Shown: piece after piece, positions 1-64,000 of the stretch
How positions within the stretch are numbered: the stretch's first letter is position 1
Layout of the letters: every line of letters begins with the position of its first letter
Assembly (NCBI RefSeq): GCF_031822435.1
Contig: NZ_JAVQLW010000002.1
Location: 467,791-531,790 of the forward strand
Direction of reading: 5' to 3'
Source of the DNA: Paracoccus sp. MBLB3053
GTDB taxonomy: Bacteria > Pseudomonadota > Alphaproteobacteria > Rhodobacterales > Rhodobacteraceae
Length of the DNA stretch: 64,000 nucleotides
Program-made: the position numbers and the translations under genes
Notes under the pieces: model-generated
The model's input: only the letters and a program-made list of their open reading frames with translations
What the model was told of the DNA's origin: nothing
Database searches by the model: none

Positions 1-33
1 AACCGCCTGACCAGGAAAGGACGCGCGAAATGA
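1..33 (+). CDS. C-terminal end of an ABC sugar permease (partial)
   Basis: Frame 1 is open from the window edge and ends NRLTRKGRAK followed by TGA at 31-33. This basic tail fits the cytoplasmic C-terminus of a MalF/UgpA-type permease. The stop overlaps the ATG of the next permease (ATGA), the usual arrangement for paired sugar permeases. Only 10 residues are visible, so the call rests mainly on context. Confidence 0.5.
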   Translation, partial: NRLTRKGRAK

Positions 34-872
34 TCAACCGCTATCGCTGGTGGGAGCTTGTCCTGATCTATGCCGGCATGGCGCTGTTCCTGACCTTCAT
101 GCTCGCGCCCTTCATCGAGGCCTTCATGGTCTCGCTGCGGCCGCTGAACGAGGTCTTCCGCATCCCCTACCGTTTCATCGCCGAGGGGATGAGCCTCGCG
201 AACTACCACCAGATCTGGATCTCGCAGCCGATGCTGGGGCGCTGGATTATCAACAGCTTCGGCATCGCTCTCGCGGTCACGGTCCTGTCGATGATGTGCT
301 CGATCCCCGCCGCCTATGCCATCGCCCGCTTCAAGTTCAAGCTGCGCGACGGGCTGCTCTCGGTCTTCCTCGCGGTTTCGATGGTGGGGGCGGCGGTGCT
401 GATCATCCCGCTCTACAAGCTGATGCTGGCGCTGGGGCTTCTGAACACCTATGCGGCGATGATCATCCCGGGCGCGGCCTTCACCGTGCCGACCGGCATT
501 TTCCTCATGCGCAGCTATTTCATGCGCATCCCGGCCGAGCTGGAAGAGGCCGCCTATGTCGACGGCGCGAGCCGCCTTTACACCATGCGCCGGGTCATCC
601 TGCCGATCGCGGCGCCGGGCATGGTCGTCGTCGCCATCACCACCTTCATCACGGCCTATGCCCAGCAGTTCCTCTTCGCGCTGACCTTCAACTCGAAGAA
701 CCACCTGAACCCGCTGCCGGTCGGCCTTTACCAGTTCTTCGGTCATCAGGAGGTTCGCTGGAACGAACTGATGGCCGCCAGCATCGTCGGCGTGCTGCCG
801 GTGCTGGTGCTCTACGTCTTCCTGCAACGATACATCGTCGCCGGGCTGACCGCCGGCGCGGTGAAGGAATGA
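30..872 (+). CDS. Carbohydrate ABC transporter permease, MalG/UgpE type
   Basis: This is an inner-membrane permease of 280 residues, the usual length for the CUT1 MalG-type subunit. A first membrane segment lies at about residues 10-32, and five more follow. The EAA loop that contacts the ATPase is seen around residues 172-192 (ELEEAAYVDGASRLYTMRRV, then ILPIAAPG). The start ATG overlaps the stop of the preceding permease and has GGAAAGGA upstream. It is followed closely by a binding protein and an ATPase, so it belongs to one sugar-uptake operon. The substrate cannot be read from this subunit; the NagB-like gene downstream suggests an amino sugar or similar, which is inference. Confidence 0.93.
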   Translation: MINRYRWWELVLIYAGMALFLTFMLAPFIEAFMVSLRPLNEVFRIPYRFIAEGMSLANYHQIWISQPMLGRWIINSFGIALAVTVLSMMCSIPAAYAIARFKFKLRDGLLSVFLAVSMVGAAVLIIPLYKLMLALGLLNTYAAMIIPGAAFTVPTGIFLMRSYFMRIPAELEEAAYVDGASRLYTMRRVILPIAAPGMVVVAITTFITAYAQQFLFALTFNSKNHLNPLPVGLYQFFGHQEVRWNELMAASIVGVLPVLVLYVFLQRYIVAGLTAGAVKE

Positions 873-905
873 CGCCTACGGTCGCATATAACAGGGAGTA
901 AAAAA

Positions 906-2114
906 TTGAAGATCCGTTCCTTTATCCTGGCCTCGACGGCGGTCTTCGCGCTGTCCAGCGCCGCACAGGCCGCGACCGAGCTCTACCTGATCAACTGCGG
1001 CGCCGATAACGAGCCGCAGGCCCCGGTCCAGCAGACCCATATCGACGAATGGGTCAAGGCAAACCCGGATTACACCGTCCGCGTGGAATTCCTGCCCTGG
1101 GAACAGTGCCAGGAGAAGACTCTGACGCTGGCCGCCGCGGGCACGCCGCCCGCCGCCGCCTATATGGGCTCGCGCGTGCTGAAGCAGCTTTCCGCCGCAG
1201 GCCAGATCGTCCCGATCGAGCTGACGGATGACGAGCTCAAGACCTATGAGCCCTCGGTCATCTCGACGGTGCAGTTCGACGGCCAGGTCTGGGGCCTGCC
1301 GCGCGCCTTCTCGACCAAGGCGCTTTACTGGAACAAGGATCTGTTCAAGGAAGCGGGTCTGGACATGCCGAACGGCCCGCAGACCTTCGAGGAAATGCTG
1401 ACCGCCGCCAAGGCGATCAAGGAAAAGACCAAGGCCGCCGGCTTCGGCATGCCAGCCGCCGACATGGACAACACCTTCCACGAATTCCTGAACTTCCTCT
1501 ATTCCAACGGCGGGCAGGTCGTGGACGCCGATGGAAAGGTCGTGTTCGACAGCCCGAACAATGTCGAGACGCTGAAATTCTATCAGGAATTGGCGAAATA
1601 CTCGCAGGAAGGGCCGGTCGCCTATGACCGTGGCAAGCTCGAGCCGCTGTTCAAGGAAGGCCAGATCGCCATGTACACCTCGGGCGCCTGGGGCCGCGGC
1701 AAGGCCGAGGGCGTGAATTACGGCGTCGCACTGATCCCGGCTGGACCCTCGGGCAAGCATTCGACCCTGCTGATCACCGACAGCCTCGTGGTCTTCAAGG
1801 GCACCGGCCAGGAAGAGGCTACCCAGAACCTGATCAAGTTCCTGACCGCCCCCGAGCGCCAGTCGGCCTTCGACGAGGCCGGCGGCTGGACCCCGATCCG
1901 CGCCGGCGCAGGCGCCGATGCGCTGGTCGCGAAGGACCCGAACTGGAAGCCCTTCATCGACGCCGTGCCGACCGGCGGCCCCGAGCCCCTGATGCAGGAC
2001 TATATCGCGATGCAGGACGCCGCTATCGAAGGCATTCAGGCCGTCATCTCGGATGAGATCACCCCGGAAGAAGCCGCCAAGAATATCCAGGACGGCCTTG
2101 CCGCGCTGAACTGA
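906..2114 (+). CDS. Extracellular sugar-binding protein (ABC transporter)
   Basis: This is a family 1 solute-binding protein of 402 residues. Residues 1-22 form a signal peptide (KIRSF, hydrophobic core, AQA cleavage), so it acts in the periplasm and delivers substrate to the permeases upstream. Length and order fit the MalE/UgpB cluster. The start is TTG at 906, preceded by a good Shine-Dalgarno AGGGAG; the only in-frame ATG codons lie far inside the mature protein. It follows the permease by 33 bases and precedes the ATPase, with a strong hairpin in between. Substrate unknown. Confidence 0.92.
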   Translation: MKIRSFILASTAVFALSSAAQAATELYLINCGADNEPQAPVQQTHIDEWVKANPDYTVRVEFLPWEQCQEKTLTLAAAGTPPAAAYMGSRVLKQLSAAGQIVPIELTDDELKTYEPSVISTVQFDGQVWGLPRAFSTKALYWNKDLFKEAGLDMPNGPQTFEEMLTAAKAIKEKTKAAGFGMPAADMDNTFHEFLNFLYSNGGQVVDADGKVVFDSPNNVETLKFYQELAKYSQEGPVAYDRGKLEPLFKEGQIAMYTSGAWGRGKAEGVNYGVALIPAGPSGKHSTLLITDSLVVFKGTGQEEATQNLIKFLTAPERQSAFDEAGGWTPIRAGAGADALVAKDPNWKPFIDAVPTGGPEPLMQDYIAMQDAAIEGIQAVISDEITPEEAAKNIQDGLAALN

Positions 2115-2121
2115 TCAAGTT

Positions 2122-2143
2122 GCGGGGGCGGCATCGCCCCCGC
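2122..2143 (+). terminator. Intercistronic hairpin after the binding-protein gene
   Basis: GCGGGGGCG (2122-2130) and CGCCCCCGC (2135-2143) form a perfect 9-bp stem with a GCAT loop, 7 bases after the binding-protein stop, followed by CATTTTC. The next gene has its own ribosome site GAGGAG, so this probably acts as an attenuator or 3'-end stabiliser that keeps the binding protein more abundant than the ATPase. Confidence 0.65.
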
Positions 2144-2165
2144 CATTTTCCCCGAGGAGCAGCCG

Positions 2166-3287
<1,122 letters not shown>

Positions 3288-3299
3288 GAATTGGGACAG

Positions 3300-4058
3300 A
3301 TGCGCTCGATGAAACTCATGCCGCTGACCGAGCCGGGCGACGCCATCGCATGCGCCGCGCGCGCCATCATCGAGATGGTCCAGCGCAAGCCGGATGCCAT
3401 TCTGGGCCTTGCCACGGGGGGCACGATGGAGCCGCTTTATGCCCTTCTCGTCGCGGCCCATCGCGACGGGCTGAGCTTCGCCCGCATCAGGACAGTCAAC
3501 CTGGACGAATATGTCGGGCTGCCCCCCGATCATCCGAATTCCTACCACCGTTACATGGCACGGCATTTTCTGGAACATGTGGACGTTCCGCCAGCGAATA
3601 GCTTCATCCCCTGCGGCCACATTGATCCGGCACGCGCCGCTTCCCAATACGCATCCCTTCTGGATGATCTGGGGCCGGTCGATCTGCAGCTTCTCGGGAT
3701 CGGGGAAAATGGCCATATCGGCTTCAATGAGCCCGGCACCGCGCTTGACGCCCCAACGCGGGTGACGGCCCTTTCTCCGATCACGATGGCGGCGAATGCC
3801 CGGTTCTTTTCCCCCGGAGCAGAAGTGCCCTCCCAAGCCGTGACGATGGGCACCGCTGCCATCCTCTCTGCCCGCCGCATTGTCGTCCTGGCGACAGGCA
3901 GGGCAAAATCAGCGGCACTTGCCGATGCCTTGGACGGGCCGGTCTGCCCGGAATGCCCCGCCTCCTATCTGCGGCTGCATCCCGATTGCACGATCCACGC
4001 AGATCATGCCGCGGGGGCATTGCTGCGTGTGCTGCCGTCACAGCGGCCCGCCGCCTGA
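3300..4058 (+). CDS. Glucosamine-6-phosphate deaminase / 6-phosphogluconolactonase family (NagB-like)
   Basis: The protein has 252 residues from the ATG at 3300. The family signature LGIGENGHIGFNEPG is complete and the catalytic aspartate region reads NLDEYVGL. NagB converts glucosamine-6-phosphate to fructose-6-phosphate and ammonia in the cytoplasm. The reading frame extends upstream to a TTG at 3291, and a further ATG lies at 3309; GGGACAG precedes 3300, so the exact start is uncertain by a few codons. Position directly after a sugar ABC transporter suggests that an imported amino sugar is processed here. A related aldose-ketose isomerase function cannot be excluded. Confidence 0.88.
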   Translation: MRSMKLMPLTEPGDAIACAARAIIEMVQRKPDAILGLATGGTMEPLYALLVAAHRDGLSFARIRTVNLDEYVGLPPDHPNSYHRYMARHFLEHVDVPPANSFIPCGHIDPARAASQYASLLDDLGPVDLQLLGIGENGHIGFNEPGTALDAPTRVTALSPITMAANARFFSPGAEVPSQAVTMGTAAILSARRIVVLATGRAKSAALADALDGPVCPECPASYLRLHPDCTIHADHAAGALLRVLPSQRPAA

Positions 4059-4132
4059 GGCGCTCCGAAACGGCCTTGATCGATCGGGCCAGTATCAATA
4101 AGACCGACGATCTTTCGAAGGAGCGCGCGGGC

Positions 4133-5041
4133 ATGAAAGTTCTCATCGACACCGATCCAGGCATCGACGATGCGATGGCGATCGTCTTTGCGGCGCGTCA
4201 TCCGGATGTCGAACTTGTGGGACTGACCAGTGTCTTCGGCAACGTTCCTGTCGACATCGCAACCCGCAACGCCTTGGCCCTGGTCGAGCATTGCGAATTG
4301 GATATCCCCGTGGCCCAAGGCGCTTCCCGTCCGCTTGAACTGCCACCGTTCGACTTCCCCGCCCATATCCACGGCGAGCATGGCTTTGGTCACCTGCCCG
4401 CCGCCAGCCCTTCCAGAGCGGTTCTGGGCGAAAGCGCGGCCGAGTTCATGACCCGGATCGCGCGCGAGAACCCCGGAGAGATCACGCTTTGCCCGGTAGG
4501 ACCCATCACCAACGTCGCAGAAGCAATCAGGCTTGATCCGGCATTCGCGGGAAACCTGCGCCGGATCGTCTTCATGGGCGGCGCGCTCGACGCGCGCGGG
4601 AACATTACGCCGCATGCGGAGGCGAACACCTATCACGACCCCCACGCTTTGGAGGTCGTGCTTCGCTCGGGTGCCGAGATCCTGATGATCGGGCTTGATG
4701 TGACAATGCGGGTCCAGTTGCAGGCCGCCGATTTCCGCGAGCTTGCGCTGCATGCTCCGCATGACGGCGGGTTTCTGGACCGGATGTCGGGTCTCTATCT
4801 CGATTTCTACCGTTCGATCGGTCAGGAAGGATGTGCGCTTCACGATCCGATGGCCGTCATTGCCTGTATTCAGGACGGGCTTTTCACGCTCGAGAACACC
4901 GCCCTTTCAACCGTTCTGGAGGGCGACGAGATCGGCCGCACGCAGCGCCGGGCAGGAGAGAGCCGAACCTTTGCCGCGCTTGACTGTGACGCCAGTGCGA
5001 TACGGTCGATGTTTCTCGACACGATCCGTCGCGGAGCCTAG
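4133..5041 (+). CDS. Nucleoside hydrolase (IunH family)
   Basis: The 302-residue protein begins KVLIDTDPGIDDAMAI, the calcium-binding signature of inosine-uridine preferring nucleoside hydrolases. A later HDPMAVI motif (about residue 237) supplies the second metal-binding part of the active site. The enzyme cleaves the N-glycosidic bond of nucleosides to ribose and base. AAGGAG at 4118-4123 sits 9 bases before the ATG and fixes this start although the open frame begins earlier. It may sit in the same transcript as the transporter, which could then carry a nucleoside-like or ribosyl compound (inference). Confidence 0.92.
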   Translation: MKVLIDTDPGIDDAMAIVFAARHPDVELVGLTSVFGNVPVDIATRNALALVEHCELDIPVAQGASRPLELPPFDFPAHIHGEHGFGHLPAASPSRAVLGESAAEFMTRIARENPGEITLCPVGPITNVAEAIRLDPAFAGNLRRIVFMGGALDARGNITPHAEANTYHDPHALEVVLRSGAEILMIGLDVTMRVQLQAADFRELALHAPHDGGFLDRMSGLYLDFYRSIGQEGCALHDPMAVIACIQDGLFTLENTALSTVLEGDEIGRTQRRAGESRTFAALDCDASAIRSMFLDTIRRGA

Positions 5042-6039
5042 CGGCCCGCCGTCCAGAGCCTGAAGCGGCGGGCACCGGTCACTTCGCGAAGCAGACCCAT
5101 GCTGTGCATCCGGGACAGCAGACGTTCGGCGGTGTCGCGGCTGATCCCTGTCGCAGTCTCGACCATTGCCGTCGTCATCAGGGGGTTTGCGGCCAGAGCT
5201 TCGATGATGCGCGCAGAATTGTCGCCCTTGATTGTCGCTGTTGCTTGTCGCGCGCGAAGCGCCCAATCGGCAATCCGCAGCAATTCCCGCCGCGCCTCGG
5301 TCGTTCCCTGCAGGACAGCTTCCAACTGTCGCCGCATCCGATCTGCGGGGGTGCCACCATCAATCCAGACCGAGCGCCCTGCCCGCCCGAGCGGCACGAA
5401 CTTTAGCGCCTCCATCCCGGTCGCCATGTCGCGGGCTGTCCACGTGCCGGGTTCGACAAGGCATTCCGGACTGGACAGATCGGCGATGCGCCAAGCCGCG
5501 CGCAAGACCGGCGCCCGGGCGATAGGTTCAAGGGCGGAGAACCCCGCCGCCGTTGACAGGAACTCGGCGGCCGCTGCATCGAACGCTTCTCCGACGGGCC
5601 GGGCGGCCAGCGCTTCGGCCAATCCGGCACTTTCACTTCGGTGCAGGCCAAGGAAGCCACGCAGGTCATCAAGCAGTCCCTGCCCTTCGAAACGGCGCAA
5701 ACCCCAGCGCGCAAGCCGCATCGATTCAAGATCAGTGCCGGCGCGCGCATCCATGACTTCGCGGCCGATCTCTTCGCGACGCAAAGGCGAACCTTGCGCC
5801 CAGAGCATGGATTCAAGTTCGATCAACGCAAGCCGTCGCGTGGCCCCGGCCCGGGCCTCCGCGCCCAGCCCGCCAAGCGTCGCATCAAGTCGCCCTAAGG
5901 ATGCGGCAGCCTGGGCCAGCAGACCGGAATGGGAGTCCTGCGCCTGCAACCAGTCTCGCAGACGCAGGATCGGCGCAGCAGGCTTTTCGTTTGCCTCGGT
6001 TTCGTCCAGCCAGTCGCTCGAAGGAATCGAATTGCTCAT
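5038..6039 (-). CDS. DUF1612 helix-turn-helix protein (RHE_PE00001 family)
   Basis: This 333-residue protein resembles the plasmid-borne rhizobial family with a DUF1612 core and a C-terminal helix-turn-helix. The last 60 residues (MTTAMVETATGISRDTAERL onward) read like a winged-helix or Fic-associated HTH that recognises DNA. The middle is alpha-helical and rich in Arg, Ala and Leu, with no enzyme motif seen. It overlaps the end of the nucleoside hydrolase convergently by 4 bases. Function is unknown; members of this family are typically found on secondary replicons, consistent with the rest of this window. Confidence 0.75.
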   Translation of the reverse strand: MSNSIPSSDWLDETEANEKPAAPILRLRDWLQAQDSHSGLLAQAAASLGRLDATLGGLGAEARAGATRRLALIELESMLWAQGSPLRREEIGREVMDARAGTDLESMRLARWGLRRFEGQGLLDDLRGFLGLHRSESAGLAEALAARPVGEAFDAAAAEFLSTAAGFSALEPIARAPVLRAAWRIADLSSPECLVEPGTWTARDMATGMEALKFVPLGRAGRSVWIDGGTPADRMRRQLEAVLQGTTEARRELLRIADWALRARQATATIKGDNSARIIEALAANPLMTTAMVETATGISRDTAERLLSRMHSMGLLREVTGARRFRLWTAGR

Positions 6040-6112
6040 GCCCCAAGCCTATCCGGATTCCGACGATAGGACAGGGGGAACCTCATGGAGGCTACGAAAC
6101 CTTTGCCGGGCG

Positions 6113-7048
6113 TCACCCGATTGTCTCGCGGAAATGTGTCAGGAGTTCACTGATCCCGGCCGCCAGATCCACCTCGGGTGACCAGCCCAACTCGGTCCTG
6201 GCGCGCGTGATATCAAGATAATTGCGGGGGACGTCGATGCTCCGCCCCGGAAGGTAGTCGCGCGAGACGGCATGCCCCAGAGAAGCTTCGATCAGTTCGA
6301 GAAGCCGGTTCAGCGAAGTTCCCTGCCCCGATCCGATATTGATCTCGGTTCCGGAAACTGCCGAGTCGCCGGCCGTGACGATCGCCCGTGCCACGTCCCG
6401 GACATGAATGAAATCGCGCTCGACGCTGCCGTCGCCCCAGATCTGGATCGTTTCACCTCGCACGGCCATCGCGGCAAAGGTCGTGAGCGCCCCTTGAGCC
6501 TTTCGCGTGTTCTGATACGGACCGTAGGGATTGGCGATCCGCAGCGATAGTGTCGAAAGGGGGACGCCGTCGCCCCGACCATCATAGAGCCGCAGGTATT
6601 TTTCGCATGCGAGCTTCGAAACCCCATATGCGTTGATCGGAAAGGTCGCGTGATCTTCCGGGATCGGCACCACTTCTGTCGGACCGTAGACGGTCCCGCC
6701 CGAGGATGTGAAGACCAGTCGGCCAACTCCGCGGGTCAGCGCCATTTCCAGGATGCCAAGCGTTCCCACCACGTTCTCGGCGCAGTCTCTGGGCGGGTTC
6801 ATGTTCGCTTCGCGCGGCATGGCGGTCGCGGCGAGGTGATAGACCGTGCCCACCCCGGTCATCGCTTCGTGCAGCAGTTCCTGCTGCAAGAAGCTGCCGG
6901 ACCAATGGGTCAGATCCGGGTGACTTACCCGTCCGGGCCCAAGATCCAGCGTGCGGACTTCGTGGCCTGCGGTGAGAAGCGCTTCGACCAGATATCGGCC
7001 GATGAAGCCGCTTCCACCGATGACAAGGATCGGAGATTTCGCCGTCAT
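6113..7048 (-). CDS. NAD-dependent nucleotide-sugar epimerase/dehydratase
   Basis: The 311-residue extended SDR protein has the N-terminal NAD motif GGSGFIG (about residues 10-16), a catalytic serine region FTSSGGTVYG and the YGVSKLACEK active-site Tyr and Lys. It resembles UDP-glucose 4-epimerase-like enzymes that make nucleotide sugars for surface glycans. The frame continues upstream to 7096, but the ATG at 7048 begins directly before the Rossmann fold and is preferred. It is the last gene of a minus-strand glycan cluster with the sulfotransferase-like protein and two glycosyltransferases. Confidence 0.88.
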   Translation of the reverse strand: MTAKSPILVIGGSGFIGRYLVEALLTAGHEVRTLDLGPGRVSHPDLTHWSGSFLQQELLHEAMTGVGTVYHLAATAMPREANMNPPRDCAENVVGTLGILEMALTRGVGRLVFTSSGGTVYGPTEVVPIPEDHATFPINAYGVSKLACEKYLRLYDGRGDGVPLSTLSLRIANPYGPYQNTRKAQGALTTFAAMAVRGETIQIWGDGSVERDFIHVRDVARAIVTAGDSAVSGTEINIGSGQGTSLNRLLELIEASLGHAVSRDYLPGRSIDVPRNYLDITRARTELGWSPEVDLAAGISELLTHFRETIG

Positions 7049-7121
7049 GATCGCCTCGTTCGTGAAGGGCTGCCCCCTGCATAGGCCGCGCGGCAATGCC
7101 TCGCAACAGGCATGCGCGGCT

Positions 7122-8378
7122 TCACCTGCGCCCGAACCATTTCAAGGGATTAAGACGACGGCGAAAGGCTTCGTATTCGGTCGAGACCTTCCGATAGGCA
7201 TCGGACATTCGGGCAGCCTGATCCTGGAACTGCTGACGCGCCTCGGTTTCCTTGCGATACGCCTCGGCCATGCTTCGGGCGCGAGCTTCGAACTGGCTTC
7301 GCGCGTCAGCTTCCTGCAGATAGGCCCTGTGCATCTCTTGTGCGCGCGCCTCGAAGAGGGCTCGTTCCTCGGATGCCTTCCTGAACGCCGTCTCATAGGT
7401 GTCGCGGGCCTCGGCTTCGGATCGATAGGCGGATTGCAGTTCGCGGGCCTTTTCGACCTGCGCGTCGCGCTCGGCCGACACGCGCTCCACGCCCTGGCGG
7501 AAGGCCTCCAGATCACGCTGCAACTGGTGTGATGGTGTCTCGCCGATCTCGGCTCGGATTTCGCTTGCGAGAATCGACAGATGAGCAGCCCCCCGCCGCA
7601 GCAGGCTCGCCCTTGCGATCAATCCCGCGTCAGGGTGGCTGCCCTTCGGAAACCCACGCAACTCCCGCCACAACTCCGCGACGAGAGTATCAGACGGAGC
7701 GGTGTCACCGGCGCCAGAGGTCAATTCGGGCGCGAATGGTGGCTCAACCCCCTGCACGGAAAGGCCCGTGAATTGCGCGATCCGAGCGAGGCTGCCCGCC
7801 GCGTCATCATGCCAGTCGTCAAGCCTGCTGATCTGCATCGGCAGATCAGCAGCATTGGCCAGAGCCGCGAGCGTATAGGCGAGCCATAGCGCCTCACTCA
7901 TCTCTTGTGAGGTCTGGTCCCTGCGGCCCAGGCTCGCGCTCACCCCTGCGGGATCCCGCAGGCAAAGCAGCGCCTTCATCGGCACTCCCAGATCCGCGGC
8001 CGCCCTGATCCACAGGGGAAGAAACAGCGTCATGCGCGGGTCCTTCAAGGCCAGGGCAGAGCCTTGCGACGTGCCCTCAAGCCGCGCAACCAGAATTTCG
8101 CGCAATTCGGCACCAGCCGCCCCGGCCGCATCACTGCCCCACCAATCCTCGGGCAGAGGCAGAAGATGCTCGGGCATGCCCCACGCCCGACCGTTCGCAG
8201 CCAGGAGCCTGTCATGGAAGGCCACGATCTCGCCAGCTTCCCAGTAGCCCTTGCGGTTGTAGTCGTCACCCGCCAGCAGCCCTCCACCTGCCTCTGCCCC
8301 AAGCGCACCCAGTGCCTGCATGGTCAGCGAGGTACCGGAGCGGTGCATTCCGATCACGGCAATGATCGAACGGCTCAT
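7122..8378 (-). CDS. Sulfotransferase-like protein with C-terminal repetitive coiled coil
   Basis: Starting from the ATG at 8378, the protein has 418 residues. The first 270 form a P-loop sulfotransferase-type domain; the PAPS-binding loop reads VIGMHRSGTSLT at about residues 7-18. From about residue 285 to 410 there is a long, charged coiled coil built of near-identical units of 21 residues (three heptads), for example EADARSQFEARARSMAEAYRK and ETEARQQFQDQAARMSDAYRK. It ends FRRRLNPLKWFGRR. The start overlaps the stop of the upstream glycosyltransferase (ATGA), so the two are translationally coupled. It probably sulfates, or organises enzymes on, a surface polysaccharide; the target is unknown. 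Confidence 0.8.
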   Translation of the reverse strand: MSRSIIAVIGMHRSGTSLTMQALGALGAEAGGGLLAGDDYNRKGYWEAGEIVAFHDRLLAANGRAWGMPEHLLPLPEDWWGSDAAGAAGAELREILVARLEGTSQGSALALKDPRMTLFLPLWIRAAADLGVPMKALLCLRDPAGVSASLGRRDQTSQEMSEALWLAYTLAALANAADLPMQISRLDDWHDDAAGSLARIAQFTGLSVQGVEPPFAPELTSGAGDTAPSDTLVAELWRELRGFPKGSHPDAGLIARASLLRRGAAHLSILASEIRAEIGETPSHQLQRDLEAFRQGVERVSAERDAQVEKARELQSAYRSEAEARDTYETAFRKASEERALFEARAQEMHRAYLQEADARSQFEARARSMAEAYRKETEARQQFQDQAARMSDAYRKVSTEYEAFRRRLNPLKWFGRR

Positions 8379-9616
8379 CCGGCAGCCCCGCCGCCGCGCA
8401 GGCTGGCAAGAAGCTCGACCACCTTGTCGCCCTGATCCTGCCAAGTCGCGGCACGAGCGATCTCCTGTGCCTTTGCCGTGCGCCGCGCTCGATCTTCGGG
8501 ATTGCGGATCGCCTCGATCATGACTTGCGCCAGGGCATCGGGATCGGGCGCGGCATAGAATGCCGCATCATCCGGCAAGAGCCAACGCGCGGAAGGGGTA
8601 TCATTCATGACCACTGGGCATCCGCAGGCCGAGACCTCGAGAGGCAGAAGCGAGAGGTTCGTGCCAGAGAGAACAAGCGCCAGATCGCATTGGGAATAGA
8701 GGTCAGGCAGGGCCTCGAGCTTCTGCTCTCCCGCATTCAGATGCGGAAAGGGTATCTTGACCCCACCCACGTCTCCGCCCGCGAAGATCACCGCGACCTC
8801 GGGGCATTCGGCGCAGACCTTTTCCAGTGCGACCAGCCCAAGCTCGAACAATCGGCGTGGGGTCACATGGCGCGAGTAGAAGAGGATGTTGAAATGTCGC
8901 GTGCTGTTCCGCGGCTGCTGAACATAGCGATCATGCTCGACCCCAAAGGAAACCGCGCCGCAACGCATACCGTATTCAGCCGAGAGTTTCTCGGACAGCC
9001 AGCTGCCGGCAGTGATGCCCTTCAACCCAAGCCTGTAGGTGTTCTCGGCGAAATAGTACTCCGAAGAAACCGGGTGGAAGGCGGGCTCGAAGTCCTGCAC
9101 GAAATAGAATTTTTCCTCGCTCGCCCGGTGTTTCGACACCCAATAGGCTGTCTGCCAGCCTGTCGCGAATGTAACCGCCGCAGGCACGAAACCTTCCACT
9201 CCCAGAGCAACCTCCGCCTTCAGCGGAAAATACCATTGCTCCAGCGCGGCCCTTGCGGCTTCAGGGCTGCTCCAGCCATAGGGCGGCAGGATCACGAGCC
9301 GCTGATCGAAGCCTCGTTCGGCCAGCATGTTGATGAAGCGGAAAATGTTCAGATGCCCGCCGGAACCGAAACCGAAATTGGGGATCACCCATTGCACCCG
9401 CGTTGCCGGCGCGGTGCCAAGCTTGGACGGATCGCCATGCGGTTCGCCGAGGACCTGTTCCCAATGACCCAGAAAGTCGATCTTGCCCGTCTGACTGATC
9501 GGTGCACCGACAGGCTGTGGCCCGTGGATCAGACGTCGGCTTGCGGCATTAAGCGCATATCCCAAGCCCTGAGTGCGCGCCACGCGGGTGAATTTTCGAA
9601 CGAGATTCCCGACCAT
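8375..9616 (-). CDS. Glycosyltransferase, WsaF-like rhamnosyltransferase type
   Basis: The 413-residue protein resembles the WsaF family of rhamnosyltransferases (GT-B fold). An N-terminal acceptor domain contains WVIPNFGFGSGGHLNIFRF (about residues 75-93), typical of this family. A C-terminal donor domain has the sequence SLLPLEVSACGCPVVMND, corresponding to the nucleotide-sugar binding EX7E-like region. It would transfer rhamnose or a similar sugar from dTDP- or GDP-sugar to a growing surface glycan. It lies 1 base after the GT2 gene and overlaps the sulfotransferase gene by 4 bases, so the three form one transcript. Confidence 0.85.
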   Translation of the reverse strand: MVGNLVRKFTRVARTQGLGYALNAASRRLIHGPQPVGAPISQTGKIDFLGHWEQVLGEPHGDPSKLGTAPATRVQWVIPNFGFGSGGHLNIFRFINMLAERGFDQRLVILPPYGWSSPEAARAALEQWYFPLKAEVALGVEGFVPAAVTFATGWQTAYWVSKHRASEEKFYFVQDFEPAFHPVSSEYYFAENTYRLGLKGITAGSWLSEKLSAEYGMRCGAVSFGVEHDRYVQQPRNSTRHFNILFYSRHVTPRRLFELGLVALEKVCAECPEVAVIFAGGDVGGVKIPFPHLNAGEQKLEALPDLYSQCDLALVLSGTNLSLLPLEVSACGCPVVMNDTPSARWLLPDDAAFYAAPDPDALAQVMIEAIRNPEDRARRTAKAQEIARAATWQDQGDKVVELLASLRGGGAAG

Positions 9617-9617
9617 C

Positions 9618-10604
9618 TCAGAGGCTCCTGATCCAGTCGTCGCGAGATAGTCGGCGGGTCAGCCAATCCGGCAGGCCGTCGCGCGCGCCAAGGTAATGAC
9701 CAAGTGGCCGCGCGAAGGATTCGGCCAGCCGCGAGAGCGTCTTGGCCGGATGGCGCCGCCACCATCCCTGTCTGAAGGCCAGACCCATATCCCGCTTTGC
9801 AAGATATGCGCTGGACCGCAGAACACCGCGCGCCCCCTTCGCCAGCCGGTAGCCGAACAGCTTCCGAAAGGCCCTGCTTTCGTCAAAGCTGCGCTGAAGC
9901 GTCTCGAACGGACCGAAGCTATGCGAATGGCGGACGACTGAATCCGGCGCGAATGCCTTGCGGTAACCGGCTTCGACGATGGTCTTTGCCCAGATCTGAT
10001 CCTCGGCGAATTGCACGTCGGGATAAGGATGCAATTCCCAGATCCTGCGCGGCATTGCCGAGGCATTGTCCGAATAGAAATGATAGATCTGCCGCAGGCC
10101 CTCATTCCCGTCGTATTCCGCCCGATCCGTGATCTCCACGACAGGGAAAGCGCGCAATCCGTCGAAATGCTTTTCCAGTTCCCACGCGATGAATGGGTCC
10201 GCTTTTTCATGCGCAATGTGCCGCGAGAAGACGCCGGCGACCCGTTCGTCACGCCGCATGGGGGCGATCAATTCGCTCAGCCAGCGTTCGTTGGCGGGGA
10301 TCGCGTCATGGGTGATGAAAGCGACATAATCAGCCTGGCTCAGCGAGGCGCCCAGATTGCGTGTGCGTCCGTGGCCGAAGGTCTTGGGATCGATCCGCTC
10401 CAGCCGGAAGCCGTGATCCAGCGCAAGCTGGTCCGAACCGTCTGTCGAACCGCTGTCGATACAGATCACTTCGAAGGGAGCATCGTAATCCTGCCGCGCG
10501 AGCTCTCGGCAAACATCACGGAAATGTGGAAGGCCGTTCTTGACTGGAATGATGACCGAGACTGAGTCCGGACCGCTGACGGGAGGGCGGGAAGTGGTGG
10601 TCAA
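9618..10604 (-). CDS. Family 2 glycosyltransferase, rhamnosyltransferase-like
   Basis: The 328-residue protein shows a GT-A fold: SVSVIIPVKNG at the N-terminus, the ICIDSGSTDGS nucleotide-binding strand and a THDAIP sequence in place of the usual DXD region. FAEDQIWAKTIVEAGYRKAF follows further along. This pattern fits O-antigen or capsule rhamnosyltransferases. No ATG precedes the fold; the frame begins with TTG at 10604, with GGAGCC about 7 bases upstream, so a TTG start is proposed. It is the first gene of the minus-strand glycan transcript and is divergent from the next glycosyltransferase across a 324-base gap. Confidence 0.87.
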   Translation of the reverse strand: MTTTSRPPVSGPDSVSVIIPVKNGLPHFRDVCRELARQDYDAPFEVICIDSGSTDGSDQLALDHGFRLERIDPKTFGHGRTRNLGASLSQADYVAFITHDAIPANERWLSELIAPMRRDERVAGVFSRHIAHEKADPFIAWELEKHFDGLRAFPVVEITDRAEYDGNEGLRQIYHFYSDNASAMPRRIWELHPYPDVQFAEDQIWAKTIVEAGYRKAFAPDSVVRHSHSFGPFETLQRSFDESRAFRKLFGYRLAKGARGVLRSSAYLAKRDMGLAFRQGWWRRHPAKTLSRLAESFARPLGHYLGARDGLPDWLTRRLSRDDWIRSL

Positions 10605-10928
10605 GAATTGGCTCCGGCTAACGAGGCGTGAAGCTGCTTGTCGAAATTGGGGCAGGCCTTGTCAAGAGAGTGGGCATTCGTCGAACAGAAGTTTACTCGA
10701 AATCCACCCGAGAGTATAATTTTCGTCCCGCAACCAGACCCGGCTTGGCATGCAAGCCCGGAACGCCCTGATATCATTCGATGGTAACGGCCGGTTAGGT
10801 CCGGAGTGTCACATTTCTGCCCCGATGGTCACGCAATTCATGTGTCGACGGCAACTCGAGACCGACGTATCGGGTTAGAGCAACTATTGCGGGCTAGACG
10901 CCCGGACTTCATCTTGGAATGCGCCTGA
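10605..10928. promoter_or_regulatory. Divergent intergenic region between two glycosyltransferase genes
   Basis: This 324-base gap separates divergent genes and must hold both promoters. It is more AT-rich around 10690-10735 (GAGAGTATAATTTTCG, with a TATAAT match at 10714-10719). No recognisable operator, RNA gene or ORF was seen. Confidence 0.45.
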
Positions 10929-11852
10929 ATGACCAAAGTCTCGATCCTCATGGCAGTCTATAATGGCCAGCGTTTCCTGCAGGAGCAGCTTGACAGTTTC
11001 GTGGCCCAAGATGGCGTAGACTGGTCGTTGACGGCCAGCGACGATGGATCGACCGATGGCAGCGCCGACATTATCGCCGCATTTGCCGCCCTCCATCCGG
11101 GTCGCGTTGAGCAGGTTCAGGGTCCTCGGAACGGTGTGGCCGAGAACTTTCGCCACCTGCTGAGCTTCGTTCCGACCTCAGCCGATTTTGCGGCGTTCAG
11201 TGATCAGGACGACGTCTGGCTGCCCGGCAAGCTGTCGCGCGCGGTCAGTATGCTGGAAAAGGTTACAGATGGCCGCCCCGCCCTTTACTGCTCGCGGACC
11301 CGCATCGTGTCTTGCGATCTGGGTCAACGTGGACTGTCTCGCGATATCAGCCGCCCGCCTTCCTTCCGAAATGCGCTTGTCCAGAACATCGCGAGCGGCA
11401 ACACGATTGTCCTCAATCGTGCTGCTGTCGATCTGCTTCAGGCAGCGCATGCCGAGGCAGGTCCGGTTCCGATCCACGACTGGTGGGCCTATCAGATCAT
11501 CGCAGGCGCCGGAGGAGAAATCGTCTTCGACCGCGAGCCTGCCCTGCTCTACCGCCAGCACGGAGAAAACAGCATCGGGGCGAATGCCGGGCTGCGTTCG
11601 CTGCGAGAACGCGTCCAGATGACCATGCGCGGACGTTTCGCCTCGTGGCACCGAATGAACACGGCAGCCCTCTCGGCCTCATCCCACCGGATGACGGAAG
11701 CAAACCGACAGATCCTGACAGATTTCCAGAACGCCTTGAACACGCCTTCAACACTTCGCCGGCTCAAAGCCTTGCGCCAGTCCGGGGCCTACAGGCAGAC
11801 TTGGACATCCAACGCGGCTCTATGGGTCGCAGCAATAATCAATCGCTTGTAG
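10929..11852 (+). CDS. Family 2 glycosyltransferase
   Basis: The 307-residue protein begins KVSILMAVYNGQRFLQEQLD, the standard GT2 entry, followed by TASDDGSTDGS (about residues 37-47) and FSDQDDVWLPGKLSRA, which carries the DXD-like metal site. It ends with a helical region. These enzymes act at the inner face of the membrane and add sugars to lipid-linked glycans. It is transcribed away from the other glycan genes and its partner is not obvious. Length is normal for a small rhamnosyltransferase-like GT2. Confidence 0.88.
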   Translation: MTKVSILMAVYNGQRFLQEQLDSFVAQDGVDWSLTASDDGSTDGSADIIAAFAALHPGRVEQVQGPRNGVAENFRHLLSFVPTSADFAAFSDQDDVWLPGKLSRAVSMLEKVTDGRPALYCSRTRIVSCDLGQRGLSRDISRPPSFRNALVQNIASGNTIVLNRAAVDLLQAAHAEAGPVPIHDWWAYQIIAGAGGEIVFDREPALLYRQHGENSIGANAGLRSLRERVQMTMRGRFASWHRMNTAALSASSHRMTEANRQILTDFQNALNTPSTLRRLKALRQSGAYRQTWTSNAALWVAAIINRL

Positions 11853-11883
11853 GGCAATGACATCCCGCCTGTCTGGGGCAGGA

Positions 11884-12132
11884 TCATCCGAACGACCTCA
11901 TGCTGCCGGAACGTTTCAGCAGGGTTCCAGCAAAAGCGATGGCGAATACCGAGCCGCTTCCCACCCCGGCGTAAACGGCGAGTGCCTCAAGAACGGAAGA
12001 CCTGGCACAGAACACCGCCAGAGCGGAGCCAGAGGCGATCATCACGGATAGGATCAGTATCGGCATTTGTCGATCACCTGGCTTTTCGACTGCTTCAATC
12101 ACCGGAGCATCTAGCTTAGTTGTGGCTGCCAC
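11884..12132 (-). CDS. Small putative membrane protein
   Basis: An 82-residue frame contains two hydrophobic stretches (about residues 23-40 and 48-68), separated by a short turn, and ends in a basic tail. No family is recognised. It starts just downstream of another unrecognised minus-strand gene. It could be real or chance; the hydrophobic pattern and position slightly favour a real gene. Confidence 0.35.
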   Translation of the reverse strand: MAATTKLDAPVIEAVEKPGDRQMPILILSVMIASGSALAVFCARSSVLEALAVYAGVGSGSVFAIAFAGTLLKRSGSMRSFG

Positions 12133-12139
12133 TAAAGGA

Positions 12140-12697
12140 TCAGGACGTCAGGTCACGGCTCTCGGTAAGGTTGATGAACTGCGCAAGGGCTCGGGCAATG
12201 ACAGCATTCAGACATAGGTCTGTGCTGTTGCCTCCTGCATCGACAAGTCGGCAGACCAGCTCATCATCCTCGACCGAAACGACGCTGAACGAGACCGGCC
12301 TAACAGTCTGATCAACATGAAGGTCTTCCCCCGCAGCTGGGACTGACAGCAACAGCTGCTGGCCTGCCAGAACGCGCTCCTCGGTGGTCATTCTTGTCCC
12401 ATCCTTACGCTTGCCTATCGTCAACAGCTTCACCGGACCGTCCTGCTTCAGACCCGCGCCCAGTTCGTTGGGACGTTGCGTCATGATTAACACCCGCTGA
12501 AGTTGACGCAACGTAAAGTTAGGTGAGAATTCGTTCTTGTCTTGCCCCAGAGACTTAGCGGCAACGCGATTGGCCCAAATTCGGTTCCCAAAGCCAACGC
12601 GAGACAATCCGTCGGTCGCGCGAGGGAACTTCGCCATCAACTCTGCCCCGGCCGCCCTTATTTTGTGCATGCCTCTTGTAAGGCTGTACTTCGACAT
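12140..12697 (-). CDS. Hypothetical protein, 185 residues
   Basis: The frame begins MSKYSLTRGMHKIRAAGAEL and is basic at the N-terminus, then becomes mixed and ends in a more acidic, beta-like part (SFSVVSVEDDELVCRLVDAG). No signal peptide, membrane segment or known motif is seen. Codon use looks normal but less GC-biased than its neighbours. It is divergent from the siderophore-interacting protein gene. The family is not recognised. Confidence 0.5.
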   Translation of the reverse strand: MSKYSLTRGMHKIRAAGAELMAKFPRATDGLSRVGFGNRIWANRVAAKSLGQDKNEFSPNFTLRQLQRVLIMTQRPNELGAGLKQDGPVKLLTIGKRKDGTRMTTEERVLAGQQLLLSVPAAGEDLHVDQTVRPVSFSVVSVEDDELVCRLVDAGGNSTDLCLNAVIARALAQFINLTESRDLTS

Positions 12698-12760
12698 TTT
12701 CCGCTTTGCTGATAAATTTTGTTGGTTATATGGTTTCCTGATTCAAGTGGAAGGACTCGC

Positions 12761-13756
12761 ATGTTTCCCATTCGTCAGCTCCGCAGCGCAGGCACGCTGG
12801 TTTCCGCCTCGGGCGCGGCGGCATCCATACTTCGTGCCCGCGCCGCAGAATGGGAGGTCGATCTTGTCGAGACCTGCGACCGGCTGACTCTTCACGTCTG
12901 GGGCAGCGAACTCTCTCTTGTGACCGAGGATGGACTGGTGCGCATCGAATTGAAGGCACCGGAACAGCGCCTGATCGGCACGCTGCAGGACAGCGCGACG
13001 GAACTGTTTGAAAGCCACGGCATCGACATCCGCTGGGACAGCGTCAACGAAGGAGAACTTGCGCCCGGCCTGTCGCTGATGAAGTTAGTTTCGATCAGGC
13101 GTCGCAGCCCCGGTTTCATTCGGGTCAGGGTTTCCGGTCCGGATGCGGTCCGCTTCGGCCAGGGAAGCCTGCACTTTCGGCTTCTGCTTCCTGCGAAAGG
13201 ACGCGAGCCGGTCTGGCCCAGGATCGCATCGAATGGTCGCACCCGTTGGCCGGATGGAAAGAACGCATTGCACCGGCCGGTGTATACCGTGATCGAGCAA
13301 AGGGATGATTGGGTAGAGTTCGACATCTTCAACCATTCCGGCAGCCCGACATGCGATTGGACCCAAGAGGCCCAGCCCGGCGAAACGGTCGGGCTGATGG
13401 GGCCTGGCGGAGGCTGGTGTCCGACGGCAGATGAGCTTTGGTTGTTCGGAGACGAAACCGCGCTGCCCGCGATCGCAAGAATGTTGAAACTTACGACCGG
13501 TAGGGTCCGGGCCTTCGTTCGCGCCGAGGCCGATGACCTTGATGAGCTTGCGTCCGACCCACGTGTCACCCAGTGCGACGATCTTCGTGACGCGATGGCT
13601 GAAGCGTGCTTCGATCCGGCCGCGGATCTGCACGTCTGGTTCGCGGGGCACGCGCGGGACGCTCGCGAAGCGCGCCACCATCTGGCGGCGCGCGGCCTGA
13701 ACAAGCGTCAGTTCACAGCTGCCGCCTATTGGGGTCAGCCAGACAGCGCCGCGTAA
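12761..13756 (+). CDS. Siderophore-interacting FAD protein with N-terminal DUF2218
   Basis: The 331-residue cytoplasmic protein combines a DUF2218-like N-terminus (about residues 1-90) with a siderophore-interacting (ViuB/SIP) flavin reductase. The FAD-binding region includes the HRPVYTVI-like sequence (residues 183-190), and the C-terminal NAD(P)-binding part contains LFGDETALPAIARML. It would reduce ferric siderophores after import and release iron. AAGGA lies 8 bases before the ATG at 12761, so the upstream extension is rejected. Its 3' end overlaps convergently by 22 bases with the ABC exporter gene of the siderophore operon on the other strand. Confidence 0.9.
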   Translation: MFPIRQLRSAGTLVSASGAAASILRARAAEWEVDLVETCDRLTLHVWGSELSLVTEDGLVRIELKAPEQRLIGTLQDSATELFESHGIDIRWDSVNEGELAPGLSLMKLVSIRRRSPGFIRVRVSGPDAVRFGQGSLHFRLLLPAKGREPVWPRIASNGRTRWPDGKNALHRPVYTVIEQRDDWVEFDIFNHSGSPTCDWTQEAQPGETVGLMGPGGGWCPTADELWLFGDETALPAIARMLKLTTGRVRAFVRAEADDLDELASDPRVTQCDDLRDAMAEACFDPAADLHVWFAGHARDAREARHHLAARGLNKRQFTAAAYWGQPDSAA

Positions 13757-15435
13757 ACGCCGCCCTGCTCGACCAGCACGCCGTGCTGTCCGACTTCGAC
13801 GATCTGGCCTTCCTGCATGACGACAATACGATCCGCATTGCGGATTGTACCCAGCCTATGTGCGATGACCAAAGTCGTCCGCCCAACAGCCAACGCATCA
13901 AGTGCCGCCTGAATTTCCCGTTCGGTCTGGCTGTCCAAGGCCGACGTCGCCTCGTCCAGAATGAGGATAGGAGGGTTCTTCAAGAAGGCCCGCGCGATGG
14001 CGACGCGTTGCTTCTGGCCGCCAGATAGCATGACGCCACGCTCTCCGACCACGGTATCGAGTCCTTCGGGCAGGTTTTCGATCATCGGGCCAAGCTGTGC
14101 CTGACGCGCCGCCTCGAAGATTTCGCCATCCGAGGCCCCCAGTCGACCGTAGGCGATGTTGTCCCGAAGCGTGCCGCCAAACAGGAAGACATCCTGGCTG
14201 ACAAGACCAATCTGACGGCGCAGGCTGTTAAGCTTCATGCCCTCAAGCGGAATTCCGTCTACCGTGATATGCCCCGATGTCGGCTCGTAGAAGCGCGGGA
14301 GCAAGGCAAGAAGCGTCGTCTTGCCGGCACCGGAGGGCCCGACGAAAGCAACCGTCTCCCCTGCCCTGATGGCAAGATCAATCCCCTTGATGATCGGGCG
14401 CGCGCCGTCATACGAAAAACTCACATCGTCAAACCGGATGTCTCCGCGAAGCTTCGGGGCATCTATTGCGTCAGGACCGTCCTTGATCTCTGGCTCGGTC
14501 GCCAGGAGTTCCTGATAGCGGCGAAAACCCGCTATTCCGCGGGGATAGGTTTCGATCACGGCCGCGATCTTCTCGAGCGGCCGATAGAAAACCCCGACCA
14601 GCAGAAGAAATCCCACAAATCCGCCTGTCGTCAGGTTTCCCGACAGGACGAAGCTCGCGCCAACGACCATCACCACGACCTGCACGAGCCGAAGTCCCAT
14701 GTATTGCAGCGCAGAAGACACCGCCATCACCCGATAGGCCTGCAGCTTGGTGTCGCGGTAGCTTTGGTTGTCGGTGGCGAAAAGCTCGGTTTCGTGCTTT
14801 TCATTGCCGAAGGCCTGCACCACGCGAACCCCACCCAGAGCTTCCTCGAGGCGCACGTTGAAATCCCCGACCCTGGAGTAGATCGCCCGCCAGGTCCGGG
14901 TCATGCGGCCGCCATAGACAATGACCAGCACCAGCATCGCCGGAACGATCACCGCAACGATAAGCGCAAGCTGCGGATTGATGGCGAACATCAGGATGAA
15001 CGCCCCGACAAAGGTCATCAGTGCGATGAATGCGTCTTCGGGCCCATGATGGGCGACCTCGCCAATCTCCTCGAGATCGCGCGTTACGCGTGCAACCAGC
15101 TTGCCGGTCCGCGCCCGATCATACCAGCGCCAGCTCAGCCGGGTCAGGTGGTCAAAGGCGCGGGCGCGCATCTCGGTTTCGATGTTGATGCCAAGCTTGT
15201 GACCCCAATAGATCACGATTGACATGAGACCCGTGTTGACGACGTAAAGCAGCATCAGTCCGACTGCCGCCAGAACCGTCACCTCCCAGTTACCTTGGGG
15301 AAGCAGGTGGTCGATGAACGCCGTGATCGCCAGCGGAAAGGCAAGCTCAAGCAGCCCTGACAACACGGCGCAGCCGAAATCGAGCCAGAAAAGCCCCATC
15401 CAGGGCCGGTAATAGCTGAAGAATTCTTTCAGCAT
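13735..15435 (-). CDS. ABC exporter, fused membrane and ATPase domains
   Basis: The 566-residue protein has six membrane segments in its first 310 residues and a C-terminal ATPase with Walker A GPSGAGKTT (about residue 368), signature [14 protein letters not shown] and Walker B LILDEATSALD. This is the MsbA/YbtPQ type. In siderophore loci such half-exporters either secrete or import siderophores. It is the last gene of the receptor-fhuD-fhuB-fhuC operon, 12 bases after the ATPase. The role in siderophore transport is inferred from context. Confidence 0.9.
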   Translation of the reverse strand: MLKEFFSYYRPWMGLFWLDFGCAVLSGLLELAFPLAITAFIDHLLPQGNWEVTVLAAVGLMLLYVVNTGLMSIVIYWGHKLGINIETEMRARAFDHLTRLSWRWYDRARTGKLVARVTRDLEEIGEVAHHGPEDAFIALMTFVGAFILMFAINPQLALIVAVIVPAMLVLVIVYGGRMTRTWRAIYSRVGDFNVRLEEALGGVRVVQAFGNEKHETELFATDNQSYRDTKLQAYRVMAVSSALQYMGLRLVQVVVMVVGASFVLSGNLTTGGFVGFLLLVGVFYRPLEKIAAVIETYPRGIAGFRRYQELLATEPEIKDGPDAIDAPKLRGDIRFDDVSFSYDGARPIIKGIDLAIRAGETVAFVGPSGAGKTTLLALLPRFYEPTSGHITVDGIPLEGMKLNSLRRQIGLVSQDVFLFGGTLRDNIAYGRLGASDGEIFEAARQAQLGPMIENLPEGLDTVVGERGVMLSGGQKQRVAIARAFLKNPPILILDEATSALDSQTEREIQAALDALAVGRTTLVIAHRLGTIRNADRIVVMQEGQIVEVGQHGVLVEQGGVYAALSG

Positions 15436-15447
15436 CTCGTTCCTTTC

Positions 15448-16224
15448 TCAAGCGGGGATGGCGACAAGGCCTCCATCCTCGCGTCGCAAGACCTGCATCG
15501 GCAGGCCGTAGATCTTGGCAAGCACATCGGGGCGCATCAGCTCGTCCGGGCTGCCCTGCATGGCAAGCCGCCCACCTTTGAGCGCAATCACATGGTCGCA
15601 GAATCGCGCCGCCATGTTCACTTCGTGAAGCACAACGACCGCACTGCGGTTCTGTGCATGGCACATCCTTCGGACAAGTGACAGAACCTCGACTTGATGG
15701 GCTATGTCGAGTGCCGAGATGGGCTCGTCCAGAAGCAGGGTCTGGGCTTGCTGTGCGACCATCATGGCAAGCCAGACGCGCTGCCGCTCACCGCCCGAAA
15801 GCGTGTCGACAAGCCGATCCGCGAAGGGCTCGACCGCGCATTCGGCAAGGGCCGCGCCAACTGCGGCGTGATCCCTTTCGCCGAAACGTCCCAGCGCCCC
15901 GTGCCAAGGATAGCGTCCCAATGCGACGAGTTCACGCACGGTCATGCCTTCCGCCGAGGGTGTCGTCTGAGGCATGAAAGCCAAGGCGCGAGCGTGTTCG
16001 CGTGCAGGCCAGTCCCAACTGTCCCTGCCGCAGAAACTGACCCGTCCCGAGGACATGGGCACTTGACGGGCCAATACCTTGAGCAGCGTGGATTTGCCCG
16101 AGCCGTTATGCCCAATCAACGCGACGACCTGCCCCTGCGGCAGATCAAGGCTGAGATTGTCGAGCAAGCGGCGGCCAGGGACATCGACCGAGAGTTCCGA
16201 AATGGTAAACAGGGCGTCCGTCAT
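15448..16224 (-). CDS. fhuC: Ferric siderophore ABC transporter ATPase, FhuC type
   Basis: The protein of 258 residues starts at the ATG at 16224, which overlaps the FhuB stop (ATGA); the open frame extends further upstream inside fhuB but this is a shadow. Walker A is GHNGSGKST, the signature is LSGGERQRVWLAMM and Walker B is TLLLDEPISALD. The family imports ferric hydroxamates or related siderophores, and the partner is a double-length FhuB. Order receptor, FhuD, FhuB, FhuC on one strand supports the call. Confidence 0.9.
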   Translation of the reverse strand: MTDALFTISELSVDVPGRRLLDNLSLDLPQGQVVALIGHNGSGKSTLLKVLARQVPMSSGRVSFCGRDSWDWPAREHARALAFMPQTTPSAEGMTVRELVALGRYPWHGALGRFGERDHAAVGAALAECAVEPFADRLVDTLSGGERQRVWLAMMVAQQAQTLLLDEPISALDIAHQVEVLSLVRRMCHAQNRSAVVVLHEVNMAARFCDHVIALKGGRLAMQGSPDELMRPDVLAKIYGLPMQVLRREDGGLVAIPA

Positions 16225-18194
16225 CGCCGCATCCTCATCATCAACCAGACGAGCCAGGGCGCCCCGAGAAGAGACGCGAAGAGACCCAAGGGAAGTTCGT
16301 AGGGGAAACCCGCCATTCGTGCTCCGAAATCCGCCGAGATCATCAGGATGGCGCCGATCAGGGCTGCGCCACAGATATGATCTCGCGCGCGCGCGAACCC
16401 CAACCGGCGGGCCATGTGAGGCGCCATTAGCCCCACGAAACTGAGCGGTCCGACAAGGACCGTTGCGGCCCCCGTCGCAATTCCGGCAATGGCAACAAGC
16501 CCGAGCCGCGCCCTTGTCAGCGGCACGCCCAGGCCGGAAGCGACTTCGGAACCCAAGGGAAGAAGTTCCAGCCAGCGCCAAGCACCCAAAGCCAGCATCA
16601 CGACGATCAAGGCAAGCGCTGCCAGCACAGCGGCCTGAGCCGGACCGACGTTCCCCGAAGAGCCGCTAAGCCAGGCAAGGACCTGCCAGGATTGCGCGCT
16701 TCCGGTCGCCATAAGGGCCGAAAGCAATGCGGCGGCCATGGATGACACCGCGATCCCTGCCAGCAAGATCCGCTCGGCCGGCATGTCGCGCCTGCTGGCA
16801 AATCTTGAAACAAGGATCAGCGCGACGGCGCCTCCCAGCATCGTCCCGATCATTCGTTCCGTCGGCCCAGGTGAAACCATGAGAAACAGCACAGCGGCAT
16901 AGCCGATCGAGGCGCCGCCAGAAACGCCCAGCACCTCCGGCGAAGCAAGGGGATTGGCGGTCATACGTTGCAAGATCGCGCCCGCAATCGCCAGCAGCGA
17001 ACCGGCTGCACCGGCCGCGATCAATCGGGGCAAGCGCAGCGGAAGGAAGTCGCGAAAACTGTTCCAATCGAGAACGGCCCATCCCTGCGGAACCCGTCCG
17101 ATCCAGACCAGAAGAACTGCCAATACGACAGTCGCGACAACAAGGGCAATCAGCACCCTGCCCGGTCGATCAAGCCGCGGCGCGGGCCCCTCGGCCGCTT
17201 CGGTGCCGGGCGGGGTCGAGCCACGAAGGCGCGGCAGCAGCCAGATCAGCAATGGTCCGCCGATGAGGCCGGTCAGGGCCCCGGTTGGGAACATTTCTCC
17301 GGTGAGGTCGGAGAGCCCGAGCACCACGCCGTCGCATGCAGAAAGCAGGATGGCCCCCAAGAAAGGAGCAAGCGCCAGCACCTGTCCCATTGTTCTAGCC
17401 CCAAGGCTGCGCGCGAACGCCGGGGCCGCCAGTCCGACAAAGCCGATCAACCCCAGTTCGGCTGAAACTGCGCCCGCCAGGAAAACGGCCAGGATGATCA
17501 CGGCGAAACGTATCGCGGCGACGTTCAGTCCTAGGGCTCCGGCTCCGGCTGCACCCAGGGAAAGCACCCTGAGCGGACGCGCGAGCAGCGCCGCCCCGGC
17601 TGCGCCCGAGATGAGCACCAAACCGAGCGAGCGCACACCGCCCCAATCCTGCTGCACCAGAGAGCCGCCGTTCCAGATCACCAGCGACAGGAGATACTCG
17701 CCCCGGGACAGCGTGATTGCGGTTGCGATCGCCGAGGCCGTCATGCCGACAAGCATCCCCGCGATCACCATCGTAACGGGCGCGAAGGCGCGCCGCGCAC
17801 CAATCAACATGACCAGCGCGGCCGCCGTGCCCGCTCCGGCAAGGGCAACGACCCAGCGGCCCTGCTCCAGAAGAGCCGGCGCGTAGATCGTCGTCATCAC
17901 CAATGCAAGCTGGGCTCCAGCCGATATTCCCAATGTCGTCGGATCGGCGACAGGATTGCGCAGCACGGCCTGCAAGAGTGCCCCCGCCAATCCAAGGATC
18001 GCGCCCGCCATCAAAGCGATTGCGCCGCGCGGCATCACCCCGAACGCAAAAAGGATCTGGTCGACCTTCATCGTGCTGGCGTCGAAGGGAAACGCGGGCC
18101 AGTCGGTTGGAAGCAGCCTAAGCGCTGCCAGAAACCAGAGAACCGCAGCGAAAAGAAATGCGGCGAGCAAGGCAAGCCAGGTACGTGTTGTCAT
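16221..18194 (-). CDS. fhuB: Double-length iron-siderophore permease, FhuB type
   Basis: The protein of 657 residues from the ATG at 18194 carries two FecCD permease halves in tandem, as in FhuB. The first half contains RNPVADPTTLGISAGAQ (about residues 83-99) and the second half contains NPLASPEVLGVSGGASIG; both match the FecCD signature. This one protein replaces the usual permease pair. It overlaps FhuD by 4 bases and FhuC by 4 bases, so the three are coupled. Many membrane segments run the length of the protein. The start chosen overlaps the FhuD stop; the frame extends upstream to 18329. Confidence 0.92.
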   Translation of the reverse strand: MTTRTWLALLAAFLFAAVLWFLAALRLLPTDWPAFPFDASTMKVDQILFAFGVMPRGAIALMAGAILGLAGALLQAVLRNPVADPTTLGISAGAQLALVMTTIYAPALLEQGRWVVALAGAGTAAALVMLIGARRAFAPVTMVIAGMLVGMTASAIATAITLSRGEYLLSLVIWNGGSLVQQDWGGVRSLGLVLISGAAGAALLARPLRVLSLGAAGAGALGLNVAAIRFAVIILAVFLAGAVSAELGLIGFVGLAAPAFARSLGARTMGQVLALAPFLGAILLSACDGVVLGLSDLTGEMFPTGALTGLIGGPLLIWLLPRLRGSTPPGTEAAEGPAPRLDRPGRVLIALVVATVVLAVLLVWIGRVPQGWAVLDWNSFRDFLPLRLPRLIAAGAAGSLLAIAGAILQRMTANPLASPEVLGVSGGASIGYAAVLFLMVSPGPTERMIGTMLGGAVALILVSRFASRRDMPAERILLAGIAVSSMAAALLSALMATGSAQSWQVLAWLSGSSGNVGPAQAAVLAALALIVVMLALGAWRWLELLPLGSEVASGLGVPLTRARLGLVAIAGIATGAATVLVGPLSFVGLMAPHMARRLGFARARDHICGAALIGAILMISADFGARMAGFPYELPLGLFASLLGAPWLVWLMMRMRR

Positions 18195-19075
18195 GTTCTT
18201 ATCGGCCCCGCCTCGAAGGCTTCGACAAGCAGCGTTGCAAATCGAAGGGCCGAAGGCAGCCCGCCATAGACATTGATCTCGGGCAATTGGTAAAGCCTGC
18301 CTTCCGAAATCGGAGGAAGCGCACGCCAAAGCATGCTGTTCGACAGACCGGCGCGCGCCTCGATCGGAACGTCGCCAATGATGACAAGACGAGCTTCGGG
18401 CATATCGGCCAGCCTCTCGATCGGCAGCGGCGCACGGAAACTGAACTGCGTTTTCGCGGCCCAGGCGTTATTCAGACCCAGCCGCGCGAGGGCATCTCCG
18501 GGAAGGCTGTCGAATCCGAATGCCCGCAGGTGCCTTTCGTCGCCAATGTTGACAAGGCAGACGGGTCGATCCCGGAATGAATGAAGCCGCGTAGACAGGT
18601 TTGCGAACGTTTGGTCCGCAAGCGCCATCGCCGCGCGGGCCGCACCCCTTGCGCCGATCGTGCGCCCGAGCTCAACGAGCGCGGTTTCCATCTTGGCGAG
18701 GGGTGCCTCCCCCGGCATGTAAAACGGCAATGACACGACGGGTGCAATCGTGCGCAGCTTGGCCTCATGTGCAATATAGAACGGCGAGGTGAGGATGAAA
18801 TCCGGACGGATGAGTTGGAGCAGTTCGAAGTTCGGTGCGCCGCGCAGACCAAGATCGACCACGTCGTCGGGAATGACCGGCGACGGAGTTTCTGCGCGGT
18901 ACCGGATGAGTTCGCAGGCGGCGACTGGCATATGACCGAGAGCCACCGCCGTTTCGAACATGGCCCAGTCGATCGCCGCCAGGCGCGTCCCCTGCCCCGT
19001 CTGCGCAAAGACAGGCCCCGCCGCCGCGAATGCGACGGCGGAGCGCATGAAGGCTCGCCGGCCCAGATGGGCCAT
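18191..19075 (-). CDS. fhuD: Periplasmic siderophore-binding protein, FhuD type
   Basis: The protein of 294 residues from the ATG at 19075 starts AHLGRRAFMRSAVAFAAAG, a twin-arginine-like leader (RRAFM), with cleavage near VFAQT. The remainder is a two-lobed iron-siderophore binding protein with DFILTSPFY and NVYGGLPSALRFA. It would deliver the siderophore to FhuB. It sits 5 bases after the receptor gene. The twin-arginine leader is seen in other FhuD proteins of alphaproteobacteria. Confidence 0.88.
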   Translation of the reverse strand: MAHLGRRAFMRSAVAFAAAGPVFAQTGQGTRLAAIDWAMFETAVALGHMPVAACELIRYRAETPSPVIPDDVVDLGLRGAPNFELLQLIRPDFILTSPFYIAHEAKLRTIAPVVSLPFYMPGEAPLAKMETALVELGRTIGARGAARAAMALADQTFANLSTRLHSFRDRPVCLVNIGDERHLRAFGFDSLPGDALARLGLNNAWAAKTQFSFRAPLPIERLADMPEARLVIIGDVPIEARAGLSNSMLWRALPPISEGRLYQLPEINVYGGLPSALRFATLLVEAFEAGPIRT

Positions 19076-19080
19076 CGATT

Positions 19081-21150
19081 TTACCACTTGTAAGTCAGCT
19101 TCGCCTGCAATTCCCGGCCTTCGCCATAATAGCAACCAAAGCTGCCGCAGCTCGCGATATATTCCTCGTCGGTGACGTTGAAGACGTTGACCGATGCCAC
19201 GATGTTGTCGCGGGCATAGCTTGCGGCAAGGTCGGCTACGGTCACCGAGTCGATCTTGTATTCGTTTGTCGTGTCACCATAGCGTTCGCCGATGTAGCGG
19301 ACACCGCCGCCCGCGCGGATGCCGTTTCCGAAGTCTCGGTCAAGCCAGATGCTGGCGGAATTGTAGGGCGAGTTTGTCATCATCAGCCCATCCTGTGCCC
19401 CACCGTTCTGGTGCGCATCGTTATAGGTGTAGGCCGCGCGGACGTCCCAGCCCTCCGAAATCTCGGCTGTGGCCTCAAGCTCGACGCCGCGCGAATGCAC
19501 CTCGCCGACCTGTTCCGCAAATCCGTCAACCAGTCGCGTGACATTCGTCTGCTTCAGGTCGTAGACGGCGGCGGTGATGAGGGCGTTGTAGTCAGTCGGT
19601 TGATACTTGACGCCGACCTCCCATTGCTTGCCTTTGGTCGGCTCAAGCGTCGCACCATTGCGATCCGTCCCAATCTCCGGCTCGAACGAGGTGGCATAGC
19701 TGACATAAGGCGCGACGCCGTTCTCGAAGACATAAGAGAGCCCTGCCCGGCCAGTGGTTGCCTCATCTTCCTGCAACGGATCGGTCGTGCCCGCGAAATT
19801 GTTCCAGGACGAGCCGCTTTGCTCGGCCCAGTCATGGCGAAGCGCAAATGTTCCACGCCAATTGCCAAGCGCGATTTCGTCCTGCGCGTAAACGCCAATC
19901 TGCTCGAGCGTCAAATCCTGGATGCTGCTGTACCAGGGCGATTTCGGAACCGACACGTTGTAATCAGGATCGCGCCAGTTCAGCGACGGAGCCGTGCCGA
20001 AATCGGTCGCATTGCGACCGCTCCACCGACTGATATCAAGGCCAAAGAGCAGCTTATGGCTAAATGCGCCGGTCACGGCCTCACCTACCAGGCGGGTATC
20101 GACCTGGACGGTATCGCTTTCTTCGTCCTGATAGGTCGATCCGACGCTGATCAGATCTCCGGTCAGCCCGCTGGCATAGAAGCCGACATAGTCCCAGTCG
20201 AATTTCTGGTAGCGAAAGCCCTGCTCGAGCCGCCAGCCGTTATCCAGTTCGCGTTTGTATTCGACGCCGAGATTGAGCATTCGGCGATCGCTTTCGTCCG
20301 CATCGGGATAGCCAGCATACAGATCGCGCACGTCGTCTGCATCCGCGATTTCGGTCAGACCATAGGGCACGCCTGGCGGGGAGATCGGTGCATCCTTCTG
20401 ATAGGACAGCATGACATCGAGCGTAGAGGCATCGTCGAATTGCCAGCTTCCTGCGGCCGCAAGATAGCCACGCTCGTTCTCGAGCTCTTCGACCTGCTCA
20501 TGATCCTTGCTTACGAGGCCGGTCAACCGCCAGGCAAAGGCATCCGATGCCGATCGGTTCATGTCAAAGAAGAGACTGCCGTTGTCACGCGTTCCGAAGC
20601 TGAGCCCGGCCTCGGAAAAATTGTCGAACTGGGCGTGCTTCTGAACCATGTTGATCAGGCCGCCAGGCGAGCCCGAACCATAAAGCGACGAAGACGGGCC
20701 ACGCAGGACTTCGATCCGTTCGAGGCCGTAAAGCTCGAGCGACATCGCTCCGAAATCCCTGATCAGGTGGAGTCCGTTCAGATACTGCGAATTGCCCGCA
20801 TCAAAACCCCGCAGATTGGGCTGGTCGAAGCGCGGGTCGGCACCAAAGGGCTCGGCAGTCACGCCCGCTGTATAGCGGAGCGCCTGTGACATGTTCTGAG
20901 CGCCCTGATCCTCGATCTGCTGGTTCGTAATCACCGACACGGATTGCTGGGTTTCCAGGACAGTCGCCTCGGTCTTGGTGGCGATCTGTGTCGTGGGCAC
21001 GACATAGCCTTGCGTCGGTGCCGTGGCATCCAACACCACCTCATCAAGGACAACAGGGCTGGCCGCTCCTTCCGTCTGGGCATGGACAGGCAGCGCAAGG
21101 GCAAGAAAGCTGGTTCCGGCCAGCAGGAAAACGCGATGAGACAGCAGCAT
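19081..21150 (-). CDS. TonB-dependent siderophore receptor
   Basis: The protein of 689 residues from the ATG at 21150 has a signal peptide (LLSHRVFLLAGTSFLALALP to VHAQ) and a plug domain with ETQQSVSVITNQQIEDQGA, then AGVTAEPFGADPRFDQPNLR and ERIEVLRGPSSSLYGSGSPG. The rest is a 22-strand barrel ending in an aromatic residue (TYKW). This is an FhuA/FoxA-like outer-membrane receptor. GAAGGG lies 8 bases before the ATG; the TTG-initiated frame from 21171 lacks a ribosome site. It is the first gene of the fhu operon. Confidence 0.94.
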   Translation of the reverse strand: MLLSHRVFLLAGTSFLALALPVHAQTEGAASPVVLDEVVLDATAPTQGYVVPTTQIATKTEATVLETQQSVSVITNQQIEDQGAQNMSQALRYTAGVTAEPFGADPRFDQPNLRGFDAGNSQYLNGLHLIRDFGAMSLELYGLERIEVLRGPSSSLYGSGSPGGLINMVQKHAQFDNFSEAGLSFGTRDNGSLFFDMNRSASDAFAWRLTGLVSKDHEQVEELENERGYLAAAGSWQFDDASTLDVMLSYQKDAPISPPGVPYGLTEIADADDVRDLYAGYPDADESDRRMLNLGVEYKRELDNGWRLEQGFRYQKFDWDYVGFYASGLTGDLISVGSTYQDEESDTVQVDTRLVGEAVTGAFSHKLLFGLDISRWSGRNATDFGTAPSLNWRDPDYNVSVPKSPWYSSIQDLTLEQIGVYAQDEIALGNWRGTFALRHDWAEQSGSSWNNFAGTTDPLQEDEATTGRAGLSYVFENGVAPYVSYATSFEPEIGTDRNGATLEPTKGKQWEVGVKYQPTDYNALITAAVYDLKQTNVTRLVDGFAEQVGEVHSRGVELEATAEISEGWDVRAAYTYNDAHQNGGAQDGLMMTNSPYNSASIWLDRDFGNGIRAGGGVRYIGERYGDTTNEYKIDSVTVADLAASYARDNIVASVNVFNVTDEEYIASCGSFGCYYGEGRELQAKLTYKW

Positions 21151-21357
21151 TGTTATGCGCCCTTCTTCCAATAGAGCATCCTACCCAAGTTGCGCAGCAA
21201 GCAGGGCAGTGAGTACCTGACAAGTTTTATGGGCTATATCCATGCTTCAAATTTTCGTGGTTTGCAACTGGTCGCGAGATCTTGTCGTGATCACTGGTCG
21301 GGGGTCGTTCGTAACGACCATCTCGATAGGATCGATCCCGTCAGGGTTGGTCCGACT
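21151..21357. promoter_or_regulatory. Intergenic region between the receptor gene and the replicase gene
   Basis: This 207-base, relatively AT-rich stretch holds the promoter of the fhu operon (minus strand) and receives the 3' end of the replicase gene. A CTGACAAGTTTTA sequence at 21216-21228 is only a half-match to the palindrome found at the second siderophore operon. No clear terminator hairpin was found. Confidence 0.4.
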
Positions 21358-22041
21358 TCAATAGGCAATCGATATGCGACGCAGGCCGGGGAATTCCTCT
21401 CGGGCGAGATCTTCGATCCGTTTAAGATGATGGGTAAGGATATATTGTGCGACGAAGGCCGAAGGAGCATTCAGCAGCAGAAGCCCATCATCAAAGCTCT
21501 TGAACATCAGTTTGTCGAACCATGCGCCGTGAAGCCCAGGATCGCTCTGCGCGAGAGATGACAGCGTTCGCTCCCAAGCAGGTGAGTTTTCAGAGCTGCG
21601 CACTCGAAAGTCGACCCGAACAACTTTCTCTTCAGGCATTTCTCGAAGGGTTTTCTCGGTGCCCATTCTGGCCGAAAAATCAGGCCCCACATTTTGCCAG
21701 TGCGGCGCGCTCAGTCGCTGGATTTCGATGAGGTTCAGGCGATAGGCCCCTACCCTTCCCCGCACACCTTGCCGCAACTGAAGCAATATTTGCTTCTCGA
21801 TGAGACGCTTGATCTCACGTTTGACCGTTCGCTCATCGACCGACCACATGCGTGCGAGATCCCGCTGCCCGACGCTGACCTCGTCGAGTTTCCAATTGTA
21901 GCGCGCTGTGACCAGAGTCACGAGGCGTAGCATGGATGTTTGAAACCCGGGCGTGCCGTTCAGCCCTGCCAAGGCAATTGCCGTAAGCAGATCATATTTG
22001 TGCGAACCAGCCTGTGGCCCGGTCAATCGCTTCGGATCCAT
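21358..22041 (-). CDS. DnaA-like plasmid replication initiator
   Basis: The protein of 227 residues has an N-terminal winged-helix part (KYDLLTAIAL, then SVGQRDLARMWSVDERTVKR at about residues 57-76) and a C-terminal domain that mimics domain I of DnaA (AWFDKLMF, then LLLNAPSAFVAQYILTHHL). This architecture is the DnaA-like replicase of Rhodobacterales plasmids. It lacks the AAA+ and Box-binding domains of DnaA itself. It is divergent from parA over a 364-base region rich in repeated GTCACC sequences, the probable origin. This gene is the main evidence that the window lies on an extrachromosomal replicon. Confidence 0.85.
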   Translation of the reverse strand: MDPKRLTGPQAGSHKYDLLTAIALAGLNGTPGFQTSMLRLVTLVTARYNWKLDEVSVGQRDLARMWSVDERTVKREIKRLIEKQILLQLRQGVRGRVGAYRLNLIEIQRLSAPHWQNVGPDFSARMGTEKTLREMPEEKVVRVDFRVRSSENSPAWERTLSSLAQSDPGLHGAWFDKLMFKSFDDGLLLLNAPSAFVAQYILTHHLKRIEDLAREEFPGLRRISIAY

Positions 22042-22194
22042 TTCGCGTCCCTACTGCTCGGATCGGGTTCTTCGTCCCGATTCTCATGTAGAAGGAGAGT
22101 GATGCAACATCCCGTGATCTGTCAACGAAAACCGAAAGACGGGATGAGGCGGCGCAGATTCAAAATTCAGGAAAATGAGGTTATATTGGTGAAG

Positions 22195-22214
22195 GGTGAC
22201 AGCCTGCTGTCACC
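22195..22214. repeat. Inverted repeat GGTGACAG-CCTG-CTGTCACC
   Basis: Eight-base arms (22195-22202 and 22207-22214) are perfect inverted copies around CCTG. It lies about 150 bases from the replicase start and about 190 from parA and could be the operator of either protein. Confidence 0.7.
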
Positions 22215-22227
22215 AAGAACAGGCCGC

Positions 22228-22273
22228 TTTGTCACCTTATCGGCGAAAGTGACCGGGATTTTGTCACCATATC
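22228..22273. repeat. Direct repeat pair TTTGTCACC(T/A)TATC
   Basis: TTTGTCACCTTATC at 22228-22241 and TTTGTCACCATATC at 22260-22273 differ at one base of 14 and start 32 bases apart, about three helical turns. They are the best iteron candidates for the DnaA-like replicase. Confidence 0.6.
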
Positions 22274-22405
22274 TTGCTGGGCGAGTCCGGAAATTCCCGT
22301 TTTTGCCTGACCTGAGAGAAAAATCCGAAATGGCAAACTCGTCGTTTTGCGTTTCACCAAATTCGCGTTATTTAGATGCCAGTGAGGTAAAACAAGAGCG
22401 GTGTG

Positions 22406-23716
22406 ATGCGAGACCATTCAGATCTACAATCGATGAACGAGCGCAGTTTGGCGCAACAGGCTGCTGTCAGGAAGGCAACCTTTTCACCCTCTGAGAAGAA
22501 GACGCTTCGGCCCTTCTCGATCTGGGAGATCAGTCAGTTCATGTTCGACGTCCCGGCCGATACTTTGCGTAAGAAACTGGCCGATGATCCCTCGTTGCCC
22601 CAAGGCACGGTCGAGGAAGATGGTCGTCAGCGCTGGTTTGGACTGGCCGAGATCAACGAATTGAGGCGGCGACTTCGCTTTCGTGGAAGGACATTGCTTC
22701 CCAAGCGTCCGTCGGGTCGCGCGGTTCGGGTCGCGGTGTCCAACTTCAAGGGCGGCGTCGGGAAGACGGTCGTTGCGCATCACTTGGCCAATGCCGCCGC
22801 ATTGGATGGTTACCGTGTGCTGGTGATCGACTTTGACCCCCAGGCGACGCTGACCCATTCGATGGGTCTTGTAGAGGTCAAGGAATGGAACACCGTCTGG
22901 GGGATCATGTGCCGCGACCTTTGTCGTGAGGCGGACCGTATCGTCGCGGCTTATGACGACCCGGCGGATTGCCCCTACCCTTCCTCTGATGAATTGCCGG
23001 AAGACGTCCAGTCGATCGGTGCGCAGCGTGTTCAGGACTTTATCCAGAAGACGGCGTGGTCAACGATTGATATTATCCCCAGCTGTGCAAACGCGGCATT
23101 CGTCGAATTCGCCAGCGCGCAGTATCGAGCGTTGCACAAGGCATGGAGTTTTTTTGGCTGCATTTCGCGCTACCTGGATGAACTTCCAGACGATCAATAT
23201 GACATCATCATCTTCGACTGTCCGCCTGCGATCGGATACCAGTCGCTGAACGCGGCCTTCGCTGCCGATATTCTCTATATTCCGTCGGGACCCGGCTATT
23301 GGGAATACGACTCGACGACGAGCTATCTCGGTCAGCTTGGTGATGCGATGGAGGACATCTCGAGCGGCTTCGCTTCGATCGCCGAGGATGCGGGCATTCG
23401 GCTGCCAAAGCGCTTTGATGACATTCGCCTTCTGATGACTCGTTTCGAAGCGTCGAACCCGCTGCATTTAGCTATGCTCGATGCGTTTCGAAACGTCTTT
23501 GGTGCAGATGTGTGTCGGAACGCGATCGAGATGACGCGTGCGGTAGAACAATCCGGCCGTTTCCAGCAATCGGTCTATGAGCAGGATTACCGGCAGATGA
23601 CGCGAGAGACCTGGAAACGCGCGCGACAAAGTTTCGACGCTGCCTATGGTGAGTTCAAGGAAACTGTGTTGCGTGCCTGGGAGCAGCGAGAAGATGTCGA
23701 CGGAGCGGCGGCATGA
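22406..23716 (+). CDS. parA: Plasmid partition ATPase ParA
   Basis: The protein of 436 residues carries an N-terminal helix-turn-helix region (about residues 30-90, ISQFMFDVPADTLRKKLADD), followed by a deviant Walker A KGGVGKT (about residue 115), VLVIDFDPQATLTHS and IIIFDCPPAIGY. This is the large, DNA-binding ParA (type Ia) that both segregates plasmids and represses its own operon. The ATG at 22406 is preferred over the GTG at 22403; an ATG at 22433 is also possible. Its stop overlaps parB (ATGA). It probably binds the repeats in the upstream region. Confidence 0.94.
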   Translation: MRDHSDLQSMNERSLAQQAAVRKATFSPSEKKTLRPFSIWEISQFMFDVPADTLRKKLADDPSLPQGTVEEDGRQRWFGLAEINELRRRLRFRGRTLLPKRPSGRAVRVAVSNFKGGVGKTVVAHHLANAAALDGYRVLVIDFDPQATLTHSMGLVEVKEWNTVWGIMCRDLCREADRIVAAYDDPADCPYPSSDELPEDVQSIGAQRVQDFIQKTAWSTIDIIPSCANAAFVEFASAQYRALHKAWSFFGCISRYLDELPDDQYDIIIFDCPPAIGYQSLNAAFAADILYIPSGPGYWEYDSTTSYLGQLGDAMEDISSGFASIAEDAGIRLPKRFDDIRLLMTRFEASNPLHLAMLDAFRNVFGADVCRNAIEMTRAVEQSGRFQQSVYEQDYRQMTRETWKRARQSFDAAYGEFKETVLRAWEQREDVDGAAA

Positions 23717-24762
23717 GCGGCAGGAACAAGTTCGGGTTCGGTCCGCTTGATGCGTCGCAGCTGTCGCCGAGGCGGCGGGAAGTCGGTCCCATGGGTGCTG
23801 CGGTGCGCGAGGCGGCGGGCAGCTTGTCCGAAAGCACCGAGAGCCTGGTCGAACAGCGGCGTCAGAACGCAGCTGATGCCAAGGCCTTTCGCGCGGCTCA
23901 TGATGAGGGGCGGATCCTTGAGGCCCTTCGTGTCGACGAGATTCGGCTAGACGATCTGCCCCGCGACAGGCTGGATCTGGCAGAAATTGCAGGTTCGGAC
24001 GAGATGGAGGAGCTCAAGGCTTCCATTCGTGAAAGGGGCCAGAAAGAGCCAATCGAGGTCTTCAAGGGAGATAGCGGGTACCAGCTCAAGAAAGGGTGGC
24101 GCCGTCTGACGGCATTGAAGCAGCTGTGGCAGGAAACGGGAGATGAGCGATTTGGCACAGTGCTCGCACGGGTCGCGGAAGGCAAGTCGGACCGGATCGA
24201 GCTTTACATCGATATGGTCGAAGAGAATGTGATCCGCGAGGATCTGACCTTTGCGGAGATGGCGCAGGTGGCAATCATCGCGGCTCGCGACGCGGAAATC
24301 GTGGGGCAGGGGGCGGACGAACTCGTTGGGCGTATCTACGCGTCGCTTCACAAGATGAAACGTTCCTACATACGCAGCTTCGTGTTTCTTTTGAGCGAAC
24401 TCGGCGACGATTTGCGCTTTCCGAAAACAGTGTCCCGAAATCTGGGTGCGGATGTCGCCCGGAAGCTTCAGGCCGCGCCAGATCTCGCGCCGGCTCTGCG
24501 CAAGGAACTGGCCGGTGCCAGATCGGCTGACGAGCAGCTGGCGGTTCTGCGCAAGTTTCTCGAGACCCCTGCTGAGCGCGCCGTGCCAGCCAAGGCAACT
24601 GCGCCGAAAAGCGTCAAATACGAGTTTCATGTCGGAGCGGCGAAGGTCACCGCCCGAAAAGGCGAATGCCGCATTCTCTCGGAGACGGATTTCTCTGCGG
24701 TAGACCGGCGCCGCCTGCAGCAGGCCATCGAGGCATTTCAGGACGTGCTCAGGGGCGAGTAA
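23713..24762 (+). CDS. parB: Plasmid partition protein ParB
   Basis: The 349-residue protein contains the ParB/Spo0J nuclease-like CTPase core (MEELKASIRERGQKEPIEVF, then YQLKKGWRRLTALKQL at about residues 118-133) and a helix-turn-helix region after ENVIREDLTFAEMAQVAI. It binds parS sites and partners ParA for segregation. Its start overlaps the parA stop. The stop codon TAA at 24760-24762 lies inside the first of two parS-like palindromes, so the centromere begins within the gene's end. Confidence 0.94.
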   Translation: MSGRNKFGFGPLDASQLSPRRREVGPMGAAVREAAGSLSESTESLVEQRRQNAADAKAFRAAHDEGRILEALRVDEIRLDDLPRDRLDLAEIAGSDEMEELKASIRERGQKEPIEVFKGDSGYQLKKGWRRLTALKQLWQETGDERFGTVLARVAEGKSDRIELYIDMVEENVIREDLTFAEMAQVAIIAARDAEIVGQGADELVGRIYASLHKMKRSYIRSFVFLLSELGDDLRFPKTVSRNLGADVARKLQAAPDLAPALRKELAGARSADEQLAVLRKFLETPAERAVPAKATAPKSVKYEFHVGAAKVTARKGECRILSETDFSAVDRRRLQQAIEAFQDVLRGE

Positions 24763-24774
24763 CCCGCGGGTTAC
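24759..24774. promoter_or_regulatory. parS: parS-like site 1, GTAACCCGCGGGTTAC
   Basis: A perfect 16-bp palindrome overlaps the parB stop codon. An identical core recurs 36 bases downstream. Palindromes of 14-16 bp next to parB are the usual binding sites of ParB. The function is inferred from sequence and position. Confidence 0.8.
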
Positions 24775-24790
24775 CTCAATTCGTCTGGAG

Positions 24791-24814
24791 AAGGGTAACC
24801 CGCGGGTTACCCTT
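24791..24814. promoter_or_regulatory. parS: parS-like site 2, extended 24-bp palindrome
   Basis: The same GTAACCCGCGGGTTAC core (24795-24810) is extended symmetrically by AAGG and CCTT to a perfect 24-bp palindrome. The transcript can fold into a 10-bp stem with CGCG loop followed by T5 (24813-24817), so the site may also terminate parAB transcription. Confidence 0.8.
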
Positions 24815-25476
24815 TTTCATTGCCTGATACAGGCCAAGGATTGAAGGGACGTTGCTGTCACAGTTGCCCTTGTCTTTAAGCGCATTGATCCGCCGCCATC
24901 GCCCTAGATTCATGCGCATCTGGCGTGTGACGCAATGTACGTCCCATGGTAGGTGCCAGTGGCATGGGAATGCCGGAAACCATCCAGGCATTCGTCTCCT
25001 TTGCAGGCTCACAATGCAACGAATTCGGATTTTGCCCGGTGTATCTCAGGGCAACAAAGGCACTCAAACTCAACGCCAAGTAATCCGCAGTTTAAATAAT
25101 TTATGCGGATATAATGCCAACTGGACTTAGTTTTCGCCCCGTGTTCCTTGTCGATGGCCGCATTAGCCGAGCGGATGACCCTCATCCATATTTCGAGCGG
25201 GGTCGGACCACGAATACTGGTCCTTAAAGATGCCCGGCTGGAGATGAGCGTAAAAGCATAAGTTCACGAAGGCGCCGGAGACGTCCATTCTGAAGCTGGG
25301 CGGCAAAGAGCCCCGGTTGCGGAGCTTTGCCGCAAGTCGGGACTCGGCCCGTCGGCCTTTGCAAAGCCCAGGTAGGATTGTCGCGAGTTGGCAAAGTTGA
25401 TTTGTCGCCTCCGCCCTGAGTGCTGACGCTGGTGTTGACCACGTGGCATGAGGGCCTTGACTTGGGACTTGTTCTG
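24815..25476. other. Intergenic region between parS and the IS fragments
   Basis: No gene was found in these 660 bases. The first half shows no coding pattern. Around 25379-25412 the sequence contains TGTCGCGAGTTGG and a second TTGTCGCC, which could be the left end of the ISNCY-like element that follows. Otherwise nothing is recognised. Confidence 0.4.
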
Positions 25477-25845
25477 ATGAGCGAACGCGGGCTGCAGCGG
25501 ATCGAGGTGCTGGCGCAGGTTCTTGACGGCAGCCTGCGCAGAGCGACGGCGGCGCGGCTTCTGGAGTTGAGCCAACGCCAGGTCCAGCGCCTGCTGCGCA
25601 AGGTTCGGGCTGAAGGCGCCATGGCCGTGCGCCACAAGCTGCGTGGCCGGCCTTCGAACAACCGCATCAGTAATCTGAAACGCGACTACATCCTGTCGCT
25701 GATCCGCAGCGATTATCCTGATTTCGGCCCGACGCTGGCGGCCGAGAAGCTGGCCGAACGCCATGACATCCGGGTCTCATCCGAGAGCCTGCGGCAATGG
25801 ATGCTGGCGGCGGGTCTGTGGCAGAGCCGCGGATCACTGGCCTGA
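25477..25845 (+). pseudogene. ISNCY-family transposase, N-terminal fragment
   Basis: The frame starting ATG at 25477 reads SERGLQRIEVLAQVLDGS, then a helix-turn-helix (AARLLELSQRQVQRLLRKVR), the linker GRPSNNRISNLKRDYILSLI and FGPTLAAEKLAERHDIRVS, and ends at SLRQWMLAAGLWQSRG. This is the first 120 residues of the ISNCY transposase family; the integrase core (about 300 more residues) is missing. The homology stops at about 25830, where IS21 sequence starts. The truncation was probably caused by insertion of the IS21 element. Confidence 0.8.
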
Positions 25846-25874
25846 TGCTCTCCGCAACCTGGTGGAGGTTTCGG

Positions 25875-26630
25875 GTGAAGAGTTTGAGGGAGATCGTCTT
25901 GATCCATGACCTGCATCGACAAGGTCTGAGCATCACCGCCATCGCACGAAAGCTTGGATGTGACCGCAAGACCATCCGGTAATATCTTGCTCGTGGCCTC
26001 GAGCCCCCAATCTACAAGCCGCGGGCACCACGCCCCAATCTGGTTGAGCCCTTTGAGGCCTACCCGCAGGAGCGGGTTTCCAGCTTTCCCGAATTCTCGG
26101 GACGCCGTCTGCATCGCGAACTGGTCGAGCTTGGCTTCTCCGGAAGCTACTCGACGCTGAAGCCCTTTCTGCGCGAGATCCGCCCGCCCAAGACAAAACC
26201 CTTTGCCCGGCGCTTCGAGACGCCGCCGGGTCGACAGGCCCAGATGGATTTTGCCGAGTTCTCGGTGGAATTTTACGACGAGCCCGGTGTCATCCGAAAG
26301 GTCTGGCTGTTTTCCATGGTGCTGGGCCATAGCCGCTGGCTCTGGGGTCACTTCGTTGCCAGCCAGAACCTTCAGTCCGTGCTACGCTGCCATATCGCTG
26401 CCTTCGAGGCGATGGGCGGTGCGCCGCAAGAAATCCTCTACGACCGGATGAAGACCGCGGTCATCGGGGAAGATGACGCGGGGATCGTGACCTATAATCC
26501 CGCGCTCGTCGCCCTGCTGAACCATTATGGCGCGGTGCCGCGTGCCTGCCGTCCATATCGCGCCTGCACCAAAGGCAAGGTCGAACGTCCGTTCCGCTAC
26601 ATTCGGCTGGGTCGAGCGACGCGCAGATAA
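25875..26630 (+). pseudogene. istA: IS21-family transposase IstA, interrupted and truncated
   Basis: From a GTG at 25875 (GGAGG upstream), the frame encodes REIVLIHDLHRQGLSITAIA (helix-turn-helix), but a TAA at 25980-25982 interrupts it after DRKTIR. The same frame then continues YLARGLEPPIYKP and further to the DDE core (QMDFAEFSVEFYD, then LYDRMKTAV and KVERPFRYIR). Homology ends there at about 26612, so about 200 C-terminal residues and istB are missing. No frameshift is needed, only the nonsense codon. The element is therefore dead on two counts. Confidence 0.85.
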
Positions 26631-27178
26631 ACGTGCAGCCGAGGCACAGGCCGCAACGCACCAAACCCCTGCGGAATGACGATCGGCCTCGCAAGGCCCC
26701 GGCCTTTTTCCAACCCCGCCGGCCCCGTCCCTCGGGCCCTTTTGACACAGAGCGGGCCGGGGCCGGCTTCTCGCCTGTCGCGCCCCCGTGCCTCAACGCG
26801 ACATTTCCAAAGGGCCGAAAACACGACGTTTCAACTTGGTGACAACACCCTTTTCAACTGAAAGAATAATTATGTCGTCCTGCCGGGCGACGAACTGCGT
26901 CGTCTGAAGGCGAGGGGGGAAGGCATCGAGATGCTGCAAGTTCTTATAGGGCGAAAGCTCTGATGCCTGGACGTTTGCAAGATACTGCGACTGGGACGGG
27001 CATGGATTCGGGCTCAGCACTTTCACGCCCCCTCGCGGTAGAGCAAACCGCCGGCGATTGTGGGCCAGGTCGGGCCCAGCAGCGGATCATCTTGCGATCC
27101 CACCAGGCAATTCGGCATGCCTGCGGTTCCCAGACCCTGAGCAGGTTTCTCAAATGCGCGACCGCTTCACCTTTTACA
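26631..27178. other. Region without a supported gene
   Basis: Short open frames exist on both strands (for example a 75-residue minus-strand frame at 26597-26824 rich in Arg and Gly), but none shows a recognisable domain or convincing start. The left part is very GC-rich (around 26640-26800); the part from 26820 is AT-richer. This looks like non-coding remnant sequence next to broken IS elements. Confidence 0.4.
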
Positions 27179-27312
27179 CCGTACATCCGCCGAACCTCGA
27201 CTTCCCGTTGGTGAAAGTGCCTTCAAACACGCCGTGCTTGCGGCACAGGTTCCACAATTTCGCGCCAGTCTCATGCTCGGTCAGGATGGCGATGATCTGT
27301 GCAGCCGTGGAA
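27179..27312 (-). pseudogene. IS3-family OrfA remnant
   Basis: One minus-strand frame reads QIIAILTEHETGAKLWNLCR, then KHGVFEGTFTNGKSRFGG, closely resembling the helix-turn-helix of IS3-family OrfA (typically CRKHGISxATFYxWKxKYGG). Only about 45 residues are left, with no start codon and no orfB. Substitutions at conserved positions (for example TFTNGKS for TFYKWKS) indicate old decay. Confidence 0.7.
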
Positions 27313-27770
27313 CTCGTTCGCTTGATTGTCCGCCCTCAGGCTAGCCCAAGCTATCATCGACGATGGAGGGGAAATCCCGATCACGTTCGACAGCATTATG
27401 GACGTCGAGGCATGCAGATGATCCTGTCCTTGAGGGCAGAACATCGGAAAAACGGGCCGGCCGGACGATGTTGTCTGGGCCATCCGAAACCAGGGGCCCG
27501 GCCCATACGATAAAGCATTTTGTGTTCCAAGTGGACCAGTAGTGCGGTCGTGCTGCTCCGTGTGCGCCAGGGGATAGGTCAAGGCTTCTCTGGGCGGAAA
27601 AGGGCGTTTGCCTTGTTCAGGCTCCTGCGCAGAATCGCTTTCGCTGCCCAAATACCAAGTCGCCGAAGGACCTTCTTTCGAGCCTGCAGGGTGGCATCTC
27701 ATTCTCGTCATAGCGCGGGGGCGCTTCGTCATGTTCAGCAGGCTTGCGCCCGGTTTGAACTCCGCCTTGG
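27313..27770. other. Region without a supported gene
   Basis: Open frames in this 458-base stretch show no recognisable domain on either strand and have no convincing start. The region lies between an IS3 remnant and the Cys-rich protein gene and is probably mobile-element debris. Confidence 0.4.
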
Positions 27771-28328
27771 TCAACTCCAGGGCCAGCGGGGCTTGCTGTC
27801 GGGGGCAACCCACGGTTCGCCCCATCGTGACGTATCGGGGTTGGCAGGGTCCTTTTCGGGGCATTTCTCATGCGCCATGGCGGCCTTGGTATTTGTCAGG
27901 CAGCCGCAGACCGAGCAAACGCGCGCAGCTTGGCCCACCACAAGTTTTGCGCCGCGATATGACAACCCATCTGGTGCCGGCTCTTCAAAAGGGCAGGTCT
28001 TGCAGGCGGCCAATCTCTTGCTGATGATCCATGGCTTCGCCACCTCCAGACCTTTCATACCCCATTTCAGAATGCTTTTGGCAGCATTGGTCGCGGGACC
28101 GACAGACGGCTCATTTCTGGGTTCTGCCGAGGCAAGAAGCCGTTCGAGAAGCTCGGGGTTCTTTCGCATTGCCATGAGGGCCGTCGCGTATCGTTCGTTT
28201 TCAATGGCTTTCTTCACGGCGGCCAAGGGCAGGCTGCCTTCGAAATGCAGCAGTTCGCGAAGTCGCTCTGCCGCCCGCTCGATGGAGGTCGAGTTCGTGA
28301 TCTCGTCGGGAAGTATGCCCATCTGCAT
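27771..28328 (-). CDS. Cysteine-rich hypothetical protein with CxxC motifs
   Basis: The 185-residue protein has a helical N-terminal half (about residues 1-100) with no signal peptide. The C-terminal half carries three clusters, CKTC, CSVCGC and a final KCP, six cysteines that could bind zinc or an Fe-S cluster. The spacing (C-x2-C, about 29 residues, C-x2-C-x-C, about 14 residues, C) recalls zinc-ribbon proteins seen near phage or peptide-modification genes. It lies alone between IS remnants. Starts at 28328 or 28322 are both possible; GAAGCGAG precedes the first. Family and function are not recognised; the intact frame argues that it is real. Confidence 0.6.
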   Translation of the reverse strand: MQMGILPDEITNSTSIERAAERLRELLHFEGSLPLAAVKKAIENERYATALMAMRKNPELLERLLASAEPRNEPSVGPATNAAKSILKWGMKGLEVAKPWIISKRLAACKTCPFEEPAPDGLSYRGAKLVVGQAARVCSVCGCLTNTKAAMAHEKCPEKDPANPDTSRWGEPWVAPDSKPRWPWS

Positions 28329-29220
28329 TTTCTCGCTTCGTAGACTGACGGATACAAGTCGGGGTAGTGATCAGGGCACGTCGTGAAATTCTGCTGGGCA
28401 GTGAGCATTCCGACGGCGCAACGAATGGCCGAGGGCCGGTTCACATCAGCGATATGAACATCAACGCCTTTTCGGCGCCGCAGCATATCTGGCCCGGATG
28501 CATCATGACACATCTGGGAACGGCCGTCTTCCCCGGAGTCGCCTCTTGAACCGAGTGTGACCGTCTCGTCATGCGCGCGAGATTCGACCTGTTCGAAGTG
28601 CGGTCTGTCCAGTTGTTGTCGTGCAGGGGCCAAGGAATTTGGCGGCGCTTAGGCGACGATTTCTGGAGATGGCTGCACTCATGATCGCTGTCGTGCCTTT
28701 CTGTGATGATGAATAATCCGGGAAGGGCGGGCGAAGCTTGGTGTGGATGTGCAGGGCAGGGGAGGGGTACCTGCGCTTCAAGCTGGTCGGGGCAAGGTTG
28801 CTCTTCTCAGCCAGACCAAGTGTCTTCCTCCTGCCTTGCCTATCGCCCGGATAAAGCCCAACATCTCGCGAGCGATCGCTCGGATGACCACCACCTTCGT
28901 CTTCCCGGCCGATGGGGAAATCGGCGGGATCAATGCGGACGCGGGCTATTACGTGCGAGTGCCATGATGCGGTCGCGGACCCGGGGGCCCATGCCCTGAT
29001 ACCAACGCCGAAGCCCCGCCGAGACGAAGATGAACTCCGTGAAACGGCTGAGGTGGAACCCGATGGCACGCGACTTCGATCGCCATGTCGCCGGATTCCG
29101 GGTCCGAGCCGCAGGGCCGATCGGCCAGACCGCGTTTGGCAAGCCGGTCTCAGAGCCAACCGGATGAGTTATTCTGAGAAGTGCTGGGCTTCACGCTGGT
29201 TGCGCGACAGAGTTTCTTGT
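28329..29220. other. Long region without an intact gene
   Basis: These 890 bases lie between the Cys-rich protein gene and the terminator of the second receptor gene. No convincing coding sequence was found. A minus-strand segment at about 28775-28905 reads KVVVIRAIAREMLGFIRAIG, which recalls the C-terminal end of IS110-family transposases, but it is short and surrounded by stops. The rest looks like degraded mobile-element DNA. Confidence 0.4.
28775..28905 (-). pseudogene. Possible IS110-family transposase C-terminal remnant
   Basis: The fragment KVVVIRAIAREMLGFIRAIG followed by KAGGRHLVWLRRA resembles the tail of IS110/IS116 transposases (pattern VAxARELxGFIWAIA). It has no start and no catalytic part. 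The similarity is short, so the call is weak. Confidence 0.25.
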
Positions 29221-29230
29221 CGGGCAAATC

Positions 29231-29255
29231 TGGGGGCGACTCATTCTCGCCCCCA
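29231..29255 (-). terminator. Terminator-like hairpin after the siderophore receptor gene
   Basis: TGGGGGCGA (29231-29239) and TCGCCCCCA (29247-29255) make a perfect 9-bp stem around a 7-base loop, 12 bases after the receptor stop on the minus strand. The following T-run is short (GATTTGCC), so termination may be partial. Confidence 0.6.
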
Positions 29256-29267
29256 TGAACTTATGCG

Positions 29268-31475
29268 TCAAAAGCGGTGACGCAGGGTCGCCTGAATCTC
29301 GCGACCGGGGTTGTAGGAATAGTTGGTGCCGGCGCCAGCGACATGCTGTTCGTCAAGCAGGTTGCTGACATTGATCGCCAGATCCGTGCCGTCTTGCACC
29401 TCATAGGTGAAAGCGGCGTCGAGCAAGGTGGTCGCTTCGCTCTTGGCACCTGCGTACCCCGCCGAGAGCAGGCCCGCATCATTCGAGTCATTGAAGTAGT
29501 ACGAGCCGATATAGCGCGCGCCCAGGCCGAAGGTCATGTCGCCACGTGCACCCGCGCCAGCCAGGCTGTAATTGACCCAGATCGAGGCCATGTGGCTGGG
29601 CGCGGTCGCCAGTTCATTGCCGGTCAGGTCGGTTCCGTTCGAGCGAAGGCCCCGGACGATCTCGGTCTGCATGTACGAATAGGCGCCGATCACGCTTAGG
29701 TTTTCGGTGATCTCGGCTTTCGCCTCGAGGTCCAGGCCGCGAACGCGCGAGTCGATCAGATCGAAGGTGAACGGGGTGCCAGCGCCGCCGGGCCAGTACA
29801 GGCGCGGTTCGTTGTCCTTTTTCAGCTCGTAGATCGAGGCCGAAATAAGGGTGTTCGTTCCAGTGGGCTGGTATTTCACGCCAAGCTCGTACTGCTCGCC
29901 ACGCGCAAGCTCGGCATAGATGTCCTGCGGGCTCGACTCGGAGACGGGCGCAACCGATTCGACATAACTGAAATAGGCCGAAACCTCGTCGTTGACCTTG
30001 TAGGTCAATGCAGCGCGGAGCGATGTTTCCGAGAAGTCGTTTTCTTCGGAGCTGGTCTGAGGCGAATTGAACAACGACCATTGGTCGATGGAAACGTCGA
30101 TCCAATCGTGACGCAGACCAACAGTGGCAATCCAGCGATCGTCGAAGGACAGGTTTTGCTGCAGGAAGAGCGATTGCGTCGAGTAATCCTTGTCCCGGGT
30201 CTGATACAGGGTCGTGCCGCTCGGCTGACCGCTGATGTCGGGACTGGAGGGATCGGCGCCCGCGACAAGACCGTAATAGGCGCTCTCGCTGACCGTCGCA
30301 TCGCGGAATTCAAGGCCCGCCAGCGTGCTGCTGTCGACGCGGTCGAAGGTCGTGTCATATTTGAGGATGGCGTTGCCGATGAGTTCTTCCGAGGAACTGT
30401 GGCTGGCCAAGGCACCCCGGCCCACCAGACCTCCGCTGCGGCCCCACCGGTCGTCGACATAGGCATAGCCGTAATTGTCGGTCAGGTCGCTGTAACGCAG
30501 ATTTGCCTGCAGGCTTAGCCCGCCGCCGAAATCATGCGAAAGCAGCCCCGTGATGCTGGTGCGTTCAACGTCGTGATAGTTGTAGTCCTTGAGGCCGAAG
30601 AAATCGCTGCGGTCATATTCGCGGAAGATGGGGTAGCCACCGCTGTTCGGCGTGCCGTCACGTTTCAGGTAGTCGACCACCACGCTCAGCTTGGTCGCAT
30701 CCGTGGGCTGCCAGGTCAGGCCGCCCATCAGGAAGGCTTCGTCATCCTTCGAGTGGTCATATTCCAACTCGCTGTCCTGCACCTTGCCGGTGATGCGGAA
30801 CGCGAAGTCCTGATTGGCGTCGATGACGTCGCCAAAGTCGAAGCCAAGTTCGGCGTGGTTGAACGAACCATAGGTCAGATATGTTTCGCCGATCCGCTCG
30901 AACTTCGGGGTCTTGGTCACGAAGTTGATCGAGCCACCCGGTTCGCTTTGGCCGAACAGGGTCGAGTTAGCGCCGCGCAAGACCTCGACGCGTTCATAGG
31001 CGAAGGGCTCTTCGCGCACGCCGCGCATGGTGCCCAATGTCAGACCGTCGCGATAGGTCGAGGCGTTGAATCCACGGATCGAATAATAGTCATTCCGCCC
31101 ATCGGTATCACCGTAGAAATCGGTCGCGATGCCCGGCGTATATTGCAGGATCTCTTCGACCGACTTGGCGTTGCGGATCTCAATCTCTTTCTTTGTGATC
31201 ACCGAGATCGACGCTGGCGTATCCAGGATGCTCGTCGCGACCTTACCTCCCACTGAAATCTCATGCGCGACGATGGAGTTCGCATCGTCATCGAACGTGC
31301 CGATGGCCTGAATCGTGACGGGGTTCAGACGATAGGGCGTTTCTTCGCTGGCGGCGGCAGCGTCCTGTGCGCGCGCTCCAGCCGAGACGGCGACCAGTGC
31401 CGTGCAGCCCAGAAGCGCGGTGGTCATGCAGCCGCGCGAAATGCGTCCGAGACTCGCAAGATGGCAATATGTCAT
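29268..31475 (-). CDS. TonB-dependent siderophore receptor
   Basis: The 735-residue outer-membrane receptor has a signal peptide of about 36 residues ending GARAQ. The plug contains SVITKKEIEIRNAKSVEEIL, DYYSIRGFNASTYRDGLTL and ERVEVLRGANSTLFGQSEPG. The barrel ends in ATLRHRF with the terminal Phe needed for assembly. GGGGCAAGG lies just before the ATG. It is downstream of the permease-ATPase operon on the same strand but separated by 166 bases that carry a palindromic motif also found in front of the binding-protein gene, so it probably has its own iron-controlled promoter. It is distinct from the receptor at 19-21 kb. Confidence 0.94.
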   Translation of the reverse strand: MTYCHLASLGRISRGCMTTALLGCTALVAVSAGARAQDAAAASEETPYRLNPVTIQAIGTFDDDANSIVAHEISVGGKVATSILDTPASISVITKKEIEIRNAKSVEEILQYTPGIATDFYGDTDGRNDYYSIRGFNASTYRDGLTLGTMRGVREEPFAYERVEVLRGANSTLFGQSEPGGSINFVTKTPKFERIGETYLTYGSFNHAELGFDFGDVIDANQDFAFRITGKVQDSELEYDHSKDDEAFLMGGLTWQPTDATKLSVVVDYLKRDGTPNSGGYPIFREYDRSDFFGLKDYNYHDVERTSITGLLSHDFGGGLSLQANLRYSDLTDNYGYAYVDDRWGRSGGLVGRGALASHSSSEELIGNAILKYDTTFDRVDSSTLAGLEFRDATVSESAYYGLVAGADPSSPDISGQPSGTTLYQTRDKDYSTQSLFLQQNLSFDDRWIATVGLRHDWIDVSIDQWSLFNSPQTSSEENDFSETSLRAALTYKVNDEVSAYFSYVESVAPVSESSPQDIYAELARGEQYELGVKYQPTGTNTLISASIYELKKDNEPRLYWPGGAGTPFTFDLIDSRVRGLDLEAKAEITENLSVIGAYSYMQTEIVRGLRSNGTDLTGNELATAPSHMASIWVNYSLAGAGARGDMTFGLGARYIGSYYFNDSNDAGLLSAGYAGAKSEATTLLDAAFTYEVQDGTDLAINVSNLLDEQHVAGAGTNYSYNPGREIQATLRHRF

Positions 31476-31566
31476 CCTTGCCCCTTTCCTTAGTGTTTAA
31501 CTAGAGTTTGGGACATGCGCTATCGCTCGCAGCGGGGTGCCAGCAAGTAGGCGCAGACAATTAGCC

Positions 31567-31581
31567 TGACAATTTCAGTCA
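31567..31581. promoter_or_regulatory. Candidate iron-responsive operator, TGACAATTTCAGTCA
   Basis: This near-palindrome (TGAC-N7-GTCA) lies 92 bases upstream of the receptor start. A copy that matches at 13 of 15 positions (TGACTATTTCAGTCG) is in front of the binding-protein gene at 35547-35561. Two such motifs in front of two iron-uptake transcripts suggest one shared regulator, perhaps RirA, IscR or Irr; which one cannot be told. Confidence 0.6.
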
Positions 31582-31641
31582 ATTTCAGGGCGCTGTTGCG
31601 ATATGGCAACTGCAGACGCTTGAAATTGTGGCATGCCTAGA

Positions 31642-32448
31642 TCAGGGTGCAGTGAGACGATGACGGCCGAGGGGCAGCACCAATGGCTTGCCCGAAACCG
31701 GATCGGGGATGACCCGGCTACGCAAACCAAAGACGGCATGGATATTTTCCTCGGTCAGCACCGCATCGGGATGACCATGGGCGTGCAGGCGGCCCCCGGC
31801 CATCGCAACAAGGCAGTCGGCATAACGCGCCGCGAGGTTCAGGTCATGCAGCACCATCACGATTGTGATGCCCCGCGCATGGTTAAGGTCTGTCAGTAGA
31901 TCCAGCACCTCGACCTGATGGCAGACATCAAGGAAGGTCGTCGGCTCATCAAGCAGCAGAAGCTCGGTTTCCTGGGCCAGGGCCATGGCGATCCAGACGC
32001 GCTGTCGTTGCCCGCCGGACAGTTCGTCCACCGCACGCTCGGCCAGATCCGCGGTCTTGGTTACCGCGAGCGCCTTGGCCACGGCCTCGTCATCATGCTT
32101 GTTCCAACGTGACATCAGCCCGTGATGCGGATGGCGGCCCCGGCTGACCAGATCCGAAACGGTGATGCCTTCAGGCGCGATGGGCGATTGCGGCAAAAGG
32201 CCCAGCTTGCGGGCCAGTTCGCGGGTCGGGCTGCGATGGACCGACTTTCCGTCCAGAAGCACGCTTCCTCTGCTGGGCGAAATCAGCCGCGACATGGTCC
32301 GCAGGAGGGTGGATTTACCGCAGCCATTCGCGCCAACGATGGCGGTGATCTTGCCGGGCGGGATGGTAAGATTAAGCCCAGTCAGGATAGTGCTTTCGCC
32401 GTATCCGGCGGACATGTCCGCGACGACGAGGCTGTGCGTGGGGTTCAT
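31642..32448 (-). CDS. Iron-siderophore ABC transporter ATPase, FecE/FepC type
   Basis: The 268-residue ATPase has Walker A GANGCGKST, signature LSGGQRQRVWIAMALAQ and Walker B LLLLDEPTTFLDVCHQ, which is typical of iron-siderophore ATPases. It powers the two FecCD permeases encoded directly upstream, overlapping the second by 4 bases (ATGA). It is the last gene of the four-gene uptake operon. Confidence 0.93.
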   Translation of the reverse strand: MNPTHSLVVADMSAGYGESTILTGLNLTIPPGKITAIVGANGCGKSTLLRTMSRLISPSRGSVLLDGKSVHRSPTRELARKLGLLPQSPIAPEGITVSDLVSRGRHPHHGLMSRWNKHDDEAVAKALAVTKTADLAERAVDELSGGQRQRVWIAMALAQETELLLLDEPTTFLDVCHQVEVLDLLTDLNHARGITIVMVLHDLNLAARYADCLVAMAGGRLHAHGHPDAVLTEENIHAVFGLRSRVIPDPVSGKPLVLPLGRHRLTAP

Positions 32449-33488
32449 GGCGAGCCTCCGGCGCGGTTCGCGCGAACGATGAGATAAAGCAGGTAGGGCG
32501 CACCAAGCGCCCCCGTGACCACGCCGACGGGATAGCGATGCGGCAGCAGGAATTGCCCGATATAGTCGCCTCCCAGCACCAGAGCCGCCCCGACCAGAGC
32601 CGCAGGGATCAGCAGCGATCCATTAGGCCCGAGGATGCGCGCCGCGATCGGTCCCGACAGGAAAGCCACGAACAGGATCGGCCCGGTGGCTGCCGTCGCG
32701 ACCGCGATCATGCCGACTGCCGCCAGCATGACCGTAATTCGCGTCAGGCCGACCCGCACACCAAGCGCGGCGGCGGTGTCGTCGCCCATCCGCAACGCCT
32801 CGAGGTCGCGTGCTCGCACGAGCAGCAGGCCGCCAAAGACGATCAGCGCCGCCAGGACCGGCAGGGCCTGATCCAGTTTCGCGCCGTTCAAGCTGCCGGT
32901 GATCCAGCGCATCGCCTCTTGCAGGTCCCATGCAGGCGCACGCGACAGGGTATAGGAAATGAAGCTGTCGATCATCGCGGCAACGCCGATGCCGACAAGG
33001 ATCAGCCGCGTCCCGGCCACGCCATTGCGAAAAGAAAGGCCAAAGACCAGAAGCGCAACGCCAAGGCCCGACAGGACCGAGATGCCTGCAACCGCCGCGC
33101 CATCAAGTTGCAGCACCACGATGGCAAAGACCGCCGCCGCACTTGCCCCGGAACTCACGCCGATGATGTCGGGGCTGGCCAGCGGGTTGCGCAGCATGAT
33201 CTGGAAGGCGACGCCGCCCATACCGAAGCACAGTCCGACCAGCACAGCCATCATCGCGCGCGGCAGGCGCAACTGGCCGACGGTGAAGCTTGCGCCCGGC
33301 ACATCCTGACCCAGCAGCACACGGACGACCTCACCCGGAGGGGTGAAGCTCTGGCCCAGCATCAGGGTCAGCGCAAAACCGGCGAACAGCAGGATCGCAA
33401 GCCCCAAAGAGACGCGACGCGAACGCCGTTGCCGCCCCAGACGTTCTGCGGCCACGGCCTGGCTCACGGGAAAAATCGAGACGCTCAT
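32445..33488 (-). CDS. Iron-siderophore permease, FecCD family
   Basis: The 347-residue inner-membrane protein has about nine membrane segments and the FecCD signature RNPLASPDIIGVSSGASAAA (about residues 100-119). It pairs with the neighbouring permease to form the channel. It overlaps the ATPase gene and the other permease gene by 4 bases each, so the operon is tightly coupled. Confidence 0.93.
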   Translation of the reverse strand: MSVSIFPVSQAVAAERLGRQRRSRRVSLGLAILLFAGFALTLMLGQSFTPPGEVVRVLLGQDVPGASFTVGQLRLPRAMMAVLVGLCFGMGGVAFQIMLRNPLASPDIIGVSSGASAAAVFAIVVLQLDGAAVAGISVLSGLGVALLVFGLSFRNGVAGTRLILVGIGVAAMIDSFISYTLSRAPAWDLQEAMRWITGSLNGAKLDQALPVLAALIVFGGLLLVRARDLEALRMGDDTAAALGVRVGLTRITVMLAAVGMIAVATAATGPILFVAFLSGPIAARILGPNGSLLIPAALVGAALVLGGDYIGQFLLPHRYPVGVVTGALGAPYLLYLIVRANRAGGSP

Positions 33489-34525
33489 AGCTCACGTACC
33501 CGCTGGCGGCGGACGATCCAGATGAAGAATGGCGCACCGACAAAGGCAGTAACGATGCCGACGGCAAGTTCACTGGGGCGCGCGATGATCCGGCCCAGCA
33601 CATCGGCAAGGATCAGAAGCCCTGCTCCGCTTAGCGCCGCATAGGGCAGAAGCCAGCGATGATCTACGCCGACCAGCAGCCGGCACAAATGCGGCACCAT
33701 CAGCCCGACAAAGCCGATCGGGCCGCAAGCTGCCGTTGCCGCCCCGCAAAGCAGGATCGCGCCAAGCGCGGCTATGCCCCGCGCGACGGCGACATTCTCG
33801 CCCAGTCCGGCGGCAAGATCATCGCCAAGCGCCAGTGAGTTCAGCTTGCGCGCCGAAACCAGGCAGATGAGGAACCCCGCAAGCATGAAGGGCAGCACCA
33901 TCCGGATCACATCGAAGGTCGCACCTCCGACTCCGCCGATCTGCCACGATCGGAAACCGCCCGCGATGTCGTTGCGCGGTAATATCACTGCGATGGTGAA
34001 ACAGGAAAACGCGACCGACGTGGCCGCGCCGGCCAATGCGAGCTTTAGCGGCGTCGCGCCTCCACGCCCCATCGAGCCGATTGCATAGACAAAGACCGCC
34101 GTCAGGCCGGCCCCGAGGATGGCCACCCAGACGAAGGCTTGGGCCATGCTCATGCCGAACCATGCGAGCCCGATCACCACGGCAAGCGCCGCGCCCGTGT
34201 TGACGCCAAGGATGCCTGGATCGGCCAGCGGATTGCGGGTGACGCCCTGCATGATCGCGCCTGAAAGTCCCAGCGCCGCCCCGGCTAGCGCGGCAAGGAT
34301 CGTGCGCGGCATACGCACCGAAACCGCTGCCTGCGCGATGGTCTCGACCTGCCCCGAAAGGGCAGCCCAGATATCTTGCCAGTCAACCTCACGCGTTCCC
34401 ACGGCGACCGACAGCAAGCACAGGCCTAGCAGAACAAGGGCCAGCGCGGCCAACCCGCCCGCCCGGAACAGCCGCGCGCGGCCGGGGCGGGGCCGCGCGA
34501 CTTCGACCGCATCTCTCATGTTCAT
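33485..34525 (-). CDS. Iron-siderophore permease, FecCD family
   Basis: The 346-residue permease has the signature TRNPLADPGILGVNTGAALA (about residues 70-90) and membrane segments throughout. It is the heterodimer partner of the next permease. The start at 34525 overlaps the binding-protein stop by 4 bases. The pair replaces the fused FhuB found in the other siderophore locus of this window, so the two systems have different origins. Confidence 0.93.
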   Translation of the reverse strand: MNMRDAVEVARPRPGRARLFRAGGLAALALVLLGLCLLSVAVGTREVDWQDIWAALSGQVETIAQAAVSVRMPRTILAALAGAALGLSGAIMQGVTRNPLADPGILGVNTGAALAVVIGLAWFGMSMAQAFVWVAILGAGLTAVFVYAIGSMGRGGATPLKLALAGAATSVAFSCFTIAVILPRNDIAGGFRSWQIGGVGGATFDVIRMVLPFMLAGFLICLVSARKLNSLALGDDLAAGLGENVAVARGIAALGAILLCGAATAACGPIGFVGLMVPHLCRLLVGVDHRWLLPYAALSGAGLLILADVLGRIIARPSELAVGIVTAFVGAPFFIWIVRRQRVREL

Positions 34526-35529
34526 TCCGACTTGCGCGCCGCCTCGGCGAGCATCTCGACATAGTCATCCAGCACCCACGAGATCGCCAGCGGCGTCGGA
34601 TGGGCCGCAGTGCCTGCGGGTGTATTCCCAAGCATCACCACCGCATCCTTGGCAATGGCCGTCATGCGCGAGGCGAGCGGGTCATTTTTCAGGGGCGTCA
34701 ACAGTTCCGCGCCGCCATAGCTCACGAAGATGTCGACATCATTGAACCGGTCGATCTGTTCGGCGCTGATCTCACCCGCATATTGGCCCGGCCTTGTCGC
34801 GTCGATTACGCTTTTGGGCGAGGTCAGGCCCAAATCCTCGAAGAATTTCACCCGCGTATCGTTGCCGGTGTAGAATCGAATGAGGCTCAGGTCCATCGGA
34901 TCGAGATGGGTGATGAACATGGCAGACTTGCCCTTCAATTCGGGATGCTTCCCAACGCTTTCGGCAATCTCTTCCTCGATCCTGTCAACCAGGGCATCGC
35001 CCTCGGCCTTCAGCCCCAGACCCGCGCTGTTCAGGCGGATCATCTCGCGCCATTCGGTCGTCCACGGCGCATCGGGATAGGCAACGACCGGGGCGATCAT
35101 GCTCAGTGTCTCGTAATCCGACTTGCTGAGCCCGGAATGGGCAGCAAGTATCACATCGGGCTGCGAGGCAGCCACCGCTTCGAAATCGATACCGTCACCT
35201 TCATCAAAAAGCGTCGGCGTCTCGGCGCCGAGCTCCTTCAACCTCTCCTCGACCCAGGGCAGGACGCCGTCACCATCGTCATCGCCGAAATTCGCGGCGG
35301 CCATGCCGACGGGAACGACGCCTAGTGCCAGCGGGACTTCGTGATTGGCCCAGGCGACCGTAGCAACGCGGACGGGTTTCTTCTCGATCGTCGTGCTGCC
35401 AAAAGCATGTTGCACCGTGATCGGGAACCGAGCCGGAGCGGCCTGCGGTTGCGCGACAGAAGGCAGGGCCAGAGCACAGGCCAGACCAAGGGGAAATGCG
35501 GGAATGCCGACCGTCGGAAGTTTGATCAT
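34522..35529 (-). CDS. Iron-siderophore periplasmic binding protein
   Basis: The 335-residue protein has a signal peptide (IKLPTVGIPAFPLGLACALA to VAQPQA) and a type III binding-protein fold. Motifs include VRVATVAWANHEVPLALGV near residue 60 and DVILAAHSGLSKSDYETLS. It captures ferric siderophore in the periplasm and passes it to the FecCD permeases. It is the first gene of the operon and carries a TGAC-N7-GTC(G/A) palindrome 18 bases upstream of its ATG, close to where RNA polymerase would bind. Confidence 0.92.
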   Translation of the reverse strand: MIKLPTVGIPAFPLGLACALALPSVAQPQAAPARFPITVQHAFGSTTIEKKPVRVATVAWANHEVPLALGVVPVGMAAANFGDDDGDGVLPWVEERLKELGAETPTLFDEGDGIDFEAVAASQPDVILAAHSGLSKSDYETLSMIAPVVAYPDAPWTTEWREMIRLNSAGLGLKAEGDALVDRIEEEIAESVGKHPELKGKSAMFITHLDPMDLSLIRFYTGNDTRVKFFEDLGLTSPKSVIDATRPGQYAGEISAEQIDRFNDVDIFVSYGGAELLTPLKNDPLASRMTAIAKDAVVMLGNTPAGTAAHPTPLAISWVLDDYVEMLAEAARKSE

Positions 35530-35546
35530 TGGGAGACGCGCCAGAT

Positions 35547-35561
35547 TGACTATTTCAGTCG
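35547..35561. promoter_or_regulatory. Candidate iron-responsive operator, TGACTATTTCAGTCG
   Basis: This motif matches 13 of 15 bases of the one at 31567-31581 and lies 18-32 bases before the binding-protein ATG. Its position over the probable promoter or leader suits repression under iron-replete conditions. Regulator identity is unknown. Confidence 0.6.
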
Positions 35562-35764
35562 ACTTTTCACTTTACGCCGAGAGGGTCAAGCCAGCTACGT
35601 TGTGATCCAGGGTCGATCTGGCGCTTCGAACACGCAATTTCACGAATTCCATCGGCCGGACGCGCTCGGCCCTTTCGAAAAACAAGGCGTTCGACACGAG
35701 CATGGCCCCGGACCATGCGTGCCCTGCAAGCGCCTCGGAATATCCAAATGCCCGCCGGGGCAGG

Positions 35765-36280
35765 TCAGATCGACCGGAAGACGTGGAAGGCCTCTGGTTC
35801 TTCGGACGACGCCGCGATCAGCCTTTTCTCTGCGGCGTCGCGAAACAGTCTCTCGAAAACCAGGGGGCGTCCTTTTGGAGCGTCCCGGCCTGGCCCGCTC
35901 CAGGAGGTCTGGAGCAAGAAGACGTCCGGATCGATCTCGGAGCGATGCGCCAAAAAAGTCGCGTGCCGCGCAATCGTGCTGACCTGCGTGGCGATCAGGC
36001 GTTGAAACGCATCGCCCTTTCCCGGCTGAGCCCGGACGCGCAGGATAGCGGTGCGCGCATCACCGCCGATGATTAGGCGGCCGATCGCGAGGTCGCCAAT
36101 CTCGACGCGTCGCAGCTTTGCATGGCGCACGGAAAGCCGCCCGAGAGCGAGCGCGCCGACGGCGACGGCACCCAGCGCGGCCGCGCCAAGCATCAGCGTC
36201 CCGAAAGACACGGCCCCTGCCGCCGCCGCGCCAGACGCTACGGCACCGCGGCTGGAATTTCCAAGGCTTTTCCGTTTCAT
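35765..36280 (-). CDS. Gly/Ala-repeat N-terminus fused to an ABM-like domain
   Basis: The protein of 171 residues (start ATG at 36280; a TTG at 36346 is the alternative) has two parts. Residues about 12-75 are a low-complexity run of Gly, Ala and Leu in a short period (GAAALGAVAVGALALGRLSV and similar), like a beta-helix or membrane-associated repeat. Residues about 78-171 (TAILRVRAQPGKGDAFQRL, then HATFLAHRSEIDPDVFLLQT) resemble the antibiotic-biosynthesis monooxygenase (ABM) fold, often a small heme-, quinone- or ROS-related enzyme. No partner gene is evident. It lies upstream-divergent from nothing obvious and next to the second siderophore operon. Confidence 0.6.
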   Translation of the reverse strand: MKRKSLGNSSRGAVASGAAAAGAVSFGTLMLGAAALGAVAVGALALGRLSVRHAKLRRVEIGDLAIGRLIIGGDARTAILRVRAQPGKGDAFQRLIATQVSTIARHATFLAHRSEIDPDVFLLQTSWSGPGRDAPKGRPLVFERLFRDAAEKRLIAASSEEPEAFHVFRSI

Positions 36281-36867
36281 CGTTTTTACCCGGACCACAG
36301 AACTTGCGCCGATCGTAAGTAGGGGGCGAATCCCCTCGACACGCAAGTGCGAGGCTCGCTTTTGCTAGCTAGGGAAAATAGACGAATACGTCTTGGTCAT
36401 CGTGTCCTGCCGACAGAACAGGGGCCGGGTATGCGCTGGCTGCGGTATCGCTGAAGGCAATCCGGGGAAAAGGACCGTCGGGTCCGAAGCTGGCATGCCT
36501 TGGCTACTTCAGAACCCGCAGAAGTGCGGCATCCCGGATGCGTTCCTGCGATGAAATCATCAGGACCCGGCAAGGCCAGATACCGATCATGGCATGGGCA
36601 GGACCAGACCTGATGGCGGGCTTTACTGATGCGGGACACCCCAACACGGAAATGCAAAGGGCGGTCATCTGACGCGACGTATCGGTGGCGACAGCGGCTT
36701 TCATCCCGGTCTGCGTCGCTCAGTTCGACTGGCCTGCGGGCCGCGGCTGTGAATTCCCGCTCATGGCTGTTGCCAACGGCAGTTGGCTAGCGCCATGATC
36801 CGCGTGAGCGCATGTTTCGAACGAGGCTGCCGGCTGTCGGTGGTACCCTTCCAGAAGGACTGATCAC
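36281..36867. other. Region without a supported gene
   Basis: These 587 bases lie between the ABM-like gene and the aldo/keto reductase gene. Short open frames show no clear domain. It must contain the promoter for the aldo/keto reductase; AGAAGGAC lies just before that ATG. No repeat, hairpin or RNA gene was recognised. Confidence 0.4.
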
Positions 36868-37872
36868 ATGCCCCTTTCCGACCTTCTGCCCGGACGTATC
36901 GGCTTTGGCTCGGCCCCGTTAGGCAACATGTTCCGCGACATCCCCGAAGACGAGGCGCGCCAGACCGTCGATGCCGCCTGGGCCAGCGGCATCCGCTACT
37001 TTGACACCGCGCCTTTCTATGGTGCGGGCTTGGCCGAGTTGCGTCTTGGCGAAGCCCTCAAGGACCACCGTCGCGAAGAATTCGCGCTTTCGACAAAGGT
37101 CGGTCGCGTCGTGCTGGACGAGATCGACGCCTCGCCGCGCGACAATGGCGAAAAGGGCGAAGTCTTTCGCTGGGGCCGCCCGAACCGCGTGGTGAACGAT
37201 TACAGCCATGACGGTACGCTTCGCGCGATCGAAGGCAGCCTTGAGCGGCTGGGCACAGACCGGATCGAGCTGGCCTTTGTCCACGACGTGGCGCAGGATT
37301 TCTATGGCGACGAGTGGCTTTCGGTCTTCGAGACTGCGCGGACCGGTGCCTTCCGGGCGCTGGACCGGCTCCGGGACGAGGGCGTGATCGACGGTTGGGG
37401 GCTCGGCGTCAATCGGGTCGAACCGATCGAAATCCTGCTTGCACTGGATGAGCCGCGCCCGGACGCCTTCCTGCTGGCCGGTCGCTACACGCTGCTCGAT
37501 CACGACCGCGCGCTGCAACGGGTGATGCCCGAAGTCGCGGGGCAGGGGCTGGGGATCGTGGTCGGCGGGCCCTATTCCTCGGGCGCGCTGGTCGGCGGGC
37601 CGAACTTCGAATATGCGCCTGCCAGCCCCGAGCTTCTGGACCGCGTCGCGCGGATCAAGGCCATCGCGGACCGGCATGGCGTCAGCATGAAGGCTGCGGG
37701 CCTGCAGTTCTCTCTGGCCCATTCCGCAGTCGCGGCCGTGATCCCGGGCGCGAGCAAGCCTTCGCGGATCGCCGAGGATCAGGCGGCCTTTGACGAGAAG
37801 GTGCCCGCCGCGTTCTGGCAAGAGCTTCGCGGCGCCGGACTGGTCAGCCCCGCGGCGCCGCTGCCGGTCTGA
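36868..37872 (+). CDS. Aldo/keto reductase, D-threo-aldose 1-dehydrogenase type
   Basis: The 334-residue NAD(P)-linked enzyme shows the AKR core: RYFDTAPFYGAGLAELRLGE (Asp and Tyr of the active site), STKVGR (Lys) and AFVHDV (His). The C-terminal cofactor region is VIPGASKPSRIAED. This AKR group includes L-fucose and D-threo-aldose dehydrogenases, which begin sugar-acid catabolism. It lies directly upstream of fragments of a tricarboxylate transporter and a short-chain dehydrogenase, which suggests a former sugar-catabolic cluster. AGAAGGA lies 8 bases upstream of the ATG. Confidence 0.9.
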   Translation: MPLSDLLPGRIGFGSAPLGNMFRDIPEDEARQTVDAAWASGIRYFDTAPFYGAGLAELRLGEALKDHRREEFALSTKVGRVVLDEIDASPRDNGEKGEVFRWGRPNRVVNDYSHDGTLRAIEGSLERLGTDRIELAFVHDVAQDFYGDEWLSVFETARTGAFRALDRLRDEGVIDGWGLGVNRVEPIEILLALDEPRPDAFLLAGRYTLLDHDRALQRVMPEVAGQGLGIVVGGPYSSGALVGGPNFEYAPASPELLDRVARIKAIADRHGVSMKAAGLQFSLAHSAVAAVIPGASKPSRIAEDQAAFDEKVPAAFWQELRGAGLVSPAAPLPV

Positions 37873-38483
37873 TCCGGCTTGGCCGGTTCAATGCGGATCC
37901 GATCGCTGTCAACGTTCGGGCCGATGCGCCCTATGCTGACCTCATCAGCCTCGTCGAGGCAGTCAAGGCCGATCCGGGAAGCCTCGCGGCATCCGGGGCG
38001 AATCGTGGCGGCCTGTCGCACCTCGCCTGGGTCGGCATGCTGGGCAAGGTTGGCGTCGACCCGATCAAGGCCAATTGGGTCGCCTCGGACGGCTCGGCCC
38101 CGGCGCTGCAGCAGCTTGCCGCGGGCGCAATCCAGGTGGTTTCCACCTCTCCTGTCGAGGCACGCGCGCTGGTCGAAGCCGGCGAAGCCAAGACGCTTGC
38201 GCTGATCTCGGGCGAGCGCAGCAACCTCTATGTCATGGAGCGCAACCAGTTTCCCATCGCCCCCGTCATCCTGGGGCTCGTGCTGGGGCCCGTGCTCGAA
38301 CGCAACTTCATCATGTCGATGCAGATCTCGCACGGCAACCTGCTGGGCTTCTTCCAGCGCCCGGTCGCTGCGGGTCTGGGCGCGCTGGTCTGTTTCATCA
38401 TCGCATTCACCCTTGTCCGTGCGCTCCGGCGCAAGCCGGCCATGTCCGCCGGTACTCCGACCATTCAAAAAGGATCAAACTGA
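37872..38483 (+). pseudogene. Chimeric remnant: tctC middle fused in frame to tctA 3' end
   Basis: One open frame running from the stop of the aldo/keto reductase gene first encodes a TctC (tripartite tricarboxylate binding protein) segment: NVRADAPYADLISLVEAVKA, SHLAWVGMLGKVG, then EAGEAKTLALISGERSNLY. At about 38231 it changes without a frame break to the C-terminal end of the large TctA permease: VMERNQFPIAPVILGLVLGP, ERNFIMSMQISHGNLLGFFQ and a final membrane helix. The natural order tctC-tctB-tctA means one deletion removed the rest of tctC, all of tctB and most of tctA. The N-terminus of tctC is also missing. The product cannot be functional. Confidence 0.85.
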
Positions 38484-38770
38484 TGACCAAGGCTTTTTCG
38501 ATCGAGGACCGCATTGCCGTCGTGACCGGCGGTCTGGGCCAACTCGGTACGCAATTCTGCAAGACCTTGGCCGAGGGCGGCGCCCGTGTCGCAATCTTCA
38601 GCCGTCGCCCTTTCAGCGCCGAGCAGATCGCCGAGAAATTCCCCGGCCTTTCCGATCGCATCCGCGTCTATGTCGCCAGCGTCACCGACAAGGAGGCGCT
38701 CGAGGCCGCGACCGGTCAGCTGATCGCGGATTGGGACGTGCCGCATATGGCGCGGCCCCACCAGAAATGA
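38483..38770 (+). pseudogene. Short-chain dehydrogenase, N-terminal fragment
   Basis: The frame starts ATG at 38483, overlapping the previous stop (TGATG). It encodes the SDR cofactor motif TGGLGQLG (about residues 15-22) and the first 85 residues of the fold, reaching IADWDVPH, then diverges to MARPHQK and stops. The usual continuation (NNAA, the Ser-Tyr-Lys site) is absent, so about two thirds of the gene has been lost. It was probably a sugar-acid oxidoreductase working with the transporter and reductase upstream. Confidence 0.85.
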
Positions 38771-39060
38771 AAGAAATCGTGGTCCGGGTCAAATCGGCCC
38801 ACGGTGCAAGGTTTTTAGTAGCGCCCGCCCCACGCCACGAAGCAAGGCCGACCCCTTGATGGCAGCGATGCCTGCGACAAGGGCGACCGAAGCCCGAGCA
38901 ATCGTTAGCCCCGGGAATGCCATCAGCCGCGACACCCGCACCATTCGGCCAAACTTGTCAGTATGGGAGCACGGTGCCAGGTAAGACCCCATATTTCACT
39001 TCGCGGAATTCTGCGCGAGGCGCGCTCGGATTTCCCTGCAGGAGCACGCCGAGGACGAGA
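38771..39060. other. Short region without a supported gene
   Basis: This stretch follows the broken dehydrogenase. A 67-residue minus-strand frame at 38789-38992 contains a hydrophobic segment, but no family is recognised. It probably marks the far side of the deletion that truncated the dehydrogenase. Confidence 0.4.
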
Positions 39061-40020
39061 TCAACAATACCGCTCCACGAAAGCCATCTGATGGTCGCCA
39101 TAGCGGTCGCCATGGGCAAATCCCGCGGGCAGGATCCTCCCGACATCCTCTAAATCCCCGTCGGTCAGACCCGGCGCGGTCCAATCGCGAAGGTGACCCG
39201 CACTCCGCGTGGCCGGAATCGGGATGATGTGGTCACCTTGCGCAAGCACCCAGGCAAGCGCGGCCCCGGGGACCGACCAGCCGCGCGCGGCACAGAGATC
39301 GCGAAACGGCGCAATGGCCGCGAGATTGGCCGAGAAATTCGGCTCGGTGAAACGCGGATTGGTGTCGCGAAAGTCGATGCCTGCGCGGAAATCGCTTTTC
39401 AGCGGTTCGCGCCCGAACACCCCCCGGCCCAGGGGGGAAAAGGCGACAAAGGCGACGCGAAGCTCGCCGCAGGCTTGTATGAGGCCAAGCTGAGGCAATC
39501 GTGTCCAAAGCGAGAATTCATTCTGCACCGCAGTGACCGGATACTCGGCATGAGCGCGGCGCAGCGTCGCAGGAGCAATCTCGGAGAGGCCATAGCCCCC
39601 GATCTTTCCTTCCTTGACCAGCTTCGACATGGTCCCGGCCAGATCCTCGATCGGGATCTCGGGCTGGCGGCGGTGGATGTAGAAAAGCTCGATATGCTCG
39701 CGCTTCAGCCTGCGAAGCGATTCTTCAAGGCATTGGCGGATATAGGCTTCGTCATTGCGGACCGCGCGCGGCGGACCGCTGACGATGCCGCATTTCGTGG
39801 CAAGGACCACGTCGCGGCGGCCCCACTTGCCGAGGATCTCCTCCGATACGCCCATGCCATAGATATCGGCCGTGTCGAAATGGGTGATGCCCGCGTCCAG
39901 CGCCGCGTCGAGGCAATCGAGCGAGGTCGCCTCGTCCGTTGCGCCGAAGATGCCGCCAAAGCTCATCGTGCCAAAACCGATGGCACCAACATTATGCGCG
40001 CCAAGCCGTCTTTGATCCAT
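39061..40020 (-). CDS. Aldo/keto reductase
   Basis: The 319-residue enzyme starts DQRRLGAHNVGAIGFGTMSF, the usual AKR entry, then HFDTADIYGMGVSEEILGKW (active-site Asp and Tyr), LATKCG (Lys) and ELFYIHRR (His). The NADP site is at HIIPIPATRSAGHL. ACAGGAGGGG lies 4-9 bases before the ATG, so the upstream open frame is ignored. It resembles AKR13-like aldehyde reductases. Substrate not predictable. It is divergent from the ferric reductase gene. Confidence 0.9.
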   Translation of the reverse strand: MDQRRLGAHNVGAIGFGTMSFGGIFGATDEATSLDCLDAALDAGITHFDTADIYGMGVSEEILGKWGRRDVVLATKCGIVSGPPRAVRNDEAYIRQCLEESLRRLKREHIELFYIHRRQPEIPIEDLAGTMSKLVKEGKIGGYGLSEIAPATLRRAHAEYPVTAVQNEFSLWTRLPQLGLIQACGELRVAFVAFSPLGRGVFGREPLKSDFRAGIDFRDTNPRFTEPNFSANLAAIAPFRDLCAARGWSVPGAALAWVLAQGDHIIPIPATRSAGHLRDWTAPGLTDGDLEDVGRILPAGFAHGDRYGDHQMAFVERYC

Positions 40021-40177
40021 TCGCCCCTCCTGTGTCGCGGTGGGGCAGGAAAAGCGCGGCGCCTGCAGACTGTCAAGCAAAGGCGCCCTGACGATGGAAA
40101 AGGGCTGACAGAACACGTGAATAATCTAACCTGTGGCCTGATCCGATCCACGACCACGCAACCGGAAGGGTTACAGG

Positions 40178-41530
40178 ATGTCGCGTAGGAGTTACTGGTA
40201 TTTCTGGGGCTCTTGGGCGGTGTTCGCGGCGGTTTGGTTCGCGACCAATCTTTCGGCCTTACGGACCGAGAATTTCTTCGCACTGCGGGCTGCGATGATG
40301 CAGCTTTCCGGCGTGTGGGCGACGGGGGCGATGAGCCTTGCGATGCTGCTCGCGCTGCGCCCCAGATGGCCCGAGGCGCGGCTGGGCGGGCTCGACAAGA
40401 TGTATCGGTTCCACAAGTGGCTGGGGCTCGGCTTTCTTGTGGTCTCGATCCTCCACTGGCTCTGGGCCAAGGGGCCGAAATGGGCCGCGGGGCTGGGCCT
40501 GCTGACCCGGCCAGAGCGTCCGGCGGGGGGGCGTCCGGCGATCACCGACCCGATCCGCGCCTATCTGGGAGGGTTGCGCGGCACGGCCGAGGGGCTGGGC
40601 GAGTGGGCCTTTTATGCGCTTGCCCTGCTGCTGGTGATCGCGCTGGTGAAGATGATCAACTATCGCCTCTTTCGCTACACGCATCGGCTGGTGCCGCTGG
40701 CCTATCTGGTCCTCGCGTTCCACAGCCTTGTCCTGTTCGATTACGCGCAGTGGCGGACCCCGATCGGGATCTTGCTTGCGCTGCTGCTGGCGGGCGGAAG
40801 CTGGGCCGCTCTGGCCTCGATTTTCGGCCTGATCGGGAAGGGGAGGAGGGTTGCGGGTGAGATCTCGTCCTTGAAGCATTATCCGGGGGTGCGGTCGCTC
40901 GAATCCGTCATAAAGCTCGGCGAGGGCTGGCAGGGGCACAAGGCAGGGCAATTCGCCTTTGTGACCTCGAACCCGCTCGAAGGGGCGCATCCCTACACGA
41001 TCGCCTCGGCTTGGCTTCCCGCCACCCGCGAGGTCACTTTCATCTCGAAAGAGCTCGGGGATCACACGACCGGCCTCGCCGACAAGCTGAGGATCGGGCA
41101 GAAGGTCACGGTCGAGGGGCCCTACGGCTGCTTCACCTTCGATGACGGGCGGGACCACCAGATCTGGATCGGCGCGGGCATCGGCATCACGCCCTTTGTT
41201 GCGCGCATGAAGGAACTCGCGGCCAGTGAACATGGGGCCGATCTGCCGCAGGTCGATCTTTTCCACACCACGAATGAGGTGGACGAGGCGGCTCTGGCGC
41301 GTCTGGCCGCAGATGCGCGCGCGGCGAATGTCCGGCTGCATCTTCTGATCGATGCGCGCGACGGTCGCCTGAACGGCGCGCGGATCCGCGAAACGGTGCC
41401 GGATTGGCGCGAGGCGGGCTTGTGGTTTTGCGGTCCGAGCGGTTTCGGCTCCGCCCTGCGAGCCGATTTCGCCGCGCAGGGAATGGCGGTTGACGAGCGC
41501 TTCCATCAGGAACTGTTCGAGATGAGGTGA
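40178..41530 (+). CDS. Ferric reductase-like transmembrane flavocytochrome
   Basis: The 450-residue membrane protein has six helices in the first 210 residues with two pairs of heme-ligand histidines (FHKWLGLGFLVVSILHW and HRLVPLAYLVLAFHS, 14 residues apart in both). A flavin-binding domain follows (HPYTIASAW) and an NAD(P)-binding domain with GAGIGITPFVARMKE, ending CGPSGFG. This is the COG4097-type predicted ferric reductase or NOX-like family. It would move electrons from NADPH across the membrane, perhaps to reduce iron. GGAAGGG is 7 bases before the ATG. Confidence 0.9.
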   Translation: MSRRSYWYFWGSWAVFAAVWFATNLSALRTENFFALRAAMMQLSGVWATGAMSLAMLLALRPRWPEARLGGLDKMYRFHKWLGLGFLVVSILHWLWAKGPKWAAGLGLLTRPERPAGGRPAITDPIRAYLGGLRGTAEGLGEWAFYALALLLVIALVKMINYRLFRYTHRLVPLAYLVLAFHSLVLFDYAQWRTPIGILLALLLAGGSWAALASIFGLIGKGRRVAGEISSLKHYPGVRSLESVIKLGEGWQGHKAGQFAFVTSNPLEGAHPYTIASAWLPATREVTFISKELGDHTTGLADKLRIGQKVTVEGPYGCFTFDDGRDHQIWIGAGIGITPFVARMKELAASEHGADLPQVDLFHTTNEVDEAALARLAADARAANVRLHLLIDARDGRLNGARIRETVPDWREAGLWFCGPSGFGSALRADFAAQGMAVDERFHQELFEMR

Positions 41531-41653
41531 GGGCGCGAGGGACGCGACCGATCATCCGCCCAACGCGGGCCGAGGATCGTGTGGGGCCCAAACATGTCCA
41601 CCGGGCTTTCTATCGCATGTGCGTTTCCGCCTCGATTTGACCTGACGGCTGCC

Positions 41654-41941
41654 TCAGTCCTTGCGTAAAAGCACCCGCAGCCAGAGGTTCAGGCCCAGCG
41701 TCACCGCCCCGGCTGCGAGCGCTCCGGTGAAATTGCCCGCGATTTGCGAAATCGGCTCGATCTGCCCCGCGAACAGGTAGCCTGCACCGACATAGAGGGT
41801 CACCCACACGGTTTCTTCGGCGATGTCCCAAGCGGTGAAATAGGGCTAGCGCCATGGCAGTCGTGACAGGGCCGGACACGTCGCCAGCGCGACGAGCCAA
41901 GGCCCGTGGATCGGAATGAGACCAAGGATGAGGTCGATCAT
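41654..41941 (-). pseudogene. DedA-family membrane protein with internal deletion
   Basis: The frame starts MIDLILGLIPIHGPWLVALA, the N-terminus of a DedA/SNARE-associated protein. After about 31 residues it meets an in-frame TAG. The same frame continues from YFTAWDIAEETVWVTLYVGA to a natural C-terminus (LGLNLWLRVLLRKD). The middle of the protein (about 100 residues, including the conserved membrane re-entrant loop) is missing. Its ATG overlaps the stop of the frameshifted gene upstream (ATGA), so both belonged to one operon. Confidence 0.75.
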
Positions 41942-42283
41942 CGTCCGGCCCTGTGCGCGGCGATCTCGGCCTCGATCGGAGAGGTCAATTCCGACAGCGA
42001 CATCCCGTTCTCGGTCGCGATCTGCTCCAGCGTCCTGCGTTCACCGGGCCGGGCGAGCCCGTCGAGCGCCCTCATCATGTCGCTGCGGGGGATGTGCCAG
42101 GAGCGGGCGACATAGCCCGGGGTTCATCCAGCCGCGAAGCGGCTGATCCCGGTGTGCCGGGTCCGACCAGTAGATCGCGAACAAGGTCAGGCGGATCAGG
42201 AAGAACAAGGTGAGCGCGAATGCCGCGATAATCCCTGCGGCCAACCAGCGATGCTCGCGGGCCATCTTGCGCATCCTGTCCAT
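41938..42283 (-). pseudogene. Small membrane protein, single-base frameshift
   Basis: From the ATG at 42283 the protein has one membrane segment (WLAAGIIAAFALTLFFLIRL), then reads PLRGWMNPG at about 42120, after which the frame is lost. Removing one base near 42118 restores YVARSWHIPRSDMMRALDGL, then ERRTLEQIATENGMSLSELT and IEAEIAAHRAGR before a TGA at 41938-41940. The frameshift sits in a C/G run (CCCCGGGC), a typical slippage or sequencing-error site. The family is not named; a conserved partner of the DedA gene is likely. Confidence 0.65.
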
Positions 42284-42509
42284 GTCTCGGGCCAAGCTTG
42301 CTGTCTGCGGCGTTCTTCGTGGATGGATCGATCGGTTTTCGGTCGTTATTGAACGATCCGAAGCGCGGCGTTTCGGCAGTCGGGGCGAAGCACAGCTCGA
42401 CCGGGCAGAGCTCTGGCTCAAGGGCTGCGGCTTTTACAGCCTCGCCGTTTCCGCGGGTAGGAGGCGTGCCTGGATCATCCCTGCTCGCGCGACGGTAAAA
42501 TCAGGCATT
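42284..42509. other. Intergenic region
   Basis: This gap lies between two minus-strand genes, the start of the frameshifted small membrane protein and the stop of the Crp/Fnr regulator. No clear terminator hairpin or operator was seen. Confidence 0.4.
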
Positions 42510-43238
42510 TCAAGTCCGGCTCAGCCGCTCGAGCGCGGCGGGCGCGGTCAGCTGTACCGAGCCGCGCCCCAGCTCGACCCAGCCGCGCCGGGAAAAATCC
42601 TGCAGCGTGCGCGAGACCACCTCGCGCGCCGTACCCAATTCGGCCGCCAGCGCCTGGTGCGTCGCGGTGATGACACCGCCCTTCTGCTGCTTCAGAAGCA
42701 GCCCGGCCAGCCGGACATCGACGCGGCGAAAGGCCACTTCCTCGATCACGGTGAAGAGGTCCGAGATGCGGCGCGAATAGGCGCTGAAGATGAAGCGGCG
42801 GAACTCGGGCGAGCGTTCGATCATGTGCTCGAACGCGTCGCGCGGCACGATGGCGGCGGTGACCTCGGTCTCGGCGATGCCCTCGGCGGCGTAATCCTCG
42901 TAGGCGAGAAGGCAGGCCGTGGTCAGCACGCAGCTTTCCCCGGCCTGCACGCGGTAAAGCGTGATCTCGCGCCCGCTCTCGCCGGTCTGCTGCACCCGGA
43001 CGCTGCCCTTCAGCAGAAGCGCCAGCGCGGTCGGGGCCTGGCCGGGACCGAAGAGCCGGGTCCCCTCGGGCAGGACCTGCACCCGGGACGCGGCGCGCAG
43101 CTCGTCCTGCAACTCCGGGCTCATCTTCATGAGGCCCGGAAAATGGCTCAGCCAATCCTGCGTGATCTCGGCCATGGCGTCCCTGTCGGCGGTCATGCCC
43201 CATCTTTGCCCGATCCGGGCCAGGGGGAAAGGGCTCAT
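42510..43238 (-). CDS. Crp/Fnr-family transcriptional regulator
   Basis: The protein has 242 residues from the ATG at 43238, which overlaps the stop of the permease gene; an ATG at 43196 is an alternative. A cyclic-nucleotide-like sensing domain spans about residues 40-150, and a winged helix-turn-helix includes LGTAREVVSRTLQDFSRRGW. There are no N-terminal FNR iron-sulfur cysteines. Two cysteines at about 103 and 109 (GESCVLTTACLL, CX5C) lie in the sensing domain and could respond to persulfide or redox change. As the last gene of the sulfide operon it probably controls it, perhaps through the palindrome at 46731-46745. Confidence 0.9.
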   Translation of the reverse strand: MSPFPLARIGQRWGMTADRDAMAEITQDWLSHFPGLMKMSPELQDELRAASRVQVLPEGTRLFGPGQAPTALALLLKGSVRVQQTGESGREITLYRVQAGESCVLTTACLLAYEDYAAEGIAETEVTAAIVPRDAFEHMIERSPEFRRFIFSAYSRRISDLFTVIEEVAFRRVDVRLAGLLLKQQKGGVITATHQALAAELGTAREVVSRTLQDFSRRGWVELGRGSVQLTAPAALERLSRT

Positions 43239-44011
43239 ATCTGCGCCCAGCTTTTCCACAGCATGTAGCTTGCGACGACAAAGATCAGCACGGCAAAGAC
43301 GGTGATCAGCGTGCCCTTGCCCGATAGCCTGCGTGCAAGCCGCGTGCCGAACATGCCGCCCACGATGCCCCCCAGGATGAAGACCGCCGCCAGCCCCCAG
43401 GCCACGAGGCCGGAAAAGGCATAGTTCAGCGCCGTGGTCAGGCCGAAGGCGGTGACCGCGACCAGGCTGGTCCCGACCGCATTGATCATCGGCATCCGGG
43501 TCGAGGCGACCAACCCCGGCACGATCAGGAAACCGCCACCGATCCCGAAAAAGCCCGAGAAGGTGCCGGTCCCCAGCCCGTAGCCCACGACCTTGCCGGC
43601 ATTCTCGCGCCCGCATTCGGCGCCCGGAATGCCGGCATCATGGCGGTTCTTCAGCATCAGGATTCCCACGACGATCATCACCAAGGCGAAGAGGAACAGC
43701 AGTTTCTGTCCGTCGAATGCCTTGCCGACCGTCGAGCCCAGCAGCGCGCCCAGCACCCCCGCCGCGGCGTAGATCCCGCCGCAGCGCCATTTCACGGTAT
43801 GGGCGCGGGCGTGATGGGCCAGGCTCGTCGCGGCATTGACCGCGACGGCCAGCGCGCTGGTGCCGATGGCGACATGGGGGTTGGTCACGCCCACGACATA
43901 GACCATCAGCGGCACGGCAAGGATCGAGCCCCCTCCGCCGACCAGCCCCAGGGTCAGGCCGACCAGTGCCCCGGAAAAGGCCCCCAGCAGGTAATGCAAG
44001 CTGTCTATCAT
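43235..44011 (-). CDS. TauE/SafE-family sulfite exporter-like permease
   Basis: The 258-residue protein has about eight membrane segments. Motifs include GLTLGLVGGGGSILAVPLMV near the N-terminus and GTFSGFFGIGGGFLIVPGLV in the second half, the paired signatures of the TauE/SafE family. Members export sulfite or sulfoacetate; here it lies between sulfide oxidation enzymes, so sulfite export is likely. It starts at 44011, 50 bases after the oxidoreductase gene, and its stop overlaps the regulator start. Confidence 0.9.
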   Translation of the reverse strand: MIDSLHYLLGAFSGALVGLTLGLVGGGGSILAVPLMVYVVGVTNPHVAIGTSALAVAVNAATSLAHHARAHTVKWRCGGIYAAAGVLGALLGSTVGKAFDGQKLLFLFALVMIVVGILMLKNRHDAGIPGAECGRENAGKVVGYGLGTGTFSGFFGIGGGFLIVPGLVASTRMPMINAVGTSLVAVTAFGLTTALNYAFSGLVAWGLAAVFILGGIVGGMFGTRLARRLSGKGTLITVFAVLIFVVASYMLWKSWAQI

Positions 44012-44060
44012 TCTCTTCAACCTTTTCTCCGGCACCCCTTGGGGCCGGGCGGGGCCTTCC

Positions 44061-45737
44061 TCAATCTGCGGCGGTGATCCGGATGGGCTTTGCCAGCCAT
44101 TCATGCCCGCGCAGCATGGCCTTCCAGTAGATCGGCGGCAGCATGCGTTCCTTGAGGAACCAGGCGAGGCGGCTCGGCCGCGTGCCGTTCAGCAGGAAGC
44201 GCGGGAACGAGGGTTTCAGCGCGCCGCCATAGCCGAACTCGGCCAGCACGATCTTGCCGCGCTCGACCGTCAGCGGGCACGAGCCATAGCCGTCATATTG
44301 CGCGACCGGCGCGCCGCCGCGGATATCGGCCACGACATTCTCGGCCACGACCGGGGCCTGCTTGCGCGCGGCGGCGGCGGTCTTGGCATTGGGCGCGTTC
44401 ATCGCATCGCCCAGCGACCAGATGTTCTCGTAGGTCTTGTGGCGCAGGGTCGCGGGATCGACATCGACCCAGCCCGCCTGGTCGGCCAGGGGCGAGACGC
44501 GGATGAAATCCGGCGCGACCTGGGGCGGGCAGACATGGATCATGTCGAAGCCGGTCTCGATGCGGCGGACCTCCTTGCCGGGCTCGCGGATCTCGAAGAC
44601 CGCGCGCCGGGCCGGGCCGTCGATCGCGACCAGGTCATGGTGGAAATTCAGCGTCGCGTCGTAGCGCCGGACATAGTCCTGCAGCGCGGGGACGTAATCC
44701 TTGACGCCGAACAGCACGCCGCCCGCATTCATGAACTGGATGTCGATATCCTTCAGCACCCCGTTCCTGAGCCAGGTATCCCCCGAGAGATACATCGCCT
44801 TCTGCGGCGCGCCCGCGCATTTGATCGGCATCGGCGGCTGGGTGAAGATCGCGCGGCCCTTGCGCATTTCGCTGACCAGCTTCCAGGTATAGGGGGCCAG
44901 GTCGTAGCGATAGTTCGAGGTCACGCCATTCGCGCCCAGCGTTTCCTCGAGGCCCTCGATCCGGCCCCAGTCGAGCTTGATCCCGGGGCAGACGATCAGC
45001 CGTTCGTAGCGCACCACCCGGCAGCCATCCAGGATCACCGCATTGTTGCCAGGCTCGAAGGCGGCGACGGCGGACTTAATCCATTGCACGCCACGCGGGA
45101 TCAGCGCGCCCATGGTGCGCGCGGTCTCTTCGGGGCGGAAGACCCCTGCGCCGACCAGCGTCCAGCCGGGCTGGTAGTAATGCACGTCGGCCGGGTCGAT
45201 GATCGCGATCTCGAGATCGCGCATCCGCGCCTTCAGGCTGGCCGCGACCGCGATGCCTGCCGCGCCACCGCCGACGATGACGACCGGGAAGCTCGCATCC
45301 GCGGTCGCGGTCGGCGTGCGCCCGCCATTGGCGATGCGGCGCACCACGCCCGACATGTCATAGCCCGCCGTTCCCGCGCGCGCGAGGATCTCGGGCAGCG
45401 GCCGCCGGCCGGCCTGTGCCAACGACCACAACGTGGTCGACCGCGTGCCGGTGCGGCAATAGGCAAAGACCGGGCCGGGCAGGCGCTGCAGGGCCCCGGC
45501 AAAGGCCGTCGCATCCTCGTCCCGCACCATGCCGGCCTGCACCGGCAGGTAGATCGCCTCGATCCCCTCGGCCGCGGCGGCCTGGGCGATCTCGGGAAAG
45601 CCGGGCTGGTCCGGGCCCTCGCCATCGGGGCGGTTGCAGATCACCGCGCGGAAGCCGAGATGCTTCAGCTCGGCCAGGTCGGCGGGCATGATCTGGGGAC
45701 CGACGGAAATGCCGGTCTCGATGGACCTGATGTCCAT
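44061..45737 (-). CDS. DUF442 domain fused to sulfide:quinone oxidoreductase
   Basis: The 558-residue protein has two parts. Residues about 1-110 form a DUF442 phosphatase-like domain with the P-loop VFAYCRTGTRS. Residues about 148-558 are a flavoprotein of the SQR family: VIVGGGAAGIAVAA for FAD, then the redox cysteines in LIVCPGIKLDWG and MPIKCAGAPQKA, plus IHVCPPQ. SQR oxidises sulfide to persulfide and passes electrons to quinone at the membrane. DUF442 proteins often accompany persulfide enzymes, so the fusion is functional in principle. AGGAG lies 9 bases before the ATG. It lies next to the dioxygenase in the same operon. Confidence 0.93.
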   Translation of the reverse strand: MDIRSIETGISVGPQIMPADLAELKHLGFRAVICNRPDGEGPDQPGFPEIAQAAAAEGIEAIYLPVQAGMVRDEDATAFAGALQRLPGPVFAYCRTGTRSTTLWSLAQAGRRPLPEILARAGTAGYDMSGVVRRIANGGRTPTATADASFPVVIVGGGAAGIAVAASLKARMRDLEIAIIDPADVHYYQPGWTLVGAGVFRPEETARTMGALIPRGVQWIKSAVAAFEPGNNAVILDGCRVVRYERLIVCPGIKLDWGRIEGLEETLGANGVTSNYRYDLAPYTWKLVSEMRKGRAIFTQPPMPIKCAGAPQKAMYLSGDTWLRNGVLKDIDIQFMNAGGVLFGVKDYVPALQDYVRRYDATLNFHHDLVAIDGPARRAVFEIREPGKEVRRIETGFDMIHVCPPQVAPDFIRVSPLADQAGWVDVDPATLRHKTYENIWSLGDAMNAPNAKTAAAARKQAPVVAENVVADIRGGAPVAQYDGYGSCPLTVERGKIVLAEFGYGGALKPSFPRFLLNGTRPSRLAWFLKERMLPPIYWKAMLRGHEWLAKPIRITAAD

Positions 45738-45767
45738 GGCACATACTCCTGTGAAAGAGGGACGCGA

Positions 45768-46643
45768 TCAGAGCGTGTTCAGCGGCACCTTGAGGAAACG
45801 CTTGCCGCTTTCATCCGCCGGAGGCAGTTCGCCCGCGCGCATGTTGACCTGCAGCGAGGGGATGATCAGCCGCGGCATGCCCAGCGAGGCGTCGCGTTCG
45901 GTCCGGAACTTCACGAATTCCTCTCGCGTCCTGCCGCCGCCGACATGGATATTGTTGGCCTTTTCCTCGGCCACGGTGGTTTCCCAGCGGATCTCGCGGC
46001 CATTCGGGGCATAGTCGTGGCACATGAACAGCCGCGTCTCGCCCGGCAGGGCCAGGACCTTCTGGATGCTGTCGTAAAGCGTGCCGGCATCACCGCCGGG
46101 GAAATCGGCCCGCGCCGAGCCGCCATCCGGCATGAAGAGCGTGTCTCCGACGAAGGCCGCGTCGCCCATGACATGGGTCATGCAGGCCGGGGTATGGCCG
46201 GGCGTGTGGATCGCGTGGCATTCCATGCCGCCAACCATGTAGCTGTCGCCATCCTCGAACAGGCGGTCGAACTGGCTGCCGTCACGCTGGAACTCGGTGC
46301 CCTCGTTGAAGATCTTGCCGAAGGTCTCTTGCACCACGGTGATCTTCGCGCCGATGCCCAGCTTGCCGCCGAGGATGCCCTGGATATAGGGCGCGGCGGA
46401 CAGGTGGTCGGCATGGACATGGGTCTCGATCAGCCATTCGACGCGCAGCTTGTTGCGGTTCACGAAGGCGATGATCTCATCGGCATGGTCATAGCTGATG
46501 CGGCCCGCCGCGTAATCGATATCCATCACCGAATCGACGATGGCGCAGGCATCCGAGCCGGGATCCTTCACGACATAGGAGATCGTGTTGGTGTCGGCGT
46601 CGAAAAAGGCGGTCACCTCGGGGCTGACAGGGGCAGGGGTCAT
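45768..46643 (-). CDS. Metallo-beta-lactamase-fold persulfide dioxygenase
   Basis: The 291-residue enzyme contains THVHADHLSAAPYI (metal site), HTPGHTPACMTH, a metal-binding aspartate in VGDTLFMPDGG and the ETHE1-like DFPGGDAGTLYDSI. It belongs to the ETHE1/Blh-like group that oxidises glutathione persulfide to sulfite. The extra 45 residues at the C-terminus fit the bacterial Blh type. GGAG lies upstream of the ATG at 46643; the GTG at 46655 is less likely. It is the first gene of the sulfide operon, 95 bases after a TGTGAC palindrome. Confidence 0.92.
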   Translation of the reverse strand: MTPAPVSPEVTAFFDADTNTISYVVKDPGSDACAIVDSVMDIDYAAGRISYDHADEIIAFVNRNKLRVEWLIETHVHADHLSAAPYIQGILGGKLGIGAKITVVQETFGKIFNEGTEFQRDGSQFDRLFEDGDSYMVGGMECHAIHTPGHTPACMTHVMGDAAFVGDTLFMPDGGSARADFPGGDAGTLYDSIQKVLALPGETRLFMCHDYAPNGREIRWETTVAEEKANNIHVGGGRTREEFVKFRTERDASLGMPRLIIPSLQVNMRAGELPPADESGKRFLKVPLNTL

Positions 46644-47014
46644 GGCAAAACTCACTCCGCAAGGGCCAGGTTATCATGCGGCATCTGACGCCGCCTGCAT
46701 CCAATCTTTCACAAGCAGGGGCCGGAAATCTGTGACTAGGTCACAAAGGCCGGAAGGACATTGGCAAATTGATCGACCGGGCGCCTTTCGGGTATCCCTT
46801 CGCAATGAAAATTCCATCTTCGATGCCGCGCCTGAAAGACTCATGCCATCCGCGTGAGATCATTTTTTTTACGGTGTCTGGCTGTCATGTGGTCCGCACC
46901 GAGGACGCCGCTTGTCGCCGCAGAGCTTCCGGAGATCTTCGCGCGGACTGGCGAAGCCGATGGCCCGCGCCTGCATCGTGATTTCGGATGAGCAGGGTAA
47001 CGGCCGGCTCGCGC
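46644..47014. promoter_or_regulatory. Promoter region of the sulfide operon
   Basis: This 371-base gap lies 5' of the persulfide dioxygenase gene. It carries the operon promoter and a strong palindrome (46731-46745). Beyond about 46800 the sequence shows no gene and fades into an IS6-family remnant. Confidence 0.5.
46731..46745. promoter_or_regulatory. Crp/Fnr-type operator, TGTGACTAGGTCACA
   Basis: Perfect six-base arms TGTGAC and GTCACA flank TAG, centred 95 bases before the dioxygenase ATG. The half-sites match the TGTGA/TCACA pattern of the Crp family, but the spacing is one base shorter than the classic CRP site. The Crp/Fnr regulator in the same operon is the natural candidate to bind it. 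Confidence 0.7.
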
Positions 47015-47654
47015 TCAGCCCAGAAGCGCCGAACACTTGGGCGACGCATCATCACTGCCGCTGATCTGATCGGAGTGACTTTGGCGGCTGTTCCTGCTCG
47101 AACGGCGTTCGAAGAGGCGAAGTTCAAGCGCTATCTCCGCATCGTCATCAGGCGACGGATGTCTGGTGCAAGGGGATTGCCAAATCGTGCCAATCTGGTC
47201 GTGGGCAGCGAGGTGCATCTGTGCATGCTGAGGTGACTTGAACTGCCCATCCATTCTTTCACGTTTTCGGGTTGGTCTGTGTAATCCTTCAATCCGGTTG
47301 TCGAGACCCTGCGGGCGCAATGATCCGCACCCGGAGCAAGGTCACATATGGGCCCGAAATACCTGCGCAGCTTGTCGGTGAGCATTGACGCGGGTCGCCG
47401 AACCGGGCCGTCAGGAAGCGCCTTGCAGCCTTTGCATTCCGTTGCGGCTGGACAAGAATATCCAGCAACTCTCGGGTCGGTCGCAGCTGGGGAAGCCGGA
47501 GTAATGGCGGCCAAACCGGCTCACCGATTGGCAGACGATCTCCGGGCGGAGCGCACGCCCGCTCGGCCGGAAGATCCTCGACATGGGCAGTGCCGAGAGC
47601 GAAACGATGGTTTAGCCGGACCGGGGCCCCAACCGCGCGAATTCCCGCCAGCAA
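47015..47654 (-). pseudogene. IS6-family transposase remnant with frameshifts
   Basis: Minus-strand pieces in several frames spell out the IS6 (IS26-like) transposase. RELLDILVQPQRNAKAARRF is followed by ARFGDPRQ, then, after a frameshift, TDKLRRYFGPICDLAPGADH, and after another, GLDNRIEGLHRPTRKRERM and GQFKSPQHAQMHLAAHDQIG. The DDE-containing N-terminus is not intact and no terminal repeats were seen. It lies between the sulfide operon and the hydantoinase module and marks an old insertion boundary. Confidence 0.75.
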
Positions 47655-47727
47655 CTTGGCAATCCGCCCGCACTGCCATATCGGGGCGAAACCCGGAAGG
47701 ATTCAAACCGAACCTCGCCCCGACGGT

Positions 47728-49161
47728 TCAGATCGGCGGCATGACCTCAAGCGGTTTTCCTCTAAGAAGATACCGACCTTTTGCTTCAGGTTCGACGATC
47801 TCGCCGCCTTGGAAAACCGTGCGTCCCGCCAGGATCGTTCGGACCGGCCAACCCGTGATCATCCTGCCCTCGAATGGGGTATAATCCGCCCCGTGGTGCA
47901 GGCTTTCCTGCATGATTGGCGCGGTTCTTTCCGGATCCCATAGGGTAATATCGGCGTCTGCCCCAATGACCAGGGCACCTTTTTGCGGGTAAAGGCCGTA
48001 GAGCTTGGCTGGGTTGGTCGAGGTCAGGGCGACGAAGCGCTCAAGGCTGATCCTCCCCTTTGATACCCCTTCCGAGAACAGCAGCGGCAGACGGGTCTCG
48101 ACCCCGGGGATGCCGTTGGGCACCCATTTGAAAGAGGTCCGGGCGCGGGCGTTGTCCTTGCCGGTGCCTTGCTCACCCTGGAAATAGAACGGACAATGGT
48201 CCGACGAGAAGATGTCGAACGTGCCATCCCGCAAGCCCTGCCAGATCGCGGCCTGGCTGTCGCTGTCGCGAGGAGGAGGCGAGCAGACGTATTTTGCCCC
48301 TTCGAAATCCATGTTGAGGCCCTTCAGATCATCGGCGGTAAGCGCGATGTATTGCGGACAGGTTTCCGCAAAAACGCGCAATCCTCGACGGCGGGCCCAT
48401 TGGATCTGCTCCATCGGTTCGCGTCCCGAAACATGGACGATCACGATCGGGACATCAACCAATTGGGCATGGCTGATGGCGCGGTGCGTTGCCTCGCGCT
48501 CGGCGATCTGCGCATGCGCTTCGGCGTGGAAATAGGGGGCGGTCTGGCCGCGTTCTTCCAGCTTGCGCGTCATGAACTTGATCGCATCATGGCCTTCGGC
48601 ATGGACCATGACCAGCGCGCCTTCGCGCCGTGAGGCATCGAAAACTTCTAGCAATTCGGCGTCGTTCAGGACCATGTCATCATAGGTCATGAACACCTTG
48701 AACGATGTGTAACCTTCACGCACAAGCGCGGGCAATTCCTGCCCCAGGACCTGGGGTGTCGGGTCGGTGATGATCATGTGGAAGGAAACGTCGCTCCAGC
48801 ACTTGCCTTCGGCCAGCGCGTGATAGTCCTGCACCGCCTGACGCAGGGACTGCCCTCGCCGCTGCAGGGCGAAGGGCATAACCACAGTATTCCCACCCGC
48901 GATCGCCGAGCGCGTTCCCGAGGAGAAATCATCCGCCATGACCGTGCCGTCGCCCTGCTCTTGTGCAAGATGGACATGGGCGTCGATCCCACCCGGAAGC
49001 ACCAGAAGCCCGGTTGCGTCGATCTGCTCGTGGCCGCCCTCGATGCGCCGCGCAATCTGCGTGATCTTCCCGTCGGTGACCGCAAGATCGGCCACGAACC
49101 TGTCCGACGCGGTGACGATCGTCCCGCCGCGGATAACGAGATCCGGCCCCGCCGCGCTCAT
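47728..49161 (-). CDS. Dihydropyrimidinase / D-hydantoinase family amidohydrolase
   Basis: The 477-residue enzyme has the binuclear metal site GGIDAHVHLA, the carboxylated lysine region TSFKVFMTYDD, the histidines of VMVHAEG and IVIVHVSG and the aspartate of FSSDHCPF. It opens cyclic amides such as dihydropyrimidines or hydantoins. Its ATG overlaps the stop of the PLP enzyme gene (ATGA), and it is the last gene of an operon with a polar amino-acid ABC transporter. The true substrate is unknown; an allantoinase-like or thiohydantoin-like role is possible. Confidence 0.9.
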   Translation of the reverse strand: MSAAGPDLVIRGGTIVTASDRFVADLAVTDGKITQIARRIEGGHEQIDATGLLVLPGGIDAHVHLAQEQGDGTVMADDFSSGTRSAIAGGNTVVMPFALQRRGQSLRQAVQDYHALAEGKCWSDVSFHMIITDPTPQVLGQELPALVREGYTSFKVFMTYDDMVLNDAELLEVFDASRREGALVMVHAEGHDAIKFMTRKLEERGQTAPYFHAEAHAQIAEREATHRAISHAQLVDVPIVIVHVSGREPMEQIQWARRRGLRVFAETCPQYIALTADDLKGLNMDFEGAKYVCSPPPRDSDSQAAIWQGLRDGTFDIFSSDHCPFYFQGEQGTGKDNARARTSFKWVPNGIPGVETRLPLLFSEGVSKGRISLERFVALTSTNPAKLYGLYPQKGALVIGADADITLWDPERTAPIMQESLHHGADYTPFEGRMITGWPVRTILAGRTVFQGGEIVEPEAKGRYLLRGKPLEVMPPI

Positions 49162-50411
49162 GCCGCCATCTCCTGACCAAGGATCCGGGTCAGGGCCGAG
49201 GTGAGGCGGTCGATTTCGGCGACGGTATTGTAATGCACCATCGACACCCGCAGCACGCCACCGTCATGCGTTTGGTCCAGTAGCTCTGCCAGACGGCGCG
49301 AGTGGAAATCGCCGAACCGAATGGCAACCTTGTAATCGTCCATCGCGCGGGCCACTTCGCCCGAGTTGCGACCGTCAAAGCGGAAGGCAATAGTCGGCAC
49401 GCGCATGTTGTCGGGATTGCTGTCGTCACCGATGATGCGGCAGTCATTGCGCGACCGCAGCCAGTCCAGAAGCTTGTCAGTCAGCACGCGCTCTTGCATG
49501 GCGATCTGCTCGAAACCCGCCTCGAGAGCAGCCCGCGCATCGCGTTGAGCGGCATTGGGTGCCAGCGACTGGATATAGTCGACCACCGCCGTGGTCGAAT
49601 AGGCAAGCTCGTAGTTCGGATTGCCCGGCTCAAGTTTTCCGGGGACCTTATCCTTGCCGTAGAAGTAATGGTACAGCCCGTCCAGCCCAGCCAGCAGGTC
49701 GTATTTCCCGTACATGATCGCCATATGCGGGCCGTAGCATTTGTACAGGCTGAAGATGTAGTAATCGACATCCCATGCCTGCACGTCGATCGCCCGATGC
49801 GGCGCATATGCGACGGCGTCCACGCAGATCAATGCGCCCCGGTCATGAACGAAGCGGGCGATATCCTCGACCGGATTGACATACCCAAGGATGTTCGAGA
49901 CATGATGGACGCAGACCAGCTTGGTCCGCGGGCCCATCAGGGGTTCAAGATCCTCCAGCCGCAGCCGCATCGTTTCGCGATGGAAGGGCCAGACCTTGAT
50001 CACCACCCCGATCTCGCGCAGCCGCTCCCAGGGGCCGATATTCGATTCATGATCCGCATGGGTGACAATGATCTCGTCTCCGGGAACGAACTGGCTGCGC
50101 ATCGCTGCGGCGAGTGTCTGGGCCAGGACGGTTGTCGAGGGCCCGAACACGATCTCTTCGGGGCGGGCGGCATTGACCAGGGTCTGAGCCGCGATCCGGC
50201 CGTCCATGAGCGCCTCGGCCGCCATCTGCGAGATCTCGTAGCTGCCACCGATCTGAACGTCGCGATGCGTCAGGAATTCTACCACCCGGTCGATTGCGCC
50301 CTGAAGGGTCTGCGAACCGCCGGCATTGTCGAAAAACGCCCAGTCCTTGGACAGCGCGGGAAACTTGCTGCGTACCAGTGCCATGTCCAGCTGGTCTTGA
50401 TAGTTTGACAT
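49158..50411 (-). CDS. PLP-dependent cysteine desulfurase-like enzyme (class V)
   Basis: The 417-residue protein belongs to the NifS/CsdA-type aminotransferase class V superfamily. It has the PLP pocket sequence THADHESNIGPWERLREIGV, the VDAVAYAPH aspartate and the SLYKCYGPHMAI lysine that binds PLP. The family is annotated cysteine desulfurase-like, but members near hydantoinases may act as other lyases or transaminases. It overlaps the hydantoinase gene by 4 bases. It lies 18 bases after the ABC ATPase gene in the same direction, so the five genes form one operon. Confidence 0.85.
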   Translation of the reverse strand: MSNYQDQLDMALVRSKFPALSKDWAFFDNAGGSQTLQGAIDRVVEFLTHRDVQIGGSYEISQMAAEALMDGRIAAQTLVNAARPEEIVFGPSTTVLAQTLAAAMRSQFVPGDEIIVTHADHESNIGPWERLREIGVVIKVWPFHRETMRLRLEDLEPLMGPRTKLVCVHHVSNILGYVNPVEDIARFVHDRGALICVDAVAYAPHRAIDVQAWDVDYYIFSLYKCYGPHMAIMYGKYDLLAGLDGLYHYFYGKDKVPGKLEPGNPNYELAYSTTAVVDYIQSLAPNAAQRDARAALEAGFEQIAMQERVLTDKLLDWLRSRNDCRIIGDDSNPDNMRVPTIAFRFDGRNSGEVARAMDDYKVAIRFGDFHSRRLAELLDQTHDGGVLRVSMVHYNTVAEIDRLTSALTRILGQEMAA

Positions 50412-50429
50412 CTGATCTTCCTCGGATTG

Positions 50430-51164
50430 TCAGTGATCCAGCACGGCGTGCAGGAAATTTCGGGTGCGCTCTTCGCGCGGGGTTGAAAAGATCTGTTCGG
50501 GCGTGCCGGTCTCGATCACCTCTCCCCCGTCCATGAAGATGACGCGGTCCGCGACCTGGCGGGCGAAGCCCATCTCATGCGTGACGACGACCATGGTGAC
50601 GCCGCTGCGGGCCAGGTCGCGCATCACGTCCAGCACCTCTCCGACCATTTCCGGGTCCAGCGCCGAGGTCGGCTCATCGAACAAAAGCACCTGCGGCTCC
50701 ATAGCCAGCGCCCGCGCGATCGCGACCCTTTGCTGCTGGCCCCCGGACAGGGCATCGGGATATTTCTCGGCATGAGCGCCAAGGCCCACACGGTTCAGCA
50801 GCCGGTCGGCCTCGGCCGCAGCCGTGGCCTTTGCTGTGCCGCGCACGCGCCGGGGCGCCAGCATGATGTTTTCTCGCGCGGTCAGGTGCGGGAACAGGTT
50901 GAAGTTCTGGAACACCATGCCGACCTCGGCGCGCACCCGGGCAAGGCTCGCGCCCGGGCGAACGGGCGTGCCGTCGACGGTGATGCTGCTTTCTGCCGAG
51001 AAATCCTCGAGCCGGTTGATGCAGCGGATCAGGGTCGACTTGCCCGAGCCCGATGGGCCGATCACGCAGACGACCTCGCCCTTGGCGATGTCCAGGTCGA
51101 TGCCGCGCAGGGCATGGTAACGGCCGTAATGCTTTTGCAGGTTGCGGATGCTGATCGCGCTCAT
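50430..51164 (-). CDS. Polar amino-acid ABC transporter ATPase, GlnQ/HisP type
   Basis: The 244-residue ATPase has Walker [10 protein letters not shown], signature [17 protein letters not shown] and Walker [16 protein letters not shown]. It is coupled (ATGA) to the permease gene. It would drive uptake of a small amphoteric compound used by the hydantoinase module. Confidence 0.94.
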
Positions 51165-51835
51165 CGCTTGGACCTCCGGTTGAACCTTCCTTCAAGCCGC
51201 GAGACAAGCATGACCATTGGCAGCAGGAACGCGAGATAGATGGCCGCTGCGCCGATCAGCGGCGTCGGATTGGCGGCCAGCGCCTGGGCCTGGGTCGCCT
51301 GCTTCAGCAGGTCCGGCATGGCCACGACCGAGGCCAGGGCCGTATCCTTGACGACGTTGATCGAATTGTTGGTCAATGGCGGGATAACCATGCGGATCGC
51401 CTGCGGCAGGATCACATCCATCATGGTCCGGCGCTGGCTTAACCCCAGCGCCGCCGAGGCCTCGAACTGGCCTCGCGGAACCGCCTCGATCCCGGCGCGG
51501 AAAATCTCGGCGGTGTAGGCCCCGGACACCATGGTCAGCGCCGCCATCGCCGACGCAAAAGATGACAGCCGGACCCCGACGAAGGGCAGCGCGTAATAGA
51601 CGATGATCAGCAAGACCAGCAGCGGGATCGAGCGGAAGATGTCGATATAGAGCCGCGTCAGGATCTGCACCGGCATCGGCCCGTATAGGCGCAACATGCA
51701 CAGCCCCAGTCCCAGCAGCAGCCCGGCAAGAATGCTGGCCGCGCCCAGTTCGAGCGTCAGCCAAAGTCCCTTGATGAGCATCGGAAAGCTGGTCGCCAGA
51801 ACGTCCAGATTGAAAAACGTGTCGAAAAGGTCCAT
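51161..51835 (-). CDS. Polar amino-acid ABC transporter permease, HisM type
   Basis: The 224-residue permease has about five membrane segments and the conserved loop [20 protein letters not shown], then [20 protein letters not shown], which fit the His/Glu/Gln/Arg/opine permease family. A single permease gene is present here, so it may act as a homodimer. It overlaps the ATPase gene by 4 bases and follows the binding-protein gene after a strong hairpin. Confidence 0.93.
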
Positions 51836-51851
51836 CGCACCGTTCCTGCTG

Positions 51852-51878
51852 TCCCCCGGGCAATCAATGCCCGGGGGA
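51852..51878 (-). terminator. Hairpin between binding-protein and permease genes
   Basis: TCCCCCGGGCA (51852-51862) and TGCCCGGGGGA (51868-51878) form an 11-bp perfect stem with a 5-base loop, 6 bases after the binding-protein stop. No T-run follows, so it is more likely an attenuator or mRNA stabiliser that keeps the binding protein abundant, as at 2122-2143. Confidence 0.65.
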
Positions 51879-51884
51879 GATTGG

Positions 51885-52670
51885 TCATTCCGCCTTGGGC
51901 ATGTCGAGCACGGTCACGGTGGAGGTGCCCGCTTCGGGGGCGGCGCCGAACCATTTCTCATGCAGCGCGGCCAGTGTTCCGTCCTGCTTCAGTTCGGTGA
52001 TGATGCCATCGACCTGCGCGGCCAGCGGCGCATCCTTGGCGAACATGAACGAGTATTTCTCGCCCGTGGCGATCCGCTGGACGACCTTCAGGTTCGGCTT
52101 GTCCTTGACGTAATATTGCAGCGCCGGGATATCGGAAATGTAGCCATCTATGCGTCCGGCCGTCAGGTCGAGCATCGCCGGGGAAAGGCCCTCGTAGCGG
52201 CTGACCTCGCCCAGCTTCAAACCCGGTCCGTTTTCGGTCACCCACATGTCGCCGGTCGAGCCAGTATCGACTCCAACCGTCTTGCCCTCCATCTCGTCCA
52301 GCGATGCCGGTCCGTCGGCGAGCACCGTCAGGGATTGGTCGCTGTCGTAATAGGGCTGGGCAAAGCTCACGGATTTCAGCCGCTCTCCGGTGATGGTGAT
52401 CGACGACATCGCCATGTCGATCCGACCCGATTGGACCGCCGAGAACAGGCCATTGAAGGGAATGTTCACGATGTCCAGTTCGCGGCCCAGCTTTTCGGCG
52501 ACGACCGCGGCCAGATCGACCTCGAAGCCGGTAAACTTGCCGTCGGCATCCTGGAACTCCCAGGGAACGTTTCCGATGTTCGCGCCGACCTCAAGCTTTT
52601 CCATCGCCTGCGCTGTCCCAAAGGCCATCGCGGCGGCAAGAACGGCCGAGGGTATGATCTTTTTCAGCAT
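51885..52670 (-). CDS. Amino-acid ABC transporter binding protein
   Basis: The 261-residue protein has a signal peptide (KKIIPSAVLAAAMAFGTAQA) and a type II bilobal binding fold: KFTGFEVDLAAVVAEKLGRE, then RIDMAMSSITITGERLKSVS. It captures a polar small molecule in the periplasm. GGGAG lies 8 bases before the ATG at 52670. It is the first gene of the minus-strand operon and faces the GntR regulator across an operator-rich region. Confidence 0.92.
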   Translation of the reverse strand: MLKKIIPSAVLAAAMAFGTAQAMEKLEVGANIGNVPWEFQDADGKFTGFEVDLAAVVAEKLGRELDIVNIPFNGLFSAVQSGRIDMAMSSITITGERLKSVSFAQPYYDSDQSLTVLADGPASLDEMEGKTVGVDTGSTGDMWVTENGPGLKLGEVSRYEGLSPAMLDLTAGRIDGYISDIPALQYYVKDKPNLKVVQRIATGEKYSFMFAKDAPLAAQVDGIITELKQDGTLAALHEKWFGAAPEAGTSTVTVLDMPKAE

Positions 52671-52710
52671 TCGCTTTGTCTCCCTGTAAGAGTTATTGTG
52701 TTCTACCACA

Positions 52711-52727
52711 GACTGGTCGGACCAGTC
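52711..52727. promoter_or_regulatory. FadR-type GntR operator, GACTGGTC-G-GACCAGTC
   Basis: A perfect 8-1-8 inverted repeat contains TGGTC-N-GACCA, the standard core of FadR-subfamily GntR operators. It lies 41-57 bases before the binding-protein ATG and upstream of the regulator gene, so the regulator probably represses both promoters from here. Confidence 0.8.
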
Positions 52728-52738
52728 ATACCGGTATG
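52727..52738. repeat. Palindrome CATACCGGTATG next to the GntR operator
   Basis: A perfect 12-bp palindrome abuts the GntR operator. It may be a second binding site for a regulator or a coincidence at a promoter. Confidence 0.5.
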
Positions 52739-52833
52739 GGCACTATGGCAAAGTGAAGGCAACTGTGTCATGCGTTTTCTTGCCGGATGAAAAGCGGATG
52801 AGCGCGGCGCTGCAAAAATTTAGGGCAGGAACG

Positions 52834-53541
52834 ATGCACGAGGACGACAGCAAGCTGCCGGTGACCGAAATGGTGACCCGGCGTATCCAGGAGATGATCC
52901 GCAGCGGTGAAATCCCCAAGAACAGCAAGTTGCCTTCGCAGCGTATCCTCGCGCAGCAACTGGGGGTTTCCCGCACCTCGCTGCGCGAGGCGCTTCTGAC
53001 ACTGGAAACCTTGGGTCTCCTCAGGACGCTTCCCGCGCGCGGAACCTTCGTTCGGGAAACCGGTCCGGGAGCGGCGCAAGCCGCGATGACCTGGCGCTAT
53101 GACGCGCAATTCTCCTTGTCCGAGGTGTTTGAGACGCGCGCGATGGTTGAAACCGAGATGTGCAGGTTGGCAGCGGCGGTGGTCACGCCGGCCCGGCTTG
53201 ACGAAATCTCGGATGCCGCCCGCATGTTCGAAGGGGCATGGCGCAGCGGCGACCTGGTGGCCCATGTCGATGCAGATCTGCGCTTTCACAGCCTGATTGC
53301 GGAAACCTGTTCGAACTCGATGCTGCGGATGCTTTACCGCTCCATTCACGCCGTACTGACCGAAAGCCAGCGCGCCCCCATTCCGAATACGGCCGTATCT
53401 CGAATGGAGGCCTCGATCTCAGAACATCAGGCCATCGTAAGGGCTCTTCGAAGCCACAATCCTTCTGTCGCCGCAGAAGCGATGCGCCGTCATATCGAAA
53501 ACACGGCCGCTATCGCCGGAGTTGACCTGCGCCCGGTTTGA
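52834..53541 (+). CDS. GntR-family regulator, FadR/FCD subfamily
   Basis: The 235-residue protein has a winged helix-turn-helix (about residues 8-75: EMVTRRIQEMIRSGEIPKNS, LAQQLGVSRTSLREALLTLE, LLRTLPARGTFV) and an FCD ligand domain with metal-binding residues (HVDADLRFHSLIAETCSNSM, then SEHQAIVRAL and MRRHIENT). FCD proteins respond to organic acids or similar ligands. AGGA lies shortly before the ATG at 52834; an ATG at 52798 in the same frame is possible. The divergent position with an operator between makes it the likely controller of the hydantoinase operon. Confidence 0.9.
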   Translation: MHEDDSKLPVTEMVTRRIQEMIRSGEIPKNSKLPSQRILAQQLGVSRTSLREALLTLETLGLLRTLPARGTFVRETGPGAAQAAMTWRYDAQFSLSEVFETRAMVETEMCRLAAAVVTPARLDEISDAARMFEGAWRSGDLVAHVDADLRFHSLIAETCSNSMLRMLYRSIHAVLTESQRAPIPNTAVSRMEASISEHQAIVRALRSHNPSVAAEAMRRHIENTAAIAGVDLRPV

Positions 53542-53904
53542 GCAAGTCTCGCGTATTCGCGACAGGAAACGCGAACCATCTCACTTGCGAGATCGATGCG
53601 GATCTCGACGATTCCGTCCCCCGATCTCGCACGTGCTGCCATCACGGCAGATCGCGGCCGCTCCCCACCTCGCCATGCTCGGATCGTGGCAATTACCGGA
53701 TGCCGGCCTGGACCCGATCGAGCCAGTTGTTGCAATACGGGTTGGGATGGCCACCGCTTTGACCGTCCCATGCCTGCATACGTCGCCGGTTGATCGAATG
53801 ATTCCGCTGCGCGAAAGGGTGCCTGCTTCGATCTTGTCGTCCGAACCTTGACCGCGCGATTGGGCATCCCGTCGCGAACGGGTGAGATGCACGATACCCA
53901 GGCG
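53542..53904. other. Region without a supported gene
   Basis: This stretch follows the GntR gene. Open frames on both strands lack recognisable domains. It is probably the decayed 3' part of the ABC ATPase pseudogene that follows. Confidence 0.4.
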
Positions 53905-54295
53905 CTAGAGGTGCCGGATCGCATAGACCTCCGCCTCGGCCTCGGCCTCGGTCCGTTTCCCGCCCGAGCAAGCGGGGCGGGGTGATGGTGACGTTGCCCA
54001 GAACAGCCAGATGCGAATGAAGCGCATAATTCTGAAGTCGTCTCCATTCGCAGGCGGCCCACCCGCCGTCGCGTCCCAGGGGGGCGCCTATCAGCCGAAG
54101 CATGCCGGGATGAACCCACTGCTCTCGCCACGCGGGATGGTCGAATTTCCCCGATCCCGACTGTCAGATCAGCAGCACCTTCTGGCCCGGCATCACCGTC
54201 AAGCTGAGGTGATGCAGCACTCGCAGGTCACCGATCGCCCCCGATATCGCCTCAATCCCGACGATTGGCGCGGCCGTCCTATCTTTCCCGCTCAT
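53905..54295 (-). pseudogene. Amino-acid ABC transporter ATPase, heavily degraded
   Basis: From an ATG at 54295 the frame reads SGKDRTAAPIVGIEAISGAI, then GDLRVLHHLSLTVMPGQKVL, and an interrupted Walker A (QSGSGKFD with a stop before it). After frameshifts, RLQNYALHSHLAVLGNVTIT matches the region after Walker A of GlnQ-type ATPases, followed by REGKRTEAEAEAEVYAIRHL. Signature and Walker B motifs are missing. The gene probably belonged to the second ABC transporter (56.4-58.6 kb), which otherwise has no ATPase gene here. Confidence 0.65.
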
Positions 54296-54546
54296 TACGA
54301 GGACTCAGACCTCGCCAGTCATGAACAGGGTGCGATCTTGGGCGCTGCCGTGGATTGCGAGCCTGAAAGCATCCGACCATTGCCCGTGTTGTAAAGGCTC
54401 CAGCCATGCCCGACCGGCACGCAATCGCGGATCTTGTGGACCAGTCCCGAACCCGTGGAGGCGTCGCAAACCGTGCCTCGCATCGGGGCGCCGTCGCGAC
54501 GAGAGGACCGAAGCGCACCGCGTTGACCTGGCGCGAGACGGGCGCG
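54296..54546. other. Region without a supported gene
   Basis: This gap lies between the ATPase pseudogene and the stop of the DUF917 gene. No domain was recognised in any frame. It may be degraded coding sequence from the same operon. Confidence 0.4.
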
Positions 54547-55746
54547 TCAAGGCATGAGTGCAGCTCCAGTTGTCCGCCCGCCTGAGCGGGCTGACCGCCC
54601 GGGTCCAGATGCCGCGCCGTCAGCTTTGCTGTCACCAGCAGGCCGGGGGATCAGGACGGGGTCGGCATCGATGCCGAAGGCACGCGGGCCAAGAAGGCGC
54701 TTGCCGCTTTCTCTGCGCCAGCAATCGTCAAGCGCCGGGCAGGTGAAGATGATGACCTTCTGGCCCGGCACGACGTCGCCCAGCGTCACCAGCGGCGTCA
54801 GGTCCGAGGCATCGAGGATCGCGATCACATCGGGGCTGGAGGCAAGCAGCCTGCCCTGCTCGCGCACCAGATGGTGTTCGTTCTTGACGAAGACCTGAAT
54901 TTCATGGCCGGTCTCGTCATTTACGAAAATGTAGTCGAATTCGCGGAAGGCATAGGGCTCGCGACTGCGCCAGCGGGTCTCGCGCAAGGTGGCGCGCGCG
55001 GTGATCCGGCCACCCGTCGCCCGGGCCAGCGCGGCCAGCCGGTTTTCGACGCGATCCGCGCTGTTCAGGATCGTGCCGAGGCTCCAGGCCTGATGGATGC
55101 TGCCGGGCACGAGGCCTTGCGCGAAGCGTGCGATCGGGGCGGCATGGACGGTCGCGGCGAGCCCCCTTCCCTGCACCGCCCGGCAAATCTGGCGCGCCAT
55201 GCGATCGGCCATACCGGATGAGGCAAGTCCCGACAACACGGTCTGGCCGCCAAAGCGATCGGCAAGACCGACCGGGCCGATGCCCACGCCCGCAAGCGCC
55301 ATCTTGGTCAGGCCAAGCTCGGGGATCGAGCGCCCGGTGCAATCGGAATCGAGGACCGGAATTCCCAGCCGATCCGCCGCGATCAGTGTCGCGGCCGTCG
55401 CCATTGCCCCCAACTCGACCACCGCCACGGCCCCGACTGGACGGCCCAGATGCGCGCCGACGGCCAAAATGCTTGCCGCGAAGCGCTCGGCCATGCCGAT
55501 GTCAGTTGCTGGCAAGTCAAGAGCGCGGCGCTCCTCGGGGGAAAAATCCGCATCCGGGTCGCGGCCGCCGATGACGATAGTCGCGGCAGCAAGGGTGTCG
55601 GGTGGCAGGGTATCGGGGGAAACGAAGTTCGGCAGCCAACTTGGCCCGAAATGCCCGCGCAACATCTCGAGCGCCGGCGCCGCCCGCCCGCCTCCACCAG
55701 TGCCGAAAAAGGCCAGCCCGCAGAACAGGTCGTCCAGCGCGCTCAT
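54547..55746 (-). CDS. DUF917 family protein (S-methyl thiohydantoin desulfurase-like)
   Basis: The 399-residue protein from the ATG at 55746 starts SALDDLFCGLAFFGTGGGGR, the typical DUF917 N-terminus, with PVGAVAVVELGAMATAATLI and VLDSDCTGRSIPELGLTKMA following. Pfam calls the N-terminal part S-methyl thiohydantoin desulfurase. These proteins accompany hydantoin-like or amide catabolism. The start overlaps the DUF1989 stop by 4 bases. An ASKHA-type fold linked to hydantoinase A has been suggested for the family. No biochemical role can be assigned here. Confidence 0.8.
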   Translation of the reverse strand: MSALDDLFCGLAFFGTGGGGRAAPALEMLRGHFGPSWLPNFVSPDTLPPDTLAAATIVIGGRDPDADFSPEERRALDLPATDIGMAERFAASILAVGAHLGRPVGAVAVVELGAMATAATLIAADRLGIPVLDSDCTGRSIPELGLTKMALAGVGIGPVGLADRFGGQTVLSGLASSGMADRMARQICRAVQGRGLAATVHAAPIARFAQGLVPGSIHQAWSLGTILNSADRVENRLAALARATGGRITARATLRETRWRSREPYAFREFDYIFVNDETGHEIQVFVKNEHHLVREQGRLLASSPDVIAILDASDLTPLVTLGDVVPGQKVIIFTCPALDDCWRRESGKRLLGPRAFGIDADPVLIPRPAGDSKADGAASGPGRSARSGGRTTGAALMP

Positions 55747-56420
55747 GCCGAAGCCTCCGCCGCATAGATCACCAGCCCCAGCCGGGTTGCCGCGAAGCCG
55801 TTGCATTCATTGCGCTCCTGCGGGCAATTCGAGATCGCGACCACGACATTGCGCTCGGCGATCAAGTCGACGAAATCGCCGGGCTTCGAGACCGGCTCGA
55901 TCACCTCGATATGGCCGTCTGCCTCGACCGGGACATTCATGAAGACGTTGAACGGATAGGGAATCTCTCGGATAGTGACGCCATAGGGGGCCATGACCGC
56001 CGCAAGATTATCGCGGCAATTGGGCTGGTGTTCGGCCTCGGGGCCGTAGCGGAACCGGTTCAGCCCCCGGCAGCAAGACCCCGCCAAGACGTCATGGCAA
56101 CCCACTGTGTCATGGCCGATCCGCAGCAGCGGCCGGGCGTCCACCGAGTAAAGGTAATCCCCCGTCGTCAGGTGGATATTTCCCTTGAGCATGACCGAGA
56201 CATTGGGCGAGAATTTCTCGGCCAGGTCGTCGCGGTTGAAGCAGATCAGATCCGCGACCTGCTGCCCGTCCAGATCGACCACACGCAGGGTCTGGCCTTT
56301 CTCCAATTCGACGGCCACGCGCCCCTGCGGCGGGATGATCTGCGTCCTGAGGCGCGACCCGGGTTCTTGCGCGAGGGCGCGGGCCACGATCGCCTCGTCG
56401 ATCCGATCAAATGAAGTCAT
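55743..56420 (-). CDS. DUF1989 family protein (urea carboxylase-associated)
   Basis: The 225-residue protein has the DUF1989 sequence GQTLRVVDLDGQQVADLICF, then GCHDVLAGSCCRG and NVFMNVPVEADG. DUF1989 includes urea carboxylase-associated proteins and the two subunits of carboxyguanidine deiminase. A deiminase or hydrolase acting on a C-N bond is therefore plausible. GGAGA lies 6 bases before the ATG at 56420. It is coupled by 4 bases to the DUF917 gene. No urea carboxylase is present in the window. Confidence 0.85.
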   Translation of the reverse strand: MTSFDRIDEAIVARALAQEPGSRLRTQIIPPQGRVAVELEKGQTLRVVDLDGQQVADLICFNRDDLAEKFSPNVSVMLKGNIHLTTGDYLYSVDARPLLRIGHDTVGCHDVLAGSCCRGLNRFRYGPEAEHQPNCRDNLAAVMAPYGVTIREIPYPFNVFMNVPVEADGHIEVIEPVSKPGDFVDLIAERNVVVAISNCPQERNECNGFAATRLGLVIYAAEASA

Positions 56421-56435
56421 GGAAATCTCCGGCAA

Positions 56436-57131
56436 TTATCTTGGATTGCGCAGGGCGAAGGTTCGGCTTCGTTGCTGCGGGCTGGATGTCGGAAGGGTCG
56501 GCTCGAAGGCCAGGATGCAGCGCGAGATGAGCAGCGCGGCCAGCCAATAGGCGGCAGTCAGCAGGATAAAGACCGGCACGGTGCGGAAGGTCTCGGCCTG
56601 CACGACAAGCCCGGCATGGGTCATTTCGGGCACGGTGATGACGGATAGGACGGCGGATTCCTTCAGCAGCATGATTGCCACGATCCGTGCCATCGGCACG
56701 AAGATCCGGGCAAGCTGAGGGGCGATAACCTTGAAAAGTGCCTGCCATGACCGCAGTCCAAGGGCATGGGCTGCCTCCCATTGCCCGCGCGGGATCTGGG
56801 CCAGCGCCGCCCGCAGCCCCTCATGGACATAGGCCGCGCCGTAAAGCGCCAGCGCCACGCCGCCCGTCAGCATGGCCGGCGCGCGGAACAGGTATTTCTG
56901 CGTCGCGAAATGCACCAGCAGCAGCACAACCAGAAAGGGCAGCGCGCGCATGGCCTCGATGTAAACGCGCAGCGGGATCGCCGTCGCCGGGAGGCGATGG
57001 CGTAGCCAGCCCATGACCGCACCCAGCAGGAAGGCCGCGCAGATCGAGGCACCCGAGATGGCAAGGGTCAGTGTCAGCCCCCGTGCCAGAATCGGGCCAT
57101 ATTCGCCAACCATCCCAAGCATGCCGGTCAT
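56436..57131 (-). CDS. Polar amino-acid ABC transporter permease
   Basis: The 231-residue permease starts from the ATG at 57131, inside the coupling overlap with the other permease; the much longer open frame upstream is a shadow. It contains VYIEAMRALPFLVVLLLVHF and YVHEGLRAALAQIPRGQWEA, AHALGLRSWQALFKVIAPQL, the HisMQ-family pattern. It ends with a basic tail and lies 15 bases before the DUF1989 gene, so uptake and enzyme genes are co-transcribed. Confidence 0.9.
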   Translation of the reverse strand: MTGMLGMVGEYGPILARGLTLTLAISGASICAAFLLGAVMGWLRHRLPATAIPLRVYIEAMRALPFLVVLLLVHFATQKYLFRAPAMLTGGVALALYGAAYVHEGLRAALAQIPRGQWEAAHALGLRSWQALFKVIAPQLARIFVPMARIVAIMLLKESAVLSVITVPEMTHAGLVVQAETFRTVPVFILLTAAYWLAALLISRCILAFEPTLPTSSPQQRSRTFALRNPR

Positions 57132-57790
57132 GGCCGATCCGCCAGCCGGAAGCGCGCCTCGAGCCGCGCGCCGAGAAAGGCGATGGTCAGGTTGATTGCG
57201 GCATAGACGAGGGCCGCAGCCAGCAAGGTCTCGATCGGGCGGTAATTCGCGGCATAGATCTGCTGGGCGCTGCGCATCACATCGGTGACCGTGATCGCCG
57301 AGAGCAGCGCCGTGGCCTTGACCACCAGCGTCGCCTCGTTGACCAGGGCCGGGATCATGCCGCGCAGGATCAGCGGGATGCGCAGCTTGAACCAGATCAC
57401 CGGCGACTTCAGGCCAAGCGCCTCCGCCGCCTCGATCAGGCCCCCGGGAATGGCCTGGAAGGCCCCGCGCAGGGCCTCCTTGAGGAAAAACGCGCTGAAG
57501 ATCGACAAGGCGGCAATCCCGGCACCAAGGGCACCCAGGTCGATCCCCGCGGCCGGCAGGACGTAATAGGCCATCAGAATCATCACCAGGGGCGGCATGC
57601 CGAAGACAAGGCTTTGCATCCCGTGCAGCAGGCGCGTGCCCAGCGAACCGGCACGCGCCTCGAGGAAGGTCAGCGCGATGGCCCCTGCAAGGCCCAGAGC
57701 CATCGCCGCGAGAGAGACGCCCAGCGTCATCCGGGCCGCGCCGATCAGGGCAGGAAGTGCGGACCATGTGCTATGAAGGTCAAATGCCAC
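57128..57790 (-). CDS. Polar amino-acid ABC transporter permease
   Basis: The 220-residue permease begins with GTG at 57790. It carries AFFLKEALRGAFQAIPGGLI and AAEALGLKSPVIWFKLRIPL, again the HisMQ-type loop. The stop overlaps the start of the second permease (ATGA). The two form a heterodimer; the ATPase partner is not intact in this window, so it must be supplied by the ATPase at 50430-51164 or from elsewhere. Confidence 0.9.
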   Translation of the reverse strand: MAFDLHSTWSALPALIGAARMTLGVSLAAMALGLAGAIALTFLEARAGSLGTRLLHGMQSLVFGMPPLVMILMAYYVLPAAGIDLGALGAGIAALSIFSAFFLKEALRGAFQAIPGGLIEAAEALGLKSPVIWFKLRIPLILRGMIPALVNEATLVVKATALLSAITVTDVMRSAQQIYAANYRPIETLLAAALVYAAINLTIAFLGARLEARFRLADRP

Positions 57791-57811
57791 GTCGCGTCCC
57801 CGCCCGCTCGC

Positions 57812-58648
57812 TCAGATCCCGCCCGCCGGCAGGTAGTCGCCGTCGGGCAGTGCCATCGTGAAGCCGAACCATTTTTGCTGCAGTTCGTAAAGCTTGCCGC
57901 TGTCGCGCAGCTCTTTCAGGATCACCGAGATCCTGTCCCGCAGATCGGTGTCCGAGGCGCGCGTCACCCAGGCGATATATCGCTGCGCATCGGTGACCGG
58001 GCCCGCGACCGCGAAGACATCGGGCTTTTCCTTGGTCAGGGCGGCGGCATTGGGCATGCTTTGCACCACGGCGTCGATCTCGCCTGAGGTCAGGGCCAGA
58101 TAGGCCTCGGGAAAGCTCGGATAAAGCTTCAGATCGGCGAAGCCCTTGCCGCCCTTGGCCTTCAGGCTGGCATTGGCCTTTTCGGCCTCTTCCTGCGTGG
58201 TCGTGCCAAGCTGGGTCCCGACAACCTTGCCCTCAAGATTGGCGACCGAGCTGATGCTGCCATCATCGGCGCGCTTCAGGATGACCTCGCTCGAGACCGC
58301 GATCGGATAGGTGAAGGCGTAATTCTTGACGCGCTCTTCGGTCATGCCGACCGAAGTGGCGACGAAATCGAACTTGCTGGCATCAAGCCCCGGAAGGATA
58401 CCCGAGAAGGGCACATCCAGCTGTTCGACGCTGACCCCGAGCCTTTCTGCGACCAGATCGAGGATGTCCTTGCCATAACCGACGATTCTGCCGTCCTGGA
58501 CGAATTCGAAGGGCGGGAAGGCCGCCTCGGTCCCTACGGTCACCTGATGCGAGGACTCGATCTTGGCAAGCGTATTGGCATGGGCACCGGTCGCCACGAG
58601 CGAGGCCGTGACACAAGCTATGCGCAGCACGTGTGAGAGGCGGTTCAT
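57812..58648 (-). CDS. Amino-acid ABC transporter binding protein
   Basis: The 278-residue periplasmic protein has a signal peptide (NRLSHVLRIACVTASLVATG to AHAN) and type II binding motifs: VGTEAAFPPFEFVQDGRIVG, YGKDILDLVAERLGVSVEQL and FDFVATSVGMTEERVKNYAF. It is the first gene of the minus-strand operon with two permeases, DUF1989 and DUF917. Its ligand is probably the substrate of those enzymes. Confidence 0.92.
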   Translation of the reverse strand: MNRLSHVLRIACVTASLVATGAHANTLAKIESSHQVTVGTEAAFPPFEFVQDGRIVGYGKDILDLVAERLGVSVEQLDVPFSGILPGLDASKFDFVATSVGMTEERVKNYAFTYPIAVSSEVILKRADDGSISSVANLEGKVVGTQLGTTTQEEAEKANASLKAKGGKGFADLKLYPSFPEAYLALTSGEIDAVVQSMPNAAALTKEKPDVFAVAGPVTDAQRYIAWVTRASDTDLRDRISVILKELRDSGKLYELQQKWFGFTMALPDGDYLPAGGI

Positions 58649-58952
58649 TGTCTGGTTCCCCTGTTTTGTTATGATTCTGTCAGCCGGTTTCCCGTTCAGA
58701 GTTTCCGGTCGATCGCTGGCCGTGAAGCATCAATTTGACTGCGGAGCGAGCTTTCAAAGGCATCGCTTAAGGCCGTGATAGGGCTCGTCCGGTCGTTTTG
58801 TCGCGGAACGCGGGGGGGAACGGCGCGCGTCATGGTCGGCTGCACATTTAGGCATCCGAGCAGGTTTGAAAATGCACCGCTGCGAGCAGAAATTGGTGCT
58901 GGAACGGCTGCGCCCGAAACGGCAATCTCGCCTGGAAGAAAGGGGGAGCAAC
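58649..58952. promoter_or_regulatory. Divergent promoter region between transporter and amidase genes
   Basis: This 304-base stretch holds promoters for the minus-strand transporter operon and the plus-strand amidase gene. GGGGGAG lies just before the amidase ATG. No unambiguous LysR site (T-N11-A with dyad symmetry) was picked out. Confidence 0.4.
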
Positions 58953-60245
58953 ATGCACGGACAGGAGCTTTGGCGGTTAGGCGCGGTTGAGGCGCGGCGG
59001 CTTCTTGGCCCCGAAGGGTTGGCTTCGGGGCGGCTTTGGGATGCCTGCCGCGAACGTATCGTCGCCCGCGACCCCGCGATCTCCGCCTTCCTCCGCGTGA
59101 ACCCCTCGCGCGGGCCTTTCCCGGCTTCCGGACCCGCGACCGGCATTCCGGTTGGCATCAAGGACATCATCGACACGATCGACATGGCGACGGAGTATGG
59201 CTCGCCGATCTATGCCGGCCATCGCCCGCCGCGCGACGCCTGGGTTGTTGCCGGCTTGCGCATGGCGGGCGGGGTCATCGCGGGCAAGACCGCGACGACG
59301 GAATTCGCCGGACCGAATGCCACGATCACGCGCAATCCGCATGATCTGACGGCCTCGCCCGGTGGCTCTTCGGCAGGGTCCGCTGCGGCGGTGGCCTCGG
59401 GGATGATCCCGCTGGCGCTTGGCACGCAGACAGCAGGATCGATCATCCGCCCCGCGGCTTTTTGTGGCGTCGTCGGTTTCAAGCCGAGCTTTGGCGAAAT
59501 CGATACGCTTGGCATTCGCCCGGCCTGCACCAGTCTCGATACGGTCGGGATCTTCTCGCGCTCGGTCGAAGACGCGGCTTGGCTCTGGGCCCTTCTGGCG
59601 CGGCGTCCTGCGGTTCCAGACATGCCCGCCGCGAGCCTGCACATCGGGCTGTGGCGGCCCGCAGAAATGGACAAGGCCAGCGCTTCCGTCCAAAGCGCAT
59701 TAGAGGCCGCAGCCAATGCCTTGTCACGCGCCGGTCACCGGGTCGTCGATCTGGCCTTGCCGCCCGCCTTCGTTCATGCCGAAAGCGCTGCCCGCATCAT
59801 CCTCGAGGCCGAGACCTATCGCTCGACTGCGAGCGAGCTTCTCCATGCGCCCGACCAGATCTCCTCGACCCTGCTTGATGTGGTCATGGCTGGATCGCGG
59901 ATCGAAGCTGGGATATTGGACCAAGCCCGCCGCACCATCGCGCGAGCCGAGCGGGAATTCGCCCAGCTTGTCGAGGAAACCGACGTTGATGTCGTGATCA
60001 CCCCGGCAGCGGCAGACGAGGCACCCGCCGATCCAAGTTGGACGGGCGACGCCGTCTTCAACCGAATCTGGACGGCGATCAGCGCGCCCGCCATCACGCT
60101 GCCGCAATGCTATGGCGAACGTAGCCTGCCCATCGGCCTGCAGCTTGTCCTGCCGCGATCCCGCGATCAGGCGCTGATCCATGCGGCGACGGTGATCGAC
60201 AGGATCCTGTTGGCCAGCGCTGATGCCCCGCCGCGGATCTGCTGA
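58953..60245 (+). CDS. Amidase signature family hydrolase (AtzE/GatA-like)
   Basis: The 430-residue enzyme has the catalytic triad: Lys in GIPVGIKDIID, cis-Ser in SPGGSSAGSAAAVASG and the nucleophile Ser in TQTAGSIIRPAAF. The C-terminal part contains VITPAAADEAP and PAITLPQC. The amidase signature family cleaves amides, biuret, allophanate or carbamoyl groups. AGGGGGAG lies 4-11 bases before the ATG at 58953, so the frame upstream is not used. It is divergent from the transporter operon and convergent with the LysR gene. Confidence 0.92.
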   Translation: MHGQELWRLGAVEARRLLGPEGLASGRLWDACRERIVARDPAISAFLRVNPSRGPFPASGPATGIPVGIKDIIDTIDMATEYGSPIYAGHRPPRDAWVVAGLRMAGGVIAGKTATTEFAGPNATITRNPHDLTASPGGSSAGSAAAVASGMIPLALGTQTAGSIIRPAAFCGVVGFKPSFGEIDTLGIRPACTSLDTVGIFSRSVEDAAWLWALLARRPAVPDMPAASLHIGLWRPAEMDKASASVQSALEAAANALSRAGHRVVDLALPPAFVHAESAARIILEAETYRSTASELLHAPDQISSTLLDVVMAGSRIEAGILDQARRTIARAEREFAQLVEETDVDVVITPAAADEAPADPSWTGDAVFNRIWTAISAPAITLPQCYGERSLPIGLQLVLPRSRDQALIHAATVIDRILLASADAPPRIC

Positions 60246-60246
60246 T

Positions 60247-61152
60247 TCAGGAACTGCTCATCTTCTGGATGAAGCCCGCCAGTTCCTCGGCAAAGATTGT
60301 CGCTGCGGGGGCCAGTGGCACGCCCTTGCGCTGGATCAGGCGCAGGGTCTGAGCCTCGTTCGGGATGCCGACCAGCGGCACATGGACCAGTGAGCCGCGC
60401 CCATGCTCGGCATCGACATCGGCAGAGGTCAGGAAGCTGGCCAGACCCGCCGTCGCCACCAAGGACTTCAGCAGGTCGATCGAGTTCGTCTCGGCCACCG
60501 GATGCACATAGGCATTCGACGAAGCCAGCATCCGGTCGATGATGCCGCGCATCACCAGATGCGTCGCGGGCAAGGCAAAGGCATGGCCCACGCAATCCGA
60601 CAGCCGTACCGAGGCCTTTTTCGCGAGCGGATGATCCGGCGCGACCACGACGCCAAGGTTGAAGGATGCCGCGCAGATCAGATTGACCTGCGGCACCAGG
60701 TCGATGTCGAAGCCCAGCCCGATCGCCGCCCCGCCCTCGACCACAGTGGCGACGATACGGTCGGCGGGCACGGATTCGACCGCGAAGCGGGTATAGGGAT
60801 AGCGCGGAATGAAGCGGCCGATCACCTCGGCGATGACATCAGATTGCAGCGCCTCGAGCGTGGCGATGCTGACCGTGGTGCGGCGCATACTCTTCATCTC
60901 GTCGATGCGGCCAAGGAAACGCTCGTGATCCTTCAGCGTGCTGCGGATGTGGGTGATCAGCAATTCTCCCGCCGCGGTCAGGCGCACGCCGCGCGGCAGG
61001 CGCTCGAAGATCTGATGCCCCAGCAACTCTTCATAGGCGATGATCTGACGGTTGACCGAGGAAGACGATACGTTGAGCTTTTCGGCCGCCTTCCGGATCG
61101 AGCGATAACGTGCCACCTGATCGATATATTGAAGCAGTCTCGAGTGCAGCAT
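60247..61152 (-). CDS. LysR-family transcriptional regulator
   Basis: The 301-residue protein has an N-terminal winged helix-turn-helix (RSIRKAAEKLNVSSSSVNRQ, then LLGHQIFERLPRGVRLTAAG) and a substrate-binding domain (TVSIATLEALQSDVIAEVIG, VVVAPDHPLAKK). Its 3' end meets the amidase gene with only one base between. It probably regulates the amidase and the transporter operon in response to their substrate. Confidence 0.92.
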   Translation of the reverse strand: MLHSRLLQYIDQVARYRSIRKAAEKLNVSSSSVNRQIIAYEELLGHQIFERLPRGVRLTAAGELLITHIRSTLKDHERFLGRIDEMKSMRRTTVSIATLEALQSDVIAEVIGRFIPRYPYTRFAVESVPADRIVATVVEGGAAIGLGFDIDLVPQVNLICAASFNLGVVVAPDHPLAKKASVRLSDCVGHAFALPATHLVMRGIIDRMLASSNAYVHPVAETNSIDLLKSLVATAGLASFLTSADVDAEHGRGSLVHVPLVGIPNEAQTLRLIQRKGVPLAPAATIFAEELAGFIQKMSSS

Positions 61153-61481
61153 CTTGTCCCTCTGAGATCATGCTAGTGCATGAAAGGCATCGCTGCGATC
61201 CATAATTGCTGCTTCCCATACCCATCTTCGACGCGTCAGCTTGTCCTGCCGCCCGATTGGGCACCTTGTCCGGCAACAAGGCGAACCGGCGAAAAGATCT
61301 TCCGCAATCAAAACACCTTCGCATTGCTGCTTGCTGTCCTGTCGTCGTGGGCTGCCGCCGCGCATGCCGTGGCGGTGACGAACTCGGGAAAAAGGTTCGC
61401 GTCTCTTTTTCCATCCCGGCGATAACCTGCGTTTGTTGCGCTCACGCTGGCTCGAGCCTTCCCTTTGCTGCTGCGCGCAGG
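61153..61481. other. Region without a supported gene
   Basis: These 329 bases lie upstream of the LysR gene and hold its promoter. Open frames on both strands are short and show no domain. Confidence 0.4.
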
Positions 61482-62154
61482 TCATAACCGTGGTCTTCCA
61501 AGGTCTCGATCGGGCAACCGATCAGCCGACGGGCGGCCATGTGAGGGCCCAGAGCGGAGATCGTCTCGACGGCGGGCGCGCCCCGGTCGCCAGCAGCGCG
61601 AGATCGCCCGAAATGCGCCGGCGATCAGGCGCGGCGCGGCCTCGATCACGGTGACCGAGATCTCCGTCATCCGGGCCATGGCGGCGATTTTAAGGCCGAT
61701 TAAGCCGCTGCCCACAACCACGGCATGGTGGGTCGTGGCGAGGCGCTCACGCATCCTGGCGGCATTGGCCAGGGTCCGCATCCCGAATACGCCCGGCGCG
61801 TCGCGGCCGGGGAAGGGCGGCGGCGCGTTCCTTGCGCCGGTCGCGATGATCAGGCGGTCATAGCCATGCCGCGCCATCCGCCGCGATCACTTCGCAGGCC
61901 GGGCGGTCGATGCGCGCCACGCTGATAGCTGCATGCAAGTCGATGCCGGTGCGCTCGTAGAAGCTTGCCGGTTTCAGGATCAGCGCCCCTGCATCGCCAT
62001 CCACCATGTAGGCCTTGGACAGGGGCGGGCGCTGATTGGGCAGGCCGGGTTCCTCGCCCAGCATGAGGATCTGCCCCGCGAAGCCTTCCTGCCGCAGGCT
62101 GGCGGCGGCCTGCTGGCCGCCTTGGCCGGTGCCGATGATGACGATCCGTTGCAT
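61482..62154 (-). pseudogene. Ferredoxin reductase (FAD/NAD) with frameshift and 3' truncation
   Basis: The first frame starts QRIVIIGTGQGGQQAAASLR at 62154 (FAD-binding GxGxxG), continues to ADGAAWL and stops at 61858. A shift near 61870 resumes HGYDRLIIATGARNAPPPFP, then TTHHAVVVGSGLIGLKIAAM (NAD-binding GxGxxG). After about 80 further residues the similarity ends in an Arg-rich tail, so the C-terminal domain is lost. This type of enzyme reduces a [2Fe-2S] ferredoxin for a cytochrome P450 or dioxygenase, and remnants of both partners lie directly upstream. Confidence 0.8.
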
Positions 62155-62166
62155 GGGCCGGCGTCC

Positions 62167-62289
62167 TCAGAGCTGGGCTTCAGGAAGGTGGATGCTGACG
62201 CCATCCAGCTCGGCGCGCATGACGCTTTCGCCCTCGGCGGCGGTGACCACGGTTTCGGTGCCATCGGCGGAAATGAAGGTGATTTTCAT
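62167..62289 (-). pseudogene. [2Fe-2S] ferredoxin with in-frame internal deletion
   Basis: The 40-residue frame joins the N-terminus of an adrenodoxin-like ferredoxin (KITFISADGTETVVTAAEGE, then SVMRA) directly to its C-terminus (ELDGVSIHLPEAQL). The segment between, about 60 residues with all four cluster-binding cysteines, is gone without loss of frame. The protein cannot bind an iron-sulfur cluster. Confidence 0.85.
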
Positions 62290-62315
62290 GTCTGGTTTCC
62301 TTGCTATGTACTGGG

Positions 62316-62426
62316 TCAGCCCCGTCGGACGGGCAGGATGATCGGGCCGCGGAAGCCGAAGCCGCGCCATTGCACGATCGCGGGATCGGGCAGGCTCATC
62401 CTGGGGATGGCCAGAAGCTCAGGCAT
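62316..62426 (-). pseudogene. Chimera of a LivF start and a cytochrome P450 C-terminus
   Basis: The ATG at 62426 overlaps the LivG stop (ATGCCTGA), where LivF normally starts, and encodes PELLAI. The next 29 residues (PRMSLPDPAIVQWRGFGFRG, then PIILPVRRG) look like the C-terminal end of a cytochrome P450. The P450, ferredoxin and reductase would form a normal three-component oxygenase system. Both short pieces make the call tentative. Confidence 0.55.
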
Positions 62427-63110
62427 GTTCGCCGCTCCCCAGATAGACTTCCTTCACGCGCGGATCGGCCATGATGTCGGCCGTGGTGCCGTCGGCGGCA
62501 GGCTCGTCGAGCAGCAGCACAAGGCCCATCCAGAACATCCAGTATTGCGGCGTGATCGCCGAGAACAAGTCCTGCAGAAGCTTGAAGTCGCTCGCCCCGA
62601 TCAGCCCGCCGTAAAGATAGCCGACCCCGCCCAGCACGAGGACCAGCAGCACATCGGCCGAGCGGTGGAAGGCCGGAACATCCAGAGAGACGAATATCGT
62701 GGTCTGGCATCGCGACGCCCAGCGTCACCATCAGCCGCGTCAGGTCCGAGGCGCGCAGCAGTAGAAGCGGTCCCGTCGCCAGCCCCAGCAGCCCCGCCGC
62801 CCGCCCCGACAGCGCGAGCCCGGTCAATAGCTCTCCGGTCAGGTGAATCGAGGCCAGCTCCGCGACATAGGCGCCGAGCCCGAAGAACGCGCCATGGCCC
62901 AGCGAGACGACGCCGGCAAAGCCGATGATGAGATCGAGCAGCGCGAAAAGGCCGAGAATGGCGATCTCGGACAGCAGCAGGTGGCGCTCGGGCAACAGGA
63001 AGAAGCTTGCCGCCTCCGCCAGCCAGATCAGGATCGCGGCTGGCGCGGCCCTGCGCCGTCTCAGGCTTGGTCGCGCGGGGCAGGGGCAGGGTGGTACAGG
63101 TCATCTGCAA
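62419..63110 (-). pseudogene. livM with internal losses, fused to livG ends
   Basis: The first part, in two frames, encodes LivM: SFFLLPERHLLLSEIAILGL and GFAGVVSLGHGAFFGLGAYV up to about 62700. There the frame is lost and a large middle part is missing. It resumes as HRSADVLLVLVLGGVGYLYG, then TPQYWMFWMGLVLL, the LivM C-terminus. This joins LLDEPAA (LivG Walker B) and, a few bases later, DGTTADIMADPRVKEVYLGS, the LivG C-terminus. At least three deletion points therefore lie within 700 bases. LivM and LivG are parts of the branched-chain amino-acid or urea ABC importer. Confidence 0.8.
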
Positions 63111-63116
63111 TATCCT

Positions 63117-63861
63117 TCAGCGCGCCGGGGCGATCAGGCCCTGCGAGCGCAGGATCAAAAGCACGATCATCAGCAGGTAGATCAGGAAGGCGCCTAGCTC
63201 GGGGATGTAGTTTTTCCCGGCGACATCGGCGGTGCCGATGATCAGCGCGGCAAGGAAGGGACCGGTCAGCCCGGCGGTGCCGCCGATGGTCACGACGATC
63301 AGGACATAGACCATGATCTTCAGCGGAAAGGTCGGGTCGAAGCCCATGATCTCGATCCCCAGCGCGCCGCCCAGGCCGGCAAGGCTCGAACCGACCGCGA
63401 AGGTCGCAGCGAAGATGGCCCCGACATTGACCCCGAGGCCGCGCGCCGCGCGCTGGTCATCGACCGCCGCCCGCAGCCTCGCGCCGAAGCGGGCGCGCGA
63501 CAGGACGAGCTGCAGCCCGACGACCAGCGCCGCGCAGACCAGGATCAGGAAGGCGCGGTAACGCCCGATCGCCACCCCGGCCAGTTCGATGCGGCCCTGC
63601 AGCCAGTCGGGCAGGGTGATCAGCATCTGGCTTGATCCCAGGCTCCAATCCGCCGCGGCGACGGCCATGAAGACCAGCGCGATTGAGAACAGCACCTGGT
63701 CGAGATGGCTGAGGGTCTCGGGGTCGATGGCGATCGAGCTGCGCGCGCTTTCCCAGGACAGGCCCCTTATCGGCTCGATCATCTTGTCGCCATCGCCATC
63801 GCCATCGCCGTCGCCGCCGGTCTTTTCCAGAGCGCCATAGATCGCGTGCATCCCGCGGCGG
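63117..63861 (-). pseudogene. In-frame fusion of livK C-terminus and livH
   Basis: One frame begins MHAIYGALEKTGG, then a GDGDGDGD run and IEPIRGLSWESARSSIAIDP, the C-terminal region of a LivK-type binding protein. Without a break it continues LSHLDQVLFSIALVFMAVAA, the middle of the LivH permease, and runs to the normal LivH end (LILRSQGLIAPAR). The N-terminal three quarters of LivK and about the first 100 residues of LivH are missing. The GD run is encoded by a repeated GATGGC hexamer and is longer than the usual short GGDTDGDK. Confidence 0.8.
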
Positions 63862-63999
63862 CATGGGCTGGCCACGCCCTTCAACGACCGCGTCGTCGAA
63901 CTGGTGCGCGAGGCGCAGTCGCGTCGCACAGTTCCGGATTTCTCGAATATCGACCGTTTCGACGACCTGCTGGGCGTCGCAGCGACAACAGGAGCCTGA
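63862..63999 (+). pseudogene. 2-dehydropantoate 2-reductase, C-terminal fragment
   Basis: The frame HGLATPFNDRVVELVREAQS to the stop at 63997-63999 matches the C-terminal helix region of ketopantoate reductases (typical pattern TPxNDxVxxLV). The rest of the gene is missing; the sequence changes at about 63862 to the livK fragment on the other strand. Window end prevents seeing further context. Confidence 0.6.
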
Positions 64000-64000
64000 C

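Follow-up and report, generated by a model that had tools for sequence, protein, structure and literature searches.

Erosion of bacterial pseudogenes under a deletional bias was reportedly described by Mira et al. in 2001. Kuo and Ochman (2010; PMC2916853) treat the shrinkage of non-functional genes through deletion, and record few Salmonella pseudogenes with more than a fifth of their length lost. The locus that we describe from Paracoccus sp. MBLB3053 is similar in that its non-functional genes have shrunk by deletion, but differs in extent: some 69% of a relic operon has been removed, by about nine losses within a short neutral time.

A second point of comparison is the intact operon, which in the relic's orientation reads FAD oxidoreductase, 2Fe-2S ferredoxin, P450, P450, two ABC ATPases, two branched-chain permeases, a substrate-binding protein and a GntR regulator. 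This layout is carried by plasmid NZ_CP087599.1 of Paracoccus sp. MA and by pYEE2 of P. yeei. The relic has the same gene order, and its retained pieces are 73–88% identical to these operons in DNA, but genes that are full length there are scraps in MBLB3053. With the nine MA proteins as queries, the same genes were found at 95–100% of the MA protein length in P. limosus (G004), P. binzhouensis (G075), G089 and G079, which together with MA and P. yeei make up the six references aligned end to end. All nine MA proteins have full-length copies in the other five, save that one P450 (P450b) is missing from P. limosus and G079 – the match there, of only 25%, is to the other P450 – and that the LivK match of P. 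limosus contains one stop character. A seventh reference, G034, was informative for LivH, LivM and LivG only. Its Liv cluster (G034:C7) is rearranged, with LivK on the opposite strand and beyond LivF, and the 12.4 kb compared from its Liv locus contain no P450, ferredoxin or reductase. Most of the retained pieces also align with a locus of Amaricoccus solimangrovi, in an alignment of DNA rather than a gene-by-gene comparison.

The relic and its setting

The window, by which we mean the whole 64,000-base stretch analysed, covers positions 467791–531790 of NZ_JAVQLW010000002.1 (C2), a contig of 531790 bases in a genome of eight contigs and 4.6 Mb. At window 61470–63999, on the minus strand and with its right edge at the final base of C2 (531790), lies what is, judged by its alignments, the relic of a LivK-LivH-LivM-LivG-LivF operon with one or two P450s, a 2Fe-2S ferredoxin and a FAD-dependent ferredoxin reductase, beside a panE-BKACE operon. 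Its parts (Table 1) were placed by aligning the minus strand to the seven references with an aligner that allows long jumps in the reference at a fixed cost; most aligned blocks share about 67–88% of their DNA, with BLAST E values down to 0. At its left edge the relic closes with the 3′ part of the reductase gene, stopping about 19 bases before the point where the MA gene ends.

Table 1. Parts and junctions of the operon relic (window coordinates).
Feature	Position	Strand	Basis
FAD-dependent ferredoxin reductase, C-terminal scrap	61470..61573	-	jump alignment, MA sense 15932-16035
Junction J8, inside reductase, 364 bp lost, out of frame	61573..61574	-	364 in all five references showing it
Reductase island, 41 bp	61574..61614	-	alignment, MA 15527-15567
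Junction J7, inside reductase, 142 bp lost, out of frame	61614..61615	-	142 in five references, 132 in G079
Reductase N-terminal part, one 2-bp frameshift near 61875	61615..62154	-	alignment; partial Pfam Pyr_redox_2 matches
2Fe-2S ferredoxin remnant	62167..62290	-	alignment to references
Junction J6, in-frame 198-bp ferredoxin deletion, cysteine-rich middle gone	~62212-62222	-	198 in six references
Cytochrome P450 3′ tail	62316..62407	-	alignment
Junction J5, LivF start joined to P450 tail, in frame	62407..62408	-	2990-2999 bp lost vs four references
LivF, first ~6 codons (MPELLA)	62408..62426	-	alignment
LivG 3′ end	62419..62497	-	alignment
LivG Walker B island, ~25 nt, LLLDEPAA, between J4a and J4b	62498..62524	-	separate in G034 and G079 alignments
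LivM C-terminal part	62525..62706	-	alignment
Junction J3, inside LivM, 320 bp lost, out of frame	62706..62707	-	320 in 7/7 references
LivM N-terminal part, 3-bp deletion at 62940	62707..63104	-	alignment; Pfam BPD_transp_2 6-78
Junction J2, ~35 bp lost near LivM start, frame shifted, ill-defined	~63025-63090	-	alignment
LivH, C-terminal 198 codons, no stop, no indel	63117..63713	-	alignment; Pfam BPD_transp_2 82-269
Junction J1, LivK to LivH, 450-474 bp lost by reference (459 vs MA), in frame	63713..63714	-	alignment
LivK internal piece	63714..63855	-	alignment
Junction J0, LivK to panE; sequence between LivK 5′ part and panE 5′ part missing	63855..63856	.	alignment
panE-like 2-dehydropantoate 2-reductase, last 47 codons and stop	63856..63999	+	G034:C49 DNA match from 63871

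A preliminary description, made from the sequence of the window, had listed seven or more genes reduced to joined fragments. All of the joins that it named are present: the frameshifted and truncated reductase, the internally deleted ferredoxin, the P450 tail fused to a LivF-like start, the internal loss from LivM, the LivM-LivG and LivK-LivH joins and the panE tail. Its count was slightly low. We count about ten deletions, nine within the operon (about 35 to 2990 bp) and one at the LivK-panE join. Against MA the eight jumps are 459, 30, 320, 740, 2990, 198, 142 and 364 bp, a sum of 5243 of 7626 bp (about 69%), so that some 2.4 of 7.6 kb survives, in operon order. LivF is nearly lost, and one P450 is wholly absent if the ancestor had two; against the two single-P450 references the loss at J5 is 1916 or 1799 bp.

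Two junctions call for comment. In five references the passage from LivM to LivG is a single jump of 737–740 bp; we read it as two junctions around the Walker B island, J4a (584 bp lost against G079, 569 against G034) and J4b (150 bp). At J2 the loss measures 26–38 bp in five references (30 against MA), G079 and G034 giving no single jump; support for it comes from the spacing between the LivM start codon and a conserved P-A-x-I stretch, which is 61 bases in the relic and 96 (32 residues) in MA.

The operon order that had been described as kept matches the six references aligned end to end: along these alignments we saw no inversion, duplication or change of order. Nor did any inserted stretch longer than 13 bp lie between aligned blocks, in agreement with the earlier remark that no IS end stands at a junction, and deletion mediated by an IS or transposon, which would be expected to leave such an end, finds no counterpart here. 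The largest consistent insert is a net gain of 12 bp, against five of five references, in a 6-bp repeat (GATGGC on the minus strand; an Asp-Gly run) at window ~63785–63812 in LivK.

The position of the relic at a contig end would favour the suggestion, also made in the preliminary description, that the locus arose as an artefact of assembly or cloning. Most probably, however, C2 is circular and complete, with its numbering set to begin at a gene, because a single BLAST alignment with G034:C49 starts at window 63871, crosses the last base and continues in the start of C2, to about C2:921. The first base of C2 is the ATG of a BKACE gene (Pfam BKACE match), the panE stop lies one base before that ATG, and the remnant of panE upstream of BKACE is cut by J0; on the G034:C49 side the aligned stretch takes in BKACE and the end of a panE-family gene. 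The twelve flanking proteins tested against Pfam between 47.7 and 61.2 kb, small intervening ORFs being outside the test, have near-complete domains: ten proteins at 47.7–58.6 kb, an amidase (whose match starts at profile position 44 of 445) and a LysR regulator. The matches at the joins span 0–8 bases, and assemblers collapse read overlaps only over longer matches than these. No junction lies at a long repeat or a contig gap. We regard an artefact as very improbable.

The flanks were also looked for in other genomes. Relatives of BKACE are present in 53 of 125 Paracoccus genomes, MBLB3053 counted, and the LysR-amidase stretch has partial amidase matches only, in 13 other Paracoccus genomes. 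None of the 15 loci searched with the flank proteins, a set that leaves other BKACE loci aside, held the operon and panE-BKACE together: BKACE matched just two of them (G034:C49 and one other), and the operon-bearing loci gave a single weak amidase match, on pYEE2 of P. yeei (40% over 196 aa). The BKACE gene (C2:1–942) scores above the cut-off of NCBIfam NF053538 (3,5-dioxohexanoate:acetyl-CoA acetone transferase). Elsewhere in the window, positions 16001–18000 have an AT skew of 0.31, the highest of its 32 2-kb bins.

Junctions and reading frames

Collinearity with intact relatives, and frames that are broken or essential parts that are lost, are the marks of a decayed operon; both are found here. 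A different reading takes the short genes for a compact form that has been retained for some function. The LivH scrap is open for 198 codons, its codon-position distances are like those between functional copies, and four of the seven joins tested are in frame (LivK-LivH, LivM-LivG with its two junctions taken together, LivF-P450 and ferredoxin), the first of these giving an open frame of 270 codons at window 63117–63929. With one join in three expected to be in frame, however, four of seven has a binomial chance of about 17%, and because of this the in-frame joins carry little weight. The frame is lost at J3, at both joins in the reductase and where bases are missing near the LivM start; the transporter would be without most of both ATPases and the ferredoxin without its cysteine-rich middle. 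Short genes conserved as such in other genomes would have spoken for a kept function. The LivM-LivH part is matched (E <= 1e-20) in nine of 125 Paracoccus genomes, MBLB3053 included, and the LivM junction is in none of the eight others: the LivM pieces that adjoin in the relic sit about 320 bases apart in all eight (in G102 and G137 as seen for this part alone). Retention for a function is thus a reading to which we give very little credence.

The sequences at the junctions offer some indication of how the deletions came about. Exact matches at the joins measure 0–8 bp, the strongest being the 8 bp of the ferredoxin join in P. yeei. Within a radius of 10 bp the matches sum to 23–30 over seven junctions, against about 16–17 for random breakpoints (P 0.0003–0.027, in five of five references). 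Within a radius of 3 bp, P was 0.06, 0.12, 0 of 10000 draws, 0.07 and 0.03, below 0.05 in two of the five. Such short matches fit slippage or end joining without proving either. Long repeats are not present within 61–64 kb, where direct pairs reach 34 nt at most (at 71%), and 61400–64000 matches the rest of the genome over 34–58 bp only.

End joining brings to mind the two Ku genes on C2, about 9 kb apart (C2:150774–151280 and 160474–161016). They would suit the idea that the deletion rate of the locus or lineage was raised, by error-prone end joining, replication stress or selection against the operon's product, and the number of junctions, which is on the high side, suits it as well. Yet Ku is common: 67 of 125 Paracoccus genomes have it, many of them in at least two copies, as do seven of the eight other holders of LivM-LivH. 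As a cause of the deletions we therefore set Ku aside, since MBLB3053 is not singled out by it. Two transporter families elsewhere in the genome likewise show no decayed copy. Of the genome's 43 PF02653 (BPD_transp_2) rows, the pair at the relic is broken; no internal stop interrupts the remaining 41, which include two short rows that are halves of one open frame; for PF00528 (BPD_transp_1) all 122 rows are without internal stop, and the shortest covers 131 of 184 positions. We consider a raised deletion rate distinctly unlikely.

A replicon-wide segmentation by codon usage, run for other frame-broken loci, proved powerless: 'stopless ends' turned up as background at about 0.48 per 2.5 kb, and the relic's own score was only 2. 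From the same segmentation, with its high background, C2:43318–46074 and 303457–307353 emerge as coding-like stretches without a stop that may be broken genes.

Age of the relic and the number of deletions

In raw form the codon-position distances of the relic are what one sees between functional copies. On a tree with separate branch lengths for each codon position, the relic branch is 0.112/0.092/0.370 and that of G089 0.091/0.053/0.330. In the retained codons the surplus of change at first and second positions is only slight: a ratio estimate, from which 15 bases on each side of the junctions, the LivM start, the Walker B region and the LivK repeat were dropped, gives for the neutral time that has passed since the operon was inactivated t = 0.024 substitutions per site (bootstrap 95% -0.010 to 0.051; 658 codons), and the same estimate for five intact references gives -0.020 to 0.009. 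With the controls near zero, t therefore points to a late death of the operon relative to its divergence from relatives; the interval includes zero neutral time. Gene by gene the estimates are too imprecise to show whether some genes died first: LivH -0.004 (-0.048 to 0.039), LivM -0.003, reductase 0.040 (-0.053 to 0.115) and the P450 tail, with 25 codons only, 0.120 (0.005 to 0.325), while the fit for LivK (28 codons) is meaningless. At t = 0.024, 0.9 stops are expected; one was found, in the badly aligned LivM start, a part outside that expectation. Point lesions are few.

Could so many deletions gather in so short a time at ordinary rates? In PMC10292909, wild-type E. coli lines are reported with 10 non-IS deletions and a substitution rate of 9.00e-4 per genome per division; about 270 substitutions derived from it (83 variants at 2.77e-4) yield a deletion/substitution ratio of about 0.037. 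We simulated 7626 bp with deletion sizes assumed log-uniform from 50 to 3000 bp, rejecting deletions that reached the flanks, at ratios of 0.018, 0.037 and 0.068. With the E. coli-derived ratio of 0.037, at least eight junctions arose in 1.3% of runs for t 0.024 and in 12% for t 0.050; the corresponding figures were 7% and 17% with 0.068, and 0% and 1.1% with 0.018. At t 0.010 the figure was at most 0.7% for all three ratios. The low tail probability is softened by the fact that the locus was picked for being striking.

The preliminary description had held that repeated deletion inside one region is not typical pseudogene decay and suggests a deletion-prone process. One part of this has marginal support: the locus is deletion-rich. 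As to the other, upper-bound simulations reach the count in 12–17% of runs, and a special process is not required.

Probable stepwise decay or a possible single event

We think it probable that an inactivated operon was eroded by about ten independent spontaneous deletions. A functional Liv-transporter/P450/ferredoxin/reductase operon would have been inactivated in the MBLB3053 lineage, and deletions of tens to thousands of bases would then have followed successively and independently, each probably formed where short matches allowed slippage or end joining. Deletions inside the dead operon would be tolerated; those reaching LysR/amidase or BKACE were presumably lost by selection. In favour of such stepwise decay, the large lesions are all deletions and what remains is in the order of the intact operon. 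What counts against it is the 1.3% at the point estimate, and the 0–1.1% at the lower ratio with t up to 0.050. On this side too are the excess of matches at the joins, which at the 3-bp radius reaches P below 0.05 in two references only, and the four in-frame joins of seven. The locus can be explained by ordinary decay of a relic that is fairly young, on the deletion-rich side of what such decay gives.

The principal alternative to stepwise decay is that a single complex event – for example repeated template switching, or break-and-rejoin in the repair of one damaged stretch – made all or most of the junctions. Many large deletions beside few point lesions would be so explained, and the ~25-nt Walker B island and the 41-bp reductase island resemble the templated pieces left by complex rearrangements; that ordinary-rate simulations reach the count in so few runs at the point estimate also argues for it. 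Against it, every piece retains its place and direction, without duplication or inversion, a pattern that independent deletions would give too; the neutral time is above zero at the point estimate, and the upper-bound simulations reach the count in 12–17% of runs. We hold it to be unlikely. An extreme form, in which one catastrophic repair or replication event shredded an operon of 8–9 kb whose pieces were rejoined in order, would be a bacterial counterpart of a clustered complex deletion, and is no less doubtful. Complex microhomology-mediated rearrangement is known from the eukaryotic literature. The relic shares with it clustered deletions, short matches at the joins and tiny islands, but has no inversion, duplication or change of order.

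The relic is a very legible instance of operon loss: junctions placed against the seven references, as the preliminary description had proposed for full-length homologues, can be read directly, and the surviving pieces are still about 67–88% identical to them. Should all junctions prove to have arisen together, a one-step mode of operon loss would be documented. The relic could also be used to work out, for an alphaproteobacterium, how many large deletions occur per substitution.
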